From NCBI GenBank assembly GCA_025966315.1, contig JAOPUZ010000040.1, positions 1-64,000 of the forward strand: 64,000 nucleotides of DNA. The letters are read 5' to 3'. How positions within the stretch are numbered: the first letter of the stretch is position 1; the number at the start of each line of letters is the position of its first letter. The DNA is from Frankiales bacterium (GTDB taxonomy: Bacteria; Actinomycetota; Actinomycetes; Mycobacteriales; Jatrophihabitantaceae). Below the pieces are notes generated by a model. It saw only the letters and a program-made list of their open reading frames with translations, searched no databases and was not told the DNA's origin. This document shows positions 1 through 64,000 of this stretch, in pieces. The position numbers and the translations under genes are program-made.

Positions 1-416
1 ATGACCAGCCCGATGTGTTCGGGTGAGATCGCGCCCTCACCAGCGGCGTCAGCCACGGCCGGCAACAGCGGCGGCAACAGCTGCCCGAGCATGCTCACGC
101 GCTCGCTGAGGGCGTGCGCGGCGCTGACTCGGCGTTTGGCTTCGGCCGGGTGGATCCGCAGCATCGCGACTAACACGTTAGCCACGGTGGTGGCGCCCAA
201 TGGGCGGGCCAGATCTCGGCGGTCCAGTTCGGCGACCCGGGCGTGCCGGGCCGAGGCCAGCCGCCGTTCGGCTACTTCCAACGCCCGCAGCTCGGCCAGC
301 AAATCAGCATCCGGCAAACCCCGCACCACTGCGACCGGGCCGGTCAGGTAGTCGGTGATCGCGGCACCGACCGCGGCCAGTGCCGCGGTCTCGGTCCCCG
401 AATGCAGTGCTTCCAT
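1..416 (-). CDS. DUF222 / 13E12-repeat HNH endonuclease, N-terminal part (cut by window edge)
   Basis: The minus strand reads from an ATG at 416 through the left edge without a stop (138 codons). The product is alanine- and leucine-rich and helical, with the segments ELRALEVAERRLASARHARV and RIHPAEAKRRVSAAHALSER typical of the DUF222 domain that precedes an HNH nuclease in REP13E12-type actinobacterial proteins. The HNH part would lie outside the window, so nuclease function is inferred from the family. These genes occur in many scattered copies in actinobacterial genomes and are often linked to mobile or repeated DNA; their cellular role is not established. Confidence 0.85.
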   Translation of the reverse strand, partial: MEALHSGTETAALAAVGAAITDYLTGPVAVVRGLPDADLLAELRALEVAERRLASARHARVAELDRRDLARPLGATTVANVLVAMLRIHPAEAKRRVSAAHALSERVSMLGQLLPPLLPAVADAAGEGAISPEHIGLV

Positions 417-550
417 AACCACAAACCTAAACGCAGGGTCCGACAGAAACCGGGCCGTAAACGCCCACCGGTCGAGAATCATCAACAAAATAAGCCGAAA
501 GCGAACACGGATGCCGCAGGTTCAGCGGCTTGCGAGATCGGATCACCGAC

Positions 551-645
551 CGAAGGCGATCGGCCGGACCGGATGAACCGTAGGCAGTCAGTCGAAGGCG
601 ATCGGCCGGACTGGATCAACCGAAGCCAGTCAGTCGAAGGCGATC
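551..645. repeat. 42-bp tandem repeat overlapping the 3' end of the GNAT gene
   Basis: Two 42-bp copies (551-592 and 593-634) and an 11-bp start of a third (635-645) share the block CGAAGGCGATCGGCCGGA. The third copy lies inside the GNAT gene: on the minus strand it encodes the last residues and the stop (632-630). The downstream copies therefore re-create the gene's 3' terminus twice. Confidence 0.85.
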
Positions 646-1484
646 ATGCTGTGGTCGCTGATATACCGATAGCCGATCCGCTGATAGACACCGTTCGCCG
701 TCGCGTTACTCAGATCCGTGAACAGGACGACCTGATCAGCGTCGCGGTCCAGGGCATCCTGCGTGCAGGCCGCGGTCACCGCGGCGGCGTAACCATGTCC
801 GCGAAACTCCGGCGGGGTGTAGACCGGGCCGACTCGAGCGATTCCGACGGCAGTCAGATTGCGACCGGCCAGCGAGACCGGCGAGCCTGCGGGATCCTCA
901 TGCAACCAGATCAGCCCGACGCCGATGCGGAAAATCGCCTCGGCGCGCATCGATGTAGGGGCGGGCATGGACTCTGCCTGGAAGGCATCGAACCAGCGCA
1001 CCACCAGGTCGGCGTCCTGCGCAGTCGCGGCGCGTGACCGCCCTGGGACGGTGGGCGGTTGTAGAGCATCCAGGACATGCAACCGTTCGCGCATCGACAC
1101 CCGCGGAGTCCGTCCAGTCAGTTCGCACCACGCCCGCGCCACCTGATCGGCAAGCTCGGAGGTTCCGGTAACCCCGGTAGGCATCGACCGGTCAGGTGAT
1201 GAACCGAGCCACGCCAATAGCTCCGGCGCCAGCGTGCGAGCTGCGGCACCGGACTCGAACATGGTGAGCAGCAGGTTGTACGGCGGCGTCCGTAGTACCG
1301 CACCGGACACCCGTTCGCCCTCAATGAACCACCCGAACCAGGCCGGCTCGGCCGACCACTCCCGACCACGCTGCATCGCCGCGACGATGCTGAGCGCGAT
1401 GGTGTTCTCAGCCGGCTGCCGGGACAGCAGCTCCGTAGTAGCGGCCGTGAACTCGGCCAGGTCGGTTCCGAATATCCAGCTCAT
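630..1484 (-). CDS. GNAT family N-acetyltransferase
   Basis: A 284-residue protein. The C-terminal third carries a GNAT acetyl-CoA binding loop: a beta strand ending in VGPVYTPPEFRGHGYAAAV, where RGHGYA fits the Q/RxxGxG/A motif A, followed by the QVVLFTDLSNATANGVYQRIGY block typical of motif B (the Y-R-I-G-Y end packs against CoA). The first about 140 residues are divergent, as in the two-lobed GCN5-like FR47 proteins. The acceptor substrate cannot be told. It starts with ATG at 1484 and stands alone between DUF222 and VOC genes on the same strand. Its stop codon lies in a 42-bp tandem repeat. Confidence 0.88.
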   Translation of the reverse strand: MSWIFGTDLAEFTAATTELLSRQPAENTIALSIVAAMQRGREWSAEPAWFGWFIEGERVSGAVLRTPPYNLLLTMFESGAAARTLAPELLAWLGSSPDRSMPTGVTGTSELADQVARAWCELTGRTPRVSMRERLHVLDALQPPTVPGRSRAATAQDADLVVRWFDAFQAESMPAPTSMRAEAIFRIGVGLIWLHEDPAGSPVSLAGRNLTAVGIARVGPVYTPPEFRGHGYAAAVTAACTQDALDRDADQVVLFTDLSNATANGVYQRIGYRYISDHSMIAFD

Positions 1485-1538
1485 CTATAGACGATGGCAC
1501 CGAAACGACCGCGACGAAACCAAATTCTGATGATCGGA

Positions 1539-1961
1539 CTACTTGCGTGGCTCCCCGCGATAGGTACCGAACGACCAGTGATTTCCTTCTGGATCGGTGA
1601 TGGCAAAGTCCCGCGAACCATAGTCGGTGTCCACCAGTTCACGGCTGATCGTCGCCCCCGCCGCCTTGACGCGCATATACAGACCGTCCGGATCGTCGAC
1701 GACGACATACGCGCCGAATGAGCCTGGTTTGAGCGGCCAGTTGTCTTCCGTTCCGTCCGATCGCGTGTCCGAACCAAGCATCACGCCGCCACCGAGCGGC
1801 CAGGACAGCTGTGCGTGATCGACCTGATCGCCTTCGCCGTAGACCACGGTTTCTTCGAAGCCGACGACGTCGACCAGGAAGCGGATCAACGTGCGGGCAT
1901 CACGAGCTCGCAAGGTGGGCCACACGGTCGGCGCTGGCCCGGAGTTGGTGTTCTCAGTCAT
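1539..1961 (-). CDS. VOC family (glyoxalase-like) protein
   Basis: A 140-residue protein with one glyoxalase/bleomycin-resistance fold: RARDARTLIRFLVDVVGF opens the first beta-alpha-beta unit and DFAITDPEGNHWSFGTYRG closes the second, with the usual D-P-E-G-N-xW ending. The ATG at 1961 lies one base after the stop of the AraC gene, so translation is probably coupled; an in-frame ATG at 1973 inside the AraC gene is possible but less likely. VOC proteins of this subgroup are often annotated as bleomycin-resistance-like or as small metal-dependent enzymes. Substrate unknown; control by the adjacent regulator is inferred. Confidence 0.88.
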   Translation of the reverse strand: MTENTNSGPAPTVWPTLRARDARTLIRFLVDVVGFEETVVYGEGDQVDHAQLSWPLGGGVMLGSDTRSDGTEDNWPLKPGSFGAYVVVDDPDGLYMRVKAAGATISRELVDTDYGSRDFAITDPEGNHWSFGTYRGEPRK

Positions 1962-1962
1962 G

Positions 1963-2886
1963 TCACCCAGCATCGCCCAGGTCGGCTGATCCGGCTTGTA
2001 CATTTGCGAACTCGCTCGCCAACCAGGCACTGGCACTGGCACCTGCCAGCTGCCGGAATTCCCGCGCGAAATGGGCCTGATCGAAGTATCCCGCGGTGGC
2101 CGCGACAGCGGCCGTCTCTCCGGGACGTCCGTCGAAGGCGTGGCTCTGCAGCATCCGACGGGCGCGATCGAAGCGCACGACCCGGGCCGCCGCCTTCGGT
2201 GTGAGGCCGACCTGCTGAGCGAATCGGTGGCTGAGATGCCGGGTGCTCCACCCGACCTCCGCGGCCAGCTCATCGATGCGCACCTTGCCCTGACGTCGGC
2301 GCAACACAGCCCAGGCGCGCTGGACCTCAGGCGCAATTCCCGGCGGTGGTGACGGTCGCGTTCCGATGGACGAGAAGGCGTCGCCCAACCGCGTAGCCAA
2401 CAATTCGTCCAGCACAGCGAAGCGCTGCGACCAGCCGCTGCGGTGGCGTATCTGGTCCTGCCAACGCTGAGCGAGCGGACCGAGCAACACGTCGGCCGAC
2501 AGGTCGATCGAGCTCAGTTCGCCCGCGGGCACGCCGAACAACGCCTGGCACCACAACGGGTCGACGCGGAGCTGGACGCCCGATTGCCGTCCGGGATACG
2601 AGATCAGCGCGGGCCCAGTGTGCAGGCCGCCCACGAGGGTGTCGTAGTTGCCCGGGCCCTGGCGCGGATCGACATGCTGCGCCATCACCAGCGGATCGTC
2701 CAACGTGATGATGAACGTCAAATATGGCGACGGCAGGCCACGATGCGTCGAATTCGGGCCACCGATCTGACGGTATCCGCTGTAACCGGCAACCGCCGGC
2801 CGGACGAGCGAAGCCGCGAGCATGTACTCGGATACCTGCTCCGAGTCACTGTCTTCAACAACACGCTCAGCTAGGTCGGCGGCCAC
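1963..2886 (-). CDS. AraC family transcriptional regulator
   Basis: A 307-residue protein. The N-terminal half resembles the DUF6597-type sensor domain of actinobacterial AraC proteins (PSPYLTFIITLDDP, GLHTGPALISYPGRQSGVQL). The C-terminal half is an AraC double helix-turn-helix (about residues 200-295), with VRIDELAAEVGWSTRHLSHR and VAATAGYFDQAHFAREFRQL, the latter matching the conserved second HTH. The GTG at 2886 gives the longest reading; an ATG 21 codons in (MLAASLVRP) is an alternative. It is followed after one base by a VOC gene, an arrangement repeated at 43.9-44.9 kb. Effector unknown. Confidence 0.9.
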   Translation of the reverse strand: MAADLAERVVEDSDSEQVSEYMLAASLVRPAVAGYSGYRQIGGPNSTHRGLPSPYLTFIITLDDPLVMAQHVDPRQGPGNYDTLVGGLHTGPALISYPGRQSGVQLRVDPLWCQALFGVPAGELSSIDLSADVLLGPLAQRWQDQIRHRSGWSQRFAVLDELLATRLGDAFSSIGTRPSPPPGIAPEVQRAWAVLRRRQGKVRIDELAAEVGWSTRHLSHRFAQQVGLTPKAAARVVRFDRARRMLQSHAFDGRPGETAAVAATAGYFDQAHFAREFRQLAGASASAWLASEFANVQAGSADLGDAG

Positions 2887-2979
2887 CCAATCATCATGGC
2901 AGCAACGAACAGCAGTAAACAGCAGAAGAAATGAGGTGAGCCAGCAGCAGCCTCGTCGGATCCCGCCCGCCCGGTTCCG

Positions 2980-3561
2980 TCACGGCCAGGCGTCAGCCAG
3001 CAATGCGCGGGTATCCGCCAGGATCTGCGGCAACACCTTGGTCCGACCGATGATCGGCATGAAATTGCTGTCACCGATCCAGCGCGGCACTACGTGCTGG
3101 TGCAGGTGCGCCGCAATTCCGGCACCCCCGGCCGCACCCTGATTCATGCCGATGTTGAACCCGGGCGGCTTGGCGGCGGCGCGCATCGCCCGGATTGCCC
3201 GCTGGGTGAACTCGCCCAGCTCGACGGTCTCATCAGCGGTCAGCTCCGGGTAGTCAGGCAGGTGCCGGTAGGGCACGATCATCAGGTGGCCGGGGTTGTA
3301 CGGGTACAGATTGAGGACGGCGTACACGAGCTCGCCGCGCGCGACGATCAGTCCCCGCTCGTCCGACATCTTCGGGACCTCGCAGAACGGGCAATGCTCG
3401 GCGGCCGGTGTCGGCGGCTTGCCCTCACCGTCGAGATAGACCATCCGATGCGGCGTCCACAGACGCTGAAATGGGTCCGGCACACCAGCGAATTGGAACG
3501 GATGATCAATCTCGACGTCGGCACCAGCAGTGCTCGCGTCCTCAGCAGGTTCGACCGCCAC
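2980..3561 (-). CDS. HIT domain protein (Ap4A phosphorylase/hydrolase-like)
   Basis: A 193-residue histidine-triad protein. The signature AHLHQHVVPRW gives the HxHxHxx catalytic motif near residue 155, and CPFC (about residue 58) is the metal-site cysteine pair seen in the mycobacterial Rv2613c type, which acts on diadenosine tetraphosphate. It starts at a GTG at 3561 that overlaps the thrS stop by one base (TAGTG), so both are probably in one transcript. The thrS-HIT order is conserved in mycobacteria, where pgsA follows; here an AraC gene follows instead. Activity is inferred from the family. Confidence 0.93.
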   Translation of the reverse strand: MAVEPAEDASTAGADVEIDHPFQFAGVPDPFQRLWTPHRMVYLDGEGKPPTPAAEHCPFCEVPKMSDERGLIVARGELVYAVLNLYPYNPGHLMIVPYRHLPDYPELTADETVELGEFTQRAIRAMRAAAKPPGFNIGMNQGAAGGAGIAAHLHQHVVPRWIGDSNFMPIIGRTKVLPQILADTRALLADAWP

Positions 3562-5603
3562 TAGCTGAAATCCGCGACCGACGGTGAATGATTGACCCGG
3601 CGGGCCACGAAATCGGCAATCTCGTCCGCGGCCTGCGAGATCGGCACGCCGTTTCGCTGGTCACCGTCGCGGTAGCGGAAAGACACCGCCCCGTTCTCGA
3701 CGTCCTGGGCACCAGCAATCACCATGAACGGCACTTTCGCCTTCTGTGCGTTGCGAATCTTCTTCTGCATCCGGTCCGACGAATCGTCCACCTCGATCCG
3801 CAGGCCTCGTGCTCTCAGCTGCTTGGCCACGTCGTGCAGATAGTCGGCTTGGTCGTCGCTGACCGGGATGCCCGTCACCTGGACCGGCGCCAGCCAGGCC
3901 GGGAACGCACCGGCGTAGTGCTCGGTCAGCACGCCGATGAATCGCTCGATCGACCCGAACTTCGCGGAATGGATCATGACCGGCTGCTGCCGTGACCCGT
4001 CGGCCGCCTGGTATTCGAGCCCGAAGCGGGCCGGCTGGTTGAAGTCGTACTGCACGGTCGACATCTGCCAGGTACGGCCGATCGCGTCACGAGCCTGAAC
4101 CGACACTTTCGGACCGTAAAACGCTGCGCCCCCTGGATCGGGCACCAGCTCGAGTCCGGTCTCGAGCGCAGCCCGCTCCAGAGTCGCGGTGGCGACCTGC
4201 CAGTCCTCGTCCGAGCCGATGAACTTGTCGGACGTCGCGTCCCGAGTCGACAACTCGAGGTAGAAATCATCCAGGCCGTAGTCGCGAAGCAAGCCCAGCA
4301 CGAAATTCAGCAGCAGCTTGATCTCACCCGGCGCCTGCTCGGGGGTGCAGTAAGTATGCGAATCGTCCTGGGTCATGCCGCGGACTCGGGTGAGACCGTG
4401 CACGACCCCGGACATCTCGTAGCGGTACACCGAACCGAACTCGAACAACCGCAGCGGCAGTTCACGGTAGGACCGGCCCCGGGAGCGGTAGATCAGGTTG
4501 TGCATCGGGCAGTTCATCGCCTTGAGGCGATACTCCGAGCCCTCGAATTCCATCGGCGGGAACATCGTGTCGGCGTAATAAGGCAAGTGGCCGGACGTAT
4601 GGAAGAGGGTGTCCTTGCTGATGTGCGGGGTATTGACGAAATCGAAGCCCTCGTCGATGTGCCGCTGCCGGGCGTAGTTCTCCAGTTCCCGGCGCAGGAT
4701 GCCGCCCTTGGGATGAAATACAGCCAGGCCCGACCCCAGCTCATCCGGAAAGCTGAACAGGTCGAGCTCGGCACCGAGCTTGCGGTGATCGCGTTTGGCG
4801 GCTTCTTCCAGCTGCAGCAGGTACGCCTTCAAAGCATCGCGAGTCGGCCAGGCCGTCCCGTAGATCCGCTGCAATTGCTCGTTGTTCTGATCGCCGCGCC
4901 AGTAGGCGGCCGCCGTGCGCATCAGCTTGAAGGCCGGGATCCGCCGGGTCGTCGGCAGATGTGGACCGCGACACAGATCGGTCCAGACCAGCTGGCCTTC
5001 GCGGTCGAGGTTGTCATACATGGTCAGGGCGCCGCCGCCGATCTGCGATGCTTCCTCGGCGTCGAGCTCGGTCGGGGTGTGGTTGCTCCCGGATCCCTTC
5101 AAGCCGATGAGTTCGAGCTTGAACTTCTCGTTGGCGAGCTCGACCCGGGCCGCATCGTCCTCGATGTCGCGGCGGGAGAAACGCTGAGCCGCCTTGACGA
5201 TGTCCGCCATCTTCTTCTCGATCGCGGTCAGGTCCTCAGGGGTGAAGGGCCGTTGCGGCAAGAAGTCGTAGTAGAAGCCGTTGTCGATCGGCGGCCCGAT
5301 GCCGAGCAGGGTGCCGGGAAACAGCTGTTGCACCGCCTGCGCCATGACGTGGGCCGCCGAATGGCGCAGCACGGCCAACCCGTCGGGGCTGTCGATCGCG
5401 ACGGGATCGACGTCGGCGTCCGCTGGAAAGGTGACGTCAAGGTCACGCAGAACACCGGCCTCGTCGCGAACCACCACCACGCCGGAGGGACCATTCAGGT
5501 CGACGCCGGCCGCCTCCAATGCCGCGCGCGGAGTCGTGCCCGCGGCCACCGTGAGTCGCGGCCGGGAGTCCGGCTGGACGGTGGACGACAGGGAACTGGA
5601 CAC
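3561..5603 (-). CDS. thrS: Threonine--tRNA ligase
   Basis: Charges tRNA-Thr in the cytoplasm. Domains in order: N-terminal TGS domain (about residues 15-75), the SAD editing domain with the [11 protein letters not shown] block, the class II catalytic core with motif 2-like [19 protein letters not shown] and [11 protein letters not shown], and the C-terminal anticodon-binding domain ([19 protein letters not shown]). I chose the GTG at 5603 because a GAGGAG Shine-Dalgarno lies six bases before it; the frame stays open 31 codons further upstream to an ATG at 5696 with no such site. This gives 680 residues, normal for actinobacteria. The gene leads into the HIT gene with a 1-bp overlap. No T-box consensus was found in the 240-bp leader. 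Confidence 0.97.
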
Positions 5604-5842
5604 GACGGTCTCCTCAAAAGCGTAAACGGGCTTGCCACTTGAGCTGGCTGACAGAGCAATGCTATCGGCGCGCAGATTCGGAATTGCCGCGCCCATTGGG
5701 GCGCAGCAGCGGCCGCGGCGATGTGAGGTCCTAGTGCGGCAAGTCCGTCCACAGCTTGCGCTTAACCAGGCCTGGGCGTAAGTACATGAGCAGATATTTT
5801 CGCCTAGTCCGTTGCTCCCACCGCACTCGGATAGAGGTCGCT

Positions 5843-8479
5843 ATGCGCCCGTCGAAATCGCGTCTCCTGCTCGTCGCCCTCCTCGCAATGACCGTCGCCG
5901 TGCCGCTTTCCTTGCCGCTCGGTGCCGATGCGGCCGCAACCTCGCTCAGGGCCAAACACCCGGTCACGGCAGCAAGCACCACTACCGCCGCCAAGGCCAA
6001 CGCCGCGAGCCAGCTTTCGGCCAGCACCCGACTGGCCGACCGGCGCAGCGTGGTGATCGGCGACCGGTTCTACGAGGTCGGCGCGGAGGACGGCAGCTAT
6101 CCGGCAGAAGGATTCCACACGCGCGGCGAAATGGGCGGCTTCTGGACCCAGCCGATAAAGCTGTTGGACGGCGTCTGGTTCGGCGTGGACGGCAACTGGC
6201 TCACCGCCTCGAAGTACACCAACGCCTGGGGTTACGCCCAACTTGAGCTCGGCACGCATGACGGCGTGAGCATCACCCGGACCGACTTCGCGCCGGACGG
6301 GATCCGCGCCGGCCTGATCGGGCTGACCCTCACGTCGCCCAGCACCCGCACGCTGAATTTGGCCCTGGCGGCCCACTCGGAATTGATGAAGGTGTACCCG
6401 TGGGGCGAGACGACGCCAAGCCAGACCACCTATAACTTGCCGGACACCGGGGCCTTCAACGGCAAGCAGCTTCAATTCCGTGAGGTCGGCACGCCGCCCG
6501 TCACGAACGCCGAGAAACACGACTATGCCGCCGTGGTCGGTTCGTCGATGACCCCGACCTCGTACGCACTGGGTCCGAACTTCCGCGGACCACAGTCAGC
6601 CGACGTGACCTGTCCCGCCTCCGGCCCCAACGCACCGGAGCAACCCGCCCGCTGCGATGACACCGCCTACGGCAAGGGCACCGGTGGGCAGCTGAACTAC
6701 CAGGTTCACGTCCGCAAGGGTACGTCGACCATCTGGTTTGCCGTGGGCGGTTCGGATCAGGGCCTGGCCGCCGCGACGCAGGCGCAACGCACCGCGCTGG
6801 CCAACCCGGCAAAGCTGCTGGCGATCAAGAAAGCCCAGCGTCAGCAAGTGAATTCGCACACCGACGTCAGCTTGCCCGGCGATCCGTTGCTGCAGCAGAG
6901 CGTTGCGTGGAGCAAGCAGAACCTCGCCGACTCGGTGCAACAGGCCAATGACCTGCAGGTCAGAGTCAGCAACGCCGGGACGGTCTACCCACCGCCATCC
7001 GGAACCGTTGCCCAGGCCCGCTGGATCGGCGCCGGTTGGCCGGATTACCCATGGATCTTCGGCACCGACGGCGAGTACATCGCGTTCGCCGCCGTGGCCA
7101 GCGGCCAGTTCAGCGCGATCGAGAACCACCTTCGCGCCTTGCGCAATGTCAGCCTGGTGGCCAACGGCAATAGCGGCAAGGTCGTGCATGAGGTCACTCC
7201 GGACGGCCAGGTGTACTTCGGGGCCAACAACGACGCCGGGAACACCGACGAGACGGCCAAGTTCGCTAGTGCTGTGGCCCTGGTCTGGCGTTGGACGGGT
7301 GACAACCGGTTCCGCGACGAGATGTACACCTTCGCCAAGGCCAACTTGGCGTACATCTACCGGGTTCTGGACGTCGACGGCGACGGCTGGCCCGAAGGAC
7401 TCGGCAACGTCGAGCGGCCCGGTATGGGCGAGGAAAAGCTCGACAACACCGTCTACACCATTCGCGGGCTGCGCGATCTGGCCGATATGGCGGCCAGCAA
7501 GCGCGACACCGCCACCTACCGCTGGGCCACCACCCGGGCCGACGATCTGGAGAGCCGGTTCGACGCGACGTGGTGGGAGGGTGGCGACGCGCACCAATAC
7601 GCCGACTCACTGGCCAATCCGGACAACACCAAGGTCTTCCAGCGGCACTGGATCGGTGTCACGCCGGTCGAGGCGGAGATCGTCCGGCCCGGGCAGCCGG
7701 CCGGCCCGTTGGCACCGAAGGCACACGCCGAGGAACTGGTGGCCAGTCGAGAATCCCCTTGTTACTCCGGTCAGTACGGGCTGTACCACACCGGCACCGG
7801 TGCGACCACCGATCCGGCCGGAAACCCCGGCCCGACCTGCGATTCCACCGTGTCGAGCGTGGCCAGCCTGCGTCAGGTCTTCACCCTGAACACGTCGATC
7901 ATGGCCGTCGCCGAGGGGGCCCTCGGCCGGATGGCGCCCGGGCAGTTGCCGCGCTACACCGACGGCAATGCCACGGTGCAGCTCGACCCGGCCGTATCCG
8001 AACTGCCGGGCGCGATGCCGGAGATCGCCCCGTCCCCAGATTTCGTCGCCAACATCGACCAGAAGTTCACCGAGCGGTCGCAGGCCTTGCAAGCGTGGGG
8101 TACCTACGGCGTGCTCTGGCCGGTCGTCCATTTTGAACTGGGTGTGGCTCCCGACCTGGGCCGGGGTCAGGTCGCGGTCATCCCCCAGATCCCTGATGGA
8201 CAGCCCAGCGTGTCGGGTCGTGACATCCGGCTCGGGCGCAGCTCGATCGACGTCACCGCGCGACGAACCGCTCATCAGCTGAGCACGGTGGTGACCCGAC
8301 ACGGCAAGCTCGGCGTCACGCTAGGCGCGGTGCTGCCGCTCCAGAGCACCGTGCACTCGGTGACCCTTAACGGCCGCCGCGTCGCGTACCGGCTGGTGGC
8401 CACCGACCGCGGGCAGGAGGTGCAGGTTCGCGCGGCGGGCCACGGCGCTACCAGCCGGTTGACGATCACGCTCGACTGA
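5843..8479 (+). CDS. Secreted six-hairpin (alpha/alpha)6 glycosidase-like protein
   Basis: An 878-residue exported protein. The start ATG at 5843 is preceded by AGAGG and followed by an arginine/lysine-led signal peptide (RPSKSRLLLVALLAMTVAV) that ends at an AxA-like site near residue 30. Residues about 330-720 look like the helical six-hairpin fold of amylo-alpha-1,6-glucosidase/GH15/GH63-type enzymes, with acid-rich motifs GTDGEYIAFAAV, NTDETAKFASAVALVWRW and EEKLDNTVYTIRGLRDLADM; the end is a small beta domain. It probably acts on an external oligo- or polysaccharide, substrate unknown. It is monocistronic and divergent from thrS. Nine-base tandem repeats begin on its last codon and stop. 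Confidence 0.85.
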   Translation: MRPSKSRLLLVALLAMTVAVPLSLPLGADAAATSLRAKHPVTAASTTTAAKANAASQLSASTRLADRRSVVIGDRFYEVGAEDGSYPAEGFHTRGEMGGFWTQPIKLLDGVWFGVDGNWLTASKYTNAWGYAQLELGTHDGVSITRTDFAPDGIRAGLIGLTLTSPSTRTLNLALAAHSELMKVYPWGETTPSQTTYNLPDTGAFNGKQLQFREVGTPPVTNAEKHDYAAVVGSSMTPTSYALGPNFRGPQSADVTCPASGPNAPEQPARCDDTAYGKGTGGQLNYQVHVRKGTSTIWFAVGGSDQGLAAATQAQRTALANPAKLLAIKKAQRQQVNSHTDVSLPGDPLLQQSVAWSKQNLADSVQQANDLQVRVSNAGTVYPPPSGTVAQARWIGAGWPDYPWIFGTDGEYIAFAAVASGQFSAIENHLRALRNVSLVANGNSGKVVHEVTPDGQVYFGANNDAGNTDETAKFASAVALVWRWTGDNRFRDEMYTFAKANLAYIYRVLDVDGDGWPEGLGNVERPGMGEEKLDNTVYTIRGLRDLADMAASKRDTATYRWATTRADDLESRFDATWWEGGDAHQYADSLANPDNTKVFQRHWIGVTPVEAEIVRPGQPAGPLAPKAHAEELVASRESPCYSGQYGLYHTGTGATTDPAGNPGPTCDSTVSSVASLRQVFTLNTSIMAVAEGALGRMAPGQLPRYTDGNATVQLDPAVSELPGAMPEIAPSPDFVANIDQKFTERSQALQAWGTYGVLWPVVHFELGVAPDLGRGQVAVIPQIPDGQPSVSGRDIRLGRSSIDVTARRTAHQLSTVVTRHGKLGVTLGAVLPLQSTVHSVTLNGRRVAYRLVATDRGQEVQVRAAGHGATSRLTITLD

Positions 8480-8527
8480 GCCGACTGAGCCGACTGAGCC
8501 GACTGAGCCGACCGAGCCGACCGAGCA
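8474..8527. repeat. 9-bp tandem repeat starting on the last codon and stop of the glycosidase gene
   Basis: Six consecutive 9-bp units: four exact GACTGAGCC units from 8474, then two variants beginning GACCGAGC. The first unit is the final Asp codon plus the TGA stop plus two-thirds of the next triplet, so each of the first four units offers Asp-stop in the same frame. Confidence 0.9.
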
Positions 8528-8565
8528 GCGGGAATGCCCCGGCGGTGGCATATGTTTTGTCCGTC

Positions 8566-9513
8566 ATGCCCAGACGAGTAGTTGCCACCGCCTTCGGCGG
8601 TCCCGAGGTTGTCTCCGTGCTCGACGCTGTCAACGCGTCGCCCGGGCCCGGCCAGATCACGGTCGCGATCCGCGCCGCCGCCCTCAATCCGATCGACTAC
8701 AAGTTGTTCAGCGGCTTCATGGGCAACGACCCGGCGAACCTGCCGCTGCCGCTCGGCTCCGAGGCCGCGGGGGTAGTGACCGCGGTCGATTCGGAGGCCA
8801 CCGGACCGGCCGGGCCGGTCACGGTGGGCGATGAGGTCATCATTTCCGGTGTGAGCGGCGCCTACGCGGACGAGCTGACGGTGCCCGCGGCACGAGCAAT
8901 ACCCAAGCCGGCCGAACTCGATTTCGCGCAAGCCAGCGGATTGCTGCTGACCGGCGGTACGGCGTGGCACGCTCTGGCGGTGGCCGGAGTCAAGGCCGGC
9001 GACACCCTGCTGCTGCACGCCGCGGGCGGTGGCGTAGGCCTGATGGTGGTGCAGTTGGCGCGGGCCCGCGGCGTCCGGGTGATCGGCACGGCCAGCGCCG
9101 GACGCCATGAGCAGTTGCGCTCGCTGGGTGCCGAGCCGATCGAGTACGGTCCGGGGCTGACCGACCGGGTTCGGTCGCTGGCTCCCGATGGCATCGACGC
9201 GGTGATCGACGCGGTCGGCGACGACGAGGCGGTCGATGTCTCGTTGGAGCTGGTACCCGACCGGGATCGGATCGTCACTTTAGCCGCTTTCGGGCGCGCC
9301 GCCGAAGCGGGCATCAAGTTGCTGGGCGGCGGACCCGGCGCTGATCCGGGGACCGACATTCGGGAGGCGTCCCGCCTTGAATTGGTCAAGCTCGTGCGCG
9401 CCGGACAGCTGACGGTGACCGTGGCCAGGACCTATCCGCTGAGCGAGGCGGCGGCCGCGCTGACCGAGCTCAGCTTCGGGCATTCCGCCGGCAAGATCGC
9501 CCTCATCCCCTGA
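8566..9513 (+). CDS. NADP-dependent MDR oxidoreductase (quinone oxidoreductase-like)
   Basis: A 315-residue medium-chain dehydrogenase/reductase of the zinc-free quinone-oxidoreductase type. PLPLGSEAAGVV matches the GxEGxG-like MDR signature and LLLHAAGGGVGLMVVQLA is the nucleotide-binding AxxGxVG loop; no structural-zinc cysteine cluster is present. The ATG at 8566 is preferred over the GTG at 8545, which lies in a sequence resembling a promoter (CATATGTT). The stop overlaps the trmL start in TGATG, so the two genes are translated together. Physiological substrate unknown. Confidence 0.92.
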   Translation: MPRRVVATAFGGPEVVSVLDAVNASPGPGQITVAIRAAALNPIDYKLFSGFMGNDPANLPLPLGSEAAGVVTAVDSEATGPAGPVTVGDEVIISGVSGAYADELTVPAARAIPKPAELDFAQASGLLLTGGTAWHALAVAGVKAGDTLLLHAAGGGVGLMVVQLARARGVRVIGTASAGRHEQLRSLGAEPIEYGPGLTDRVRSLAPDGIDAVIDAVGDDEAVDVSLELVPDRDRIVTLAAFGRAAEAGIKLLGGGPGADPGTDIREASRLELVKLVRAGQLTVTVARTYPLSEAAAALTELSFGHSAGKIALIP

Positions 9514-9977
9514 TGTTCCGGATTGCCTTTCTGGAGCCACAGATCCCGCCCAACACCGGTAACGCGATCCGGATGGTCGCGGCGACGGGCTGCGAGCTCC
9601 ACCTCATCGGGCCGCTTGCCTTCGAATTCACCGATGCTCGGTTGCGCCGTGCGGGCCTGGATTATCACGATCTCGCGTCGGTCACCGTGCACGCCGATCT
9701 TGGCGCCGCGTGGGCTGCGTTGATGCCGGCCCGGGTCTTCGCCTTCACGGCCCACGCCAACACGTACTACACCGCACCGGCTTACCGCGCCGGGGACGTG
9801 TTGTTGTTCGGCCCGGAACCGGTGGGTTTGTCTACCGCCGTGCTCGCCGACGATCGCATCACCGAGCAACTTCGCATCCCGATGCTGGCCGGACGGCGGT
9901 CGCTCAATCTCGCGAACGCGGCGGCAGTGGCGGCGTACGAGGCGTGGCGCCAGCACGATTTCGCCGGCGGCTCCTGA
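9513..9977 (+). CDS. trmL: tRNA (cytidine(34)-2'-O)-methyltransferase, SPOUT family
   Basis: A 154-residue single-domain SPOUT methyltransferase that would 2'-O-methylate the wobble base of tRNA-Leu. The N-terminus FRIAFLEPQIPPNTGNAIRM holds the N-x-G-N substrate/SAM loop, and the C-terminal trefoil knot motifs are LFGPEPVGL and IPMLAGRRSLNLANAAAVAA, which match TrmL/CspR proteins. Its ATG overlaps the MDR stop by one base. Confidence 0.94.
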   Translation: MFRIAFLEPQIPPNTGNAIRMVAATGCELHLIGPLAFEFTDARLRRAGLDYHDLASVTVHADLGAAWAALMPARVFAFTAHANTYYTAPAYRAGDVLLFGPEPVGLSTAVLADDRITEQLRIPMLAGRRSLNLANAAAVAAYEAWRQHDFAGGS

Positions 9978-10085
9978 AAAGGCGGCCGGACAACAGAACC
10001 GCTGATGCGGACAAGCTAGTCACATGCCGACGTAACTGCGCAACATGGGGATGGCTAGCCCCGCACCTGCTGTTAGAGTGCCGGC

Positions 10086-10493
10086 GTGCCCTCCTTTCGG
10101 ATTCGCGAGGCGGCTCAGCTGCTCGGGGTCAGCGACGACACCGTCCGACGCTGGGCCGATGCCGGCAAGGTCTCCACCGGCACCGATGCAGCGAACCGTC
10201 GTGTCATCGACGGCGCGGACCTGGCTCGATTCGCCAAAGAACTGGCGGCCGCGGCTGAACGCCCGCCGCCACGACCGGTAGCCAGCGAATCGGCCCGCAA
10301 TCGCTTCGTGGGCCTGGTGACCGACGTCGTCCGCGACACCGTGATGGCCAAGGTCGAACTTCAGTCCGGACCCAACCGCCTGGTGTCACTGATGAGTCGT
10401 GAGGCCGCCGACGAACTCGAGCTGGAACCCGGAGTACTGGCCATCGCATCGGTCAAGGCCACCAACGTCGTCATCGAAGTGCCGGTGGCTTGA
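10086..10493 (+). CDS. MerR/excisionase-type HTH + TOBE (Mop) molybdate-binding regulator
   Basis: A 135-residue protein with two domains. Residues 1-60 are an excisionase/MerR-like helix-turn-helix (FRIREAAQLLGVSDDTVRRW). Residues about 72-135 form a single TOBE/Mop domain (NRFVGLVTDVVRDTVMAKVE and VLAIASVKATNVVIEV), the fold that binds molybdate or tungstate. The protein is a likely analogue of ModE and stands 90 bp before modABC on the same strand, so it probably senses intracellular molybdate and controls the transporter or a Mo-enzyme. Start GTG at 10086; a TTAGAGT stretch just upstream could be a -10 box of a short-leader mRNA. Confidence 0.9.
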   Translation: MPSFRIREAAQLLGVSDDTVRRWADAGKVSTGTDAANRRVIDGADLARFAKELAAAAERPPPRPVASESARNRFVGLVTDVVRDTVMAKVELQSGPNRLVSLMSREAADELELEPGVLAIASVKATNVVIEVPVA

Positions 10494-10583
10494 GGGCCGC
10501 TGAGTTCGCTGAAGTAGCACGTATTCACCGCCGCTCGAGCAGTACCAATACCCCAGCGTTGCCCGTCAGATCAGGAGTTCGCA

Positions 10584-11402
10584 GTGCGTCGATCCGCCGT
10601 CTATCTACTTGCCCTCGGCTCAGCCGTGGTGCTCGCGACCACCGCGTGTTCGTCGTCCAAGTCGGACACCCCCGCGGCCGGCAGCGCCAGCACACCGTCG
10701 ACCACGACGAGTTCGACGACCTCGGCGCTGACCGGCACGATCACGGTGCTGGCGGCCTCGTCGCTGACCGGGACGTTCACCACCTTGGGCAAGCACTTCG
10801 AAGCGGCCAACCCCGGTACTACGGTGAAGCTCAGCTTCGGTGCCAGCTCCGCGCTGGCCCAGCAGATCAACCAGGGTGCGCCGGTCGATGTGTTCGCTTC
10901 GGCGGCAACGAAGAACATGGACCAGGTCACCACGACGGGCGGTGCCACCAAGTCCACCAACTTCGTCAAGAACGTGATGGAGATCGCTGTGCCGCCGAGC
11001 AACCCGGGCCACATCGCCACGGTCGCCGACCTGGGCAAGAGCGGCGTCAAGCTCGTCCTCTGCCAGCCGCAGGTACCGTGCGGCTCCACCGCGGCCACCG
11101 TCTTCAAGAACGCGAAGGTCACCGTGAAGCCGGTCAGCCTGGAGGCCGACGTCAAGTCCACGTTGACCAAGGTGGAGTCCGGTGACGCCGACGCCGGCGT
11201 TGTCTACGTCACCGACGTGCTGGCGGCGGGTCGCAAGGTCAAGGGCATCGAGATTCCGGCCGACCAGAATGCCTCGACCGAATACCCCATCGCGGCACTG
11301 ACCAAGGCGCCCAACGCGGCGGGTGCCCAGGCCTTCGTCGACTACGTGTTGTCCGCGACTGGCCAGAGCGTGTTGACCGCAGGTGGTTTCCTGGCTCCAT
11401 GA
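10584..11402 (+). CDS. modA: Molybdate ABC transporter substrate-binding lipoprotein
   Basis: A 272-residue lipoprotein. A basic, hydrophobic leader ends at Cys22 in a lipobox-like TTACSSS, then comes a Ser/Thr-rich linker to about residue 50. The binding domain opens with ITVLAASSLTGTFTTLGKHF (the conserved AASL that holds the oxyanion) and includes GASSALAQQINQGAPVDVFASA and DADAGVVYVTDV, all ModA hallmarks. Start GTG at 10584. Its end overlaps the modB start by 4 bp (ATGA), so modABC is one operon. Confidence 0.96.
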   Translation: MRRSAVYLLALGSAVVLATTACSSSKSDTPAAGSASTPSTTTSSTTSALTGTITVLAASSLTGTFTTLGKHFEAANPGTTVKLSFGASSALAQQINQGAPVDVFASAATKNMDQVTTTGGATKSTNFVKNVMEIAVPPSNPGHIATVADLGKSGVKLVLCQPQVPCGSTAATVFKNAKVTVKPVSLEADVKSTLTKVESGDADAGVVYVTDVLAAGRKVKGIEIPADQNASTEYPIAALTKAPNAAGAQAFVDYVLSATGQSVLTAGGFLAP

Positions 11403-12244
11403 GCCTGATGCCAGATCGCGCCGGCCGGTCCTACCGGCGAGCCAGGCCGGCGCAGCGCAGGACGGCTCCGGCCGCGCTCGCCGCCCCGGCCTTGCTGGGT
11501 TTTGCGTTCCTGTTGTTGCCGCTGATTGCGCTGCTGATCCGGGCACCGTGGAGCGGGATGACCCGGATCCTGTCCCAGCAGGCCGTGGCGTCCGCCCTGA
11601 AGCTGTCCCTGATCGCCGCCAGCCTGGCCACGGTGTTTTCGCTGCTACTCGGCGTCCCGGTGGCGTGGGTACTGGCCCGCATGCAGTTTCCGGGACGGTC
11701 CGGACTACGTGCGCTGGTCACCGTCCCGCTGGTACTGCCGCCGGTAGTCGGCGGTGTCGCACTGCTCAGCTCGCTCGGCCGCAACGGCGTTCTCGGTCGC
11801 TATCTCGATCAGTGGTTCGGGGTCACTTTGCCGTTCACCACACCGGCCGTCGTGATTGCTGAGACGTTCGTGGCGATGCCGTTTCTGATTGTGTCGGTCG
11901 AGGGCGCCCTGCGTTCGTCCGACCAGGGTCTGGAGGAAGCGGCGCGAACGTTGGGTGCCTCGCGGCTGACCGTGTTTCGCCGGGTCACGCTGCCGGCGGT
12001 GGGACCGTCCATCCTGGCCGGCTCGGTGTTGTGCTGGGCGCGGGCGATGGGCGAATTCGGCGCCACGATCACCTTCGCCGGCAACTTTCCGGGCACCACC
12101 CAGACGATGCCGTCCCTCATCTACATCGCGCTGGAAACGGATCCGGACGCCGCGATCGCGCTCAGCCTGGTGCTGCTGGTCGTGGCGGTGCTGGTGCTGG
12201 CGTTGTTGCGCGATCGCTGGGTGCGGCCCGGGAACACCGTGTGA
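11399..12244 (+). CDS. modB: Molybdate ABC transporter permease
   Basis: A 281-residue inner-membrane permease with about six membrane segments. The EAA loop that docks on the ATPase reads EEAARTLGASRLTVFRRVTLP (quoted minus its flanks), and RAMGEFGATITFAGNFPGTTQT is the conserved ModB/CysT block following it. It overlaps modA by 4 bp and modC by 4 bp (GTGTGA), so subunit synthesis is coupled. The N-terminal arginine-rich stretch of about 25 residues is longer than in enteric ModB. Confidence 0.96.
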   Translation: MSLMPDRAGRSYRRARPAQRRTAPAALAAPALLGFAFLLLPLIALLIRAPWSGMTRILSQQAVASALKLSLIAASLATVFSLLLGVPVAWVLARMQFPGRSGLRALVTVPLVLPPVVGGVALLSSLGRNGVLGRYLDQWFGVTLPFTTPAVVIAETFVAMPFLIVSVEGALRSSDQGLEEAARTLGASRLTVFRRVTLPAVGPSILAGSVLCWARAMGEFGATITFAGNFPGTTQTMPSLIYIALETDPDAAIALSLVLLVVAVLVLALLRDRWVRPGNTV

Positions 12245-13413
12245 GCGGCGCCTGGGAACCGAGCCGGGCGGACGAGTCCAACAACCTGGCCGTGCACGCG
12301 GTGGTCAGCCGCGGGGAGTTCACGCTTGACGTCGAGTTCGAAGTGCTGCCCGGCGAGGTACTCGCGGTACTCGGGCCGAACGGGGCCGGTAAGACGACGC
12401 TGCTCCGGGTGCTGTCGGGGTTGTCCCCGTTGGAATCAGGGTATTTGCGCCTGGGCGGCCAGTCGTTGGACGAGCCGGCCCGCAATGTCTTCGTCCCGAG
12501 CGAGCAGCGCCCGGTTGGCCTCGTCTTTCAGAATTATCGGCTGTTCCCCAATCTGTCGGTGTTGGACAACGTCGCGTTCGCACCACGCAGTAACGGCTCG
12601 GGGAGGCGCGTTTCGCGCTCGGTGGCCGGGCAGTGGCTGGACCGGCTCGGGTTGGTCGAGCTCGCCGGCCGCCGGCCACACCAGCTGTCGGGTGGTCAGG
12701 CCCAGCGGGTGGCGCTGGCCCGCGCACTGGCAGCTGACCCGGTATTGCTGCTGCTGGACGAGCCGCTGTCCGCCTTGGACGCGCGCACCCGGTTGGAAGT
12801 ACGAGGCGAGTTGCGGCGCCATCTCGCCGACTTTGCCGGGCCCACGCTGCTGGTCACGCACGACCCGCTCGAGGCGATGATGATGGCGGACCGGTTGCTG
12901 GTGATCGAGGGCGGCCGGGTGGTCCAGCAGGGAACGCCGGCCGAGGTGGCGCGGCACCCGTCGACCCAGTATGTGGCCCGGTTGGTCGGACTGAACCTGT
13001 ACGAAGGGACGGCCGAAACGCCTGCCACGACCGTGCCGGACGCGACGACGTTAGCGAGCGGATCGGCAGCGAGCGGATCGGTGGCGAGCGGATCGGTGGC
13101 GTTGGACGGCGGTGGATCGCTGATCGCGGCGCCGGAAGAGGCCATGGCTGGACGGGTGCTGGTGTCCGTCCGGCCCAGCTCCGTCTCGCTACACCCGCAC
13201 CGGCCGGAGGCGGGCAGCCCGCGCAATGTCTGGTCGGGCCGGATCAAGGGCTTCGAACTGCTCGCCGACCGGGTCCGGGTCGAGGTTGTCGGCGAGCCCG
13301 ACGCGCTGGTGGACATCACGCCGGCGGCGCTGGCCGAACTGGGGCTCGTCGAGGGCAGCCTGGTCTGGCTGTCGGTCAAGGCGACCGAGGTCGAGGTATA
13401 CCCAGCCGGCTGA
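12241..13413 (+). CDS. modC: Molybdate ABC transporter ATP-binding protein
   Basis: A 390-residue ABC ATPase: Walker A GPNGAGKTT, Q-loop at FQNYRLFPNLSVLDN, signature LSGGQAQRVALARAL, Walker B LLLLDEPLSALD and switch His in LLVTHDPLEAMMM. The C-terminal 130 residues hold one TOBE domain that closes on molybdate. The frame is open far upstream inside modB, but the GTG at 12241 overlaps the modB stop and begins at the right distance from Walker A. Between ATPase and TOBE lies an in-frame 15-bp tandem repeat encoding ASGSV-type pentapeptides, a flexible linker. Confidence 0.95.
   Translation: MSGAWEPSRADESNNLAVHAVVSRGEFTLDVEFEVLPGEVLAVLGPNGAGKTTLLRVLSGLSPLESGYLRLGGQSLDEPARNVFVPSEQRPVGLVFQNYRLFPNLSVLDNVAFAPRSNGSGRRVSRSVAGQWLDRLGLVELAGRRPHQLSGGQAQRVALARALAADPVLLLLDEPLSALDARTRLEVRGELRRHLADFAGPTLLVTHDPLEAMMMADRLLVIEGGRVVQQGTPAEVARHPSTQYVARLVGLNLYEGTAETPATTVPDATTLASGSAASGSVASGSVALDGGGSLIAAPEEAMAGRVLVSVRPSSVSLHPHRPEAGSPRNVWSGRIKGFELLADRVRVEVVGEPDALVDITPAALAELGLVEGSLVWLSVKATEVEVYPAG
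13054..13098 (+). repeat. In-frame 15-bp tandem repeat in the modC linker
   Basis: Three copies of a 15-bp unit beginning GCGAGCGGATCGG encode three pentapeptides of the form ASGS(A/V). The unit length is a multiple of three, so the reading frame is kept; the repeat lies between the nucleotide-binding domain and the TOBE domain. Confidence 0.85.
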
Positions 13414-13414
13414 G

Positions 13415-13468
13415 CGAAGCTTGCCGAAAGCACGAAGCTTGCTGATAGGACGAAGCTTGCCGATACAC
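13415..13468. repeat. 18-bp tandem repeat directly after modC
   Basis: Three 18-bp units (13415-13432, 13433-13450, 13451-13468) share CGAAGCTTGC at their start. The array begins two bases after the modC stop codon at 13413. HindIII-like AAGCTT centres recur every 18 bp. Confidence 0.85.
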
Positions 13469-13505
13469 GAGTCATGGCGGTTGAGCGAATCATGCCCTCG
13501 GAGTA

Positions 13506-13524
13506 TCGTTAGTTAACCTAACGA
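13506..13524. promoter_or_regulatory. 19-bp inverted repeat, candidate operator of the DHA2 efflux gene
   Basis: TCGTTAG and CTAACGA form perfect 7-bp arms around a 5-bp spacer TTAAC. The site lies about 30 bp before the ATG of the MFS gene, where a MarR- or TetR-type repressor would block transcription. No such regulator gene is adjacent. Confidence 0.65.
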
Positions 13525-13554
13525 ATGTCATCGACAGACCGTCCGAGGTAGCTC

Positions 13555-15360
13555 ATGCCAGTGTCGTCCACCCCATCGTCTGATTCGCAGCCCGACCGGA
13601 ACCGGCCGGCGGCCCGACGGCGTGGGTCGAGGTTCACGGTGGATCGCGATCATCCCGGTTACAAGTGGGTGGCGCTGTCCAACACCACGCTGGGCATGTT
13701 GATGGCCACCGTGAACTCGTCCATCGTCATAATTTCGCTGCCGGCGATCTTCCGCGGCATCAACCTGGATCCGCTCGCGCCGGGCAACGTCGGCTACCTG
13801 CTCTGGATGTTGATGGGCTTCTTGCTGGTCACAGCCGTGCTGGTGGTTTCCCTCGGTCGGCTCGGTGATATCTACGGCCGCGTCCGCATGTACAACGCCG
13901 GCTTCGTCGTCTTCACGGTCGCGTCGATCCTGCTCGCGCTCGATCCCATGAAGGGCAGTGGCGGCGCGTTGTGGCTGATCGGCTGGCGGCTGATCCAGGG
14001 CGTCGGGGCGGCAATGCTGTTCGCCAACTCCACCGCAATCCTCACCGACGCCTTCCCGGCCGAACGCCGGGGCATGGCCCTCGGTATCAACCAGGTCGCG
14101 GCCATCGCCGGCTCGTTCATCGGGCTGGTGGCCGGCGGTCTGCTGTCCGAAGTGGACTGGCGCCTGGTGTTTTTCGTGTCGGTCCCGTTCGGGCTGATCG
14201 GCACCATCTGGTCCTACCGCAGCCTGCACGAACTGGGCGCTCGGCAGACCGCCAAGATCGACTGGGCCGGCAACGTGTTGTTCGCGGTCGGCCTGACCGC
14301 GGTGCTGGCCGCGATCACGTACGGCATCCAGCCATACGGCAGCCACACGATGGGCTGGCTGAACCCGTGGGTGTTGGGCGGGCTGATCGGCGGCATCGCG
14401 CTGCTGATCGTGTTCGGGTTGGTCGAGAACCGGGTCTCGGATCCGATGTTCAGCATGGGCCTGTTCAAGATCAAGGCGTTCGCGGCCGGCAACCTGGCCG
14501 GGCTACTGTCCTCCATCGCCCGGGGTGGCCTGCAGTTCATGCTCATCATCTGGTTGCAGGGCATCTGGCTGCCGCTGCACGGCTACGACTTCGAAAGCAC
14601 TCCCCTGTGGGCCGGCATCTACCTGCTGCCCTTGACCATCGCATTCCTGATCGTCGGCCCGATCTCGGGCGCGCTGTCGGACCGCTTCGGCGCGCGTGCC
14701 TTCGCCACCGGCGGGTTACTCCTGGTCGCCCTGAGCTTCCTCGGCTTCTTGCTGCTCCCGGTCGACTTCAACTACTGGGCCTTCGCCGGGCTGCTGGTGC
14801 TGAACGGGATCGGCTCCGGCCTGTTCAGCTCCCCCAACACCACGGCGATCATGAACAGTGTGCCGGCCAGCCGGCGCGGGTCGGCCTCGGGCATGCGAGC
14901 TACCTTCTTCAACTCCGGATCGTCTTTGTCCATCGGGGTGTTCTTCTCCTTGATGATTGCCGGGCTGGCCGCTACGTTGCCGCAAACCCTGCGCGGTGGG
15001 CTGCTGGCCCACTCGGTGCCGACCGGCCTGGCGACCGACATCAGCAACCGTCCCCCGGTCGGCAGCCTGTTCGCCGCCTTCCTGGGAGACAACCCGATCC
15101 AGAACATGGTCGGCGCGAAGACGTTGGCCACCCTGCCGGCCAGCGATTCCGCGACGCTCACCGGCAAGGAGTTCTTCCCCCGGCTGATCTCGCAGCCATT
15201 TCATCACGGGCTGGTTATCGTCTTTTCCATGGCGATCGTGATGAGTCTGGTCGGGGCCGGCGCATCGTTGCTGCGCGGCAGCAAGTACGTCCACAACGAC
15301 GCCGACGAAGCGCGGCCGGACGGCCAGAGCACGCAACCGTCCCTGGCCAACGCGCACTGA
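13555..15360 (+). CDS. MFS transporter, DHA2 (14-TM, EmrB/QacA-like) drug efflux family
   Basis: A 601-residue membrane protein with a 40-residue cytoplasmic N-terminus and about 14 hydrophobic spans. Motif A of the superfamily appears as LGRLGDIYGRVRMYNAG after TM2, and TM5 motif C-like GGLLSEVDWRLVFFVSVPFG is typical of DHA2 exporters. The family exports drugs or lipids by proton antiport; substrate unknown. An RBS (GAGG) precedes ATG 13555. A 130-residue extracytoplasmic-looking loop before the last TM (about residues 480-545) is longer than in QacA. A palindromic operator sits upstream, and the alpha/beta hydrolase gene follows after 14 bp, probably in the same transcript. Confidence 0.93.
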   Translation: MPVSSTPSSDSQPDRNRPAARRRGSRFTVDRDHPGYKWVALSNTTLGMLMATVNSSIVIISLPAIFRGINLDPLAPGNVGYLLWMLMGFLLVTAVLVVSLGRLGDIYGRVRMYNAGFVVFTVASILLALDPMKGSGGALWLIGWRLIQGVGAAMLFANSTAILTDAFPAERRGMALGINQVAAIAGSFIGLVAGGLLSEVDWRLVFFVSVPFGLIGTIWSYRSLHELGARQTAKIDWAGNVLFAVGLTAVLAAITYGIQPYGSHTMGWLNPWVLGGLIGGIALLIVFGLVENRVSDPMFSMGLFKIKAFAAGNLAGLLSSIARGGLQFMLIIWLQGIWLPLHGYDFESTPLWAGIYLLPLTIAFLIVGPISGALSDRFGARAFATGGLLLVALSFLGFLLLPVDFNYWAFAGLLVLNGIGSGLFSSPNTTAIMNSVPASRRGSASGMRATFFNSGSSLSIGVFFSLMIAGLAATLPQTLRGGLLAHSVPTGLATDISNRPPVGSLFAAFLGDNPIQNMVGAKTLATLPASDSATLTGKEFFPRLISQPFHHGLVIVFSMAIVMSLVGAGASLLRGSKYVHNDADEARPDGQSTQPSLANAH

Positions 15361-15374
15361 GCGAGAACACCCCG

Positions 15375-16235
15375 ATGACGGTGCAGCGACGATCCGTACC
15401 CGTCGACGGCCAGCTGCTTTCCTACCTCGACGCGGGTCCGCCTGATGGGCCTGCGGTGCTGCTCGTGCACGGTCTCGCCTCCGACGCCCGCACCTGGTTA
15501 CCGTTGATGCAGGCGCTGGCCGATCGCGGGCTGCGCACCGTTGCCCCTGACCTGCTCGGGCACGGCCAGTCGGCGAAGCCGCCCATCCAGCACGATCTGC
15601 CGGGCCACGCCCGCACGCTGCTGCATTTCAGCCGAACTCTGGCGCTCGGGCCGGCCACGGTGGTCGGCCATTCGCTCGGCGGTGCAGTCGCGATGTATCT
15701 CGGTCACGTCTTCCCGCAGAGCATGGCCCGGTTGGTGCTGATCAGCAGTGGCGGACTGGGCAAAGCCGTTCATCCGGTCCTCCGGGCCGCCGCCCTGCCC
15801 GGCGCGTCGACCGTGCTGCAGGCGTTGCTCAACGAGCGCACCCTGCCGCTGTGGCGCCAGCAGGCGATCCACCGGGCGTTACGCCTGAGCCCGCAAGCCC
15901 ACGAGAATCTCGCGCGGATCGGCGACAACCTCCGCGGACGGCCGGCCCGGACTGCGTTCTTCCAGACCCTGCGCTCGGTGATCGCGCCGCACGGTCAGCG
16001 CGGGTCCATGATCGAGATGCGGTATCTGGCGAGCACGCGGCCCACGCTGGTGGTGTGGTCCGAGCGCGATCCGGTGATTCCGGTTCAGCACGGCCGGGAC
16101 GCGGCCCGAGCGGTGCCGGGCGCGCGGCTGATCGTGTTGCCTGGACGCAGCCATGAGCCGCACCGTCGGCACTGCGCCAAGGTGGCTCAGCTGATCGACG
16201 AATTCTGTTCCGCGAACTTCATCTCGGCCTCGTAG
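15375..16235 (+). CDS. Alpha/beta fold hydrolase
   Basis: A 286-residue alpha/beta hydrolase: oxyanion loop LLVHGLASDARTW, nucleophile elbow GHSLGG (Ser near residue 98), acid in VVWSERDPVIP and catalytic His in LPGRSHEPHRRH. The family includes esterases, haloperoxidases and epoxide hydrolases; substrate unknown. The start ATG at 15375 lies 14 bp after the efflux pump gene. Its last 49 bp overlap, antisense, the 3' end of the gene at 16187-16651. Confidence 0.9.
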   Translation: MTVQRRSVPVDGQLLSYLDAGPPDGPAVLLVHGLASDARTWLPLMQALADRGLRTVAPDLLGHGQSAKPPIQHDLPGHARTLLHFSRTLALGPATVVGHSLGGAVAMYLGHVFPQSMARLVLISSGGLGKAVHPVLRAAALPGASTVLQALLNERTLPLWRQQAIHRALRLSPQAHENLARIGDNLRGRPARTAFFQTLRSVIAPHGQRGSMIEMRYLASTRPTLVVWSERDPVIPVQHGRDAARAVPGARLIVLPGRSHEPHRRHCAKVAQLIDEFCSANFISAS

Positions 16236-16651
16236 AGGTGCCGCACGCCACCGGCCAGGTGCTCGCGGACCCGCTGCTCGACGCCCCGGAACACCGACAC
16301 GTAGGTGTCGTCGTAGGCCTCGACCAGCTGGAACGTCCAACGTCCCGGGATTACATCCCGCCCGACCAGCGACTCCTCGATCTGGTCGGCCACCGCGGCC
16401 TGTCCGGCATCGCGCAGCGCGCTGACCGCGCCTTGCAGCGAGATGTCCGCATTCCCGGACAACCGGTGGAATTCGTACAGGTGTCCACGAGCATTCTCGG
16501 CCACCTCGAGCGCGGCCGACAGCTTGCCCAGCGCGTCGACCAACGCATCGCTCACCCCGTCCGGCCGGGTCTTGGCGACCGGACGTTCAGGGTGCTTGGC
16601 CGAACCGAACTCCGCCACCAGATCCGGCGCCGAGCCTTCCTGGTCAGGCAT
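16187..16651 (-). CDS. Conserved actinobacterial hypothetical protein
   Basis: A 154-residue soluble, mostly helical protein of unknown function. The central part (SDALVDALGKLSAALEVAEN and GHLYEFHRLSGNADISLQGA) and the phrase GRWTFQLVEAYDDTYVSVFR look well constrained, and charge-rich helices predominate. No catalytic motif is recognised. Its ATG overlaps the gnd stop by 8 bp, so it is probably co-translated with gnd. The 3' end overlaps the convergent hydrolase gene by 49 bp. Confidence 0.8.
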   Translation of the reverse strand: MPDQEGSAPDLVAEFGSAKHPERPVAKTRPDGVSDALVDALGKLSAALEVAENARGHLYEFHRLSGNADISLQGAVSALRDAGQAAVADQIEESLVGRDVIPGRWTFQLVEAYDDTYVSVFRGVEQRVREHLAGGVRHLYEAEMKFAEQNSSIS

Positions 16652-18092
16652 CGATCTCCGTAAGGCCGGCGGCCCACAGCGTGTGGAACGCCCCCGGACG
16701 GTCGACCCGCGCGTAGGTGTGCGCCCCGAAGTTGTCCCGCAGGCCTTGGATCAACGCGGCCGGCAGCCGATCGCGACGCAGCCCGTCGAAGTAGGCCAGC
16801 GAGGATGAGAACGCCGGGGTCGGAATGCCCGCCTGAGCTGCCGCGACGACGACCCGTCGCCAGCTGTCCACCCCGTTGGACACCGCGTCGACGAAATACG
16901 GCGCGACCAGCAAGGACTCGAGACCGGCCTTTTCGTCGTAGGCCTCCCGGATCCGGTTCAGGAACCGGGCCCGGATGATGCAACCGCCGCGCCAGATCGT
17001 CGCCATGGCGCCACGGTCGATGTTCCAGCCGTACTCCTCGCTGCCCGCGGCGATGTGATCGAAGCCCTGTGCGTACGCCACCACCTTCGAGGCGTACAGC
17101 GCCCGGCGCACGTCCTCTATGAACGCGTCCCGGTCGGTCGCGAACCCGGTCTGCACGCCGGCTCCGAAGGCTTGGGCGGCCGCGTTTCGCTGCTCGGCGT
17201 GCCCGGACAGCGACCGGGCGAAGGTCGCCTCGGCGATACCGGTGATCGGTACCCCGAGGTCGAGGGCACTCTGCACCGTCCAGCGCCCGGTGCCCTTCTG
17301 CTCGGCCTGATCGACCACGATGTCGACGAACGGCTTGCCGGTCGCGGCGTCGGTGTGGGCCAGCACGTCCGCGGTGATCTCGATCAGGAACGACTCCAGG
17401 TCGCCTTCGTTCCAGGACCGGAAGATCCCGGCGATCTCCCCCGGCGTTGCGTTCAAACCTTGGCGCAGCAGGTCGTAGGCCTCGGCGATGAGCTGCATGT
17501 CGGCGTACTCGATGCCGTTGTGCACCATCTTGACGAAGTGGCCGGCCGCATCCGGGCCAACGTGCACGCAACACGGAGTGCCGTCCACCTTCGCCGCGAT
17601 CGACTCGAACATCGGACCGAGCTTGGCGTAGGCCTCCGTCGACCCGCCGGGCATGATGCTCGGACCGTTCAGCGCACCCTCTTCGCCGCCGGAGACGCCG
17701 CAGCCGACGAAATGCAGACCGTGCTCGCGCAGCTGCTCCTCACGACGCAAGGTGTCCACGAAGTGCGCGTTGCCGCAGTCGATGATGATGTCGCCCTCGT
17801 CGAGCAGCGGAACCAGCTCGTCGATCACCGCATCGGTCGGGCCGCCGGCCTTCACCATGATGATGATCGCCCGCGGCTGTTCAAGGGAGGCGACGAAGCC
17901 GGCCATGGACTCGCTCGCAATGAAGGTGCCTTCGTCGCCGTGTTCGGCCACCAGGCTGCGGGTTCGCTCGTTGGTCCGGTTGTGCAAGGCCACCCGGAAG
18001 CCGTGCCGGGCCAGGTTACGGGCCAGGTTTCGACCCATCACGGCCAACCCGGTAACCCCGATTTGCGCTGATGCTTGCTGCGTTTCGGTCAT
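16644..18092 (-). CDS. gnd: 6-phosphogluconate dehydrogenase (NADP+, decarboxylating)
   Basis: A 482-residue enzyme of the oxidative pentose phosphate pathway that makes ribulose 5-phosphate, CO2 and NADPH. The N-terminal Rossmann motif is GVTGLAVMGRNLARNLARHG, followed by NRTNERT (NADP-phosphate binding arginine). The catalytic block reads VGCGVSGGEEGALNGPSIMPGG and the substrate site HFVKMVHNGIEYADMQLI contains the catalytic Lys and HNGIEY. Length fits the long dimeric class. An RBS (GAGAGG) precedes ATG 18092. It is followed by an overlapping hypothetical gene; zwf lies 3 kb away on the same strand but not in the same operon. Confidence 0.97.
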   Translation of the reverse strand: MTETQQASAQIGVTGLAVMGRNLARNLARHGFRVALHNRTNERTRSLVAEHGDEGTFIASESMAGFVASLEQPRAIIIMVKAGGPTDAVIDELVPLLDEGDIIIDCGNAHFVDTLRREEQLREHGLHFVGCGVSGGEEGALNGPSIMPGGSTEAYAKLGPMFESIAAKVDGTPCCVHVGPDAAGHFVKMVHNGIEYADMQLIAEAYDLLRQGLNATPGEIAGIFRSWNEGDLESFLIEITADVLAHTDAATGKPFVDIVVDQAEQKGTGRWTVQSALDLGVPITGIAEATFARSLSGHAEQRNAAAQAFGAGVQTGFATDRDAFIEDVRRALYASKVVAYAQGFDHIAAGSEEYGWNIDRGAMATIWRGGCIIRARFLNRIREAYDEKAGLESLLVAPYFVDAVSNGVDSWRRVVVAAAQAGIPTPAFSSSLAYFDGLRRDRLPAALIQGLRDNFGAHTYARVDRPGAFHTLWAAGLTEIDA

Positions 18093-18236
18093 CTGCCGTT
18101 CCTCTCAGGCGGGTCGCAGGGGACAACCCCGCCACCAACCCTAGAGCAGCACCGACGGCCCGGAGCTGGTTGTGGGTGGTCGAGGTCACGCCGTGACCGG
18201 GACTGCCAACAGGCGTCGTAGTGGTAGACCAGTTCG

Positions 18237-19292
18237 GTGACCGATCCGGACGAAGCAGCCCGCCTGGCGCGGCTGGCGTGGAGCGAACCAGGAGTCGAAG
18301 AGGTCGGCGAGGGGATCTTCCGTATCCCGTTGCCGTTACCGAGCGACGGCCTGCGTGCGGTGAACGTGTACGCGATCGTCGACCAGGACGGGCTCACCGC
18401 GATCGACGGCGGCTGGGCGCTCGCCGAGAGCGAGCAGGTCCTCGAGTCGTCACTGGCCGGCCTCGGTTACCAGCTCGGTGACATCCACGATTTCCTGGTC
18501 ACGCACGTGCACCGTGACCATTACACCCAGGCCGTCAGCTTGCGGGCCAAGTACGGGATGCGGGTCAGCTTGGGCCGTGGCGAGCAGGACAATCTCGATG
18601 CCGCCCGGCGGGCGTTCGCCGAGAAGCGGGTGCCCGGCACGATCAACCAGATGGCCCGCACCGGCGCCCAGTCGTTGGTGGCCAAGCTCCGGCCGGCCGT
18701 CGAGGAAGCCGACCGTAGCTGGGCCGCGCACTGGACGGATCCCGACCGCTGGCTGGAGGACAACGAGGACGTGACGCTGGCCTCGCGGACCCTGCGAGTG
18801 ATCAGCACGCCAGGCCATACCCAGGGGCACGTGGTCTTCCACGACGTCGAGCACGGCCTGATGTTCGCCGGTGACCACGTGCTGCCGCAGATCACGCCGT
18901 CGATCGGCTTCGAACCGAGCCCGGGCCGCTGGCCGCTGCGTGACTACCTGGCGTCGCTGCAACTGATGTACACGGTGCCCGACGCGGTGCTGTTCCCGGC
19001 GCATGGACCGGCCGGCATGCGGGTGCACCAGCGCGTCGATGAGCTCTTGCAGCACCATGCCGACCGGCTGGACGCCGCGGACAAGATCGTCCGGGCCGGC
19101 GCGAGCAGCGCCTACGACGTGGCCCAGCTGCTCACCTGGACCAGGCGCGAGCGGGCGTTCACCGACTTGCATCAGTTCGACCAGGTACTCGCGGTCTCCG
19201 AAACGATCGCGCACCTGGATGTGCTGGTCCTGCAGGGCCGGCTGTCGGTCAGTACCGACGAGGCCGGCGTCGATCGCTTCGAAAGCCCGTAA
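18237..19292 (+). CDS. MBL-fold metallo-hydrolase
   Basis: A 351-residue metallo-beta-lactamase-fold protein. Metal ligands are visible: THVHRDHYTQ (HxHxDH), TPGHTQGHVVF (second His), LMFAGDHVLPQI (bridging Asp) and FPAHGPAG (last His). The C-terminal 90 residues form the helical winged-helix domain common in LACTB2-like members (RVDELLQHHADRL). These proteins are usually hydrolases of esters, thioesters or RNA; the substrate is unknown. Start GTG at 18237, divergent from gnd. The stop codon is inside a 14-bp direct repeat that separates it from the aldo/keto reductase gene. Confidence 0.9.
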   Translation: MTDPDEAARLARLAWSEPGVEEVGEGIFRIPLPLPSDGLRAVNVYAIVDQDGLTAIDGGWALAESEQVLESSLAGLGYQLGDIHDFLVTHVHRDHYTQAVSLRAKYGMRVSLGRGEQDNLDAARRAFAEKRVPGTINQMARTGAQSLVAKLRPAVEEADRSWAAHWTDPDRWLEDNEDVTLASRTLRVISTPGHTQGHVVFHDVEHGLMFAGDHVLPQITPSIGFEPSPGRWPLRDYLASLQLMYTVPDAVLFPAHGPAGMRVHQRVDELLQHHADRLDAADKIVRAGASSAYDVAQLLTWTRRERAFTDLHQFDQVLAVSETIAHLDVLVLQGRLSVSTDEAGVDRFESP

Positions 19293-19311
19293 CGACCAGC
19301 CCGTAACGACC
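19284..19311. repeat. 14-bp direct repeat carrying the MBL gene's terminal codons and stop
   Basis: AGCCCGTAACGACC occurs twice in tandem (19284-19297 and 19298-19311). The first copy encodes Ser-Pro-stop of the MBL gene; the second repeats the same codons and stop downstream. Confidence 0.9.
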
Positions 19312-19328
19312 AGCAGAGAGGCATGCTC

Positions 19329-20306
19329 ATGAAATACACCAAGCTCGGCCACACCGGATTGGACGTCTCCCGGATCTGCCTCGGGTGCATGAGTTACGGC
19401 GATCCGGCGCGCGGCAATCACGCGTGGAGCCTGGATGAGGACGCGAGCCGGCCGTTCTTCCGGCAGGCCATCGAGGCCGGCGTCAACTTCTTCGACACCG
19501 CCAACGTGTATTCGGCGGGCAGCAGCGAAGAGATCACCGGGCGGGCGCTGGCTGAATACGCCCGGCGCGACGAGGTCGTCATCGCGACCAAGGTGCACGG
19601 CGTGATGCGGCCCGGGCCGAACGGTCGCGGACTGTCGCGCAAGGCCATTCTCACTGAGATCGACGCCAGCCTGTCCCGGTTGGGCGTCGACTACGTCGAC
19701 CTATACCAGATCCATCGTTGGGATCCGCACACGCCGATCGAGGAGACCCTCGAGGCGCTGCACGATGTGGTCAAGAGCGGAAAGGCCCGCTACATAGGGG
19801 CATCCTCGATGTGGGCGTGGCAGTTCAGCCAGGCGCTGTACCTGGCCGAGGCTCACGGCTGGACGAGATTCGCCACCATGCAGAACCACTACAACTTGCT
19901 GTACCGCGAAGAGGAACGTGAAATGTTGCCGCTGTGCCTGGATCAGGGCATCGGGGTCATTCCGTGGAGCCCGCTGGCCCGTGGCCGGTTGACCCGCGAT
20001 TGGGACGAGTCCACGAACCGTTCGGAGAATGACGAGTTCGGCAAGACCCTTTACGACACCACCGCATCCGACCGGCAGATCGTCGAGCGCGTAGCCGAGG
20101 TGGCCGCCGAACGCAACGTGCCACGGGCTCAGGTCGCGCTGGCCTGGCTGCTCGCCCAGGACGCCCTGACCGCCCCGATCGTCGGCGCAACGAAGGAGCA
20201 TCACCTGGCCGACGCCGTCGCGGCCGTGGACCTGGAACTGTCCGCGGACGAGATCAGCCGGCTCGAGGAGCCCTACACCCCGCACTCGGTCGCCGGCTTC
20301 AGCTAG
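19329..20306 (+). CDS. Aldo/keto reductase (AKR superfamily, voltage-gated K-channel beta-like group)
   Basis: A 325-residue TIM-barrel NADPH oxidoreductase. The catalytic tetrad is visible: Asp in [12 protein letters not shown] with the following Tyr, Lys in VVIATKVHG, and His in [23 protein letters not shown] is the cofactor loop and a C-terminal P-I-V-G block ([16 protein letters not shown]) follows. The ATG at 19329 is preferred over 19323 because GAGAGG lies seven bases before it. It follows the MBL gene by 36 bp. Substrate unknown. Confidence 0.92.
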
Positions 20307-20323
20307 CCGCCGGATCGGTCACC

Positions 20324-20338
20324 GCCCGAATACCGGGC
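20324..20338. terminator. Small GC hairpin between convergent genes
   Basis: GCCCG and CGGGC pair around a 5-base loop in the 58-bp gap between the convergent aldo/keto reductase gene and the Phd-RelE-like gene. It is short and has no T-tract, so it is only a weak terminator candidate. Confidence 0.3.
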
Positions 20339-20364
20339 CAGCCGGGCGCGGGCCAGCCGCACGG

Positions 20365-20946
20365 TCAACTCACGATGTGGGCCAGCCGCAAGGCCAACCG
20401 GTCGACGTCCAACGCCGCGACCAGCCGTACTCCCCCGGCGGTGAACATCTCGTAGTCACCGAGGTCGGCCTGCAGTTCGGTGCGCAACTCGTGGAGCCGC
20501 GCCCACGCCGGGGCGTCGGCAGGCGACTCGATCAGCGCGTCGAGCAGGTCCAGGCAGTCGCCGGACACCGCCGCCGGCAGCAGGTCCAGGTCCCACCGGG
20601 CGCGGTGCGAGACGTCGACCGTGCCGGGCGGCGCCGTGCTCGGCTGCGGGACAGCATCGGTCCCCTCCGGGGACGCGCCTGGCCCGCGGCCGTAGTCGGT
20701 GCGCAGCTCGAGCCACGGTTGACTGCGGCCGGCGTGCAAATCCGCGATGCCCTCCGCGGTCGCCTCTTGTGCGCCCTTGGTCGCATAGAACGCCAGGCTG
20801 GCCTCGATCGCGGCCAGCTCGCCGGCTCGGATCAGGACTATCGCCTCGGTCGAACCGGGCGCGCTCAGCATCACCCGCTGGCGGTCGCGCACAACCTGGT
20901 CCACCGCAGCGGTCAGGTCGGCTGATGGCAGTTCGAACTTGATCAC
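20365..20946 (-). CDS. Possible fused Phd/YefM-like antitoxin and RelE-like domain protein
   Basis: A 193-residue protein from GTG 20946 (upstream codons look unlike coding sequence). Residues 1-75 resemble a Phd/YefM antitoxin: a short strand, an amphipathic helix (LPSADLTAAVDQVVRDRQR), a strand pair VMLSAPGSTEAIVLIRAGEL, a helix and an EGIADLHAGR tail. After a Pro/Gly-rich linker (about 85-110), residues 112-193 resemble a RelE/ParE fold: RWDLDLLPAAVSGDCLDLLD, LHELRTELQADLGDY, then VRLVAALDVDRLALRLAHI in place of the usual GdYRliY...vgHR strands. The toxin-type catalytic residues are not clearly kept. Domain calls are by eye and uncertain. It lies downstream of zwf on the same strand. Confidence 0.6.
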   Translation of the reverse strand: MIKFELPSADLTAAVDQVVRDRQRVMLSAPGSTEAIVLIRAGELAAIEASLAFYATKGAQEATAEGIADLHAGRSQPWLELRTDYGRGPGASPEGTDAVPQPSTAPPGTVDVSHRARWDLDLLPAAVSGDCLDLLDALIESPADAPAWARLHELRTELQADLGDYEMFTAGGVRLVAALDVDRLALRLAHIVS

Positions 20947-21084
20947 ACACCAGAGGATCTCAGGTGCTGCTGACAAACCGATGAGGCGGTGGCCGAATCG
21001 GTCTGCCCGAGATCGTGGACCGCATCGCGTTTCTGGCACGAGGTCACGGTTACCGGCGGAGACCGTCGGACGAGCCCAACACAA

Positions 21085-22530
21085 CTATTGCCCGAGCAGC
21101 CAACGATCCGGGGCAATCAATTCAGCCGCGGCGTGCGGCCCCCACGACCCCGGGGCGTACGACAGCGGCGCGCCGCGGTGATCACGACCGGACAGCAACG
21201 GGTCAGCGACTTCCCACACGGCCCGCAGGCCGTCCGGCCGCGTGAAGAGCGAACGGTCGCCCAGCAGCACATCGTGGATGAGCCGCACGTAGGGCGCCAG
21301 CGGTTCGGCGTCAGGTAGGTCGGCCAAGGACAACTGGACTCGGGCCGCTTCCAGGTTCAGCTCCGGGCCGGGACGTTTGGCCAGCAAGTCCAGCTCGATC
21401 TGCCCGTTGCCCGACATCTCGAAACTCAGCACGTTCTGTCCGTCCGCCAGCGCGCCGAACGGTCCTGGCGCCGTGCGGAACACCACGCTCACCCGCTGAT
21501 GGCTGGCGTGCATTCGCTTTCCGGTGCGCAGCAGGAACGGCACACCACGCCAGCGATCGTTGTCGATCCAGAGCCGGGCGGCCACGAACGTCTCTGTCCG
21601 TGAGCCCTGCCGTACGCCATCCAGGTCTTGATATCCCTCGAACTGGCCGAGGACAACATCGGCCAAAGCGAGCGGGCGGAACGCCGCGATCGTCTTTTCC
21701 CGAGCGGCCTGCAGGTCTTCGGCGCCCAGGCTGGCCGGTGGTTCCATCGCGACCTCGGCCGCGACCTGGAAAAGATGCGTCACCAACATGTCGAGGACCG
21801 CGCCGGTGCTGTCGTAGAAGACCGACCGGTCTGTCACCCCGATCTGCTCCGGCACATCGATCTGTACCGAGGCGATGTGCTGGCGGCTCCAGGCGGCGGC
21901 GAACAGCTCGTTGGCGAAACGCATCGTGTGCAGGTTCTGGGTCGCCTCCTTACCCAGGAAATGATCGATCCGATAAACCTGTGATTCATCGAGGACGGCG
22001 TGAACCGCCTTATCCAACGCGATGAAGCCTTCGCGCGACGTGCCGAAGGGTTTCTCGTAGACGACCCGGGATCCGGCGGCCAGGCGATGTTCGCCGATGG
22101 CGCGCGTCAGTTCGACGAAGGCGCTCGGGGGCACGGCGAAGTAGTGCACGAGTTGGGCGTTGTCGCCGAGCTGCCCGCGCGCCTCGGACAGCACGTCGAG
22201 CAGACTGCCGGGATCGTCGGAGTTGAACCCGCCGCCCGCGAACAGCAGCCGGGAGGCGAATTCCTGCCACGGACCGTCGGCCGGTTGCGGCCCGGATTCG
22301 GCGAGCACGCCGCGCACGTGCGCGCGGAAGTCCTCGTGCGCGACGTCGCCGCGGCCGTTGCCCACCAGCAGCCAACGCTCGGGTAGCAGCTTGCGCTGGG
22401 CCAGCGTGTAGAACGCCGGCAGCACCATCCGGCGGGCCAAGTCACCGGTCGCTCCGTATAGGACGAAGATCGTCGGCGGCAGCTGGTTAGATGATGCCTC
22501 GGCTGAGGGGTGGTGTCGCGAAGCGGCCAT
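21085..22530 (-). CDS. zwf: Glucose-6-phosphate 1-dehydrogenase
   Basis: A 481-residue enzyme that oxidises glucose 6-phosphate with NADP+. The Rossmann loop FVLYGATGDLARRMVLPAF is near residue 20; the active site YRIDHFLGKEATQNLHTMRF contains the RIDHYLGKE-type signature with the catalytic His; VYEKPFGTSREGF supplies the EKPxG motif. Start ATG at 22530; the frame continues upstream another 70 codons, but that part overlaps the divergent cobF gene and is not protein-like. gnd lies in the same window, but no opcA, tal or tkt is adjacent. The Phd-RelE-like gene follows after 138 bp. Confidence 0.96.
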   Translation of the reverse strand: MAASRHHPSAEASSNQLPPTIFVLYGATGDLARRMVLPAFYTLAQRKLLPERWLLVGNGRGDVAHEDFRAHVRGVLAESGPQPADGPWQEFASRLLFAGGGFNSDDPGSLLDVLSEARGQLGDNAQLVHYFAVPPSAFVELTRAIGEHRLAAGSRVVYEKPFGTSREGFIALDKAVHAVLDESQVYRIDHFLGKEATQNLHTMRFANELFAAAWSRQHIASVQIDVPEQIGVTDRSVFYDSTGAVLDMLVTHLFQVAAEVAMEPPASLGAEDLQAAREKTIAAFRPLALADVVLGQFEGYQDLDGVRQGSRTETFVAARLWIDNDRWRGVPFLLRTGKRMHASHQRVSVVFRTAPGPFGALADGQNVLSFEMSGNGQIELDLLAKRPGPELNLEAARVQLSLADLPDAEPLAPYVRLIHDVLLGDRSLFTRPDGLRAVWEVADPLLSGRDHRGAPLSYAPGSWGPHAAAELIAPDRWLLGQ

Positions 22531-22621
22531 ACCTTGCAAGGTAGCAACTTGGGCACGGTGTCCATCGTGAAACCGCGGGACTGGGCCGGCGACGAGAACG
22601 CCAGACGGGAGCAGAATCCAC

Positions 22622-23398
22622 ATGCGCAGCATCCTGGTCATCGGCATCGGGGCCGGTGATCCGTCCCAGTTGACGGTGCAGGCGGTGCGGGCCCTGAACC
22701 GGGTCGACGTTTTCTTCGTGATCGACAAGGGCGCCGTCAAGGACGACCTCGTCCAGTTGCGCTACCAGATCTGTGCCGAGCACATCACGAATGCCACCCA
22801 CCGATTCGTCGAAGTGGCCGAGCCGGACCGGGATCGCGATCCGTCCGACTACCAGCTGGCGGTCACGGACTGGCATGCGGCACGGGCCCGAATGCTGGGC
22901 GCGGCCATTCGGGACGAACTCACGCCCGAGCAGACGGGCGCCTTTCTGGTGTGGGGTGATCCTGCCCTGTACGACAGCACGCTGCGGGTGCTGGACCGGA
23001 TCACCGAGCTCGCGGCCGCGGGCGAAGCGGCGGCGGACTTCGACGTCGAGGTCATTCCTGGCATCAGCAGCGTGCAGGCGCTAGCGGCCCGACATCGGGT
23101 GCCGTTGAACCGGATCGGTGAACCGATTCTGATCACGACCGGCCGGCGACTGCGCGAATTCGGGACGATGCTCCCCGTCGGCACTGACAATGTGGTGGTC
23201 ATGCTCGACTCGGAGCTGTCCTTCACCCAGCTCGATCCTGCCGGGTTGCACATCTATTGGGGTGCCTATCTGGGCACGCCCGACGAACTGCTGATCGCCG
23301 GACCACTGGGTGAGGTCGCCGACGAGATCGTCGCGGTACGGACGGCCGCGCGGCAGCGTAAGGGCTGGATCATGGACACCTACTTACTGCGTCGCTGA
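22622..23398 (+). CDS. cobF: Precorrin-6A synthase (deacetylating)
   Basis: A 258-residue SAM-dependent methylase of aerobic cobalamin synthesis; it methylates C-1 of precorrin-5 and removes the acetyl group. The tetrapyrrole-methylase N-terminus is VIGIGAGDPSQLTVQAVRAL, then GAFLVWGDPALYDSTLRVLD (GDP motif) and VIPGISSVQALAARHRVPLN (PGISS motif). The acidic stretch VAEPDRDRDPSDY is typical of CobF rather than of other Cob methylases. It stands alone, divergent from zwf by 91 bp; no other cob gene is in the window, and no cobalamin riboswitch was found upstream. Confidence 0.95.
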   Translation: MRSILVIGIGAGDPSQLTVQAVRALNRVDVFFVIDKGAVKDDLVQLRYQICAEHITNATHRFVEVAEPDRDRDPSDYQLAVTDWHAARARMLGAAIRDELTPEQTGAFLVWGDPALYDSTLRVLDRITELAAAGEAAADFDVEVIPGISSVQALAARHRVPLNRIGEPILITTGRRLREFGTMLPVGTDNVVVMLDSELSFTQLDPAGLHIYWGAYLGTPDELLIAGPLGEVADEIVAVRTAARQRKGWIMDTYLLRR

Positions 23399-23521
23399 CG
23401 TTCAGCCGGCCGCACTAAGGTGCCGCAGGGAACAGCCGATGAGGGTTAGGTATCTGCTTACCGGGGGCAGGCGACCGAGATTCGGGCGCGCGGCAGATCA
23501 AACTTTCTGCCTGGGTGCCGG

Positions 23522-25471
23522 ATGCGAATTACTCAACCACTGAACACGACCAGGACGACGACCGCGGAACTGTCGGTCGGTGAGCTGCTGGTGACTCGCG
23601 GTCTGATCACCGACGAGCAACGCCGCAATGCCTTGGCCACGCAGGCGCAGACCGGATCTCGGCTGGGCACCATCCTGATCGCCTCCGGCGCCGTTCATCC
23701 GCGGGATCTGTACCGTGCGCTGGCTGATGCCTGGGGCGCTGAGTATCTCGACGTCAGCCGCTCGGAGCTCGACGAGACCATTCTTCCTCGGGTCGACCCG
23801 GGCCAACTGATCCGCGAAAGCTGGATTCCGCTGTTCCGCGACCCGGACGGGACGATCGCGGTGGCCACGGCCGAGCGCCCGACCGAGACGCTGCACGATC
23901 ACATCGAACTCACCCTCGGTGAGCCGGTACGGCTGGTGGTCAGTTCGGACTGGAGCGTTTCGAAGGCGATCCAGCTCGGCTACCGCGACGCCGTGGTGGA
24001 CCGCGCGACCGAGCAACTGTGGCGCGATCACCCCGAAGCTTCGGCCCGGGTCGTGCTGGACCGGCGGCAGCAAATCGTCGGCGGCCTGACGCTGGTGAGC
24101 GTCATCGCGCTGATCGTGCTGTTCCCGACCGCCACGCTGAGCGTGCTGTCCCTGCTGCTGGCCACCGGATTTCTGGTCGGCATCGCGTTCAAGTTCGTGG
24201 TCTGCATGACCGGGGCCCGAAAGGAGTTCGAGCAAACGGTCACCGCGGCCGAAGTTGCCGCGCTCACCGACGAGGAACTGCCGATCTACACCGTGCTGGT
24301 GCCGTGTTACCGGGAATCGGAGATCATCGGTCAGCTGGTCACCAACCTGGGACGGCTGGACTATCCCAGCGACAAGCTCGAGATCCTGCTACTGCTGGAA
24401 GCCGACGACGACGAAACCCTGGCCGCGGCCAAGGCCAGCAACCCCGACCACACCATCACCTTCGTCATCATCCCGGACGGCCAGCCGAAGACGAAGCCAA
24501 AAGCTTGCAACGTAGGGCTTTTCCTCGCCAAGGGTGACTTCCTCGTCATCTATGACGCCGAGGACCGGCCGGACGCGGACCAGCTAAAGCGGGCCGTCAT
24601 CGGCTTCCGCAAGGCGCGACGCGGCACCGTGTGCCTGCAGGCCGCGCTGAACTACTTCAACGCTGGCGAGAACGCTCTGACTCGGATGTTCACTCTCGAA
24701 TACTCCTTCTGGTTCGACTACATGCTGCCCGGCTTGGATGCCCGCCGGCTGCCCATCCCGCTCGGCGGTACGTCCAACCATTTTCGGACCGATGCCTTGC
24801 GAGAACTTGGCGGCTGGGATCCCTACAACGTCACCGAGGACGCCGACCTGGGCATCCGGGTTGCCGCTCGTGGCCAGCGGGTCGGCGTCATCGATTCCAC
24901 CACGTTCGAAGAGGCCAACCGCGCGTACGGGAACTGGGTTCGGCAGCGTTCACGCTGGATCAAGGGATACATGCAGACGACGCTGGTGCACACCCGGCAC
25001 CCGATCAGACTCGTCCAGCAGGCGGGCCTCATGCAGGCGTTGGGATTCGGCATGTTGATCGGCGGCACCGCGGTGTCGTTCCTCGCCGTCATCCCTCTGT
25101 ACCTGGTTTTCCTGGTATCGCTCTGCCTGCCGGCGGCCGAGGTCGGCAAGTACTTCCCGGGCTGGGTCCTGTGGTTCAGCCTCACAAATCTCTTGCTGGG
25201 CAACGGCTTGATGATCTGGGTGTCGATGATGGGCGCCTTCCGGCGCCGGCGGTATTCGCTCGTCCTGTGGGCCCTGCTCAATCCGCTGTACTGGCTGATG
25301 CATTCCGTGGCCGCCTACAAGGCCCTCTGGCAACTGGCCACCCGGCCGCATTATTGGGAGAAAACCGCACATGGTCTCACTCACGAAGACACCGATGTCC
25401 CTGCGCCCGGTGACCACACTGAACGCGAATGGAACGAGCCTCGGGTCGCCGGGCCGGTCGTGGCCCGGTAG
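23522..25471 (+). CDS. Membrane glycosyltransferase family 2 with N-terminal MshEN (c-di-GMP-type) domain
   Basis: A 649-residue protein. Residues 18-41 and 47-70 form two 24-residue MshEN motifs separated by exactly five residues (SVGELLVTRGLITDEQ... and RLGTILIASGAVHPRDLYRA); the first begins with Ser rather than Arg. Two TM segments follow (about 185-225). The GT2 core has D345-A-E-D348, the T438-E-D440 acceptor motif and Q475-xx-R478-W479, the processive cellulose-synthase-like set, then four C-terminal TM spans. Known MshEN domains bind c-di-GMP, and E. coli NfrB joins MshEN to a GT2. The product is likely an exopolysaccharide. It overlaps the next gene by 101 bp. Confidence 0.9.
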   Translation: MRITQPLNTTRTTTAELSVGELLVTRGLITDEQRRNALATQAQTGSRLGTILIASGAVHPRDLYRALADAWGAEYLDVSRSELDETILPRVDPGQLIRESWIPLFRDPDGTIAVATAERPTETLHDHIELTLGEPVRLVVSSDWSVSKAIQLGYRDAVVDRATEQLWRDHPEASARVVLDRRQQIVGGLTLVSVIALIVLFPTATLSVLSLLLATGFLVGIAFKFVVCMTGARKEFEQTVTAAEVAALTDEELPIYTVLVPCYRESEIIGQLVTNLGRLDYPSDKLEILLLLEADDDETLAAAKASNPDHTITFVIIPDGQPKTKPKACNVGLFLAKGDFLVIYDAEDRPDADQLKRAVIGFRKARRGTVCLQAALNYFNAGENALTRMFTLEYSFWFDYMLPGLDARRLPIPLGGTSNHFRTDALRELGGWDPYNVTEDADLGIRVAARGQRVGVIDSTTFEEANRAYGNWVRQRSRWIKGYMQTTLVHTRHPIRLVQQAGLMQALGFGMLIGGTAVSFLAVIPLYLVFLVSLCLPAAEVGKYFPGWVLWFSLTNLLLGNGLMIWVSMMGAFRRRRYSLVLWALLNPLYWLMHSVAAYKALWQLATRPHYWEKTAHGLTHEDTDVPAPGDHTEREWNEPRVAGPVVAR

Positions 25472-26540
25472 CAGCGCCGCCCGGAACGCCCTGCGGCTGG
25501 CCATTGCCGCGCCGTTCGTGCTGCTGGCGTTCAAGGCGCACGCCGGCGGATTCAACGACCACACCAACGCGAGCTTGCGGCAGCACGCCCGCGCAATTCA
25601 TTGGGGATCCTCGGACCTGTCGTTCCTCGGGCAGCTCTATCCCCCGCTGCCGACCGGCGTGGCCGGATTGCTGCCGAGCACGTTCGCACTAGCCGTATTG
25701 GGCGCGCTCGGGGCCGGCGTCATCATCGAAGCGCTCGGGGCCCGCTTGCGTGCGCGCGGCATGTCCTGGCCGGCGCTGCTCGCACTGCTGATCAGCTTCG
25801 GCGCGTCCCCGTCCTTTGCGCTCACCGCCACGACCGACTTGCGCGCCTTCATGGCGTTGACGTTCCTGGCGCTGGCGCTGGAGGGCTTCCTCCGGTTTGC
25901 CTTTGCCGGTCAAACCCACGGTGGCTTCCAGGCCGGTTTGGCTATCGGGTTCGCCGCGCTGTGTGATCCGATCGCGATCGTCTGCGCGTTCGGCTTCGCC
26001 TTGGCCGCACCGCTCATTGCCCGGACCCGCTTTCGCGACGAGAAAGCGGCCGGCCGGGCGACGGCTGGGGTCCTGCTGTTCCCGACCGTGGCCGGCGTTC
26101 TCGGCTGGACGTTCTTATGCTGGCGTTTCAACGGCAGCGCGATCGGATGGCTGCACGATGCCGCGCCCGAGCTCGGTTTCGGTCACGGTGTCCTGACCCA
26201 GATGGACACGGCAACCCGCGCGCTCGGCCGACCGTTGCTGTTCTCGCCGGTCTTCGTACTGGCCTTGCTGCTACTGGTTTACCGACGTCGCTATCTGATG
26301 GCGATCGGCACCGCGCTGCCGCTGGGCTGCGTCTGGGTGGCGGGCTGGGTCGGCATGCAATTCCATCCGCAGTGGACGTCGGTCCTGCTCGGCGTCGTCG
26401 GAGTGGTGGCGCTACCGCGCCGGCCGGGACGGACGATGACCGCGCTTATCGTGCTGGTGGCCGGCACCGGGTTGTTGTTGAAGTGGACGCTGGCCAGCAG
26501 CCCGCTCGTACTGGCGTGGCAGCACGCCTTGCTGCACTGA
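25371..26540 (+). CDS. Multispanning membrane protein, partner of the MshEN-glycosyltransferase
   Basis: A 389-residue protein with a hydrophilic N-terminus of about 40 residues and eight to ten hydrophobic spans. There is no clear family motif; FNDHTNASLRQHARAIHWGS in the first outer loop is followed by alanine/leucine-rich helices, a layout reminiscent of GT-C glycosyltransferases or polymer-export membrane proteins, but the DD/DE motif of GT-C is not evident. The ATG at 25371 has a good GGGAGA RBS and lies inside the GT2 gene (101-bp overlap, different frame), which strongly suggests co-expression and joint function. Confidence 0.8.
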   Translation: MVSLTKTPMSLRPVTTLNANGTSLGSPGRSWPGSSAARNALRLAIAAPFVLLAFKAHAGGFNDHTNASLRQHARAIHWGSSDLSFLGQLYPPLPTGVAGLLPSTFALAVLGALGAGVIIEALGARLRARGMSWPALLALLISFGASPSFALTATTDLRAFMALTFLALALEGFLRFAFAGQTHGGFQAGLAIGFAALCDPIAIVCAFGFALAAPLIARTRFRDEKAAGRATAGVLLFPTVAGVLGWTFLCWRFNGSAIGWLHDAAPELGFGHGVLTQMDTATRALGRPLLFSPVFVLALLLLVYRRRYLMAIGTALPLGCVWVAGWVGMQFHPQWTSVLLGVVGVVALPRRPGRTMTALIVLVAGTGLLLKWTLASSPLVLAWQHALLH

Positions 26541-26551
26541 GGCTGCTGCGG

Positions 26552-27199
26552 CTACTGGCGGGCGAAGAAGGGCTGTTCGTAGTGCGCGACGCGCGTAGTG
26601 CGGCCCTGGATCAGCAGCTCGGCCAGCTGGTAGAGGATCGCGCCGGTGGGAGCATGGATGACGCCGCCGAACAGTGGCAACTGCAGCACGGGGCGGGGCG
26701 AGTCGGGCACTGTGATGAACCGCGGCTCGACGTCAAGATCAGCGACGGGCATCTCGTGAACCTCGGCCACCTCTTCGGCCTGAGCGACGACGGCGGCGCT
26801 GCCTGCTTCGAGCCACACCACGACCGGTGTCATCAGGTACCCGGACCGAGTGACGAAATCATCGAGCTCGCCGAGGATGTCGACGGCCGGCGCTTCCACG
26901 CCCAGCTCCTCGTGCAGTTCCCGCAGCGCAGCGGTATGGGCGTCCTCCCCGGGGTCGAGTCGGCCGCCCGGCAACGCCCACTGACCGGGGTGGGCGCGGA
27001 GCTTGCTACTACGCCGAGTCAGCAGGAACCGGGTGACGGGCGATTGGTCCGCGGCGTCCGGCTCAGCGGGCGATTCGAACAGCGCGATCGCGACCGCGGC
27101 CGCGCGCGGCGCCGGGCCGTCCGACTCGGCGGGCACCGCGGCGATCCGATCGAACTCGGCCAGCTTGCCCGCGACGTCGCTGCGGGTCAGCCCGCTCAC
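26552..27199 (-). CDS. NUDIX hydrolase, CoA pyrophosphatase-like
   Basis: A 215-residue protein with a perfect Nudix box: G-RLDPG-E-DAHTAAL-RELHEELGV fits GX5EX7REUXEEXGU. Just before it, LLTRRSSKLRAHPGQW followed by LPGG matches the extra motif of coenzyme A diphosphatases (NudL/PCD1 type), which split CoA into phosphopantetheine and 3',5'-ADP. Start ATG at 27199. It lies downstream of the DUF72 gene on the same strand, 152 bp apart, and ends 11 bp from the convergent membrane-protein gene. Confidence 0.93.
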   Translation of the reverse strand: MSGLTRSDVAGKLAEFDRIAAVPAESDGPAPRAAAVAIALFESPAEPDAADQSPVTRFLLTRRSSKLRAHPGQWALPGGRLDPGEDAHTAALRELHEELGVEAPAVDILGELDDFVTRSGYLMTPVVVWLEAGSAAVVAQAEEVAEVHEMPVADLDVEPRFITVPDSPRPVLQLPLFGGVIHAPTGAILYQLAELLIQGRTTRVAHYEQPFFARQ

Positions 27200-27351
27200 G
27201 CGGCGTCCCGCAATCGGGCGGAATCGTGGCGTGGCGAGTCATGGCGCGCGGACTGTATGTCCCACTTGTGCGGCATCAGAGACGTCCTTTCGGCTGAAGT
27301 TCCGATCGAGGTCACCATCCGCACGACGCACCCGCCATTAGGACTGTGTAC

Positions 27352-28212
27352 CTACTCTCGAGCATCTTCGCATCCCGACCCGGCCAGTACCGAGGCACCG
27401 GGCGCGAGCAGCCTGATCAGCGACATGGCGTCGTAGGGCGCCCGGACCTTGACGTCGTTGTCGAAGTAGCAGAACACGTCGAGGCCTCGCGCCGTCCAGC
27501 CACGGATCCGCTCGGCCCACAGTTGCAACGCGGGCTCGTCATAACCGCTGGTGTAAAGCTCGTCGGCACCATGCAGGCGGACGTAGACGAAATCAGCGGT
27601 CACGTCGAAGAGCTGCGGCCATTTTCCGGCGGTGTCGGCAACGACCAGCGCCACGGATCGGGAACGCAACAGGTCGACGGCCTCTGGACGGGCGAAGCTG
27701 TCGTGGCGTACTTCGACCGCATGCCGAAGTTCGCCGTCGACGAGTGTGCCGGTCCAGCTTCGACCGGCCTGCCGTTCGCCGTGCCGCCGGGCCAGGTAGG
27801 CGGCTTCCCCCGTCGAGCGCGGGAGCTGGTCGAGGAAGGTCGTGATCAGCTCCGCGTCGAAGGCCATGGTCGGCGGTAGCTGCCACAGGATGGGACCGAG
27901 CTTTCCGCCCAGTGCTAGCAGGCCGGACGCGAAATAATTCGGCAATGTCGTTTCCGCTCGGCGCAATCGGGTCATATGGGTGATGAAGCGACTGCCCTTA
28001 ACCGAAAAGACGAAGTCGTCGGGCGTCTCGTGGCGCCACCGGTAATAGCTGGACGGCAGCTGCAACGAGTAGAACGAGCCGTTGATTTCGATCGAGGTCA
28101 ATCGCTGGGCCGCGTAACTGAGTTCGCTGCGCTGCGGGAGTCCCTTGGGATAGAAATCCTTGCGCCACGGCGGGTAGCGCCAACCGGAGATTCCCACGCG
28201 GGCCATTGCCAT
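27352..28212 (-). CDS. DUF72 domain protein
   Basis: A 286-residue TIM-barrel-like DUF72 protein (YecE family), function unknown. The family N-terminus ARVGISGWRYPPWRKDFYP is clear, then YAAQRLTSIEINGSFYSLQL, FVFSVKGSRFITHM, ILWQLPPTM, AVEVRHDSF and FVYVRLHG, all family blocks. ATG 28212 is chosen (ATG 28206 also fits); the frame is open 131 more codons upstream but runs into the divergent GGDEF gene. DUF72 genes are often near Fe-S or DNA-repair genes in other genomes; nothing here narrows the role. Confidence 0.92.
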   Translation of the reverse strand: MAMARVGISGWRYPPWRKDFYPKGLPQRSELSYAAQRLTSIEINGSFYSLQLPSSYYRWRHETPDDFVFSVKGSRFITHMTRLRRAETTLPNYFASGLLALGGKLGPILWQLPPTMAFDAELITTFLDQLPRSTGEAAYLARRHGERQAGRSWTGTLVDGELRHAVEVRHDSFARPEAVDLLRSRSVALVVADTAGKWPQLFDVTADFVYVRLHGADELYTSGYDEPALQLWAERIRGWTARGLDVFCYFDNDVKVRAPYDAMSLIRLLAPGASVLAGSGCEDARE

Positions 28213-28507
28213 CGGTTGTCTCGCACCCTCGTTCGCGGCTGGATTCGTGGGCGCCGGCCGGGTCGCTGAAAGGAGGTCGGCTCTGTCAACGTAAGCCCTC
28301 TTCGCAGGTCGTGGCAACCGGGCGTCGGCCGGCTTTGACGGGCCGGGAAACCAGGCCTTGCGCTCGTTCGGCGCTATTGGCTCGGGACCATAAACGGAAA
28401 TGCGTCCGTCATCGTGCGGCACCAATTGGTAACTCGCGGTAATGTTTCGATGGGATGTTTCGGCCCTTGCAGGCGTTATCGGGCGAGATGGGAAGCGGGA
28501 GTCAGTG
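28213..28507. other. Divergent intergenic region between DUF72 and PAS-GGDEF genes
   Basis: About 295 bp that should hold the promoters of both divergent genes. I looked for a c-di-GMP riboswitch and saw neither of its conserved blocks. ATG codons at 28442 and 28453 are in or near the GGDEF frame but lack an RBS, whereas GGGAG at 28497-28501 stands six bases before GTG 28508. Confidence 0.5.
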
Positions 28508-30043
28508 GTGGCCAGCACGTTGAATCTCGTCGAGTCGCTGCTGCTCACAGCGCACGCGGCGAGCAAGTTGGATGACGCGGTCGCGCAGTTGGCAGACGGG
28601 CTCATCGGCGCGCTCGGTGTTGACGCGATCTCGATCAGCCTCGGGCCGGATTTGGCCGCGGCGGACAGTGCTGACCCGATGGTTCAGCACGTCCGCGGTA
28701 GCAGGGCCGCGATGCGAGCATTGCCGTCCCTGACGGAGGCGGTGCTCGGTGCGGTTGATCCGACCCCGCCCTCCGTACCGTTGCCGGCTGCGCCGGGTCG
28801 CGGCGGACGGCGAATGGGAGGGCTGCGGGCCTTCCAAGCGCCCCGGTCCTGGGCTCTTCGTGATACCAGCAACTCCCTGGTCGGTGTGCTCAGCACGGTA
28901 CAAATGGCAGTCACCGACTCATTGCCTCGCGCTGAACGTGAGCTGGCTGCGGCTATCGCTTTGACCGTTCGCCACCTGGGCATCCTCTACGAGCGGGCGC
29001 GCACGGCCCAGGTCGTGCACGACGATCAACTGCGTTTCCAGGTCGCCCTGGAAGAACGCCGGCTGGCCACTCGTGCGTTCGATCTCGTGTTCGAGGAGTC
29101 GGCCGTCGGCATGGCTACGGTGAGCCTTGATCCGGTGGACGCCGGCCGCTTCTTCTCGGTCAACGACGCTTTGTGCCGTATCACGGGCCGGACCGCGGAC
29201 GAACTCACGGCAATGACGTTCTCCGAATTGACTCATCCCGATGATCGACGGATCGGCGATTCGGCATTGAAACGAGCGATGAGCGGTCGGCGCACACCGT
29301 TCCGGACGAGCAAGCGCTATCTGCGGGCCGACGGCGAAGTGGTCTGGGTACAGGTGACTTCGTCGCCGCTCTTCGACGATCTGGGCGAGCCGTTTTTCGC
29401 CATCACACAGATTCTCGATCTCAGCCCGCGCCAGGAAGCGGAAATCGAGCGGGCCCGGCAGATCGACGAGCTGACCGGACTGCTCAACCGCGGCGCACTG
29501 GATCGTTCGCTGGACGACGTGTTGGAACGCGCGCGGCGGCTGGGCACCAGCGGAGTGGTGTTGGTATGCGACATCGGCAACACGTCGGCGAACGGACGGG
29601 GGCTGGACCTGCTCAGCGGCGACGACGCCGACGCTATCCGGGTCGCGGTATCCGAAATCCTCGGCCGGACCGCACGCAACGGCGACATCCTCAGCCGGAT
29701 CGGGGTGAACCGCTTCGTCGTCGTTGCCGAGGAGGTCCGTCCGGAACACGCGGGGGTGATCGCCGAACGACTGGCCACTGCATTGGAGACGGCGCCGGGC
29801 GGTCCCAGTGTGCATCGCTTCCGAGCCGAAATCGGCGTCGCGATCCTGACGCCGACCAGCAATGATTCGGCGACGCTGTTGCGGCAGGCCGACCATGCGA
29901 TGCAAAGCGCGCGCCAGCAGGGAAAGACGCACGTGCTTTATGCCCGGGCCGACACTGGCGAGGTCCTCGATTCGAGCCAGCTGCTCTACGTCCGACCGGG
30001 CCACGTGTTGCCCACTCGGCATCCCGGCATACTCGACGACTGA
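28508..30043 (+). CDS. GAF-like/PAS/degenerate GGDEF domain protein
   Basis: About 511 residues from GTG 28508 (ATG 28442 would add 22). Residues 1-170 look GAF-like. Residues about 195-320 form a PAS domain (FEESAVGMATVSLDP, NDALCRITGRTADELTAMTF, SELTHPDDRR). Residues about 325-495 form a GGDEF domain starting at IDELTGLLNRGALDRSLDD. The catalytic half-site GGDEF is replaced by GVNRF (residues 399-403), and the metal-binding LDIDxFK stretch by CDIGNTSANG, so diguanylate cyclase activity is unlikely. RNGD (390-393) sits five residues before the motif, where the c-di-GMP I-site RxxD lies. A c-di-GMP receptor or scaffold role is inferred. Confidence 0.88.
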   Translation: MASTLNLVESLLLTAHAASKLDDAVAQLADGLIGALGVDAISISLGPDLAAADSADPMVQHVRGSRAAMRALPSLTEAVLGAVDPTPPSVPLPAAPGRGGRRMGGLRAFQAPRSWALRDTSNSLVGVLSTVQMAVTDSLPRAERELAAAIALTVRHLGILYERARTAQVVHDDQLRFQVALEERRLATRAFDLVFEESAVGMATVSLDPVDAGRFFSVNDALCRITGRTADELTAMTFSELTHPDDRRIGDSALKRAMSGRRTPFRTSKRYLRADGEVVWVQVTSSPLFDDLGEPFFAITQILDLSPRQEAEIERARQIDELTGLLNRGALDRSLDDVLERARRLGTSGVVLVCDIGNTSANGRGLDLLSGDDADAIRVAVSEILGRTARNGDILSRIGVNRFVVVAEEVRPEHAGVIAERLATALETAPGGPSVHRFRAEIGVAILTPTSNDSATLLRQADHAMQSARQQGKTHVLYARADTGEVLDSSQLLYVRPGHVLPTRHPGILDD

Positions 30044-30053
30044 ACGCTCGCGA

Positions 30054-30080
30054 CGCCCGCCTCAGCGCTCACGGCGGGCG
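30054..30080. terminator. Bidirectional terminator-like hairpin
   Basis: CGCCCGCC and GGCGGGCG form a perfect 8-bp stem around an 11-base loop between the convergent GGDEF and hutI genes. There is no T-tract on either strand, as is common in actinobacteria. Confidence 0.6.
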
Positions 30081-30104
30081 GCTCGACCACTGGTGTGCTG
30101 GGCG

Positions 30105-31277
30105 TCAGTCGATGTCGATGACCGTGGCAATCGGCATGCCCGGACGATAGGCAAGATGCACGCTGCTGGGCGCGTTCAGCACGGTGAGGCGCGCCAGCGC
30201 ACCTGGACGCAGCACGCCGACATCATCGCGACGCAGTGATCGGGCGGCTCCGGCGGTAGCGGCCCACACGGCTTCGGCCGGCGTCATCTGCATCTCGCGC
30301 ACCGCCAACGCGATGACGAAAGGCATTGAGGATGTGTGGCTACTGCCCGGATTGCAGTCGGTAGCCAGCGCCACCGTCGCACCAGCCGCCAGCAGCGCCC
30401 GCGCGGGCGGGTAACTGGCGCGCGTAGAGAACTCCGCGGCGGGCAGCAGGGTGGCAACAGTGTCGCTCGCAGCTAGGGCATCAATGTCGGCCTGCTCGAG
30501 GTGAGTGCAGTGATCGACGCTGGCCGCGCCCAGCTCACAGGCCAATTGCACGCCGGGGCCGGCCGCTAACTGATTGCCGTGCACTCGCAGTTGGAAACCG
30601 GCGGAACGTCCCGCGGTGAGGATCGCGCGGCTCTCGTCGCCGTCGAAGGCGTGCGGACTGGCCGGTTCGCAGAACACGTCGAGCCAGCGAGCCAGCGTGG
30701 CGCAGCGGGGCAACATCTGCTCGCAGAACAGCCGTACGTAAGCGCCCCGATCGGCAACGTCGTCGCTAGGCCCATCTGCGGTAGGGATGACGTGGGCCAG
30801 CAAGGTCGTCTCGTCCGTCGCCTCGGCCGCCAGCCGCAACAGCCTGACTTCCTGTTCGACGCTGAGTCCATACCCGCTTTTGATCTCCACCGTGCCAGTA
30901 CCCATTGCCCGTAACTCGGCCATCCTCGACCCGAGCAAGGTGCGCAGTTCGTCGTCGGACGCTGCGATCGTGCGTGCGACGGTGATCGAGATACCACCGC
31001 CCTGGTAAGGGCTTCCCGCCATGCGGGCCTCGAATTCGGCGGACCGGTCCCCGGCAAAGATCAGGTGGGTGTGTGAGTCAACGAAGGCCGGCAGCACCGC
31101 CCGACCGTCCATCGCACGTCGCTCATCAGCCGCAGGCGCGGACGCGGCCGGTCCGATCCAGCTGACGCGGCCGTCCGACACGACCAGCGCGGCATCGCGC
31201 ATTACGCCGAGCGGCCCGCCGTGATACGGATCGTTCGTCGTCAGTTCCCCGATGTCGGTGAGCAGCACGGCATTCAT
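30105..31277 (-). CDS. hutI: Imidazolonepropionase
   Basis: A 390-residue amidohydrolase that opens the ring of imidazolone-5-propionate to give N-formimidoyl-glutamate, the third step of histidine degradation. The metal-binding HTH motif is FVDSHTHLIFAGDRSAEFEA; EIKSGYGLSVEQEVRLLRLA, VHGNQLAAGPGVQLACELG and ALATDCNPGSSHTSSMPF are HutI blocks. The ATG at 31277 overlaps the hutF stop in ATGA. It is the last gene of the hut cluster, ending before a hairpin. Confidence 0.96.
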   Translation of the reverse strand: MNAVLLTDIGELTTNDPYHGGPLGVMRDAALVVSDGRVSWIGPAASAPAADERRAMDGRAVLPAFVDSHTHLIFAGDRSAEFEARMAGSPYQGGGISITVARTIAASDDELRTLLGSRMAELRAMGTGTVEIKSGYGLSVEQEVRLLRLAAEATDETTLLAHVIPTADGPSDDVADRGAYVRLFCEQMLPRCATLARWLDVFCEPASPHAFDGDESRAILTAGRSAGFQLRVHGNQLAAGPGVQLACELGAASVDHCTHLEQADIDALAASDTVATLLPAAEFSTRASYPPARALLAAGATVALATDCNPGSSHTSSMPFVIALAVREMQMTPAEAVWAATAGAARSLRRDDVGVLRPGALARLTVLNAPSSVHLAYRPGMPIATVIDID

Positions 31278-32608
31278 GCGTCCTCCCAGAGCGCTTCGAC
31301 GGCGCGGGCAAGGAGCGCGCCGACATCGCCCAGTCGGTGCTGTCCATTGGCGACGACGATGTCGCCGTCGACCAGCACGGTATCGACGTCTGCCGAGCTG
31401 GCCGTGTTGATCACGAGGGCCGGATCGATGCCGGCCGTACGCGGGCTGTCCAGGCGGATCGCGACCAAATCCGCGCGGCGCCCGACCTCGATCCGGCTGG
31501 CGTCGACTACGCCAAGACTCGCGTGCTGAGTAAGCGCCCCCAGTAGGGCGTCAGGGCCGAACGTTCCCCGAACGCCGGTCGCCAACCGCTCGTGCTGTTC
31601 GATGTCCCGGGCCTCGGCAATCAGATCGACCTGGCTGTGCTGATCGCTACCCACACTCAGCCGGCAGCCGGCGGCGGACAGTGCGCCGGCCCGTCCGATG
31701 CCATCGGCGAGATCTCGCTCGGTACTTGGGCACAGGCAGAGCGAGGTGTGGCTCTGCCCGAGTAACGCGATGTCCTCGTTGCTCACATGGGTGGCGTGGA
31801 CCGCGGTGGTGTCGGGGCCGAGCACGCCGGCCTCGGATAGCAGCGCGGTCGGCGTCCGCCCATAAAAGGCAAGCGCGGCCGCGTTCTCGGCGGGCTGCTC
31901 GGACAGATGGACGTGCAGCGGCTGCCCGTCGGCAAACTTCGCGACAGTGGCCAGCGCCTGCCGTGGGACGGCGCGTACGGAATGAATGGCCGCACCGATG
32001 ACGACCGAATCATTACCCGCGACCGGCGTGCTGGCCTGTAGATCGGCGACCCGGTCCAGCCAACCGTCGGCATCGGCGTCGCCGAAGCGGAGTTGGACGC
32101 CCGCGAGTGGACGGTGCCCGCCGGCATCGAGGCCACCCGCCAGGTAGCAAGCGTCGAGCAGGGTCAGCCGGATGCCGGCCTCGTGCGCGGCCTGGATCAA
32201 CGCATACGCCAGCTCGTTCTCGTCCGCGTATCGCTGGCCGGCCGGCCCGTGGTGCAGGTAGTGGAATTCGCCCACCGTGGTGACGCCCGCCAACGCCATC
32301 TCGGCGTAGAGCGCGCGCGCCAGCGCCAGATACGACGACGGCGTGACGCGATCGGCCAGCCGATACATCTGTTGCTGCCAGGCCCAGAAGTCACCGGCCG
32401 TGGTTAGCCGTCCGCGTAGCGCCCGGTGAAAAGCGTGGCTGTGGGCGTTGGCGAATCCGGGCAGCACGACACCGGGCAGCCGGGCCGCGCCAGCGGCGCT
32501 GCCGCCCGCGGTCACGCCGACGAATCGCCCGGCGTCGATATCGATGCGGACATTCGACTGGAGCCCTTGTGTAGTAACGGCAAAGTCTGCGAACCAGCTG
32601 CTGGTCAT
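31274..32608 (-). CDS. hutF: Formimidoylglutamate deiminase
   Basis: A 444-residue amidohydrolase that converts N-formimidoyl-glutamate to N-formyl-glutamate and ammonia. Metal ligands: FANAHSHAFHRALRGR, HVHLSEQPAENAA, THVSNEDIALLGQSHTSLCL and SVGSDQHSQVDLIAEARDIE, the last being distinctive of HutF. ATG 32608 (MTSSWFADF) resembles HutF N-termini; ATG 32635 would add nine residues. Presence of hutF means the pathway runs through formylglutamate, so a hutG-type N-formylglutamate amidohydrolase is expected; none is in the window. Confidence 0.95.
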   Translation of the reverse strand: MTSSWFADFAVTTQGLQSNVRIDIDAGRFVGVTAGGSAAGAARLPGVVLPGFANAHSHAFHRALRGRLTTAGDFWAWQQQMYRLADRVTPSSYLALARALYAEMALAGVTTVGEFHYLHHGPAGQRYADENELAYALIQAAHEAGIRLTLLDACYLAGGLDAGGHRPLAGVQLRFGDADADGWLDRVADLQASTPVAGNDSVVIGAAIHSVRAVPRQALATVAKFADGQPLHVHLSEQPAENAAALAFYGRTPTALLSEAGVLGPDTTAVHATHVSNEDIALLGQSHTSLCLCPSTERDLADGIGRAGALSAAGCRLSVGSDQHSQVDLIAEARDIEQHERLATGVRGTFGPDALLGALTQHASLGVVDASRIEVGRRADLVAIRLDSPRTAGIDPALVINTASSADVDTVLVDGDIVVANGQHRLGDVGALLARAVEALWEDA

Positions 32609-32690
32609 GGTCGGGCACCCGCTGGCGCCAACCATCGCGGCGGTAGCTCACCGAGCCGGGGGCATCGAGTTCGTCGCAGAGACTCCATGT

Positions 32691-34343
32691 TCAGCCGCGC
32701 ATCGGAATCGGCACGCCATGCTCGGCGGCAGTGTGCTCCGCCTCGGGATAGCCCGCGTCGACATGCCTGATGACGCCCATGCCCGGATCGTTGGTGAGTA
32801 CCCGTTCGAGTTTCTGTGCCGCGAGGTCGGTGCCGTCCGCGACGGTGACCTGGCCAGCGTGAATGGACCGCCCGATGCCGACACCGCCGCCGTGGTGAAT
32901 CGAGACCCAGGTAGCGCCGCTGGCCACGTTGATCATGGCGTTGAGCAACGGCCAGTCGGCAATCGCATCGGAGCCGTCGGCCATCGCCTCGGTTTCACGG
33001 TAGGGCGAGGCGACCGATCCACAGTCGAGATGGTCGCGGCCGATCACGATCGGAGCTGTTATCTCGCCGCTAGCCACGAGGTCGTTGAAGGCCAGCCCGG
33101 CCTTGTCCCGTTCTCCGTAACCAAGCCAACAGATCCGGGCCGGTAAGCCCTGAAAGTGCACTCGCTCCTGGGCGAGCCGAATCCACCGTGCGAGCGACTC
33201 ATTGTCTGGGAACAGCTCGAGAATCGCGCGATCGGTGCGGGCAATGTCCGCCGGATCACCGGACAGTGCGGCCCAACGAAATGGACCCTTGCCCGCGCAG
33301 AACAGCGGCCGGATGTAAGCCGGCACGAATCCTGGGAACGCAAATGCACGGTCGTAGCCGGCCGTCCTGGCTTCACCGCGGATCGAGTTTCCGTAATCGA
33401 AGACCTCCGCACCGCGATCAAGAAAGCCCACCATTGCCTCGACATGCACGGCCATGGATGCCTGCGACCGTTCGGTGAATTCGGCCGGCTTGGCCGCGGC
33501 GTAGTCGTGCCACCGGTCGAATTCCACGCCGATCGGCAGGTAGGACAGCGGGTCGTGCGCGGAGGTCTGGTCGGTGACTATGTCGATGGGAGCGTCCATC
33601 GCCAGCAGTTGAGGCACCAGCACGGCAGCATTGCCAACAACCCCGATGGAGAGTGCCCGTCGCTCGTCCCGAGCCTGGGTCGCCAACTGAAGTGCCACAG
33701 CGAGCGAGTTCGCCTCGACATCGAGATACCCGTGCTCGATGCGCCGTCCGATCCGGGCCGGGTCGCAGTCCACACAGATGGCGACGCCGCCGTTCATGCT
33801 TACGGCCAGGGGTTGCGCACCGCCCATGCCGCCGAGTCCGCCGGTCAACGTGATGGTGCCCGCGAGCGTGCCGTTGAAACGTTTCGCAGCCACGGCAGCG
33901 AAGGTTTCGTACGTGCCCTGCAGGATTCCCTGGGTGCCGATGTAGATCCATGAGCCGGCCGTCATCTGGCCGTACATGGTCAGTCCCAGCTGTTCCAGCC
34001 GCCGGAACTCCTCCCAGTTCGCCCAGTTGGGCACCAGGTTCGAATTCGCGATCAGGACCCGCGGTGCCCATTCGTGCGTGCGCATCACACCCACCGGCCG
34101 TCCGCTCTGGACCAGCATCGTCTCATCACGTTGAAGGGTTGTGAGCGTGCGGATCAGAGCGTGATAGGACGGCCAATCCCGGGCGGCCTTTCCCGTGCCG
34201 CCGTAGACGACCAGCTCGTCGGGACGCTCGGCCACCTCCGGATCGAGATTGTTCTGCAGCATGCGCAGCGGCGCCTCGATCTGCCAGTCACGAGCCGTCA
34301 GCTCGGTGCCGCGCGGCGACCGTACGGCTGCTGGTCTGGTCAT
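32691..34343 (-). CDS. hutU: Urocanate hydratase
   Basis: A 550-residue cytoplasmic enzyme that hydrates urocanate to imidazolone propionate with tightly bound NAD+ used as an electrophile. The near-universal segments are present: [54 protein letters not shown] (NAD binding), [20 protein letters not shown]-type [33 protein letters not shown] and [19 protein letters not shown]. Length is normal. The gene lies between hutH and hutF, 103 bp and 82 bp away; the upstream spacer is filled by tandem repeats. Confidence 0.97.
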
Positions 34344-34369
34344 GGTCCTCGTCCTTCCTGGTGCGTGAT

Positions 34370-34397
34370 GGTGCTTGGTGCTTGGTGCTTGGTGCGG
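34370..34397. repeat. 7-bp tandem repeat in the hutH-hutU spacer
   Basis: Three exact GGTGCTT units (34370-34390) and a variant GGTGCGG (34391-34397), directly abutting the 16-bp array at 34398. The array lies just upstream of the hutU start on the transcribed minus strand. Confidence 0.85.
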
Positions 34398-34445
34398 CTC
34401 GAGCGTCGTGCGGGTCGAGCGTCGTGCGGGTCGAGCGTCGTGCGG
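34398..34445. repeat. 16-bp tandem repeat directly after the hutH stop
   Basis: Three 16-bp units of GTCGAGCGTCGTGCGG (the first with C for G at its first base) end one base before the hutH stop codon (34449-34447). On the mRNA they lie between hutH and hutU. Confidence 0.9.
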
Positions 34446-34446
34446 G

Positions 34447-35988
34447 TCAGCTCAGCGGCGTGGGTAAGACGTCGTCGGCGGCGGATACCGCGGCGCCGGA
34501 CCGGACGAATTCCACGGCCAACTCGATCTCGTCGGACAGGAATCGGTCCGGGCCTGGGCCGGCTATTTGCCGGCGCAGCGCCGCTACTACGGCGCCCGTC
34601 GCCGGACCTGGTCGCAGCGGGGCGCGTAGATCCAGCGCACGGGCAGCGGACAGGAGCTCGATCGCCACCACGCGAGTCAGGGCATCGACACTGCGGCGCA
34701 GCTTGCGCGCGGCCGACCAGCCCATCGAGACGTGGTCCTCCTGCATCGCCGAGGACGGGATCGAGTCGACCGACGCCGGTGCCGCTAGGCGTTTGAGTTC
34801 GGACACCAGGCTGGCTTGGGTGTACTGGGCGATCATGTGCCCGGAGTCCACCCCGGGATCGTGGGCCAGGAACGGTGGCAATCCCCGCGACCGGTTGGCA
34901 TCGAGTAACCGATCGGTCCGCCGCTCGCTCATGGAAGCGACATCGGCCGCCGGGATGGCCAGAAAGTCCAGCACATAGCCGATTGGAGCGCCGTGGAAGT
35001 TGCCGTTGGATTCCACCCGGCCATCAGTCGTCACGACGGGATTGTCGACGGCGGCGGACAGCTCGAAGGCCGCCACATAGCGGGCGTGCGCGACGGTGTC
35101 CCTGGCGGCGCCGGCGACCTGTGGAGCGCAGCGCATCGAATAGGCATCCTGGACGTAGACGCAATCGGGCCCGGCGTGGGAAGCCATGATCGGCGACGCG
35201 GCCAGTAAGGCCCGCATGTTCGCGGCTGCGACGGCCTGGCCGGGTTGTGGTCGCAGTGCCTGCAGGTCGGCCGCGAACACTCGCGCGGTGCCCAGCATCG
35301 CCTCGACACTCATGGCTGCGGTGATGTCCGCCGTGCGCAGCAGTAGATCCAGGTCGGTGCAGGCGAGCAACAGTTGCCCGAGCATCCCGTCGGTCCCGTT
35401 GATCAGGGCCAGACCCTCTTTTTCGTGCAGGGTGATCGGGGCCAGGCCGTGCTCGGCCAGCACTTCTGCCGTGGGTCGACGGACACCCGCCGGATCGCGC
35501 ACCCAACCTTCGCCCAGCAGCGCCAGCGCAACGTGCGCGAGCGGCGCCAGATCCCCGGAACACCCGAGACTGCCGTACTCATGGACCACTGGGGTGATGC
35601 CCGCATCCAGCATGGCCGCAAGGGCCAAGGCTGTTCCCGGCGCGATGCCGGTACGGCCGGTAGCCAGCGTCGATAACCTGAGCAACATCATCGCCCGTAC
35701 GACCTCGCGCTCGACCTCCGGCCCGGAGCCGGCGGCGTGCGAGCGGATCAGTGAGCGTTGCAGCAATGCCCGTTGTTCGACGGGAATGTGCTTGGTGGCC
35801 AGCGCGCCGAAACCAGTGGAGATTCCGTAGTGCGGCTCGACGTCATCGGCCAGTGCCTCGATGGTCGTGCGGGTGGCCTTGATTGCCGCCAACGCATCGG
35901 GAGTGAGATCTATCGGGGCTCCGTGGCGGGCGACGGCGACGACCTGTGCCTCGGTAAGGGGACCTCGTCCGACTTCGATTCGCTGCAT
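34447..35988 (-). CDS. hutH: Histidine ammonia-lyase
   Basis: A 513-residue MIO-type ammonia lyase that deaminates histidine to urocanate. The MIO loop reads [19 protein letters not shown]: the cofactor tripeptide is Cys-Ser-Gly instead of the common Ala-Ser-Gly. Other family blocks: [87 protein letters not shown] and [10 protein letters not shown] chose ATG 35988 ([11 protein letters not shown]) at the usual HutH start; the frame is open 62 codons further upstream. It is the first gene of the hut cluster (hutH-hutU-hutF-hutI), and no hutC regulator is adjacent. Confidence 0.96.
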
Positions 35989-36104
35989 GCCTGACGGTAG
36001 GCCCTGGCGGGATGTTCGGACCAGCCCGCGGCGACGACTGGAGCCTCGGCAGCACCACAGTTGGCGCCGTTCAGGCAGTTGACGCAGCTGGCATGATCGA
36101 GCGG

Positions 36105-37064
36105 TCACGGTAGCGTTCCCGTGGCACGCGAGTTCGCGCTGGCCAACGCCTGCTTGATGGCATCCTGTAACCACTCGTGGTACTCGTTGCTCAGTTCGGT
36201 TCGACGGCCGTAGGCCTGCAGGTAACGAGCGTGCAGGGCTGCATCATGCCGCAGGAGCCAGCTCAGAAAATGCTCCCGCGTCGGGCCCTTCAGGTACAGC
36301 GGCCTAGCGCCCATGACCGACCCCCCGGCGTCGATGATCGCGGCAACCGTCTCGGTCAGCTGGGCCCGGCTATCAGACAACCCGGGCAGCACGGGTGCCA
36401 CCAGGGCGCCGGTACGGATGCCCGCGTCGGCCATTGCGCGCATTGCCTCCAGTCGACGTCGCGGATGCGGCGTACCCGGCTCGGTCACCCGCCAGACGGC
36501 GGCATCCACGGTGCCGACCGAAAACGCGACCGTGACGTCGACTTCACTGGCCGCCTGAACGAGCAGGTCCAGGTCTCGCTTCACCAGAGCGGACTTGGTC
36601 AAGATCGAAAAAGGCGTCTTCGCCTCAGCCAATTCGCGCACGATCCCCCGGGTCAGCCGGTACTTTCCTTCGGCCCGTTGATAGGGGTCGGTATTCGTCC
36701 CCATGGCAACGTGCTCGCGCGCCCACCGAGGGTTTGCCAGCTCGGCTCGAAGTCGTTCGACCGCATTGATCTTCACCACGATCTTGCTGTCGAAGTCCTC
36801 ACCAGCCGACAACCCGAGGTACTCGTGAGTCGGTCGCGCGAAGCAATAGGTACACGCATGACTGCATCCGCGGTATGCGTTGATGGTCCAACGGAACGGC
36901 ATTGCCGATGTCGGAGCGACCTGGTTCAGCACGCTTCTCGCGACGACCGGCAGGAACTCGAGGCCTGACAATCGGCCGGTGCCTTGCTCAGGCCCGAGCA
37001 GTTCGCCCAGCCCGAACAAGGACGTCTGGGTGTCCGCTTCATCGTCTGCTAATCTCCACCGCAT
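36105..37064 (-). CDS. Rv2578c-family radical SAM protein
   Basis: A 319-residue radical SAM enzyme. The cluster motif is CSHACTYC (CX3CX2C) within NAYRGCSHACTYCFARPTHE, followed by SPL-like blocks VKINAVERLRAEL, VAMGTNTDPYQRAEGKYRLT, FSILTKSALVKRDLDLL and GALVAPVLPGLSDSRAQLTE. The family is related to spore-photoproduct-lyase-like and COG1533 proteins and is widespread in mycobacteria; the reaction is unknown. Start ATG 37064 (MRWRLAD) matches the family's M-R-W beginning; the open frame upstream overlaps the divergent thioesterase gene. A near-perfect LexA box 8 bp upstream suggests DNA-damage control. Confidence 0.92.
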   Translation of the reverse strand: MRWRLADDEADTQTSLFGLGELLGPEQGTGRLSGLEFLPVVARSVLNQVAPTSAMPFRWTINAYRGCSHACTYCFARPTHEYLGLSAGEDFDSKIVVKINAVERLRAELANPRWAREHVAMGTNTDPYQRAEGKYRLTRGIVRELAEAKTPFSILTKSALVKRDLDLLVQAASEVDVTVAFSVGTVDAAVWRVTEPGTPHPRRRLEAMRAMADAGIRTGALVAPVLPGLSDSRAQLTETVAAIIDAGGSVMGARPLYLKGPTREHFLSWLLRHDAALHARYLQAYGRRTELSNEYHEWLQDAIKQALASANSRATGTLP

Positions 37065-37072
37065 GCAGCTAT

Positions 37073-37088
37073 TAGAACATATGTTCGA
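37073..37088. promoter_or_regulatory. LexA-type SOS box
   Basis: TAGAACATATGTTCGA contains the perfect palindrome GAAC-N4-GTTC of the actinobacterial/Bacillus LexA box (mycobacterial consensus TCGAACN4GTTCGA); only one base of the outer left arm differs. It stands 8 bp before the radical SAM start and 29 bp before the divergent thioesterase start, so either or both may be LexA-repressed. Confidence 0.8.
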
Positions 37089-37117
37089 GTCGATAACACC
37101 CTGCGTATCGTGTCCTC

Positions 37118-37933
37118 GTGACGGAAGATGCGCCGACGAGAGCCACCGCGTTTTACGTTCCCCGAGCGGATGGTTCGCTCGATTCGACCAGCGCGACGAC
37201 AAGTCCGTGGGATCCGTCGGCCCAACACGGTGGGCCGCCATCGGCGTTGCTGACACGGGCGATCGAATTGCTGCAACCCCGTCCCGACATGGCAATTTCA
37301 CGGATCTCGATCGACTTTCTCGGTGGGATTCTACAGGGCCGGATGCTGATCGATGCCGAGCTGATCCGACCCGGCAAACGAGTCGAGTTGGTCGAAGCGC
37401 GGCTGACCGTGGACGGCCGCCTGGTCGCAATCGGACGCGCCTGGCGCAGCCAGGTCGGCGAGGCGGTGGCACCTGCTCGGCCACCGCTATCCGAGATGCC
37501 CTACGCCGTGCCCGAACCGCATTCGCAGGACTACTTCGATGGCGTCGATCCCGAGTGGGGATACGGTCGAGCCATCGAATGGCGTTTCCTCCGTGGTGGT
37601 TTTCGAGTTGGTGGTCCCGCGCAAGTCTGGGCTCGTCCGCTCATTCCCTTGGTCGCCGGCGAGCAGCCGAGTGGATTGCAGCGAGCCCTCATCGTCGCGG
37701 ATTCAGCCAATGGCCTGAGCGCGGAACTGAATCTGCGCGAATGGCTGTTCATTCCGCCGACCTTGACGGTCACGGTATTCCGCGAACCGAGCAGCGATTG
37801 GTTGATGCTGGACGCACGAACGAGGATCGATCCACGAGGGATGGGCATCGCCCACGCCACGTTGTTCGACGAAGCCGGCGAGTTCGGTGTGGCCACCCAT
37901 CCGCTACTGGTCCAACGTCGGCCCGGCATTTAA
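37118..37933 (+). CDS. Thioesterase family protein (TesB-like double hotdog)
   Basis: A 271-residue acyl-CoA thioesterase-like protein with two hotdog repeats. The first repeat has WDPSAQHGGPPSALLTRAIE (the HGG-PxAL helix) and SRISIDFLGGILQGRMLIDA; the second has ALIVADSANGLSAELNLREW and ends with GMGIAHATLFDEAGEFGVAT, where the catalytic region of TesB-type proteins lies. Start GTG at 37118, 53 bp from the divergent radical SAM gene with the LexA box between. Substrate chain length cannot be told. Confidence 0.9.
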   Translation: MTEDAPTRATAFYVPRADGSLDSTSATTSPWDPSAQHGGPPSALLTRAIELLQPRPDMAISRISIDFLGGILQGRMLIDAELIRPGKRVELVEARLTVDGRLVAIGRAWRSQVGEAVAPARPPLSEMPYAVPEPHSQDYFDGVDPEWGYGRAIEWRFLRGGFRVGGPAQVWARPLIPLVAGEQPSGLQRALIVADSANGLSAELNLREWLFIPPTLTVTVFREPSSDWLMLDARTRIDPRGMGIAHATLFDEAGEFGVATHPLLVQRRPGI

Positions 37934-38062
37934 CGCGCAGAACGCCTTTGCGTCTCTGAACCCGAAGAACTCGCGGAACTGGTTCTCCTGCTGTCCAGCA
38001 CGCGGAGGGGCAACGTCACCGGCAGCGGATTCGCCATCGGCTGCGGCCTGATCACCACCATG
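37934..38062 (+). pseudogene. Relic of a short-chain dehydrogenase C-terminus
   Basis: Directly after the thioesterase stop, one frame reads SEPEELAELVLLLSSTRRGN then VTGSGFAIGCGLITTM. This matches the last 35 residues of SDR oxidoreductases (PEE.A..V.fLaS.....NvTG..f.iDGGl). The usual Asp-Gly-Gly is Gly-Cys-Gly here, no start codon or Rossmann half precedes it, and reading runs on past the expected end. The fragment is best seen as a gene remnant left by a deletion next to the thioesterase gene. Confidence 0.6.
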
Positions 38063-38195
38063 CAAATAACACTGCGCGGTAGCCGTCGGATTCGGTTCCC
38101 CTGCAAATCTTGTTCACCGTTCACAGCGCGCCTATGTTCTGAGCACAGCTGGCAGCTGACGAGCGCAAGTCCAGCACTCCCGAGAGGAATCTGCA

Positions 38196-39038
38196 ATGTG
38201 GACAAAGCGATTCTCAGTTGCACACTCATGGCGACGACTTGTCATCCTTCCGGTGGTGGGCGTGCTAGCGGTGGCAGCGCTCGGCGCCAGTGCGGCCGCT
38301 GACCCCTCGCGCCATCCCCGGCAACCCAAGCCCACCGTCGTTCTGGTGCACGGTGCGTGGGCCGACAGTTCGAGTTGGGACGGTGTGGTCAGCCGCTTGC
38401 TCGACGATGGCTATCCAGTCGACGTGTTTCCGACTCCGTTGCGCAGTCTGTCCGGTGACAGCGCTTATCTCCGCAGCTATCTCGCCGCAATCACCGGTCC
38501 CATCGTCCTCGTCGGACACTCCTATGGCGGCGCTGTCATCAGTAACGCGGCGACCGGCAACGCCAACGTCAAGGCGCTGGTTTACATCGACGCCTTCGCG
38601 CCACTCGCCGGCGAGAATGTCCTGCAATTGGCGGGCGCTGACTCCGCACTTGCCAATCCGGACGTGACGAAGGTGTTCAACTTCGTGCCTGGCCTTCCGC
38701 CTACGCCGACTACGGACCTCTATGTTTTGCCCGGCTTGTTCCCCAGCGCCTTCGCCAATGATCTACCGAAGAAGCAGGCCGCCGTACTGGCCGTGACCCA
38801 GCGACCGATCACCTTCGGTGCTCTCAACGAGGTATCCGGCGCGCCGGCTTGGCAAAGCATTCCGTCCTGGTATGAGGTCGGCACGATCGACAGGGCGATT
38901 CCCGCGGCCCAACAACTGATGATGGCTCAGCGTGCGGGTGCTCACATCGTGAAGGTGAGGTCGTCGCATCTGCCGATGATCTCGCAGCCGAAGGCCGTAG
39001 AGCACACGATCGAGGCGGCGGCGCGAAGCATCCACTGA
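38196..39038 (+). CDS. Secreted alpha/beta hydrolase
   Basis: A 280-residue exported hydrolase. A signal peptide of about 36 residues (basic start, core RLVILPVVGVLAVAALGASA, cut near AAA-D) precedes the enzyme. Motifs: oxyanion loop VVLVHGAWADSSSW, nucleophile GHSYGGAV (Ser about residue 110), acid near GTIDRAIP and catalytic His in KVRSSHLPMISQP. This is the EstC/salicylate-esterase-like group whose cytoplasmic members are common in actinobacteria; the signal peptide makes this one extracytoplasmic. An RBS GAGAGG precedes the ATG. An 18-bp repeat array follows. Confidence 0.9.
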   Translation: MWTKRFSVAHSWRRLVILPVVGVLAVAALGASAAADPSRHPRQPKPTVVLVHGAWADSSSWDGVVSRLLDDGYPVDVFPTPLRSLSGDSAYLRSYLAAITGPIVLVGHSYGGAVISNAATGNANVKALVYIDAFAPLAGENVLQLAGADSALANPDVTKVFNFVPGLPPTPTTDLYVLPGLFPSAFANDLPKKQAAVLAVTQRPITFGALNEVSGAPAWQSIPSWYEVGTIDRAIPAAQQLMMAQRAGAHIVKVRSSHLPMISQPKAVEHTIEAAARSIH

Positions 39039-39074
39039 CACAGGGCCGCGTCCACAAAGCAACGCTCGCCCTAC

Positions 39075-39146
39075 GCGCGGCCGTACAGATTGGCGAGCCG
39101 TGCAGATCTAGCGAGCCGTGCAGATCTAGCGACGCGCGCAGATTTG
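39075..39146. repeat. 18-bp tandem repeat, four units
   Basis: Four 18-bp units; the middle two (39093-39110 and 39111-39128) are identical GCGAGCCGTGCAGATCTA and the outer two are diverged. The array lies in the 188-bp spacer between the secreted hydrolase and a small gene. Confidence 0.9.
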
Positions 39147-39226
39147 GCGCCCGTGCATGATCGCCATCAGTACGCAATTGCCGTTAGTACGTCCGCGCGA
39201 ACGCGGGAGTTGAAGGGAGAGACGGC

Positions 39227-39418
39227 ATGGCCCCACGCCACACTTCTAAGCAGCACATTCTCGACATCATGAAACAGGTCGGCTTTCAAGACCGGATTCC
39301 GGAGGCGCAGCGAATTCTTCCCGATGAAGTGGATCTTGACCGCGACGGTCCGACGCTGGCCCGCCTAGGCCTGAGCCTGGATCGCATCGTCGACGAGCTT
39401 GGGGGCGGACCCTGGTGA
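39227..39418 (+). CDS. Small hypothetical protein, 63 residues
   Basis: A short ORF with a convincing RBS (GGGAGAG about nine bases upstream of the ATG). The product begins with a basic, helical stretch (APRHTSKQHILDIMKQVGF) and continues with an acidic part ending in LDRIVDELGGGPW. It is not recognised. The layout, a basic helix followed by acidic tail, would fit a small regulatory or antitoxin-like protein, but nothing proves this. It stands alone between repeat-filled spacers. Confidence 0.65.
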   Translation: MAPRHTSKQHILDIMKQVGFQDRIPEAQRILPDEVDLDRDGPTLARLGLSLDRIVDELGGGPW

Positions 39419-39442
39419 CCGGGAGTTCCGCGCCGTGCTCGA

Positions 39443-39483
39443 CCGTGCCGACCGCTGGCCGCTCGCCGTGCCGACCGCTGGCC
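39443..39483. repeat. Direct repeat of an 18-bp block
   Basis: CCGTGCCGACCGCTGGCC occurs at 39443-39460 and again at 39466-39483 (23-bp period), 24 bp after the stop of the 63-residue gene, followed by further GCCGGC/GCTGGC fragments. Confidence 0.85.
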
Positions 39484-39575
39484 GGCCGGCCGCTGGCTAG
39501 CTCAATCCGAGCACAGAACCAGGCGTGGTCGGCATTTCCTTGCCGCGGCCCAAAGCTGTCGGTGGTCGACGCTAT

Positions 39576-39591
39576 GGTGACGTGAGTCACA
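39576..39591. promoter_or_regulatory. CRP/GlxR-type binding site candidate
   Basis: GGTGACGTGAGTCACA fits the TGTGA-N6-TCACA consensus of CRP-family regulators at all but the first base, and GTGAC/GTCAC form perfect arms. It lies about 80 bp before the ATG of the CFP30B-like gene and overlaps a TATGGT that could be its -10 box. Confidence 0.6.
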
Positions 39592-39670
39592 ACGAATCGG
39601 TGTACACACACCGGCCCATCACTACAGCGGCAGGCCAGCTGTTCGCGCCCTGCCTCGGAATGGAGTTGAC

Positions 39671-40474
39671 ATGACAATTCGCGACACGCCGTTCGCGCCC
39701 GGCACACCGTGCTGGGTTGATCTGCTTTCCTCCGATACCGAGAGTTCAAAGGCGTTCTACGGTGCCTTGTTCGGTTGGGTTGCCAACGAAGCGCGCGAAG
39801 ATCTGCACGGCTACGTGACCTTCACCTCGGATGGCCACCCCGTCGCCGGCATGATGGGCCGGATGCCAGGCATGGACTCCCCCGACGTCTGGAGCACCTA
39901 CCTCGCCACCGACAACATCGACGCCTCCGTCGACGCGGCAACCCTGGCCGGTGCGCAAGTCCTCGCGTCGCCGATGGACGTGGCTGACCTCGGACGAATG
40001 GCGCTGTTGATCGATCCGGCCGGTGCCGGCCTCGGCCTGTGGCATGCGATCACCTTTCCCGGCTTCGGTAAGTACAACGAACCCGGAGCGGTGACCTGGG
40101 ACGAGGTCCTCAGCAAGAATTTCACCACCTCGGTGTCGTTTTACGAGCAAGTGTTCGGATGGACGATCGAGACGATGGCCGACACCGAGGAGTTCCGCTA
40201 TGTCACCGGCCAGGTCAACGGCGATACGGTGGCCGGCTTGATGGATGCCCATACGTTCCTGCCCACTGAGGTGCCCTCCCATTGGGCGGTCTACTTCAGC
40301 GTGACCGACACGGACGAGGCGGCAGCCAAAACAGCCGCGCTAGGGGGTACCGTCCTGCGGCCAGCCGAGGACACTCCATTCGGGCGGCTCGCCGAGGTGG
40401 CCGACCCGACGGGTGCGCCGTTCAAACTGCACTCAACGAAGATGGCCGACGGCAGCACGCTGGCCAGCAACTGA
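39671..40474 (+). CDS. VOC family protein with two glyoxalase domains (CFP30B-like)
   Basis: A 267-residue protein made of two VOC modules in tandem: residues about 10-125 (GTPCWVDLLSSDTESSKAFY, ending LLIDPAGAGLGLWH) and 135-262 (GAVTWDEVLSKNFTTSVSFY, ending VADPTGAPFKLH). This tandem layout with the repeated FYGxLFGW/FYEQVFGW segments is that of mycobacterial CFP30B (Rv0577) and streptomycete hydroxylase-like proteins. The family's activity is not settled (methylglyoxal handling has been proposed). A CRP-type palindrome lies upstream. Confidence 0.9.
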   Translation: MTIRDTPFAPGTPCWVDLLSSDTESSKAFYGALFGWVANEAREDLHGYVTFTSDGHPVAGMMGRMPGMDSPDVWSTYLATDNIDASVDAATLAGAQVLASPMDVADLGRMALLIDPAGAGLGLWHAITFPGFGKYNEPGAVTWDEVLSKNFTTSVSFYEQVFGWTIETMADTEEFRYVTGQVNGDTVAGLMDAHTFLPTEVPSHWAVYFSVTDTDEAAAKTAALGGTVLRPAEDTPFGRLAEVADPTGAPFKLHSTKMADGSTLASN

Positions 40475-40493
40475 CGGGCCGCAGCAAAAGCAT

Positions 40494-41978
40494 TCAGTCG
40501 AGATCCTCGATGAAGCGCCGCAGGTCGTTCAGCGTCCGGCAGCTCACGGCTTCGGTGCAGTGTCGCGCGTAAACGTGCATCAGCGAATCGCCGGTACCCC
40601 AGAGCGGGCGCGCTTCCGGGTTCAACCAGTAGACCGCGCCAGCGCGACGGGAAATGTCGACCAGGGTCGCCTCTTCGGACGGCAGGTAGTTCCCACGCCC
40701 GTCTCCGAAGATCAGCACGGTGCTGCGCCGACCCAGTTCCGAACTTATCTCGGCCCCGAACTGGCGAAGCGCATGGCCATAGTCGGTGTGGCCACCCAGG
40801 TAGCTCGGGCCGCCCAGCCGGTTGATCGCTCGGATCGTCTGCAGTGGGTCCTCGTTCTCGCGAAACAGGTCCGTCAGTTCAATCGCGTTCTCGATGAAGG
40901 CGAACGTGCGTAGGCGCGAAAACAGCTGAGTCAAGGCAGAAACCAGCGTGACCGTGAACGCGGCGAAAGTCGCCACCGAACCAGACATGTCGGCCAGCAC
41001 GTACAACTGCGGCTTGGTCGGGTTAGGACGGCGGTGCAGTACTTTCACCGGCACCCCGCCGGTAGCCATCGACGCGCGCAACGTGGCGCGGACATCCAGC
41101 TGCCCATTCCGCTGACGACGTTTGCGCATCATCGTCGTCGCCAACTTGCGTTCCAGCGGCTTCATCGCACGCTCGATCTCGGCCAACTGGTCCCGGTTGG
41201 CCATCGAAATGTCCGCGTCCGCCGGCAACGGCGTACGAAGGGTCTCGGTCACCGCATCCAGACCACGGTCGGCCACCAGTTGTTCGCGGATGACCTCGCG
41301 AATCTGCTGCCGCAACGAGTTTGCCCGGTCGGCGACTTCCTGCCGGCGCAACTGCAGCCCGAGCTCGGACCCCGACCCACCACCGCCCGCGCCGCCGGCA
41401 GCCCCATTACCCGATGCGCCGCCCGAGCCCTCCGTCACCTCGCGAGCGATCTCGGCCCGGACCTGCTCAAGACGCAGTCCCTCGATGGTTCGGGATTCGT
41501 AAAGCACCCCGGCTACCGGGCGGCCCGGCTCGAACCTGGAGAACTGCAGCACCGCCTGCTCCGCGATCAGCCGGGCCAGCACTTCGGAACCGTCGCGCAA
41601 CGCCGTCCGCAACGCGTGATCCAGATCGAGCGGAGTCTGATCCGGCGCCAGCCCGAAAGCCCCAACCGTTCCCGCCGCGCCGGTTCCGTCCGCGTCCTCG
41701 GCGTCGTCGTCGTCAAGATCGCTCCATGTGACGCCCGCGCCGGCCTCACTTCGGAAGTACAGCTGAAAGACCTCATCGAAGACGCCACGATGCTCGGCGG
41801 CCTTGACCAGCGTCGCCGACAGGGCCAGGTGCAGCCCGTTGGGGACGTTCAACCCGACCGTTTCCACGGCCCGCATGGCGTCAATCCGTTCGACCATCGA
41901 GATCGGCAACCCACGGGTGCGAAGTTCGTCGGCGAACCGGTGGATCCGTTCCAGCAATGGTGTCCGGATCGCGGTCAC
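40494..41978 (-). CDS. VWA domain-containing protein, CoxE-like
   Basis: A 494-residue protein. The C-terminal von Willebrand A domain carries the MIDAS motif LADMSGSVATF (DxSxS) and VLIFGDGRGNYLPSE. A glycine-rich linker near residue 190 and long charged helices precede it. The gene overlaps the MoxR ATPase gene by 4 bp (GTGA), forming the CoxD-CoxE type pair; such MoxR-VWA pairs act as chaperones that insert metals or mature complexes, in the cox operon for CO dehydrogenase. No CO dehydrogenase genes are nearby, so the client is unknown. Confidence 0.9.
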   Translation of the reverse strand: MTAIRTPLLERIHRFADELRTRGLPISMVERIDAMRAVETVGLNVPNGLHLALSATLVKAAEHRGVFDEVFQLYFRSEAGAGVTWSDLDDDDAEDADGTGAAGTVGAFGLAPDQTPLDLDHALRTALRDGSEVLARLIAEQAVLQFSRFEPGRPVAGVLYESRTIEGLRLEQVRAEIAREVTEGSGGASGNGAAGGAGGGGSGSELGLQLRRQEVADRANSLRQQIREVIREQLVADRGLDAVTETLRTPLPADADISMANRDQLAEIERAMKPLERKLATTMMRKRRQRNGQLDVRATLRASMATGGVPVKVLHRRPNPTKPQLYVLADMSGSVATFAAFTVTLVSALTQLFSRLRTFAFIENAIELTDLFRENEDPLQTIRAINRLGGPSYLGGHTDYGHALRQFGAEISSELGRRSTVLIFGDGRGNYLPSEEATLVDISRRAGAVYWLNPEARPLWGTGDSLMHVYARHCTEAVSCRTLNDLRRFIEDLD

Positions 41979-42889
41979 CGCCGCCGCCCGAGTGCTGCGC
42001 TGGCAGCCCGGATGTCCTCCTGATACTTGAGCAGGATGTTCAGCCCGAGCGATGCCGTCGACAGGTCCAGCTCGGAGCTACCGAGCAGATTCAGCGTCTG
42101 CGCAAAGTCGATCGTCTCCGACACCGACGGCGGCTTCTTCAGATCCATCCGGCGCAGGGTGTCGACGAGGGCAACCAATTCACTGCTCAGCGCATCGGTG
42201 AGGCCGGGGACGTGCTGACGGACGATCTCACGCTCGCGCTCGGCGGTCGGGTAGTCGAGATAGAGGAACAGGCAGCGGCGTTTCAGTGCTTCGGACAGGT
42301 CACGGGTGCCGTTGGAGGTGAGGAACACCAGCGGGATGTGACGGGCATTCAGCTGACCGAGTTCTGGCACCGAGACCTGATGCTCGGCCAGCACCTCCAG
42401 GAACAGCGCCTCGGTCTCGGCGTCGACGCGGTCGACCTCATCGACGAGAAGCACGACCGGCTCATCGGATCGGATGGCCTCGAGCATCGGGCGGGACAGC
42501 AGGAACCGCTCGTCGAAGATCCCCGCTCCGTTCTCGACGATCGCGTCGGCGTTGAACCCGGATTCGTCCCGCGCGGCTTGGATCCACAGCAACTGCTTGC
42601 GGTAGTCCCATTCGTACAGGGCCTTGGATTCGTCGATGCCTTCGTAACACTGCAAACGCACCAGCCGCCGGCCGGCCATCGCCGCTACCGACTTGGCCAA
42701 CTGGGTCTTGCCGGTGCCGGCTGGGCCTTCGACGAGTACCGGCTTGCCCAGGCGTGCGGCGAGACTGACAATTCCCGCGGTGCGCTCGTCGGCCAGGTAC
42801 CCCTGCTCGCCGAGAAGTTTCCCGACTCGGTCCCCGTCGCTGAACAGCTCGGTGAGAACATCGTCCACTGCTATCGGCTCTGCCGTCAC
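41975..42889 (-). CDS. MoxR-family AAA+ ATPase (CoxD-like)
   Basis: A 304-residue AAA+ ATPase. Walker A is EGPAGTGKTQLAKS, Walker B VVLLVDEVDRVD, sensor 1 IPLVFLTSNGTRDLSEALKR with the arginine finger in the same block (RRCLFLYLDYP). The N-terminal MoxR segment and C-terminal helical lid (about 210-300) are normal. It pairs with the VWA gene and would supply ATP-driven remodelling for the pair. Start GTG at 42889. Confidence 0.92.
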   Translation of the reverse strand: MTAEPIAVDDVLTELFSDGDRVGKLLGEQGYLADERTAGIVSLAARLGKPVLVEGPAGTGKTQLAKSVAAMAGRRLVRLQCYEGIDESKALYEWDYRKQLLWIQAARDESGFNADAIVENGAGIFDERFLLSRPMLEAIRSDEPVVLLVDEVDRVDAETEALFLEVLAEHQVSVPELGQLNARHIPLVFLTSNGTRDLSEALKRRCLFLYLDYPTAEREREIVRQHVPGLTDALSSELVALVDTLRRMDLKKPPSVSETIDFAQTLNLLGSSELDLSTASLGLNILLKYQEDIRAASAALGRRR

Positions 42890-42912
42890 GCGCGGTCCCT
42901 AGGGTGTCGGGT

Positions 42913-43824
42913 TCAATGCTTTGCCGTCATTCTCCCAGAATCACGGGGCTGCGGATGTGCCGTGCGCCACGCGTTCAGGGTGGCCAGGCTGTCGGCTAAC
43001 GGGGCCAAGATCGCCGGGCTGAGCGGCGGCAGCAAATACACGATGGCCAGGTCCAGGCCCTCGCCCGACATTGCGCCGATGTCGTCCACCACCTGTGAAA
43101 TGCCGTCGGCGGACTTGATCCAGAAATGGCTCGACAGCGTGATTTCTTTTTCATTGCGGCCGATGTCGGCACAATGGCCGAACAGCACATCGCGTTTCCG
43201 GGCGAATTCCTCTGGGGTGCCACCCACGAAATTCCAATGCTGAGCGAACTTGGCCGTCGTGCGCAGGGTGCGCTTCTCACCGCTGCCACCGATGCAGATG
43301 GGCGGATGCGGTTGCTGCGGTCCCTTCGGCTCATTGCGCGCGTCGGTGAGCTGGTAGTACTCGCCCTGAAAATTGGTGACCTCCTGGGACAGCAATCCCA
43401 CGATGACCTCGCAGGCCTCTTCAAAACGGTCACTACGCTGTTTCGGCGTACCCAGCTCGATGCCGTAAGCGCCCGACTCCTGCTCGTTCCAACCGGCACC
43501 GATCCCCACCTCGAGCCGGCCGTTGCTGATTATGTCGACCGCCGCAGCCATGTTGGCCAGCACGGCAGGATGCCGGTAATGGATACCGGTGACCAAAGTT
43601 CCCAGCCGAACTCGGGTGGTCGCCTGGGCGAGTGCCGCCAGCGCCATCCAGCCCTCCAAGCAAGGGCCAGCGGGATCCGGTGGGCCCAAGGGCGAGCGAA
43701 TCGGGTAGAAGTGGTCGAACAACCAGCCCGACTCGAAGAGCTCGATTTTGTCGGCTTCCTGCCAGACGGCGAGCATGTCCGCCCACGTGGTGTTCTGCGG
43801 TGATGTCTTGAACGCGAAACGCAT
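42913..43824 (-). CDS. LLM class F420-dependent oxidoreductase
   Basis: A 303-residue TIM-barrel flavin/F420 oxidoreductase of the luciferase-like family. Family blocks: LFESGWLFDHFYPIRSP (cofactor His-Asp region), GTLVTGIHYRHPAVLANMAA, NGRLEVGIGAGWNEQESGAY and PICIGGSGEKRTLRTTAKFA. The F420 rather than FMN preference is inferred from similarity to actinobacterial TIGR03560-like members. ATG 43824 (MRFAFKTSP) is chosen; the open frame upstream overlaps the divergent AraC gene. Probable target of that regulator. Confidence 0.9.
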   Translation of the reverse strand: MRFAFKTSPQNTTWADMLAVWQEADKIELFESGWLFDHFYPIRSPLGPPDPAGPCLEGWMALAALAQATTRVRLGTLVTGIHYRHPAVLANMAAAVDIISNGRLEVGIGAGWNEQESGAYGIELGTPKQRSDRFEEACEVIVGLLSQEVTNFQGEYYQLTDARNEPKGPQQPHPPICIGGSGEKRTLRTTAKFAQHWNFVGGTPEEFARKRDVLFGHCADIGRNEKEITLSSHFWIKSADGISQVVDDIGAMSGEGLDLAIVYLLPPLSPAILAPLADSLATLNAWRTAHPQPRDSGRMTAKH

Positions 43825-43917
43825 TGGCCCGGCTCCTGTCGTTGGCTGGTCTGCCTGATCCACTTCGTCCACCTGATCGCAGCCTAGGCGGCGCCGAATT
43901 ACGCTAGTTTCTGACCC

Positions 43918-44454
43918 ATGCCCTCCGTTCCGCCGGCGCGTCACCTACTTCGCGCCAAGGATCTCGCCGACGCCCGATTCTTCGAGCCGGTACAGATATC
44001 CGATCTTGCTCGGGCGGCCGGGTTGTCACCGGCGCATTTCAGCCGAGAATTCCGTCGCCATTTTGGAGAATCCCCGCACGCCTACCTGCTCACGCGCCGC
44101 CTGGAACGAGCCGCGGCCATGCTGCGCACGACTGATCGCACGGTCGCCGACATCTGCATCGCGGTCGGACTGCAGAGCATCGGCTCGTTCACTTCAAGTT
44201 TCCGTAGGACCTATGCAATGACGCCCACCGCGTACCGCGCGTCGTTCCCGCCTGCCGCAGACCACGCCCTGATTCCTAGTTGCGTGCTGCGGGCCTTCGG
44301 CCGCCCATCCAAGAACAGCACGTTTGGAGAAGACAGCAACGGACGGGCTGTCATAGGTTCTGTCCGTCGCACACGGACGAAGGCCGGAACGAGCTCAGCG
44401 ACGAATACCGAGACGAACGCAGACATAGACCCAACGGACGGGAGAACACGATGA
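43918..44454 (+). CDS. Short AraC-family regulator (HTH-only)
   Basis: A 178-residue protein. Residues 10-108 are the AraC double HTH: VQISDLARAAGLSPAHFSRE then the second HTH TVADICIAVGLQSIGSFTSS ending in FRRTYAMTPTAYR, the conserved PxxYR end. No ligand-binding domain precedes it; the last 65 residues are Ser/Thr/Arg-rich and probably disordered. It overlaps the VOC gene by 4 bp (ATGA) and is divergent from the LLM gene by 93 bp, so the three genes may form one regulated module. Confidence 0.9.
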   Translation: MPSVPPARHLLRAKDLADARFFEPVQISDLARAAGLSPAHFSREFRRHFGESPHAYLLTRRLERAAAMLRTTDRTVADICIAVGLQSIGSFTSSFRRTYAMTPTAYRASFPPAADHALIPSCVLRAFGRPSKNSTFGEDSNGRAVIGSVRRTRTKAGTSSATNTETNADIDPTDGRTR

Positions 44455-44873
44455 TCACCATAGGCAGCGCGCAACTCTGGGTGCACGACCAGGACGCCGC
44501 GCTCGATTTCTATACCAACAAGGTCGGCATGGAGATCCGATCGGACGTAACTATGGCCGAGATGGGCAACTTCCGCTGGCTGACCGTCGGTCCAACCGGC
44601 CAGCAGGACGTGGAAATCGTCCTCATGGACATCCCGGGCCCGCCCGTCATCGATGACGAGTCAGCTCGGGAAATACGAAACCTGATGGCCAAGGGCTTTG
44701 CAGGAACGATCTTCCTGGTTACCGACGACTGCCAAGCCAGCTATGAGGAATTGGCCGCGCGCGGTGTGGAATTCATCGACAAGCCCGAAGAGCGGCCGTA
44801 CGGCATAGACGCTTCCTTCCGCGATCCGTCCGGCAACAACATCAGGCTTACCCAGGTCCGCGATCTCGGATAG
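44451..44873 (+). CDS. VOC family (glyoxalase-like) protein
   Basis: A 140-residue single glyoxalase-fold protein: SAQLWVHDQDAALDFYTNKV opens it and SFRDPSGNNIRLTQ closes it, with RWLTVGPTGQQDVEIVLMD between. VOC enzymes of this shape are frequent partners of AraC genes. Its ATG overlaps the AraC stop by four bases, so expression is translationally coupled. Reaction unknown. Confidence 0.9.
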   Translation: MITIGSAQLWVHDQDAALDFYTNKVGMEIRSDVTMAEMGNFRWLTVGPTGQQDVEIVLMDIPGPPVIDDESAREIRNLMAKGFAGTIFLVTDDCQASYEELAARGVEFIDKPEERPYGIDASFRDPSGNNIRLTQVRDLG

Positions 44874-44901
44874 CCCATCGAAGGAGCGCCGTAAAGCCGC
44901 C

Positions 44902-45495
44902 TCAACCAAGCACTTTGATGCCGCGCTCGGCCCAGGCGACCGGGAACCCCGCCTGGGCCAGTACGGCCAGCAAAGGCTCGGGCCGCGAGGTCCAGAAATA
45001 TGAGGTCGGGCGCCCGGCGACCATGATCGCGACCCCTCGTGTCACGCGCAGCAACCGACCACGGACCGGACAGATCTCGATCAGATCGGATGGCTGCCAC
45101 CGGCTTTGGCCGGCCCCGAAAACCTTCGCCAACTGACGCGGCCGAAAGCGGAGTTCGAGGGCGCCTTCCGCCAATTCGAGAACGGCCAACGGCGAGCCCG
45201 CGTTCATGCGGCCGAGGTCAGTCGCGACGTTGCCGCCGCCCGTCCAACGCGGCTCCCGAGCAGGGACGGCATTCTCTGCGGCCAGCACCCGACCGGTCAG
45301 TATTGCCGGCGCCGCGCCGCCGCGATTTCGCCGCACACCGCGTCGCACCAGCAGCACATTCAAGGTCAGCACCAGCGGGCCACCGACCATCAGGAACAAG
45401 CCGTAACCGTGCTGACCGACGGCCAGCAGCAGGCTGCCGGCCAGGATGGTGGCCACCAGCCCAGCGGCGGTCATGACAACGAGTCGCCGAGGCAT
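44902..45495 (-). CDS. Hypothetical membrane protein
   Basis: A 197-residue protein with two N-terminal TM spans (about residues 5-28 and 32-52) followed by a cytoplasmic arginine-rich turn (RRGVRRNRGG) and a soluble beta-rich domain of about 140 residues (LAVLELAEGALELRFRPRQL, IMVAGRPTSYFWTS). The soluble part looks like a PH-like or bPH domain, but this is by eye only. Not recognised otherwise. Its 3' end faces the VOC gene 28 bp away. Confidence 0.75.
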   Translation of the reverse strand: MPRRLVVMTAAGLVATILAGSLLLAVGQHGYGLFLMVGGPLVLTLNVLLVRRGVRRNRGGAAPAILTGRVLAAENAVPAREPRWTGGGNVATDLGRMNAGSPLAVLELAEGALELRFRPRQLAKVFGAGQSRWQPSDLIEICPVRGRLLRVTRGVAIMVAGRPTSYFWTSRPEPLLAVLAQAGFPVAWAERGIKVLG

Positions 45496-45838
45496 CAGGC
45501 AGTCTCTTTTCGGTTGGCCGCGCAGGGCTTGCTGAACGAGCGCGCGACTCGCCGGCTGACAGGGCGGCGATAGGCGGTTCTCGCTCTATTGCCAGTCGGC
45601 AGCCGAACCCTCAATGTGAGCTGTGGGCCGAGAAGATCCGCCCTTCGTGTTAACTTCGCATCGGCTGAGAGTCCCAGCGAGCACGACTAGCAAGTCCATA
45701 CGATGTAGCCATGAGTGAGCGCGCCGGGCCACAGACGACCCTCCCCCGCGAGGAACGAGTGAGGAGCGGATCGAATGCCAGCGATGGGCGCTCGCCCGAC
45801 GAGCCGGTGACCTCACGTAGTGAAGAGCCGGTGACGTC
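45496..45838. other. 343-bp spacer without a large gene
   Basis: Upstream part (45496-45710) shows no ORF or strong motif. The downstream part holds a 43-codon ORF (listed separately) and a direct repeat of GAGCCGGTGAC with CTCA/GTCA endings (about 45799 and 45826) running up to the VanZ start. Confidence 0.5.
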
Positions 45839-45842
45839 ATGA
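45711..45842 (+). CDS. Possible 43-residue small ORF coupled to the VanZ gene
   Basis: ATG 45711 opens a 43-codon frame rich in Ser, Arg and Glu (MSERAGPQTTLPREERVRSG...) whose TGA overlaps the VanZ ATG by four bases (ATGA), the same coupling seen at many real junctions here. Against it: low complexity, a repeated EEPVTS/DEPVTS end, no clear RBS and no known family. It may be a leader peptide or chance. Confidence 0.25.
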   Translation: MSERAGPQTTLPREERVRSGSNASDGRSPDEPVTSRSEEPVTS

Positions 45843-46342
45843 GAGCAGCAGCGATGATCATGCGTTGGTTCGCCGCTGTCCTGTTGGGGCTGTACACCTT
45901 CGTTATCGCGCAGCTGACTTTGCGTCCGGCGTCCTCGGAAACCGGTGTCTTCGGACATCTGAACAACCTGATGACGCGGGTGTCGGACGGCCGTTTGGAT
46001 TGGTCGCAGACCGAGGTGTTGGCCAACATCGCGTTGTTCATACCCGCGGGATTCCTGCTCGCGATCGTCCTCGGACGAGCGTGGGCCAGTGCGGTGCTCT
46101 GCGTGCTGGCCTCCGCAGCCATCGAGGTCGCGCAGCAGCGTTACCTGCCCAGCCGGGTGCCGTCACTGGCTGACGTCGAGCACAACGGGCTCGGCGGCCT
46201 CATCGGAGCCGTCCTCGGTTGGCCAATGGCGTACGCCGGCCGGGTCGGAGCGCGTAACGCGAAGCGGAACCGGCGGCTGACAGCGGCCTCCGGTACACCG
46301 TCACAAGCCGATCAGCCGACTGAGGTCCTGACGCGCCGTTGA
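45839..46342 (+). CDS. VanZ-like family membrane protein
   Basis: A 167-residue protein with four predicted TM spans. The VanZ-like core reads NIALFIPAGFLLAIVLGRAW, then SAAIEVAQQRYLPSRVPSLADVEHNGLGGLIGAVLGW (shortened: IEVAQQ..R..S..D...N..G...G), matching the family's ExxQ and DxxxNxxG motifs. The role of VanZ-like proteins is unclear (linked to teicoplanin tolerance in enterococci). The last codons and stop lie in the first unit of a 28-bp repeat. Confidence 0.88.
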   Translation: MRAAAMIMRWFAAVLLGLYTFVIAQLTLRPASSETGVFGHLNNLMTRVSDGRLDWSQTEVLANIALFIPAGFLLAIVLGRAWASAVLCVLASAAIEVAQQRYLPSRVPSLADVEHNGLGGLIGAVLGWPMAYAGRVGARNAKRNRRLTAASGTPSQADQPTEVLTRR

Positions 46343-46418
46343 CGGAGTTCGGCGGCTGACGCGCCGCTGACGGAGTTCGGCGGCTGACGGCGGCTTACGC
46401 GCCGTTGACGGAGTTCGT
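46331..46418. repeat. 28-bp tandem repeat spanning the 3' ends of VanZ and the K+-channel pseudogene
   Basis: Two 28-bp units (46331-46358 and 46359-46386) start ACGCGCCG and share GACGGAGTTCGGCGGCTG; a third, 21-bp copy lies at 46398-46418 after an 11-bp insertion. The first unit contains the VanZ terminal codons and stop (46340-46342); the channel remnant's stop (46397-46395) lies just before the third copy. Confidence 0.85.
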
Positions 46419-46916
46419 CAATGCGCCCGTTGTCCATCCCGTCGGCCCGCATGGGTTTGGGCTTCGATGAGATGGCGTACCTCTCGACGCTACCGATGCC
46501 GTCACGATGCCGAGCAATGCAATTCCGGCCAGCATGAGCCCGACGCCGACGAAACGACCCTCCGTCGTCACCGGGAACTTGTCGCCGTAACCGACCGTGG
46601 ACATCGTGACTATCGCCCACCACAGGGCATCGCCGAACGTTTGTATGTTGCCACCGTGGCCTCGTTCCGCGTCCAACACCGTCAAGGCCGCGCAGAATAT
46701 GACCAATCCGGTTGACGCGCCCACGTAGACCGCGACCCGGCCGTGCAGAGAATCAGCAGCACGTCCATTCATTACCCGTAGCAGCATGACCACCCGAAGT
46801 AGCCGCAGTGGTCACAGGATCGGCCACGCATACGCGGCAAGGAACAACAGGGCAGCAAGAGCGAGCGGCCACTCGGCGCGTCGTTCCCATCGGTCCAACG
46901 AACTCGGCTCATTCAT
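46395..46916 (-). pseudogene. Decayed voltage-gated K+ channel gene (internal deletion, in-frame stop)
   Basis: From ATG 46916 the minus strand reads MNEPSSLDRWERRAEWPLAL and on to AYAWPIL, the N-terminus and S1 helix of actinobacterial 6-TM potassium channels. A TGA stop follows at 46814, and the same frame resumes with PLRLLRVVMLLRV, the S4 voltage-sensor helix. About 60-70 codons (S1-S2-S3) are missing at the joint. The pore is intact: TFGDALWWAIVTMSTVGYGD with the selectivity filter TVGYGD, then S6. After GIVTASVAS the C-terminus looks out of frame. Restart at GTG 46793 would give only S4-pore-S6. Best called a pseudogene. Confidence 0.8.
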
Positions 46917-46994
46917 GGCCAGAATGTAGCCGAAACCACGATTTGTCGTTCTTGTCGGGTGCAGCGATGCAGCGCGGTCGGCGCCGGTTTGCGG

Positions 46995-47999
<1,005 letters not shown>

Positions 48000-48071
48000 A
48001 AAGATTGCATCCCCTTCGGTTGGGCGAACTGGTGTCAGGCATGGCAATCGTGGCCTGCCCCTTGAGACGCA

Positions 48072-48088
48072 GAATATTTAAAATATTC
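48072..48088. promoter_or_regulatory. 17-bp AT-rich perfect palindrome between divergent aldo/keto reductase genes
   Basis: GAATATTTAAAATATTC: 8-bp arms GAATATTT/AAATATTC around one central base. In a genome of about 65-70% GC, a 16-of-17 run with two G/C bases is exceptional. It is 73 bp from the left gene's start and 121 bp from the right gene's start, the expected place for a shared operator. Confidence 0.7.
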
Positions 48089-48208
48089 AGCGCGCCGAGC
48101 GAACGCGCAAGATGGCCAAAATCACGAACAGCCCACTTTCGGACGAATCTGGCGCCTAATCCCGATTTGGCCGGCCGGCAAACGGATCGAATCCGAGGAA
48201 GGAGTCCT

Positions 48209-49270
48209 ATGATCCGAAGCATGGACTACCGAAGCCTCGGCCCAACAGGTATGCAGGTCAGCCCGCTGTGTTTGGGCGCGATGATGTTCGGCGCGATCGG
48301 CGAGCCTGATCATGAAACCTGCATAAGAATCATCCACCGCGCGCTGGACGGCGGAATCAACTTCATCGATACCGCCGACGTCTACTCCCAGGGCGAGTCC
48401 GAAATCATTGTGGGCCAGGCCTTGGCCGGCCGACGCGACGACGTAATCCTGGCCACGAAATTCCATGGGCAGATGAATAGTCCCGGCGACGAACGCCGCG
48501 ATCCGAATCAACAAGGCAACTCGCGGCGTTGGATCGTGCAAGAGGTTGAGAACAGCCTGCGGCGGCTGGGCACGGACTGGATCGATCTGTATCAGGTCCA
48601 CCGTCCCGACGTCGATACCGACGACGAAGAGACGCTCTCGGCGCTCACCGAGTTGCAACGCCAAGGCAAGATCCGGGCATTCGGCTCCTCGACGTACCCG
48701 GCCCATGCCGTGGTGCAGGCCCAGTGGACGGCCGAGTCACGCGGCCTGAGCCGGTTCGTCAGCGAACAACCGCCGTATTCGATTCTTGTTCGAGGCATCG
48801 AAGCCGACCTGCTGCCGGTCGCCCAGCAGTATGGGTTGGGCGTTTTGCCGTGGAGCCCACTGGCCGGCGGCTGGCTGAGCGGGGCCTATCGCAAAGGTCA
48901 GCAGCCGCCACCGTCGACGCGGGCCGCGCGCATACCGGCACGCTACGACATGTCCACCGCGGACAATCAGCGAAAGCTCGATGCGACCGAAGCGCTGGCG
49001 GTGCTAGCCGAAAGCGCGGGGCTGTCGTTGATCCACCTCGCGCTGGCCTTCACTCTCCAACATCCCGCCGTTACCAGCCCGATCATCGGGCCACGCACCA
49101 TGCAGCACTTGGAATCCCAGCTCGGTGCCGCCGATGTCCAATTGTCCAGCGACGTCCTGGACCGCATCGACGAAATCGTTCCGCCGGGCGTGACCATTTC
49201 CTCGATCGACCACAGCTATACCCCGCCAAGCATTGCCAACCCCTGGCTCCGTCGGCGTCGGACGGCGTAA
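48209..49270 (+). CDS. Aldo/keto reductase
   Basis: A 353-residue AKR of the group including YajO/IolS-like proteins. Tetrad: INFIDTADVYSQGESE (Asp, Tyr), VILATKFHGQM (Lys), YQVHRPDVDTDDEET (His). LGVLPWSPLAGGWLSGAYR and TSPIIGPRTMQHLESQL bind the cofactor. GAGGAAGGAG just upstream of ATG 48209 supports this start (48221 is also possible). Divergent from the AKR at 46995-47999; only about one-third identical by eye, so not a recent duplicate. The small gene at 49280 follows after nine bases. Confidence 0.93.
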   Translation: MIRSMDYRSLGPTGMQVSPLCLGAMMFGAIGEPDHETCIRIIHRALDGGINFIDTADVYSQGESEIIVGQALAGRRDDVILATKFHGQMNSPGDERRDPNQQGNSRRWIVQEVENSLRRLGTDWIDLYQVHRPDVDTDDEETLSALTELQRQGKIRAFGSSTYPAHAVVQAQWTAESRGLSRFVSEQPPYSILVRGIEADLLPVAQQYGLGVLPWSPLAGGWLSGAYRKGQQPPPSTRAARIPARYDMSTADNQRKLDATEALAVLAESAGLSLIHLALAFTLQHPAVTSPIIGPRTMQHLESQLGAADVQLSSDVLDRIDEIVPPGVTISSIDHSYTPPSIANPWLRRRRTA

Positions 49271-49279
49271 GCGAACGCC

Positions 49280-49525
49280 ATGATGAACGAGCTGAACAGC
49301 GGCGAGGACGCGGTCGAGGTTCTGCGCCGCTGGGAATCCACCGGCGCCGTTTGGCGCGTCCTGGCGCGCACCGCACGTTCGGCCACTGTGTCGCTGTGCC
49401 GCTGCGACGGAGGCGAGGAGCAACAACGGCTCACCTCGGCCGATCCAGCGTTGCTGGCCTTTCTGGCCGACCGGACCAGCAGCGAAGAGCCTGCTCGCTC
49501 TGGGCCGCGGCCGGTCGGCGAATGA
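49280..49525 (+). CDS. Small conserved actinobacterial hypothetical protein
   Basis: An 81-residue protein with the look of a conserved family: VEVLRRWESTGAVWRVLART, then TVSLCRCDGGEEQQRLTSAD and ALLAFLADRTSSEE. The pattern CxCDGGEExxRxTSxDPxLLxFLAxR recurs in many actinobacterial small proteins as I recall, with no assigned function. It follows the AKR gene by nine bases and ends five bases before the convergent SDR gene. Confidence 0.75.
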   Translation: MMNELNSGEDAVEVLRRWESTGAVWRVLARTARSATVSLCRCDGGEEQQRLTSADPALLAFLADRTSSEEPARSGPRPVGE

Positions 49526-49530
49526 GGTGA

Positions 49531-50373
49531 CTACCGCATCGTGTGGGACGCGCCGGCATCGACAAAGATGGTCTGCGCAGTAATCCAGGACGAATCCGGA
49601 CTGGTCAGGTACAGCGCGGTGTTCGCCACGTCCCACGGCGTGCCGTCAGTCTGCAGCAGGCCAGACACCCGACGAGTTTCGAGCATCTTCTCGCCGGCCT
49701 CGCCCATCCGCTCCGCCGCGGCGTCGATGTGCGGAGCCCGGACCTGGCCGATCACCAAGAGATTTGCCCGTACCCGACTCGGACCGAAAGCACCGGCAAT
49801 GGTGAGCGTCAACCCCTCCAGCGCCGCCTTGGATGTGCTGTAGGCGATCGAGCCGCCACCGCCGTACCAGAGGCTGGCCATCGTGGTACCCACGTTGACG
49901 ATTGCCCCACCGTTCTTGCGCAATGCCGGGCCCAGCGCGCGGATACACAGCATCGCGCCGGTCACGTTGACCCGGTACACGAAGTCCCAGTCGTCCATGT
50001 CGAGGTTCTCGAGTTCGGCCAGCGGCCCACCCGGAATGCGCGCCCGCAGCCCGAGCTTCGACACCACGCCGGCCACGTTCACCAAACCGTCCACCTGACC
50101 GAAGTTGCTCAGCGCGTCGGCTGCGATTCTTTCGGTGTCCGGGATCGACGTGACGTCAGCCTCGACGCTGACGGCCGAACCGCCGTCCTTGCGGATCGAC
50201 TGCGCCACCGACTCAGCCCGCTCGCCGATCTTGTCGACACAGACCACCGCGGCTCCATGCCGGGCGAGGGTGATCGCGGTCGCCTGACCGTTGCCGATGC
50301 CCTTCTCGGTTCCGGCGCCGGTCACGACTACTACCAGTCCACTCATCCGCTGGTCAGTGTCCGTTGGTGTCAC
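49531..50373 (-). CDS. SDR family oxidoreductase
   Basis: A 280-residue classical short-chain dehydrogenase. Cofactor motif VVTGAGTEKGIGNGQATAIT (a TGxxxGxG variant with two extra residues), DVTSIPDT, NVAGVVSK (NAG-like), and the active site S-x(12)-YSTSK with Ser in GTTMASL and Y-x3-K in AYSTSKAALEG. The C-terminus ITAQTIFVDAGASHT is normal. GTG 50373 is preceded by GAGGAGA; the ATG ten codons in (MSGLVVVV) is a less likely start. Substrate unknown. Confidence 0.92.
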   Translation of the reverse strand: MTPTDTDQRMSGLVVVVTGAGTEKGIGNGQATAITLARHGAAVVCVDKIGERAESVAQSIRKDGGSAVSVEADVTSIPDTERIAADALSNFGQVDGLVNVAGVVSKLGLRARIPGGPLAELENLDMDDWDFVYRVNVTGAMLCIRALGPALRKNGGAIVNVGTTMASLWYGGGGSIAYSTSKAALEGLTLTIAGAFGPSRVRANLLVIGQVRAPHIDAAAERMGEAGEKMLETRRVSGLLQTDGTPWDVANTALYLTSPDSSWITAQTIFVDAGASHTMR

Positions 50374-50640
50374 GGGTATCTCCTCAGTGCGTCGACGAAG
50401 CGTGCGTGTTCGTTCACTCGGCAGTCTGCACACTTTCTTGATTTCTGAAAAGGGTGCGGACGGATGAAAGCGCTGTTACTACACCCCGAGGGCCGTAAAT
50501 ACGCCTGAATACAGCGGATGTCGAGGTACGCAACGCATAGAAAGTGCGCCTATCAAGCATTGAGCTCAGAGTGCGCGCGACGTAGGTTGACCGGCGAGGC
50601 TCTCATTTCCGAGGGGCCGCCGACAACGTAAGGGGCAGGT

Positions 50641-51723
50641 ATGTCGCGGATCAGGAAATCGAAGAAATCGTTGGTGATCGCAGTCGCCGCGGTGGCCGTG
50701 GTGGGGCTGGGCGGTTCGGCCGTCGCCAACGCGACCACGCGGGACAAGGCTCACCCGGTTGCACAGAAATCGTCCCAGCACAAACCGAGCACCCCGCACG
50801 TCATTTACGCCAAGCCCTACGCCAAGGTCGCCCCGCTTGACCCGCCGTCGGCGGCATTCGGCCACACGACGCTGCTCGAGGGCCCGTCCTTCGGCCCCGA
50901 CGGTCAGCTCTACTTCGTCGACCTGACCGCGGTCGCCGGCACGCCGAAAGTCCTTCGCCTGAACCTCAAAACGAAGGTCACGACGCCGCTTCACACCGAT
51001 GCGACCAGCTCATTGTCGTCATTGCAGTTCAGCCCCGCCGACGGCAAGATCTACATGACCGATCTGTTCAACGGCAACATCTACCGAATGAACGCCGACG
51101 GCAGCGGCTTCTCCACGGTGGTAACCGGGCCGGTCCTCGGACAGACGATGGTCGCCGACGACATTGCCTTCGACAAGGCCGGCAATCTCTACGTCACCGA
51201 CCAGTCCGGCGATCCGTGGAACCCGATCGGCCGGGTGATCCGCTTCGATCCCACCGCAAAGAATCCGGTCCTTATTCAGGGCGGACTTGCCGGCCCGAAC
51301 GCAATCTCGTTCTCGCCGGACTTCTCGGCGCTCTGGGTCAGCGAATTCAGCATGGGACGCGAGGATCACTTCACCTTGTCGGCCGATGGCAAGACGGTGA
51401 CCTCTCGCAATGTCGGCATGACTGAGAATGTCGGTGTCAACGGCTTCGACTCGAACTCCGTTGACGCAGCCGGCAACATCTACCAATGCGTCTACGCAGC
51501 CGGCAAAATTTACGTGTGGAACCCGAATGGTGACCTGCTCACCACGATTCTGATTCCACAGAACCTGCCCAAGTCGCAGCTCTCGACCACCAACCTGGCC
51601 ATCAAGCCCGGTACTACGGATGGCTACCTGACCGTGGGCGGCGAAAACGGCGGCTACATCTACAGCTTCCATGCGCTGGCCAAGGGTATTTCGCAGTCCA
51701 ATGGTGGCGGCGCGATCAGCTAG
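50641..51723 (+). CDS. Secreted SMP-30/NHL-type beta-propeller protein
   Basis: A 360-residue exported protein. A signal peptide (RIRKSKKSLVIAVAAVAVVG, cut near ANA-TT) is followed by repeated four-stranded blades: LLEGPSFGPDGQLYFVDLTA, LQFSPADGKIYMTDLFNGNI, IAFDKAGNLYVTDQSGDPWN, AISFSPDFSALWVSEF and VDAAGNIYQCVYAAGKIYVW. The pattern is that of SMP-30/gluconolactonase-like six-bladed propellers, which are Ca2+-dependent lactonases, though the ligand residues are not clear enough to claim activity. RBS AAGGGG precedes the ATG. A strong hairpin follows its stop. Confidence 0.88.
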   Translation: MSRIRKSKKSLVIAVAAVAVVGLGGSAVANATTRDKAHPVAQKSSQHKPSTPHVIYAKPYAKVAPLDPPSAAFGHTTLLEGPSFGPDGQLYFVDLTAVAGTPKVLRLNLKTKVTTPLHTDATSSLSSLQFSPADGKIYMTDLFNGNIYRMNADGSGFSTVVTGPVLGQTMVADDIAFDKAGNLYVTDQSGDPWNPIGRVIRFDPTAKNPVLIQGGLAGPNAISFSPDFSALWVSEFSMGREDHFTLSADGKTVTSRNVGMTENVGVNGFDSNSVDAAGNIYQCVYAAGKIYVWNPNGDLLTTILIPQNLPKSQLSTTNLAIKPGTTDGYLTVGGENGGYIYSFHALAKGISQSNGGGAIS

Positions 51724-51738
51724 TCCGCGGCAAGGGGT

Positions 51739-51767
51739 CCAGCCCCGGGGCGTCGCTCCGGGGCTGG
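51739..51767. terminator. Intrinsic terminator-like hairpin after the beta-propeller gene
   Basis: CCAGCCCCGG and CCGGGGCTGG form a perfect 10-bp GC stem with a 9-base loop, 16 bp after the stop at 51723 and before the convergent SDR gene. Confidence 0.8.
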
Positions 51768-51808
51768 CTCGGCCGGCACCGTCATAGTCTGATAGTCGGG
51801 TGTGACTC

Positions 51809-52588
51809 TTACTGAGCCGCCGGCAGCGGCGTACCGGTGAGGGACTGGCAATACTCGATCAGGGCGTCCTGCGCCGCGGCGGAGCGAGCTTCGGCCGGGG
51901 CGGGAACCGGGCGCCGATGAAAGAAATGCTGACCGCTGACGTTGGCCGCCGGGTCGTCGCTCACCGCCAGCCAAGCCTGGGTCACCGGCCCCAGCGAAAG
52001 GTCGTCGGGCGCACCGGAGCCACCCATCTTCGTCGCAACCCAGCCCGGCTCGACCGAGTTGGCCTTGACATCAGGCCAGCGACGGGCCACACCGAAGGCC
52101 AACAACATGTCGAAGAGTTTGCTGTCCGAGTACGCCTGCGAGCCGCTCCAACGACGAGCATTCCACTGCCCGTCGCTGACATCGGAATTGCCACCGCGAG
52201 CCATTCCAGAACTCAGATACACCAGCCGCGAAGGCGGTGAAATTAGCGCAGTCAACAGGTACGGTGCTAGCACATTGATCGCGAATACATGCGCGAGCCC
52301 GTCCATGGTTTCGATCCGGCGCGGCTCTCGATAACCGACGCCGACATTGTGAATGACCGCGTCGTATCGTCCGAGGGCATTCACCTGCTCGGCCACCAGC
52401 CGCATGCCGTCAATCCTGGACAGGTCGCCAGCAACGGAATGCTCTGCCCCGGCTACCGCATGCATCGCCTCGGCGGCGCGAGCGTCATTGCGCCCGTGCA
52501 CGGTGACCGCGTGTCCCTCGCGAGTCAGCAGCTGGGCGGCCAGTAGACCCAGTCCGTCGGCCGAACCGGTGATGAAGACACGCGACAT
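51809..52588 (-). CDS. SDR family oxidoreductase
   Basis: A 259-residue short-chain dehydrogenase of the protochlorophyllide-reductase-like/atypical group. Cofactor loop FITGSADGLGLLAAQLL, NVGVGYREPRR, active site with YLSSGMARG (Ser) and QAYSDSKLFDMLLAFGVARR (Tyr-x3-Lys), then VEPGWVATKMGG (PG motif). Start ATG 52588; divergent from the hypothetical gene by 216 bp. Substrate unknown. Confidence 0.92.
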   Translation of the reverse strand: MSRVFITGSADGLGLLAAQLLTREGHAVTVHGRNDARAAEAMHAVAGAEHSVAGDLSRIDGMRLVAEQVNALGRYDAVIHNVGVGYREPRRIETMDGLAHVFAINVLAPYLLTALISPPSRLVYLSSGMARGGNSDVSDGQWNARRWSGSQAYSDSKLFDMLLAFGVARRWPDVKANSVEPGWVATKMGGSGAPDDLSLGPVTQAWLAVSDDPAANVSGQHFFHRRPVPAPAEARSAAAQDALIEYCQSLTGTPLPAAQ

Positions 52589-52804
52589 GGCTACTCCTCA
52601 GCGACCCCATGCCGTGGCCGGATCACCACGGCGTGCTGACCGGCGTCTGCACCATTGTCCTCGCGGTAGCACCGATAGAGCTAATCGCGTCCTCGGGTGG
52701 CCAGCCGCGGTTCAACGCCCGTACACCTCGGGCGGCCCGGACCATGGATTCTGCTGCTGAACTTGCCTAGTTTTCGCGCAGCAGTGCGGTGAACGGCGTC
52801 GGCC

Positions 52805-53218
52805 GTGAATAATCGGGGCATGAGAGGGCGAGGATTCGAGAACATGGCAACCGTGCTGGTCGATCCGACGGTGCTGGATGACTTCGAGCTCGACCTCATG
52901 GCCTACGACTTTCGGGTATGGACCGTGCACACCTCAACCACCTTCCCGGACGCACCGCGGGCCGCAATGCAGATCCGGCGTGCTCTGATCGACTGGAGCA
53001 ACGGTCGGTGGGCGGTAGCGGCGGATTGGGTTGTTGTCTGGATCACCTTCGGTGACAGTTGGCTCGACGGGGACAACCCGATCCCGTGGCCGGCGCACTC
53101 GGCTTTGTGGAACAAGCTCGCGGAGTACTCAGACAACGTCCGTTACAACCTCGGGCTCGGGGGCGTACCGCGCCTGCGGGTTCCCCGTGATCTCGCTCAG
53201 CCCGATCCGTCGGACTGA
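52805..53218 (+). CDS. Hypothetical protein
   Basis: Up to 137 residues from GTG 52805; ATG 52820 or ATG 52844 (MATVLVDPT) are likely alternatives, the last best matching where protein-like sequence begins. The product is a small soluble alpha/beta protein rich in Trp (WTVHTSTTFPD, WSNGRWAVAADWVVVWITFG, WPAHSALWNKLAEY). No family recognised. Its stop is one base from the end of the convergent transporter gene. Confidence 0.65.
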   Translation: MNNRGMRGRGFENMATVLVDPTVLDDFELDLMAYDFRVWTVHTSTTFPDAPRAAMQIRRALIDWSNGRWAVAADWVVVWITFGDSWLDGDNPIPWPAHSALWNKLAEYSDNVRYNLGLGGVPRLRVPRDLAQPDPSD

Positions 53219-53219
53219 C

Positions 53220-55967
53220 TCAGACGCCGGCCGGTTCGGCATCGACACTGCCGCCGAGGTAGGCAGCAACGACCCCCGGATGCTGGCGAACATCCTCCGG
53301 TGATCCGAAGGCCACGGTCTGGCCGAAGTCCAGGGCCAGCATCTCGTCCGACAACGACGACACCAACGCCACGTCGTGCTCGATGAGCAGCACGGCGAGG
53401 TTCCATTCGTGGGCCAGGCGCCGTACGACCGCGGCCAACTCGACCCGCTGTTGCTCGTCCAGCCCAGCCGCCGGCTCGTCGAGTAGCAGGATCTTCGGTC
53501 CCGACGCCACGGCGCGGGCAATCGCGACCAGCCGCCGCGTCCCGTAGGACAGTTCACCGGGCAACTTGAGCAATGAGTCGGTCAGGCCAAGTTCTTGCAC
53601 CGCGAGGGTGGCGGTTCTGGTCAATTTCCGGCTGCCTGGGTGGACGACGTCGCGCAGCCACGCCCACCAGTCCCGACGGTCGCTGGCGGCAAGCAGATTC
53701 TCCAGCACCGTCATGTCCTCGAACAGCTCGAGGGACTGGAACGACCGAGCAAGCCCGAGTCGAGCGCGCTGCTTGGGCGAGGCCTGCGCGATCTCGCGGC
53801 CATCCAGCCGCATCGACCCGCCACGAAGCGGCACGAAGCCCGTGATCGCGTCGATCAAGGTCGTCTTACCGGCGCCGTTAGGGCCGATGATGCCCAGAAT
53901 CGTGCCTGATCGCAGCGTGAAACTGACGGTCTCGACGGCGGTGACCACGCCAAAGACCACAGTGGCATCGGTGATCGCAAGTTCGACCGGTTGGCGGGCG
54001 GCCACCGAATCGTCGCGCGACTCGACACCGTCGATCTCGCGATGCGAGGCCAGAAATTCAGCCGGGTCGGCGAACCTCGGCGCCCGCGCGGGCTGACGGA
54101 GAGACTGGCGGATCAGCCGGACGATGCGACGCCGCAGTTTGTACTGCAACGGCATGAAGCCATCCGGCGCCAGGGTGACGATGAGCAGAGTCAGCACGCC
54201 GAAAACGAGGGTCACCGGCGTATGGCTGCTGCCCGGTATGTAATTGAAGATCTTCGTCATCGGTCCGCCGGGTTGCCCCAGGGCGCCTACCAGTGGGCCG
54301 AGCACGAAGCCGACACCGCCAAGGACGGAGTTCGACACCAGCTGGATGGATGTGAAACTGTCGAACTGGGACAGCTGGGCGAACGGAAACATCATCATGG
54401 TGAGGATGCCGCCGAGTCCGGCCACGACCGAACCGAAGCAGAACGCGGCCAGCTTCGCCCCGCGAACGCTGATACCCAGCGCCGTGGCGGCCCGTTCGTT
54501 GGCGCGTACCGCCAGCAAGCGCCGCCCGGCGCGACCCCGCCGCAGGTTGAGAATCCCCAGACAAAGCAAGCCGAATACCACCAGCGTGAAGATCGCATAC
54601 CGCCGTGGGTTCAGGGTGGCGTCGAGGCTGAACCCGAAGAGGTTGACCCCGCCGACCAACCCGAAGCCGCCGGTGGCTCGGAGGTAGGACGGCAGCAGGG
54701 TCACGATGCAGACGTTGAACGCCAGCGTGGCGATGGCCAAGCTCATTCCCCGGGCGCGCAGCGCGGCCGCGCCGATGATCGCACCCATCGGCAACACCGC
54801 CAGCGCACCGAGCACGATCGCGAGCAGCGTCGGTACGCCGTGACTGATCAACTGCGCCGCACCCACCGCGCCCAGACCGGCCAACGCCCACTGCGCCAAC
54901 GAGATCTGGCCGCCCAGACCGGTCACGACGACGACGGAAAGCAACGCCACCGCTGCCGTTATGAACGCCGTCAACGACTGAACCCAGTCGGTCGGCAATA
55001 TCAGCAGCACGACGACGCCGACGGTGAGATACACGGCCGACCGACGCCAGGGAATGTCACCGCTGGTGACTCGGGGCAGCCGTTCCTGCAGGAAACTGCG
55101 AAGCGGCAGCCCACGCCCACGGGCCACCACGACGAGCATGATCACGACGAAGGGCACGATCTGCCCGATGCCCGAACCCAATCCGCCGAGATGGACGTAC
55201 CTCTGCAACTCGGCCTGCAGGATCCCGATCAGCAGTCCCCCGGCCAGCGTCAGCGGGAACGAGCTGAGATTCGCGATCACCGCGGCCGCGATGGCCGGCA
55301 GCAGCAAGGACGTCGCCAGTCCGATGGACACGCCCAACGTCGGGGCCAGCAGAATCCCCGAGAAGCAGCTCAGCATCGCACCGAGCACCCAATTCACGCT
55401 GGCCACCAGATTGGGCGACCAGCCGACCGTCGCGAGTGCGTCGGCATTCTCCGAGACGGCCGTGGTGGCCAGCCCGAAACGGGTGAACTTGTAGACGGCC
55501 CAGACGATGCCAGTGAGCAGGAACGCGGCGCCGATGACGATGAACCGGTCGATGCCCACCCCGAAGCCGGCCAGCTTCACTGAATGTTGCGGTAAGAAGG
55601 CTTCGGCCGCGTAATTCGCGTCGGCGCGCCAATGCAGACCGGCCAGACCTTGCAGGACGACCAACAAAGCCAGCGTCAGGACGACCCGGATGAGCTGGCT
55701 GGCGTTCGCCAAGGGCCTGGTCAGCAAGTAGGCGAGATAGCCGGTCAGACCAGAGAGGGCCAAGCCGGCGATCATGGCCAATACCAGCGGTACGCCGTTC
55801 CGGTCGTGCAACTGCCAGTAGGCGAAAGTACCGACCATACCCATCGCGCCGCCGGCGAAGTTGAGGACACCCGAGCCGCGGTAAACGAGCACAATGCCCA
55901 TCGAAACCAGCGCGTATGCCGCTCCGGTACCTGCTCCGAGAATGGCAAAGAGCAGGACGGTCGACAT
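53220..55967 (-). CDS. Branched-chain amino acid ABC transporter: LivH-LivM-LivG fusion
   Basis: One 915-residue polypeptide joins three subunits. Residues 1-290: LivH permease (AAYALVSMGIVLVYRGSGVL, NFAGGAMGM). Residues about 310-620: LivM permease (GLGGQISLAQWALAGLGAVG, ILNLRRGRAGRRLLAVRANE, AFCFGSVVAGLGGILTMMMF). Residues about 655-915: LivG ATPase with Walker A GPNGAGKTTLID, signature LSYGTRRLVAIARAV (LSYG in place of LSGG), Walker B ILLLDEPAAGLD and switch His in LLIEHDVALV. No LivF ATPase or periplasmic LivJ/K binding protein is in the window, so the system must draw on distant genes. Such fusions exist in actinobacteria. Confidence 0.92.
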   Translation of the reverse strand: MSTVLLFAILGAGTGAAYALVSMGIVLVYRGSGVLNFAGGAMGMVGTFAYWQLHDRNGVPLVLAMIAGLALSGLTGYLAYLLTRPLANASQLIRVVLTLALLVVLQGLAGLHWRADANYAAEAFLPQHSVKLAGFGVGIDRFIVIGAAFLLTGIVWAVYKFTRFGLATTAVSENADALATVGWSPNLVASVNWVLGAMLSCFSGILLAPTLGVSIGLATSLLLPAIAAAVIANLSSFPLTLAGGLLIGILQAELQRYVHLGGLGSGIGQIVPFVVIMLVVVARGRGLPLRSFLQERLPRVTSGDIPWRRSAVYLTVGVVVLLILPTDWVQSLTAFITAAVALLSVVVVTGLGGQISLAQWALAGLGAVGAAQLISHGVPTLLAIVLGALAVLPMGAIIGAAALRARGMSLAIATLAFNVCIVTLLPSYLRATGGFGLVGGVNLFGFSLDATLNPRRYAIFTLVVFGLLCLGILNLRRGRAGRRLLAVRANERAATALGISVRGAKLAAFCFGSVVAGLGGILTMMMFPFAQLSQFDSFTSIQLVSNSVLGGVGFVLGPLVGALGQPGGPMTKIFNYIPGSSHTPVTLVFGVLTLLIVTLAPDGFMPLQYKLRRRIVRLIRQSLRQPARAPRFADPAEFLASHREIDGVESRDDSVAARQPVELAITDATVVFGVVTAVETVSFTLRSGTILGIIGPNGAGKTTLIDAITGFVPLRGGSMRLDGREIAQASPKQRARLGLARSFQSLELFEDMTVLENLLAASDRRDWWAWLRDVVHPGSRKLTRTATLAVQELGLTDSLLKLPGELSYGTRRLVAIARAVASGPKILLLDEPAAGLDEQQRVELAAVVRRLAHEWNLAVLLIEHDVALVSSLSDEMLALDFGQTVAFGSPEDVRQHPGVVAAYLGGSVDAEPAGV

Positions 55968-56132
55968 TCAGTCGTACCCTTCGGATCACGTAACAGGCTG
56001 AGCGCCGCGGATATTGGCTACATTTCAAACGCTGAGCCAGTGTTTCACGGTGCGGCGCTCACACAAGATCTTGATCGAGAATGTGGCTCTCGTCGCGTTG
56101 CGCTAGCCAGCGGGCGGATCGCTCTCCCCCGA

Positions 56133-56432
56133 TCAGGGGCGGATGGTGATTCCGAACCGGGCCGGCCGAATAGCCGCCGACAGCTCCTGGTCGCGTCGTA
56201 CGTAGGTGAGCGCGCCCTCGAAGGCAGCTCGGGCGGCGGCCCCGGTGACCTGCGCGCGACCATCGAGCAGTTCATCGATCGGATTCGTGCCGGCCAGCTC
56301 AGCCAGTGCCTGAGCGCGGACAGCGGTTCGTATTACGAACTGCGCCGACCTCGACAATTGATCTTGTCGGTCGAGGAAAGCAAGTTCCGCAAGCCACATA
56401 TCACGCTCTGTCGTCTTAGCGTCTTGTGTCAT
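56133..56432 (-). CDS. Hypothetical protein, 99 residues
   Basis: A helical, charged protein (ERDMWLAELAFLDRQDQLSR, RTAVRAQALAELAGTNPIDE, AAARAAFEGALTYVRRDQEL). ATG 56432, or GTG 56435 just before it. Codon use looks coding, and no overlapping gene exists here. It lies between the liv fusion and hypB, all on the minus strand, but 122 bp from hypB. Function unknown; membership of the hydrogenase locus is unproved. Confidence 0.5.
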   Translation of the reverse strand: MTQDAKTTERDMWLAELAFLDRQDQLSRSAQFVIRTAVRAQALAELAGTNPIDELLDGRAQVTGAAARAAFEGALTYVRRDQELSAAIRPARFGITIRP

Positions 56433-56554
56433 CACATCGTGAATTTACGTGGATCTAATGTCGGCCCGGTTAAGCATTCAGCACCTTTGGCTACCTGTCT
56501 CCGCAAGATCTGCTCTGCCCGGCTCCTTACCGCGTAGTGCGTCGCGGTCGCATC

Positions 56555-57388
56555 TCACCCACCGACCGCAGGGCTAGGGCCAACCGGCCTGCCTGAGATC
56601 GACCGGGATCGCTGGATAAGCCAGTCGCGCCAGGCGTCGAGCCCGTCGCCGCGGATCGCGGAGACCGGCAAGACCTGCGCGGCGGGGTTGACGACCGTGA
56701 CGTCGCGTTCGAACCGGGCAACGTCGAAGTCCACGTACGGCAACAGGTCGATCTTGTTCAGGAGGATTAGCGTCGCCGAGGCGAAGATATGCGGATACTT
56801 CAGGGGTTTGTCCGCTCCTTCGGTGACCGACATGATGAGCACACGGCAGTCCTCGCCCAGGTCGAACATGGCCGGGCACACCAGGTTGCCGACATTCTCG
56901 ATCAGGATGACACCACTGGCCGGAGCCAAGGTGTGCAGCGCCGTGCGGATCATGGAAGCGTCCAGGTGGCAGCCCGCACCGGTATTGATCTGCAGCACCG
57001 GAGCCCCGGCGGCCTTGATCCGATCGGCGTCGAAGGTGGTCTCCTGGTCGCCTTCGACAACGCACACCTCGGTGTCGGTTCCCAGCTGCCGCACCGTCCG
57101 TTCGAGCAAGGTCGTCTTGCCGGATCCAGGTGAGCTCATGAGGTTGACGGCGATGATGCCGCGCGCCTCGAGCCAGCCGCGATTGCGCTCGGCGAGCGCG
57201 TCATTCCTGGCCAGTACGCGTTCTTCCAGGACGAGCGTCTCGGTCCCGGCCGCCGGCTGCGGAGCGTGGGTATGCCGGCCGCCGCCATGATCGTGATCGT
57301 GGTGGTCGTGCGCCGCGGCCGGCACCTCGCCGCGCAGGTCGATCACCCGGGTGCCGCCGTCGGCGCCGCAGCCACAGGTGGCGCACAC
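56555..57388 (-). CDS. hypB: Hydrogenase nickel incorporation GTPase HypB
   Basis: A 277-residue SIMIBI-class GTPase that delivers nickel to the [NiFe] centre. The N-terminus C2-AT-C5-G-C7 is the high-affinity Ni-binding CxxCxC-type motif, followed by a His-rich stretch (AAHDHHDHDHGGGRHTH) for nickel storage. GTPase motifs: P-loop MSSPGSGKTTLLE, VVEGDQET, the metal-site CHLD block TGAGCHLDASM, and LLNKIDLLPYVDFD (NKxD). Its GTG overlaps the hypA stop by one base (TAGTG). It faces the hydrogenase structural genes across a 230-bp regulatory region. Confidence 0.97.
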   Translation of the reverse strand: MCATCGCGADGGTRVIDLRGEVPAAAHDHHDHDHGGGRHTHAPQPAAGTETLVLEERVLARNDALAERNRGWLEARGIIAVNLMSSPGSGKTTLLERTVRQLGTDTEVCVVEGDQETTFDADRIKAAGAPVLQINTGAGCHLDASMIRTALHTLAPASGVILIENVGNLVCPAMFDLGEDCRVLIMSVTEGADKPLKYPHIFASATLILLNKIDLLPYVDFDVARFERDVTVVNPAAQVLPVSAIRGDGLDAWRDWLIQRSRSISGRPVGPSPAVGG

Positions 57389-57720
57389 TAGCGACTCACC
57401 TCAACAGAAATGATCCGAAGTTCATCGCCCGCCAGTACCTCCACGGCCGAGCTGCCGCACGCGCATAAGAGGATGCGATCGTGCAGCAGAAATTCTTCCG
57501 TACAGCTCGCGCAACGCGCTCGGCCTGGTGGTTCGTCGATATTCAGCCCGGCGCCCTCGAGCGCGGTGCCGGCCGCCGCGAGTTCGAAGCAGAAGCGCAG
57601 CGAGTCGGTCGAGACGCCGGCCAGCTTGCCTACCTCCAGCCGCACTTCGGTCACCTGCCGGTCACCGGTACGTGCGGTGATGGTCTCCAGAACGCTCTCG
57701 GCGATGGCAAGTTCGTGCAT
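57388..57720 (-). CDS. hypA: Hydrogenase nickel incorporation protein HypA
   Basis: A 110-residue metallochaperone that hands nickel to HypB and the large subunit. It begins MHELAIAESVLETI with the essential N-terminal Met-His-Glu Ni site. The zinc site is CASC ... LCACG near residues 70-90; the second cysteine pair is CxC rather than the textbook CxxC, a form I recall from other actinobacterial HypA. ATG 57720 has GAGGAG upstream; an in-frame extension to 57741 is less likely. First gene of a hypA-hypB operon divergent from the hydrogenase. Confidence 0.96.
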   Translation of the reverse strand: MHELAIAESVLETITARTGDRQVTEVRLEVGKLAGVSTDSLRFCFELAAAGTALEGAGLNIDEPPGRARCASCTEEFLLHDRILLCACGSSAVEVLAGDELRIISVEVSR

Positions 57721-57805
57721 CCCGCGCTCCTCGTCCCGCATGGTGGGCTGACACCGTTTGCCCAGCCTAGGCCGGGGATTCGGGCGTCCCGGGGTTCAAT
57801 AATCG

Positions 57806-57828
57806 GGAATTCCGGGAATCCCGGATTC
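57806..57828. promoter_or_regulatory. Nested overlapping palindromes between hypA and the hydrogenase genes
   Basis: Within 23 bp there are perfect palindromes GGAATTCC (57806-57813), TTCCGGGAA (57810-57818), CCGGGAATCCCGG (57812-57824) and GAATCCCGGATTC (57816-57828). The cluster is about 86 bp before hypA and 126 bp before the hydrogenase small-subunit start, a likely operator for both transcripts. Confidence 0.5.
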
Positions 57829-57953
57829 GGCGAGAAAGGACTCCGCCGCAGCCCGCGCCAGCGATCTATCGTCGGGACAGGCCCCGTCCTGATCTCCCCG
57901 TTCGCAGGTCGGGCGGCGCCGGTCCAGGCGTTGCCTACGGAAGGCTCAAGCCA

Positions 57954-59009
57954 ATGCTCACCGAGGAAGCCAAGAAGGCCGAAGACACCCTGATCCACGT
58001 GCTGTGGATAAACGCCGGCCTCAGCTGCGACGGCGACTCGGTGTCGCTGACCGCGGCCACCCAACCCAGCATCGAGGAGATCGCCCTCGGCGCGCTGCCG
58101 GGCTTGCCGCAGATCGCGGTGCACTGGCCGCTGATCGACTTCGAGTGCGGCCCGAACGGCGGTGCCGACGACTTCCTGGAATGGTTCTTCAAGGCTGATC
58201 GCGGCGAACTCGAACCGTTCGTACTGGTGGTCGAGGGGTCGATCCCCAATGAGAAGCTGCATGCGGAGGGCTACTGGTGCGGATTTGGCAACAACCCGGC
58301 CACCGGCCAGCCGATGACCACCAGCGAGTGGCTCGATCGACTGGCGCCCAAAGCTACCGCTGTCGTCGCCGTGGGCACCTGCGCAACCTATGGCGGCATC
58401 CACGCGATGGCAGGCAATCCGACCGGCGCAATGGGGGTACCTGATTACCTCGGCTGGGATTGGAAATCCAAGGCCGGCATTCCCATCGTCTGCGTCCCTG
58501 GCTGCCCGGTACAACCGGACAACATGTCCGAGACCTTGACCTATTTGCTGTACATGGCCACCGGCCAGGCGCCGATGATCCCGCTCGATGACGCGCTGCG
58601 GCCCACGTGGTTGTTCGGGCAGACCGTTCACGAGGGCTGTGACCGCGCCGGGTACTACGAGCAGGGCGATTTCGCGACGGAATACGGCTCGCCGAAATGC
58701 ATCGTCAAGCTGGGTTGCTGGGGCCCGGTGGTGAAGTGCAACGTGCCCAAGCGCGGCTGGATGAACGGCATGGGCGGTTGCCCGAATGTAGGCGGCATCT
58801 GCATCGGCTGCACGATGCCCGGCTTCCCGGACAAGTTCATGCCCTTCATGGACGAACCGCCGGGCGGCAAGCTGTCGACCAACGTGGTGGGCGTCTACGG
58901 CAATGCGGTCCGCCGGCTCCGAACCATCACCACGCACACCATCGACCAGGAGCCCAAGTGGCGTAGGCGCGGACCGCAGTTGACCACCGGCGCCACCCGT
59001 ACCTGGTGA
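57954..59009 (+). CDS. hhyS: [NiFe] hydrogenase small subunit, group 1h (high-affinity, actinobacterial)
   Basis: A 351-residue Fe-S subunit that passes electrons from the NiFe site. The start of the proximal cluster site reads NAGLSC25DGD28SVS: Asp28 stands where other hydrogenases have Cys, as in the group 1h enzyme from Ralstonia with a 3Cys-1Asp proximal [4Fe-4S]. Further ligands: GTCATYGG, VCVPGCPVQPDNM, TVHEGCDRAGYY, KCIVKLGCWGPVVKCNVPKR, GGCPNVGGICIGCTMPGFPD. There is no twin-arginine signal, so the enzyme faces the cytoplasm. RBS GGAAGG. Leads an operon of at least six genes. Such enzymes oxidise atmospheric H2 in starvation. Confidence 0.96.
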   Translation: MLTEEAKKAEDTLIHVLWINAGLSCDGDSVSLTAATQPSIEEIALGALPGLPQIAVHWPLIDFECGPNGGADDFLEWFFKADRGELEPFVLVVEGSIPNEKLHAEGYWCGFGNNPATGQPMTTSEWLDRLAPKATAVVAVGTCATYGGIHAMAGNPTGAMGVPDYLGWDWKSKAGIPIVCVPGCPVQPDNMSETLTYLLYMATGQAPMIPLDDALRPTWLFGQTVHEGCDRAGYYEQGDFATEYGSPKCIVKLGCWGPVVKCNVPKRGWMNGMGGCPNVGGICIGCTMPGFPDKFMPFMDEPPGGKLSTNVVGVYGNAVRRLRTITTHTIDQEPKWRRRGPQLTTGATRTW

Positions 59010-59040
59010 TCCGTCCGATCTCACAACGAAGGAGGCGGCG

Positions 59041-60831
59041 ATGACGTCGACGACCCCAAGGCCTAGCACCACCAGCAACGCCAGCGATCTCGTCGAGATG
59101 TCGTGGGATCCGATCACCCGCATCGTCGGCAGCCTGGGTATCTACACCAAGATCGACTTCACCCAGCGCGTGGTGGCCGAGTGCCACAGCACCAGCTCGA
59201 TCTTTCGCGGCTACTCGATCTTCATGAAGGGCAAGGACCCCCGCGACGCGCACTTCATCACCAGTCGGATCTGCGGAATCTGCGGCGACAACCACGCGAC
59301 CTGTTCGTGCTACGCGCAGAACATGGCTTACGGCGTGAAGCCACCGCCCTTGGGCGAATGGATCATCAATCTGGGTGAGGCCGCCGAATACATGTTCGAC
59401 CACAACATCTTCCAAGAGAATCTGGTCGGGGTGGATTACTGCGAAAAGATGGTCGCCGAGACGAACCCCGGCGTCCTCGAACTGGCGAATCACACCGAGT
59501 CACCGCATGCGGCCGACCACGGATACCGGACGATCGGTGACATCATGCGGTCGCTGAACCCGTTCACCGGCGAGTTCTACCGTGAAGCGCTGCAGGTCAG
59601 CCGGATGACCCGCGAGATGTTCTGCCTGATGGAGGGGCGGCACGTCCACCCGTCGACGCTGTACCCGGGCGGCGTCGGAACCGTCGCGACGATCCAGCTG
59701 ATGACCGACTACATCACCCGGCTGATGCGCTACGTGGAGTTCATGAAGAAGGTCGTACCCATGCACGACGACCTTTTCGACTTCTTCTATCAAGCGCTGC
59801 CAGGCTATGAAATGGTCGGCAACCGGCGCATCCTGCTGGCCTGCTGGGGATCCTTCCAGGATCCCGACCATTGCAACTTCGACTACAAGGACATGACCAA
59901 CTGGGGACGCAAGATGTACGTGACCCCCGGCATCGTGGTGGACGGCAAGTTGATCACCACCGACCTCGTCGAGATCAACCTCGGTATCCGGATCCTGCTC
60001 GGCTCGTCCTATTACGACGACTGGGCCGACCAGGAGATCTTCGTCAAGAACGACCCGCTGGGCAACCCGGTGGATCGCCGGCATCCGTGGAACCAGCACA
60101 CCAACCCCAAACCGCAAAAGCGCGATCTCGACAACAAGTACAGCTGGGTCATGTCGCCACGCTGGTTCGACGGCAAGGATTACCTCGCGCTCGACACCGG
60201 CGGCGGCCCACTTGCTCGGCTGTGGTCTACGGCGCTGGCCGGCCTCGTCGACATCGGCTACCTCAAATCGACCGGCAACAGCGTGCAGATCAACCTGCCC
60301 AAGACCGCCCTCAAAGGTCCGGTCGAGTTGGAATGGAAGATCCCGAAATGGAGCAACACGATCGAGCGTAATCGGGCGCGCACCTATTTCCAGGCCTACG
60401 CCGCGGCGGCAGCACTGCACTTTGCCGAGAAAGCCCTGGTCGAGATCCGGGCCGGGCGTACCAAGACCTGGGAGAAATTCGAAGTGCCGGACGAGGGCAT
60501 CGGCTGTGGTTTCACCGAAGCGGTACGCGGGGTGCTGTCCCACCATATGGTCATTCGGGACGGCAAGATTGCGAACTACCACCCGTACCCGCCGACGCCG
60601 TGGAATGCCAACCCGCGGGACAGCTACGGCACTCCGGGGCCGTACGAGGACGCCGTTCAGGGGCAGCCGATCTTCGAAGAGAATGACCGGGAGCACTTCA
60701 AGGGCATCGATATCATGCGTACGGTACGAAGCTTCGATCCGTGTCTGCCCTGCGGAGTGCACATGTATTTGGGCGAGGGTAAGAAACTCGAACTGCTGCA
60801 CTCGCCGACCCAGTCCGCCGGTGTCGGGTGA
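59041..60831 (+). CDS. hhyL: [NiFe] hydrogenase large subunit, group 1h
   Basis: A 596-residue catalytic subunit. The L1 motif is RICGICGDNHATC (residues about 76-88) and the L2 motif DPCLPCGVHMYLG near the C-terminus; these four cysteines bind Ni and Fe. Group 1h traits are the long insertions and SSIFRGYSIFMKGKDPRDA around the site. The protein continues 18 residues past the L2 His, so the usual C-terminal peptide must be removed by a HycI/HyaD-type protease, which is not in the window. Very strong RBS (GGAGG). It overlaps the next gene by 4 bp (GTGA). Confidence 0.97.
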   Translation: MTSTTPRPSTTSNASDLVEMSWDPITRIVGSLGIYTKIDFTQRVVAECHSTSSIFRGYSIFMKGKDPRDAHFITSRICGICGDNHATCSCYAQNMAYGVKPPPLGEWIINLGEAAEYMFDHNIFQENLVGVDYCEKMVAETNPGVLELANHTESPHAADHGYRTIGDIMRSLNPFTGEFYREALQVSRMTREMFCLMEGRHVHPSTLYPGGVGTVATIQLMTDYITRLMRYVEFMKKVVPMHDDLFDFFYQALPGYEMVGNRRILLACWGSFQDPDHCNFDYKDMTNWGRKMYVTPGIVVDGKLITTDLVEINLGIRILLGSSYYDDWADQEIFVKNDPLGNPVDRRHPWNQHTNPKPQKRDLDNKYSWVMSPRWFDGKDYLALDTGGGPLARLWSTALAGLVDIGYLKSTGNSVQINLPKTALKGPVELEWKIPKWSNTIERNRARTYFQAYAAAAALHFAEKALVEIRAGRTKTWEKFEVPDEGIGCGFTEAVRGVLSHHMVIRDGKIANYHPYPPTPWNANPRDSYGTPGPYEDAVQGQPIFEENDREHFKGIDIMRTVRSFDPCLPCGVHMYLGEGKKLELLHSPTQSAGVG

Positions 60832-61775
60832 CCGGGTCAGAAGCCGGTGGTGCCCTACCCACGGACTGGCGCGCGAGCGGTGAGCGCATCGACACCCTGC
60901 TCGACGCCAGCTCGGCGGGCGGGATCGTAGCGCGCGAACGAGCGGAAGAGCTCGTCCGCCTCGTCGCCGATTTGTATGGCGCCGGCTTGCAGCGGCTGCT
61001 CGAAGTCATGCACGAGCGGGGTCATCTCGATGACGCCACGCTCGACGCGCTGGCCGCCGACGACCTGATCGCCAGCCTGCTGCTCGTGCACGGCTTGCAT
61101 CCCTACGGCGTCGAGTTCCGCATCGAGCAGGCGCTGGCGAGCGTCCGCCCGTATCTGGGCTCGCACGGCGGCGACGTCGAACTGCTCGAAGTAACCGAGG
61201 ATGCCGTGGTCCGATTGCGCCTGCTCGGTAGTTGTGATGGCTGCCCGTCCTCATCGGTCACGCTGCAGCTGGCGGTCGAAGGGGCCATCGAAGCGGCCGC
61301 ACCGGAAATCACCGGTATCGAGGTCGAGACACCGGCCACGCAAGACCACGGCAACGTCATCCCGCTGGCATCGTTGTTTTCCCGCGTCACGCTCAGCGCC
61401 GGCAGCGAATACCCAGGCGGCTCGTGCTGGCAGGATCTTCCCGAGCTGCTCGCTTTGCAGCCCGGATCCGTTATGCAACTCGACGTCGGCCACACCCCGA
61501 TCCTCGCCTGCCGGGTCGGCGCCGACCTGTTCGCGTTCAGTGACAACTGTGCCCGATGCGCCGAGCCGTTGCGGGGCGCAACCGTCGCCCGTCGTCTCGG
61601 CGGTGCTGCCGACGATGCGGTGCTGACCTGTCCGGCGTGCCGCGCGCATTACGACGTCCGGCGGGCCGGTGCGTGTCTCGACGACAGCGCACTGCACTTG
61701 GAACCGCTTCCGTTGCTGGCCGACGGCGTCTCGGTATCCATCGCCGTGCCGACCCCGACCGCGACCTCGACATGA
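60828..61775 (+). CDS. NifU C-terminal domain / Rieske-like fusion, hydrogenase-associated
   Basis: A 315-residue protein. Residues 1-90 are helical. Residues about 95-175 form a NifU C-terminal (Nfu) domain, LGSHGGDVELLEVTEDAVVR and LLGSCDGCPSSSVTLQLAVE with the CxxC Fe-S carrier motif. Residues about 205-300 resemble a Rieske fold, but the ligand loops are NCARCAEPLRGA and LTCPACRAHYDVR: Cys-x-His becomes Cys-x-Arg and Cys-x2-His becomes Cys-x2-Cys, leaving two CxxC pairs. It may carry a 4Cys cluster or zinc. Electron transfer from or cluster delivery to the hydrogenase is inferred from the operon. Confidence 0.9.
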   Translation: MTGSEAGGALPTDWRASGERIDTLLDASSAGGIVARERAEELVRLVADLYGAGLQRLLEVMHERGHLDDATLDALAADDLIASLLLVHGLHPYGVEFRIEQALASVRPYLGSHGGDVELLEVTEDAVVRLRLLGSCDGCPSSSVTLQLAVEGAIEAAAPEITGIEVETPATQDHGNVIPLASLFSRVTLSAGSEYPGGSCWQDLPELLALQPGSVMQLDVGHTPILACRVGADLFAFSDNCARCAEPLRGATVARRLGGAADDAVLTCPACRAHYDVRRAGACLDDSALHLEPLPLLADGVSVSIAVPTPTATST

Positions 61776-61785
61776 TCGCCGCGCG

Positions 61786-62457
61786 ATGAACGCCCCCGGC
61801 AGCGCCGGTCCCCCGCTGGCAGCGCTGCGGCGGGTTACCCGGACGCGGCCGCAGCAGAATCCCGGCGAGCGGTGCGAGATGTGTGCCGCGCCGATCGCCG
61901 ACGAACACCAGCACGTGGTCAACTTGGACAGCCGAGGACTGATGTGCACGTGCCGGGCGTGTTACCTGCTGTTCACCGACGAGGTCGCGAATCTGCACTA
62001 CCGCGCCGTACCCGAGCGGTACCTGTCCTTCGCAGAGTTCACGCTGGACGCCCGCGCCTGGGACGAGCTACAGATACCGGTGGGGTTGGCTTTCCTGTTC
62101 CGCAACTCCGTACAAGCGCGAACGATCGCGTTCTACCCGGGCCCGGCGGGCGCTACCGAGTCCGAGCTTGCGTTAGCGGCATGGCAGCGGATCGTCGACG
62201 ACAACCCCTCGCTCGCGGTGCTGCGCCCCGATGTCGAGGCGCTGCTGGTCCGCCGCACGGACGGCCCGCACGGATCCTGTTATCTCGTACCGATCGACGC
62301 CTGCTATGAACTGGTCGGCCGGTTACGGATGCTGTGGCGCGGCTTCGACGGTGGCCAGCAGGCCCACCAGGCGATGGACGATTTCTTTGCCACCGTGCAG
62401 CACCGTAGCCGTCCCGCGCCCGTGAACGCTGCGTCCATCAGCGGCGGCCCATCATGA
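61786..62457 (+). CDS. DUF5947 family protein, hydrogenase-associated
   Basis: A 223-residue protein from ATG 61786. It opens with ERCEMCAAPIADEHQHVVNL and LMCTCRACYLLFTD, two pairs CxxC/CxxC that probably bind zinc or an Fe-S cluster (treble-clef-like), followed by an alpha/beta domain (LQIPVGLAFLFRNSVQARTI, GRLRMLWRGFDGGQQAHQAM). DUF5947 genes occur in group 1h hydrogenase operons; no function is known. It lies ten bases after the NifU/Rieske-like gene and overlaps the next gene by four bases. Confidence 0.9.
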   Translation: MNAPGSAGPPLAALRRVTRTRPQQNPGERCEMCAAPIADEHQHVVNLDSRGLMCTCRACYLLFTDEVANLHYRAVPERYLSFAEFTLDARAWDELQIPVGLAFLFRNSVQARTIAFYPGPAGATESELALAAWQRIVDDNPSLAVLRPDVEALLVRRTDGPHGSCYLVPIDACYELVGRLRMLWRGFDGGQQAHQAMDDFFATVQHRSRPAPVNAASISGGPS

Positions 62458-63137
62458 GCAACTACGCCTTCTCGCTGCTCGACGTGTTCGCTGAACCGTA
62501 CGCGGTAGCCCCGCAACTCACGGCGCGGCTGCGCGTCCAGGAGTTCACGGGCCAGCTCATTCACGCGATCGCGCTACGCTGCCAGGTACGTATCGAGCCG
62601 CAACGCCGTCGCTACGACGAGGCAGAACAGGATGGTCTACGCGGGCTGTTCGGCGAGCGGGACCGTTGGATGGACACCCTGAAGCCGTTCCTCTGGATGC
62701 AATGCAACACCACCGTGCAGGGATTCGTGGACGCGACCGAGGTCGACCTCGTACTGCCCTGCACTTACGACTTCGACGTCGTCGGCTCGCGCTATCTGCA
62801 CGCACTGGACGCGGGCACCGTGCCGTTGACGCTGCTGTTCTCCGGCACGGTTTTCACTCGGGGCAGCAACGGATTCGGCGTCGAGCAGGTCCCGTGGGAT
62901 TGTGAGGCGCGCTACGACCTGCCGGTGCCGGTGTGGCGGCAGATGATCGAATCCTATTTCCCGAACACCGGCTGGCTGCGTCTTGATCGCGATGTTCTGA
63001 GATCCCTCGCCGATTACCGCGCACGGCAGGGACTGACGACCTGGGACGAGACCATCCAGTCGCTGCTGGCCGGTCCGGCACTCGCCGGCCGGCTCGACCG
63101 CGGGAAGCTGACCGGTCACGACGGGGTGCTGCCATGA
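62454..63137 (+). CDS. DUF6084 family protein, hydrogenase-associated
   Basis: A 227-residue protein that looks mostly beta-stranded (YAFSLLDVFAEPYAVAPQLT, ALRCQVRIEPQRRRYDEAEQ, VDLVLPCTYDFDVVGSRYLH, GTVPLTLLFSGTVFTRGSNG) with a helical end. It contains no cysteine clusters. The DUF6084 family is found next to hydrogenase genes in actinobacteria, function unknown. ATG 62454 overlaps the DUF5947 stop (ATGA), and its own stop overlaps the next start (ATGA), so it belongs to the same tightly coupled operon. Confidence 0.88.
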   Translation: MSNYAFSLLDVFAEPYAVAPQLTARLRVQEFTGQLIHAIALRCQVRIEPQRRRYDEAEQDGLRGLFGERDRWMDTLKPFLWMQCNTTVQGFVDATEVDLVLPCTYDFDVVGSRYLHALDAGTVPLTLLFSGTVFTRGSNGFGVEQVPWDCEARYDLPVPVWRQMIESYFPNTGWLRLDRDVLRSLADYRARQGLTTWDETIQSLLAGPALAGRLDRGKLTGHDGVLP

Positions 63138-64000
63138 ACCTCGATCAGGTCCGCGAGATCGCGGACGCGGTGTTGTACGAGGGCTACCTGCTCTATCCGT
63201 ACCGAGCCAGCTCCAGCAAGAATCAATCCCGCTGGCAGTTCGGCGTACTCGGGCCGCCGCGAGCGTTGCCGACCAGCTTCAGCGAAGCTCCGGCCATGTC
63301 CATGCAGTGCCTGCTCCGGCCGCGGGCGCCGCGGGCGAAAGTGACGATCCATCTGCGTTTTCTGCAGTTGCAGGCTCGTGAGGTTCAGCGCCTCGATGCC
63401 TCCGGCCGCTACGAACCGGTCGACTCCCTCGACGTGGACGGCGCCGACGTGCTGAGTTGGGACGAGGCGGTCGAGCGGGAGATCACGCTGCCCGAGGTGC
63501 GTCTGGACGGCGCCACCGACTATCCCTTGAAGTTTGCGGGCGGTTCCTTCGTCGAGCCGGTGATCAACGAATCCGGCGTGCTGGTCGGTCGGATTGTCCG
63601 CCGCCGATGGCCACTCGCCGCTCGGCTTCGAACCGATACCGACGTCGACGACGACGGCCTCTACCGGCTGTCGATACAGGTCGACAACAAGCATCCCCGA
63701 CCGACGGCCGACAAGGACGGCGCGATCCGGGTCTCACTGATCGGTGCGCATTTGCTTGTCGAGGCGCATGAGGCTGCGTTCGTATCGCTGCTCGAACCAC
63801 CTGAGGAAATGAGCCAGGCCGCCGAACGTTGCCGCCAGCAGCGGTGTTTCCCGGTGCTGGTGGGTGAGCGAGGTTCGACTGACGCGGTACTCGGCGCACC
63901 GATCATCCTGTACGACTACCCCGAGATTGCCGTCCAAAGTCAGGGTGCACTCTTCGACGCAACCGAGATCGACGAGATTCTGACGCTGCGGGTCATGACG
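63134..64000 (+). CDS. Hydrogenase-operon hypothetical protein (cut by window edge)
   Basis: ATG 63134 overlaps the DUF6084 stop and the frame stays open for 289 codons to the window end. The product is beta-rich and acidic: ADAVLYEGYLLYPYRASSSK near the N-terminus, MQCLLRPRAPRAKVTIHLRF, VEREITLPEVRLDGATDYPL, LYRLSIQVDNKHPRPTADKD, then FVSLLEPPEEMSQAAERCRQ. The Y-E-G-x-L-x-Y-P-Y-R opening is shared with proteins of unknown function in group 1h hydrogenase clusters, as I recall. No metal-binding motif is seen. Probably an assembly or partner protein of the hydrogenase. Confidence 0.85.
   Translation, partial: MNLDQVREIADAVLYEGYLLYPYRASSSKNQSRWQFGVLGPPRALPTSFSEAPAMSMQCLLRPRAPRAKVTIHLRFLQLQAREVQRLDASGRYEPVDSLDVDGADVLSWDEAVEREITLPEVRLDGATDYPLKFAGGSFVEPVINESGVLVGRIVRRRWPLAARLRTDTDVDDDGLYRLSIQVDNKHPRPTADKDGAIRVSLIGAHLLVEAHEAAFVSLLEPPEEMSQAAERCRQQRCFPVLVGERGSTDAVLGAPIILYDYPEIAVQSQGALFDATEIDEILTLRVMT

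Follow-up and report, generated by a model that had tools for sequence, protein, structure and literature searches.

The main new result of this analysis is a gene for a 39-residue mini-protein of the DUF6893 family, with one predicted membrane span, which lies in the operon of a group 1h hydrogenase just beyond the end of the 64,000-nucleotide window (the whole stretch of DNA that was analysed). Group 1h enzymes allow soil bacteria to live on the traces of H2 in air, and a large share of the H2 that soils take up from the atmosphere is ascribed to them. They are described as membrane-associated with no known anchor in the accessible parts of two papers (PMC7174314; PMC13332983), and a 2026 paper, in the portion available, calls the membrane anchor unidentified. 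DUF6893 is a direct candidate for this missing anchor, a function that we infer from sequence; a conserved one-pass membrane gene within the operon offers a single, small and testable candidate.

On sequence grounds, the locus encodes the structural subunits of a group 1h (Hhy) [NiFe]-hydrogenase, presumably a high-affinity enzyme, and an accessory module dedicated to it, all in one operon. It comprises, on the forward strand, the small subunit HhyS (57954-59009; PF14720 and PF01058), the large subunit HhyL (59041-60831; PF00374), HhyE (60828-61775), DUF5947 (61786-62457, starting at the ATG at 61786), DUF6084 (62454-63137) and the gene EDGE (63134-64000 within the window). The sequence-only reading had proposed that these genes are packed by 4-bp overlaps or gaps of at most 31 bp and made together, and the coordinates agree: HhyS and HhyL are 31 bp apart, HhyL and HhyE overlap by 4 bp, 10 bp separate HhyE from DUF5947, and both DUF5947/DUF6084 and DUF6084/EDGE overlap by 4 bp, in one co-directional operon. 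Its placement of the locus from 57388 has to be corrected, however, as 57388-57741 encodes HypA, a nickel metallochaperone of maturation (PF01155, 3.9e-29), on the reverse strand; HypA and the nickel insertion GTPase HypB (56555-57388, reverse strand; PF02492; TIGR00073, 269.6 bits against a cut-off of 121.2), also a maturation protein, form a pair divergent from the operon, which begins at 57954. The contig (123,187 bp) runs on beyond position 64000, and there EDGE is complete at 465 aa (63134-64531; L002:7134-8531) and matches no Pfam family, followed by DUF6893 (contig 64546-64665) and a maturation protease (contig 64678-65148; PF01750, 1.1e-11). A scan for promoters and terminators gave nothing above shuffled sequences. 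Since the gene order is identical in Cupriavidus, Mycobacterium, Methylocystis and Streptomyces, a chance arrangement is excluded.

The identity of the enzyme follows from its two subunits. HhyL carries both metal-binding Cys motifs, RICGICGDNH at the N-terminal and DPCLPCGVH at the C-terminal end, and is orthologous to HofG/HhyL, which places it in group 1h; it is 78% identical to the Cupriavidus large subunit (75-85% across four reference loci), and its closest solved structure is HofG (5aa5). HhyS is 67% identical to the small subunit of Cupriavidus H16.

The partner genes travel with this hydrogenase. Among 198 genomes of the phylum, group 1h HhyL is present in 22 of 23 carriers of DUF5947 (Fisher p 6e-27), 21 of 22 carriers of DUF6084 (p 5e-25) and 22 of the 23 genomes that carry EDGE (p 6e-27), a count that omits by hand three genomes, G184 (an HhyL with 74% over 313 aa that breaks off at model position 322), G107 (a 122-aa fragment) and G130 (a 74-aa fragment), whose stretches contain HhyL in truncated or fragmented form and lack DUF5947, DUF6084 and EDGE. 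In the single carrier without HhyL, the contig stops inside the operon. Both DUF5947 and EDGE occur in all 80 DUF6084 loci fetched, and the evidence from outside the actinobacteria consists of the Cupriavidus and Methylocystis plasmids. Homologues commonly found without hydrogenase genes would have spoken against the partnership that the sequence-only reading suggested, and such homologues are not common. Comparison of the loci thus shows that DUF5947, EDGE and usually DUF6084 accompany HhySL, none having been seen apart from it in these samples, and supports the view that the three genes are dedicated to the group 1h hydrogenase. The module need not be complete everywhere: according to the accessible part of PMC7174314, Methylacidiphilum SolV has a working group 1h enzyme but lacks the hypothetical genes found in the Pyrinomonas operon, and therefore at least part of the accessory module is not universal. 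DUF6084 (PF19562, 5.1e-95; 317.4 bits, cut-off 25) is missing from one variant operon type; its predicted model (pLDDT 89.7; best fold match VIA, Z 8.7) looks like a beta-sandwich.

DUF6893 begins 546 bp beyond the window end, in the same operon, with a ribosome site in support, and scores 56.7 bits against PF21833 (2.4e-15; cut-off 24.6). A custom profile found it in 85 of 97 hhy loci, 12 of which supplied the sequences that seeded the profile and so match by construction; it was not found in L030, L112 and L113, where enough sequence is present, nor in L141. With Pfam's own model, used for the family-level genome counts, 60 of the 63 DUF6893 carriers among 394 genomes of the class also have DUF5947. 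DUF6893 lies 0.35-3.4 kb downstream of DUF5947 in 57 of 64 places. The gene has a pN/pS of 0.305, and its C-terminal tail is more positive than its N-terminal tail in 81 of 84 sequences. By comparison of these loci, the predicted one-pass protein is shown to belong to the same operon.

These elements can be brought together in an overall model that we judge marginally probable: a group 1h operon with an accessory module, in which DUF6893 is the anchor, DUF5947 provides a Cys site and HhyE is not the universal electron carrier. The HhySL core would work in the cytoplasm, and DUF6893 would keep it at the inner side of the membrane by means of a basic C-terminal tail (R-Y ... M-COOH) that would face the cytoplasm and bind the Hhy complex. 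EDGE and the predicted beta-sandwich DUF6084 could serve as scaffold or docking parts. DUF5947 would contribute the only accessory metal-binding Cys site that almost all intact loci retain; this site could be the place where electrons leave, beside HhyS, or could bind zinc or another metal for assembly. HhyE would assist where its metal motifs are kept, rather than act as a universal electron carrier. The most specific form of the proposal, quite possible though short of probable, is that DUF6893 is the missing membrane subunit, a helix of about 39 residues (N-out/C-in) co-translated with EDGE, whose invariant C-terminal R-Y...M tail would recruit the cytosolic Hhy complex. The electron exit (DUF5947, alone or with HhyE) would then lie close to the quinone pool, which would account for the high affinity that disappears when the enzyme is solubilised.

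The strongest alternative, possible but rather doubtful, is that DUF5947, DUF6084, EDGE and DUF6893 help HhySL to mature or assemble when it is made under exposure to O2, and are not subunits of the working enzyme. These genes directly precede the maturation protease and hyp genes, and in G195 and G152 DUF6893 adjoins protease or hyp genes with no HhyL on the same stretch. Other O2-tolerant hydrogenases also require dedicated assembly proteins, among which the available text of PMC6883350 mentions a rubredoxin case. On the other hand, an assembly factor that crosses the membrane would be unexpected for an enzyme of the cytoplasm, and DUF6893 stays with the structural operon where the gene order is rearranged: in variant operons (L138), DUF5947 and the mini-membrane gene remain with HhyS-HhyL-HhyE, whereas EDGE and the protease move elsewhere.

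A second alternative gives DUF5947 (PF19372, 1.6e-76; 256.4 bits, cut-off 25) the role of electron carrier, with Fe or Fe-S at C30/C33/C56/C59, C54 and H41/H43 nearby, and electrons passing from HhyS to DUF5947 to quinone; we consider it unlikely. The two CxxC pairs on which the sequence-only reading had based its suggestion of an electron or cluster carrier are present, and a fifth Cys, C54, together with H41, H43 and C173, is like them invariant in 57 aligned sequences, more ligands than a single zinc requires. Moreover, CxxC...CxCxxC is kept in 101 of 103 loci, both exceptions being broken or cut reading frames, and among the keepers are 20 loci with a motif-less HhyE. The Cys site is thus conserved as a carrier needs, but the predicted fold bears a weak likeness to a treble clef: the model (pLDDT 88.8) has the order knuckle, beta-hairpin, helix, and its matches, all below Z 4, include NosL (Z 3.7) and the ArfGAP protein centaurin (Z 3.1). 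A rubredoxin-type carrier would have two CxxC knuckles in a rubredoxin or zinc-ribbon fold around one redox Fe; of this the Cys pairs are present, and the fold matches are weak and treble-clef-like. Treble clefs usually hold zinc, and a fold of this kind would suit structural zinc or metal handling no less well than the transfer of electrons. No redox family was recognised in Pfam up to E 10 or in NCBIfam, and PDB sequence searches with DUF5947, DUF6084 and EDGE gave nothing convincing (best E 0.14). The idea of an assembly chaperone of the HybE/HoxT type gained no support, with no Pfam HybE match to E 10 and none in NCBIfam or among the fold matches listed. A search of the accessible literature returned no match for DUF5947 or DUF6893. 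The acceptor idea has already been proposed in print, for PHG067/MSMEG_2717 (PMC6883350, in the part available), PHG067 being the DUF5947 gene because the gene order matches.

That HhyE is the true electron acceptor, the remaining genes being secondary, is very unlikely: deletion of hhyE in M. smegmatis lowers H2 oxidation, double deletion of hucE and hhyE abolishes it (PMC6883350), and the HhyE of the window retains both Cys motifs (NifU GSCDGC and C-terminal CxxC...CxxC), but neither motif is present in 20 of 97 loci, the characterised Cupriavidus operon among them, the motif state has changed at least five times on the HhyL tree, and the consulted passages of PMC6883350 themselves leave a maturation role possible. 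The count of 97 excludes L030, where only 16 bp separate HhyL from DUF5947 and no HhyE lies in between; L030 was kept in the tree, within a clade entirely without HhyE motifs. With the motifs missing in those 20 loci and the DUF5947 Cys site almost always kept, HhyE cannot be an obligatory carrier, and on the comparison of loci its role as a universal electron acceptor is already refuted. This lack of HhyE motifs against retention of the DUF5947 Cys site is a new finding, and the absence of the motifs in several lineages separates two published electron-acceptor hypotheses. Of the earlier description of the gene as NifU/Rieske-like, the NifU half stands (PF01106, 6e-22); the C-terminus has CxxC...CxxC and not the Rieske ligands CxH...CxxH, and similarity to Rieske ferredoxins is weak and confined to NCBIfam (E 0.01 or worse). 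Matches to TAL-effector repeats in a PDB search with the HhyE alignment had no passing stretch and were dismissed as compositional; the NifU matches were kept.

Among the closest known systems, PHG064-PHG070 of Cupriavidus necator H16 form the operon of the actinobacterial-type hydrogenase AH (HofKG), with the identical order small-large-NifU-DUF5947-DUF6084-unknown-protease and a DUF6893 member after the protease (pHG1 66753-66854; 38.9 bits against the Pfam model); its HhyE differs in having neither the NifU CxxC nor the C-terminal domain, and AH is reported, in the available part of PMC7174314, to have low affinity and to have been purified from the cytoplasm. The Methylocystis ORF had no match to the Pfam DUF6893 model. 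The mycobacterial loci fetched here have the same module and DUF6893; M. smegmatis Hhy (MSMEG_2722-2718, MSMEG_2717), compared by its published description, has an HhyE with the NifU CxxC and a C-terminal CxxC pair (passages of PMC6883350). Huc (group 2a) likewise oxidises H2 from the atmosphere, and a non-catalytic protein, HucM, with about 189 aa and a coiled-coil stalk, links it to the membrane (excerpts of PMC10017518), whereas DUF6893 has 39 aa and one span; DUF6893 is thus no HucM, although it could have a tethering role, and two group 2a loci read gave no match to DUF5947, DUF6084, EDGE or DUF6893. Short predicted membrane proteins are also encoded in the group 1l hydrogenase operon (HylTM1-5), a likeness drawn from the description in the accessible part of PMC9561532, but there they number five and lie between the large and the small subunit.

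The hydrogenase operon occupies the right end of the window, and the coordinates and tight packing first proposed for it were correct: its plus-strand genes lie at most 31 bp apart or overlap by 4 bp. They encode, in order, HhyS and HhyL (the small and large subunits of the group 1h hydrogenase), HhyE (NifU-like), DUF5947, DUF6084 and EDGE, a family-less protein whose gene starts at 63134; families were confirmed by Pfam, and HypA and HypB are encoded upstream of HhyS on the opposite strand. Reading the contig (123,187 bp in total) beyond its first 64,000 bases, which form the window, completes EDGE at 465 aa and adds downstream, in order, a 39-aa ORF, the maturation protease, ORFs that we read as HypC-like, DUF6390 (PF19927, 1.2e-99; contig 66354-67130, minus strand; 10354-11130 of stretch L002; between the hydrogenase operon and hypE), HypE, HypD and HypF. 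Elsewhere in the window, a branched-chain amino acid type permease and an ABC ATPase are fused in a single 915-aa frame (53220-55967, minus strand).

The 39-aa ORF (contig 64546-64665), located between EDGE and the protease and preceded by a ribosome-binding site, belongs to DUF6893 (PF21833, 56.7 bits for a cut-off of 24.6). A search profile, built on sequences from 12 of the loci it was run against, found the family in 85 of 97 loci with group 1h genes (hhy loci) and in neither of two group 2a (Huc-type) loci. Seven of the 12 hhy loci lacking it lie on contigs that end near EDGE (L034, L042, L072, L084, L110, L111, L117), in two (L108, L109) a divergent membrane ORF lies 3′ of DUF5947, and no mini-gene was located in the other three (L030, L112, L113), nor in the additional locus L141. 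Among 84 placed copies, 72 occupy the EDGE-protease interval, 71 of them starting at most 30 nt from, or overlapping, the EDGE stop, and 12 sit directly 3′ of the protease. The C-terminal end reads R-Y...M, with the R, the Y and the terminal Met invariant (85/85). With a pN/pS ratio of 0.305, and with pS exceeding pN in 67 of 71 close pairs, DUF6893 shows the behaviour of a genuine protein-coding gene. Positive charge is greater at the C-terminal tail than at the N-terminal one in 81 of 84 copies, from which the C-terminus is predicted to lie inside. In acidimicrobial loci, two DUF6893-like mini-genes occur in tandem (L062, 4213-4458; L075, 12446-12746), a pair that could form a hetero-oligomeric anchor.

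Linkage was assessed independently with Pfam's own DUF6893 model in 394 genomes of the class, where DUF6893 exceeded the cut-off in 63, DUF5947 in 76 and both in 60 (Fisher p 6.6e-52, kinship ignored). At 57 of 64 places over cut-off, DUF5947 precedes DUF6893 on the same strand by 0.35-3.4 kb. Three of the other seven (L142-L144), on short contigs or close to where a contig ends, adjoin EDGE and the protease, or just the protease, and another is a decayed hhy locus of a mycobacterium-like genome (G150; L130, about 7281-8439) in which a broken hhyS is followed by a DUF6893 ORF that is intact and by a protease-like frame; G269 carries an unlinked second copy, and G220 and G531 have marginal matches within long frames. 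A 198-genome sample gave 23 places in 19 genomes, 17 of them in hhy operons; of the six elsewhere, three (G150, G195, G152) have hyp genes or a broken hhyS as neighbours, two lie beside a small ORF that we read as putatively HypC-like, and one is unlinked. Sixteen of the 76 DUF5947 genomes had no DUF6893 match over cut-off; six were read, and a lax profile or hydrophobicity scan detected a diverged membrane ORF 3′ of DUF5947 in five (L108, L109, L139, L140, L146) and none in the sixth (G182, L141).

The group 1h enzyme of strain SolV is reported to be membrane-associated although it has no membrane helix or signal peptide, and high affinity seems to require membrane association (PMC7174314); as of 2026, another paper states, the group 1h anchoring subunit had yet to be identified (PMC13332983). 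We propose that DUF6893, co-produced with EDGE, would be the membrane anchor, that EDGE and DUF6084 would dock the HhySL core, and that DUF5947 would supply the conserved metal site, either close to where electrons leave or for use in assembly. In mostly non-subscription literature, no publication on DUF5947 or DUF6893 was found, nor, judging by titles and abstract openings, any reporting a group 1h membrane-anchor subunit; absence is not thereby proven.

The sequence-only reading had placed DUF5947, DUF6084 and EDGE in one joint operon as uncharacterised partners, and a gene-neighbourhood check bears out their dedication to the hydrogenase. In a sample of 198 genomes of the phylum, 22 carry DUF6084, 23 DUF5947 and 23 EDGE, and 21, 22 and 22 of these, respectively, also have a large subunit of group 1h (identity of 65% or more, rows picked by hand); in the sole exception (G189), the contig ends inside DUF5947. 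Three fragmentary HhyL rows (G184, G107, G130) were excluded from this count, and the stretches read of these broken-hydrogenase genomes contain none of the three partners. Group 2a-like large subunits (39-44% identity) occur in eight of the 198 genomes: the seven that lack a complete group 1h gene also lack DUF5947 and DUF6084, and the eighth (G140) has both hydrogenases. In two group 2a loci read throughout, neither DUF5947 nor DUF6084 nor EDGE has a relative at domain E <1. A species-genome scan with a DUF6084 alignment gave 475 relatives; among the best 80 of 475, all actinobacterial, DUF5947 and EDGE are present in 80/80 loci and HhyL in every locus whose sequence extends upstream.

Seven rearranged operons (L108, L109, L136, L137, L139, L140, L146) carry EDGE, followed in four of them by the protease, upstream of HhyS-HhyL-HhyE-DUF5947; DUF6084 is missing and therefore dispensable there, while DUF5947 and EDGE are kept. 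In rearranged operons the DUF6893 gene is shifted behind the last structural gene. In G042, DUF5947 is missing, the HhyE tail is of low complexity and the contig breaks off within DUF6084. Seven loci of Actinoplanes and Virgisporangium carry an orphan hydrogenase small subunit close to their hhy operon, alone in L022 and L025 and, in the other five, with an HhyE-like gene directly 3′ and no large subunit between (L020, 2746-4121; L026, 2669-4110; L030, 4258-5654; L035 and L036, about 19.1-20.7 kb).

As to the electron carrier, the accessible part of Islam et al. (PMC6883350) reports that HhyE is required in M. smegmatis, leaving electron transfer versus maturation open, and names MSMEG_2717/PHG067 as a further electron-acceptor candidate. 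In 20 of 97 loci (L030 left out), HhyE lacks both the NifU CxxC and the CxxC...CxxC of its C-terminal part; these 20 show no NifU-like G[STN]CxxC in any frame between HhyL and DUF5947, and the motif is therefore not hidden by a frameshift. On an HhyL tree of 80 rows (15 without HhyE motifs) built by a quick method, the trait needs six changes, of which well-supported branches require at least five; regains may be among them. Of 103 loci, 101 retain the CxxC...CxCxxC of DUF5947; of the remaining two, one has the gene truncated where a contig starts and the other has a disrupted reading frame. Residues C30, C33, H41, H43, C54, C56, C59 and C173 are invariant in 57 aligned sequences. From these motif counts, group 1h enzymes cannot depend on HhyE as their obligatory carrier, a role that DUF5947 could fill. 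The Cys motif is conserved as an electron or cluster carrier, the role suggested by the sequence-only reading, would require; as an electron acceptor the protein had already been proposed in the literature, PHG067 being the DUF5947 gene by gene order. The predicted fold leans toward zinc or metal handling, but the site may still be a redox one. In the DUF5947 model (pLDDT 88.8, pTM 0.79), a CxxC knuckle and a hairpin are followed by a helix beginning at the second CxxC, an order that we read as that of a treble clef; Foldseek gave no match at E <= 0.001, and the best VIA matches, all weak, include NosL (Z 3.7, 51 residues) and centaurin-alpha1 (Z 3.1). The DUF6084 model (pLDDT 89.7, pTM 0.78) matches the beta-sandwich proteins At1g01470 (Z 8.7, 127 residues), IrmA (8.1), WxLIP (8.0) and TMEM106B (7.5), Z values that may reflect a common arrangement only, and we read it as a probable scaffold with no metal site.

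The order small-large-NifU-DUF5947-DUF6084-unknown-protease also occurs on pHG1 of Cupriavidus necator H16 and on Mycobacterium, Methylocystis and Streptomyces plasmids, the NifU gene being annotated merely as hypothetical in two of the four. The Cupriavidus counterpart of the mini-gene belongs to DUF6893 (38.9 bits), and the Methylocystis one is not recognised by Pfam. The operon and its four ORFs of no assigned role were already known, the latter as PHG066-069 in PMC4377017 and as “four hypothetical proteins” in PMC13332983. In the group 2a hydrogenase of L127, an ORF between the small and large subunits (6708-7256) has a hydrophobic stretch and a likely helical tail, and is perhaps a HucM-like tether.
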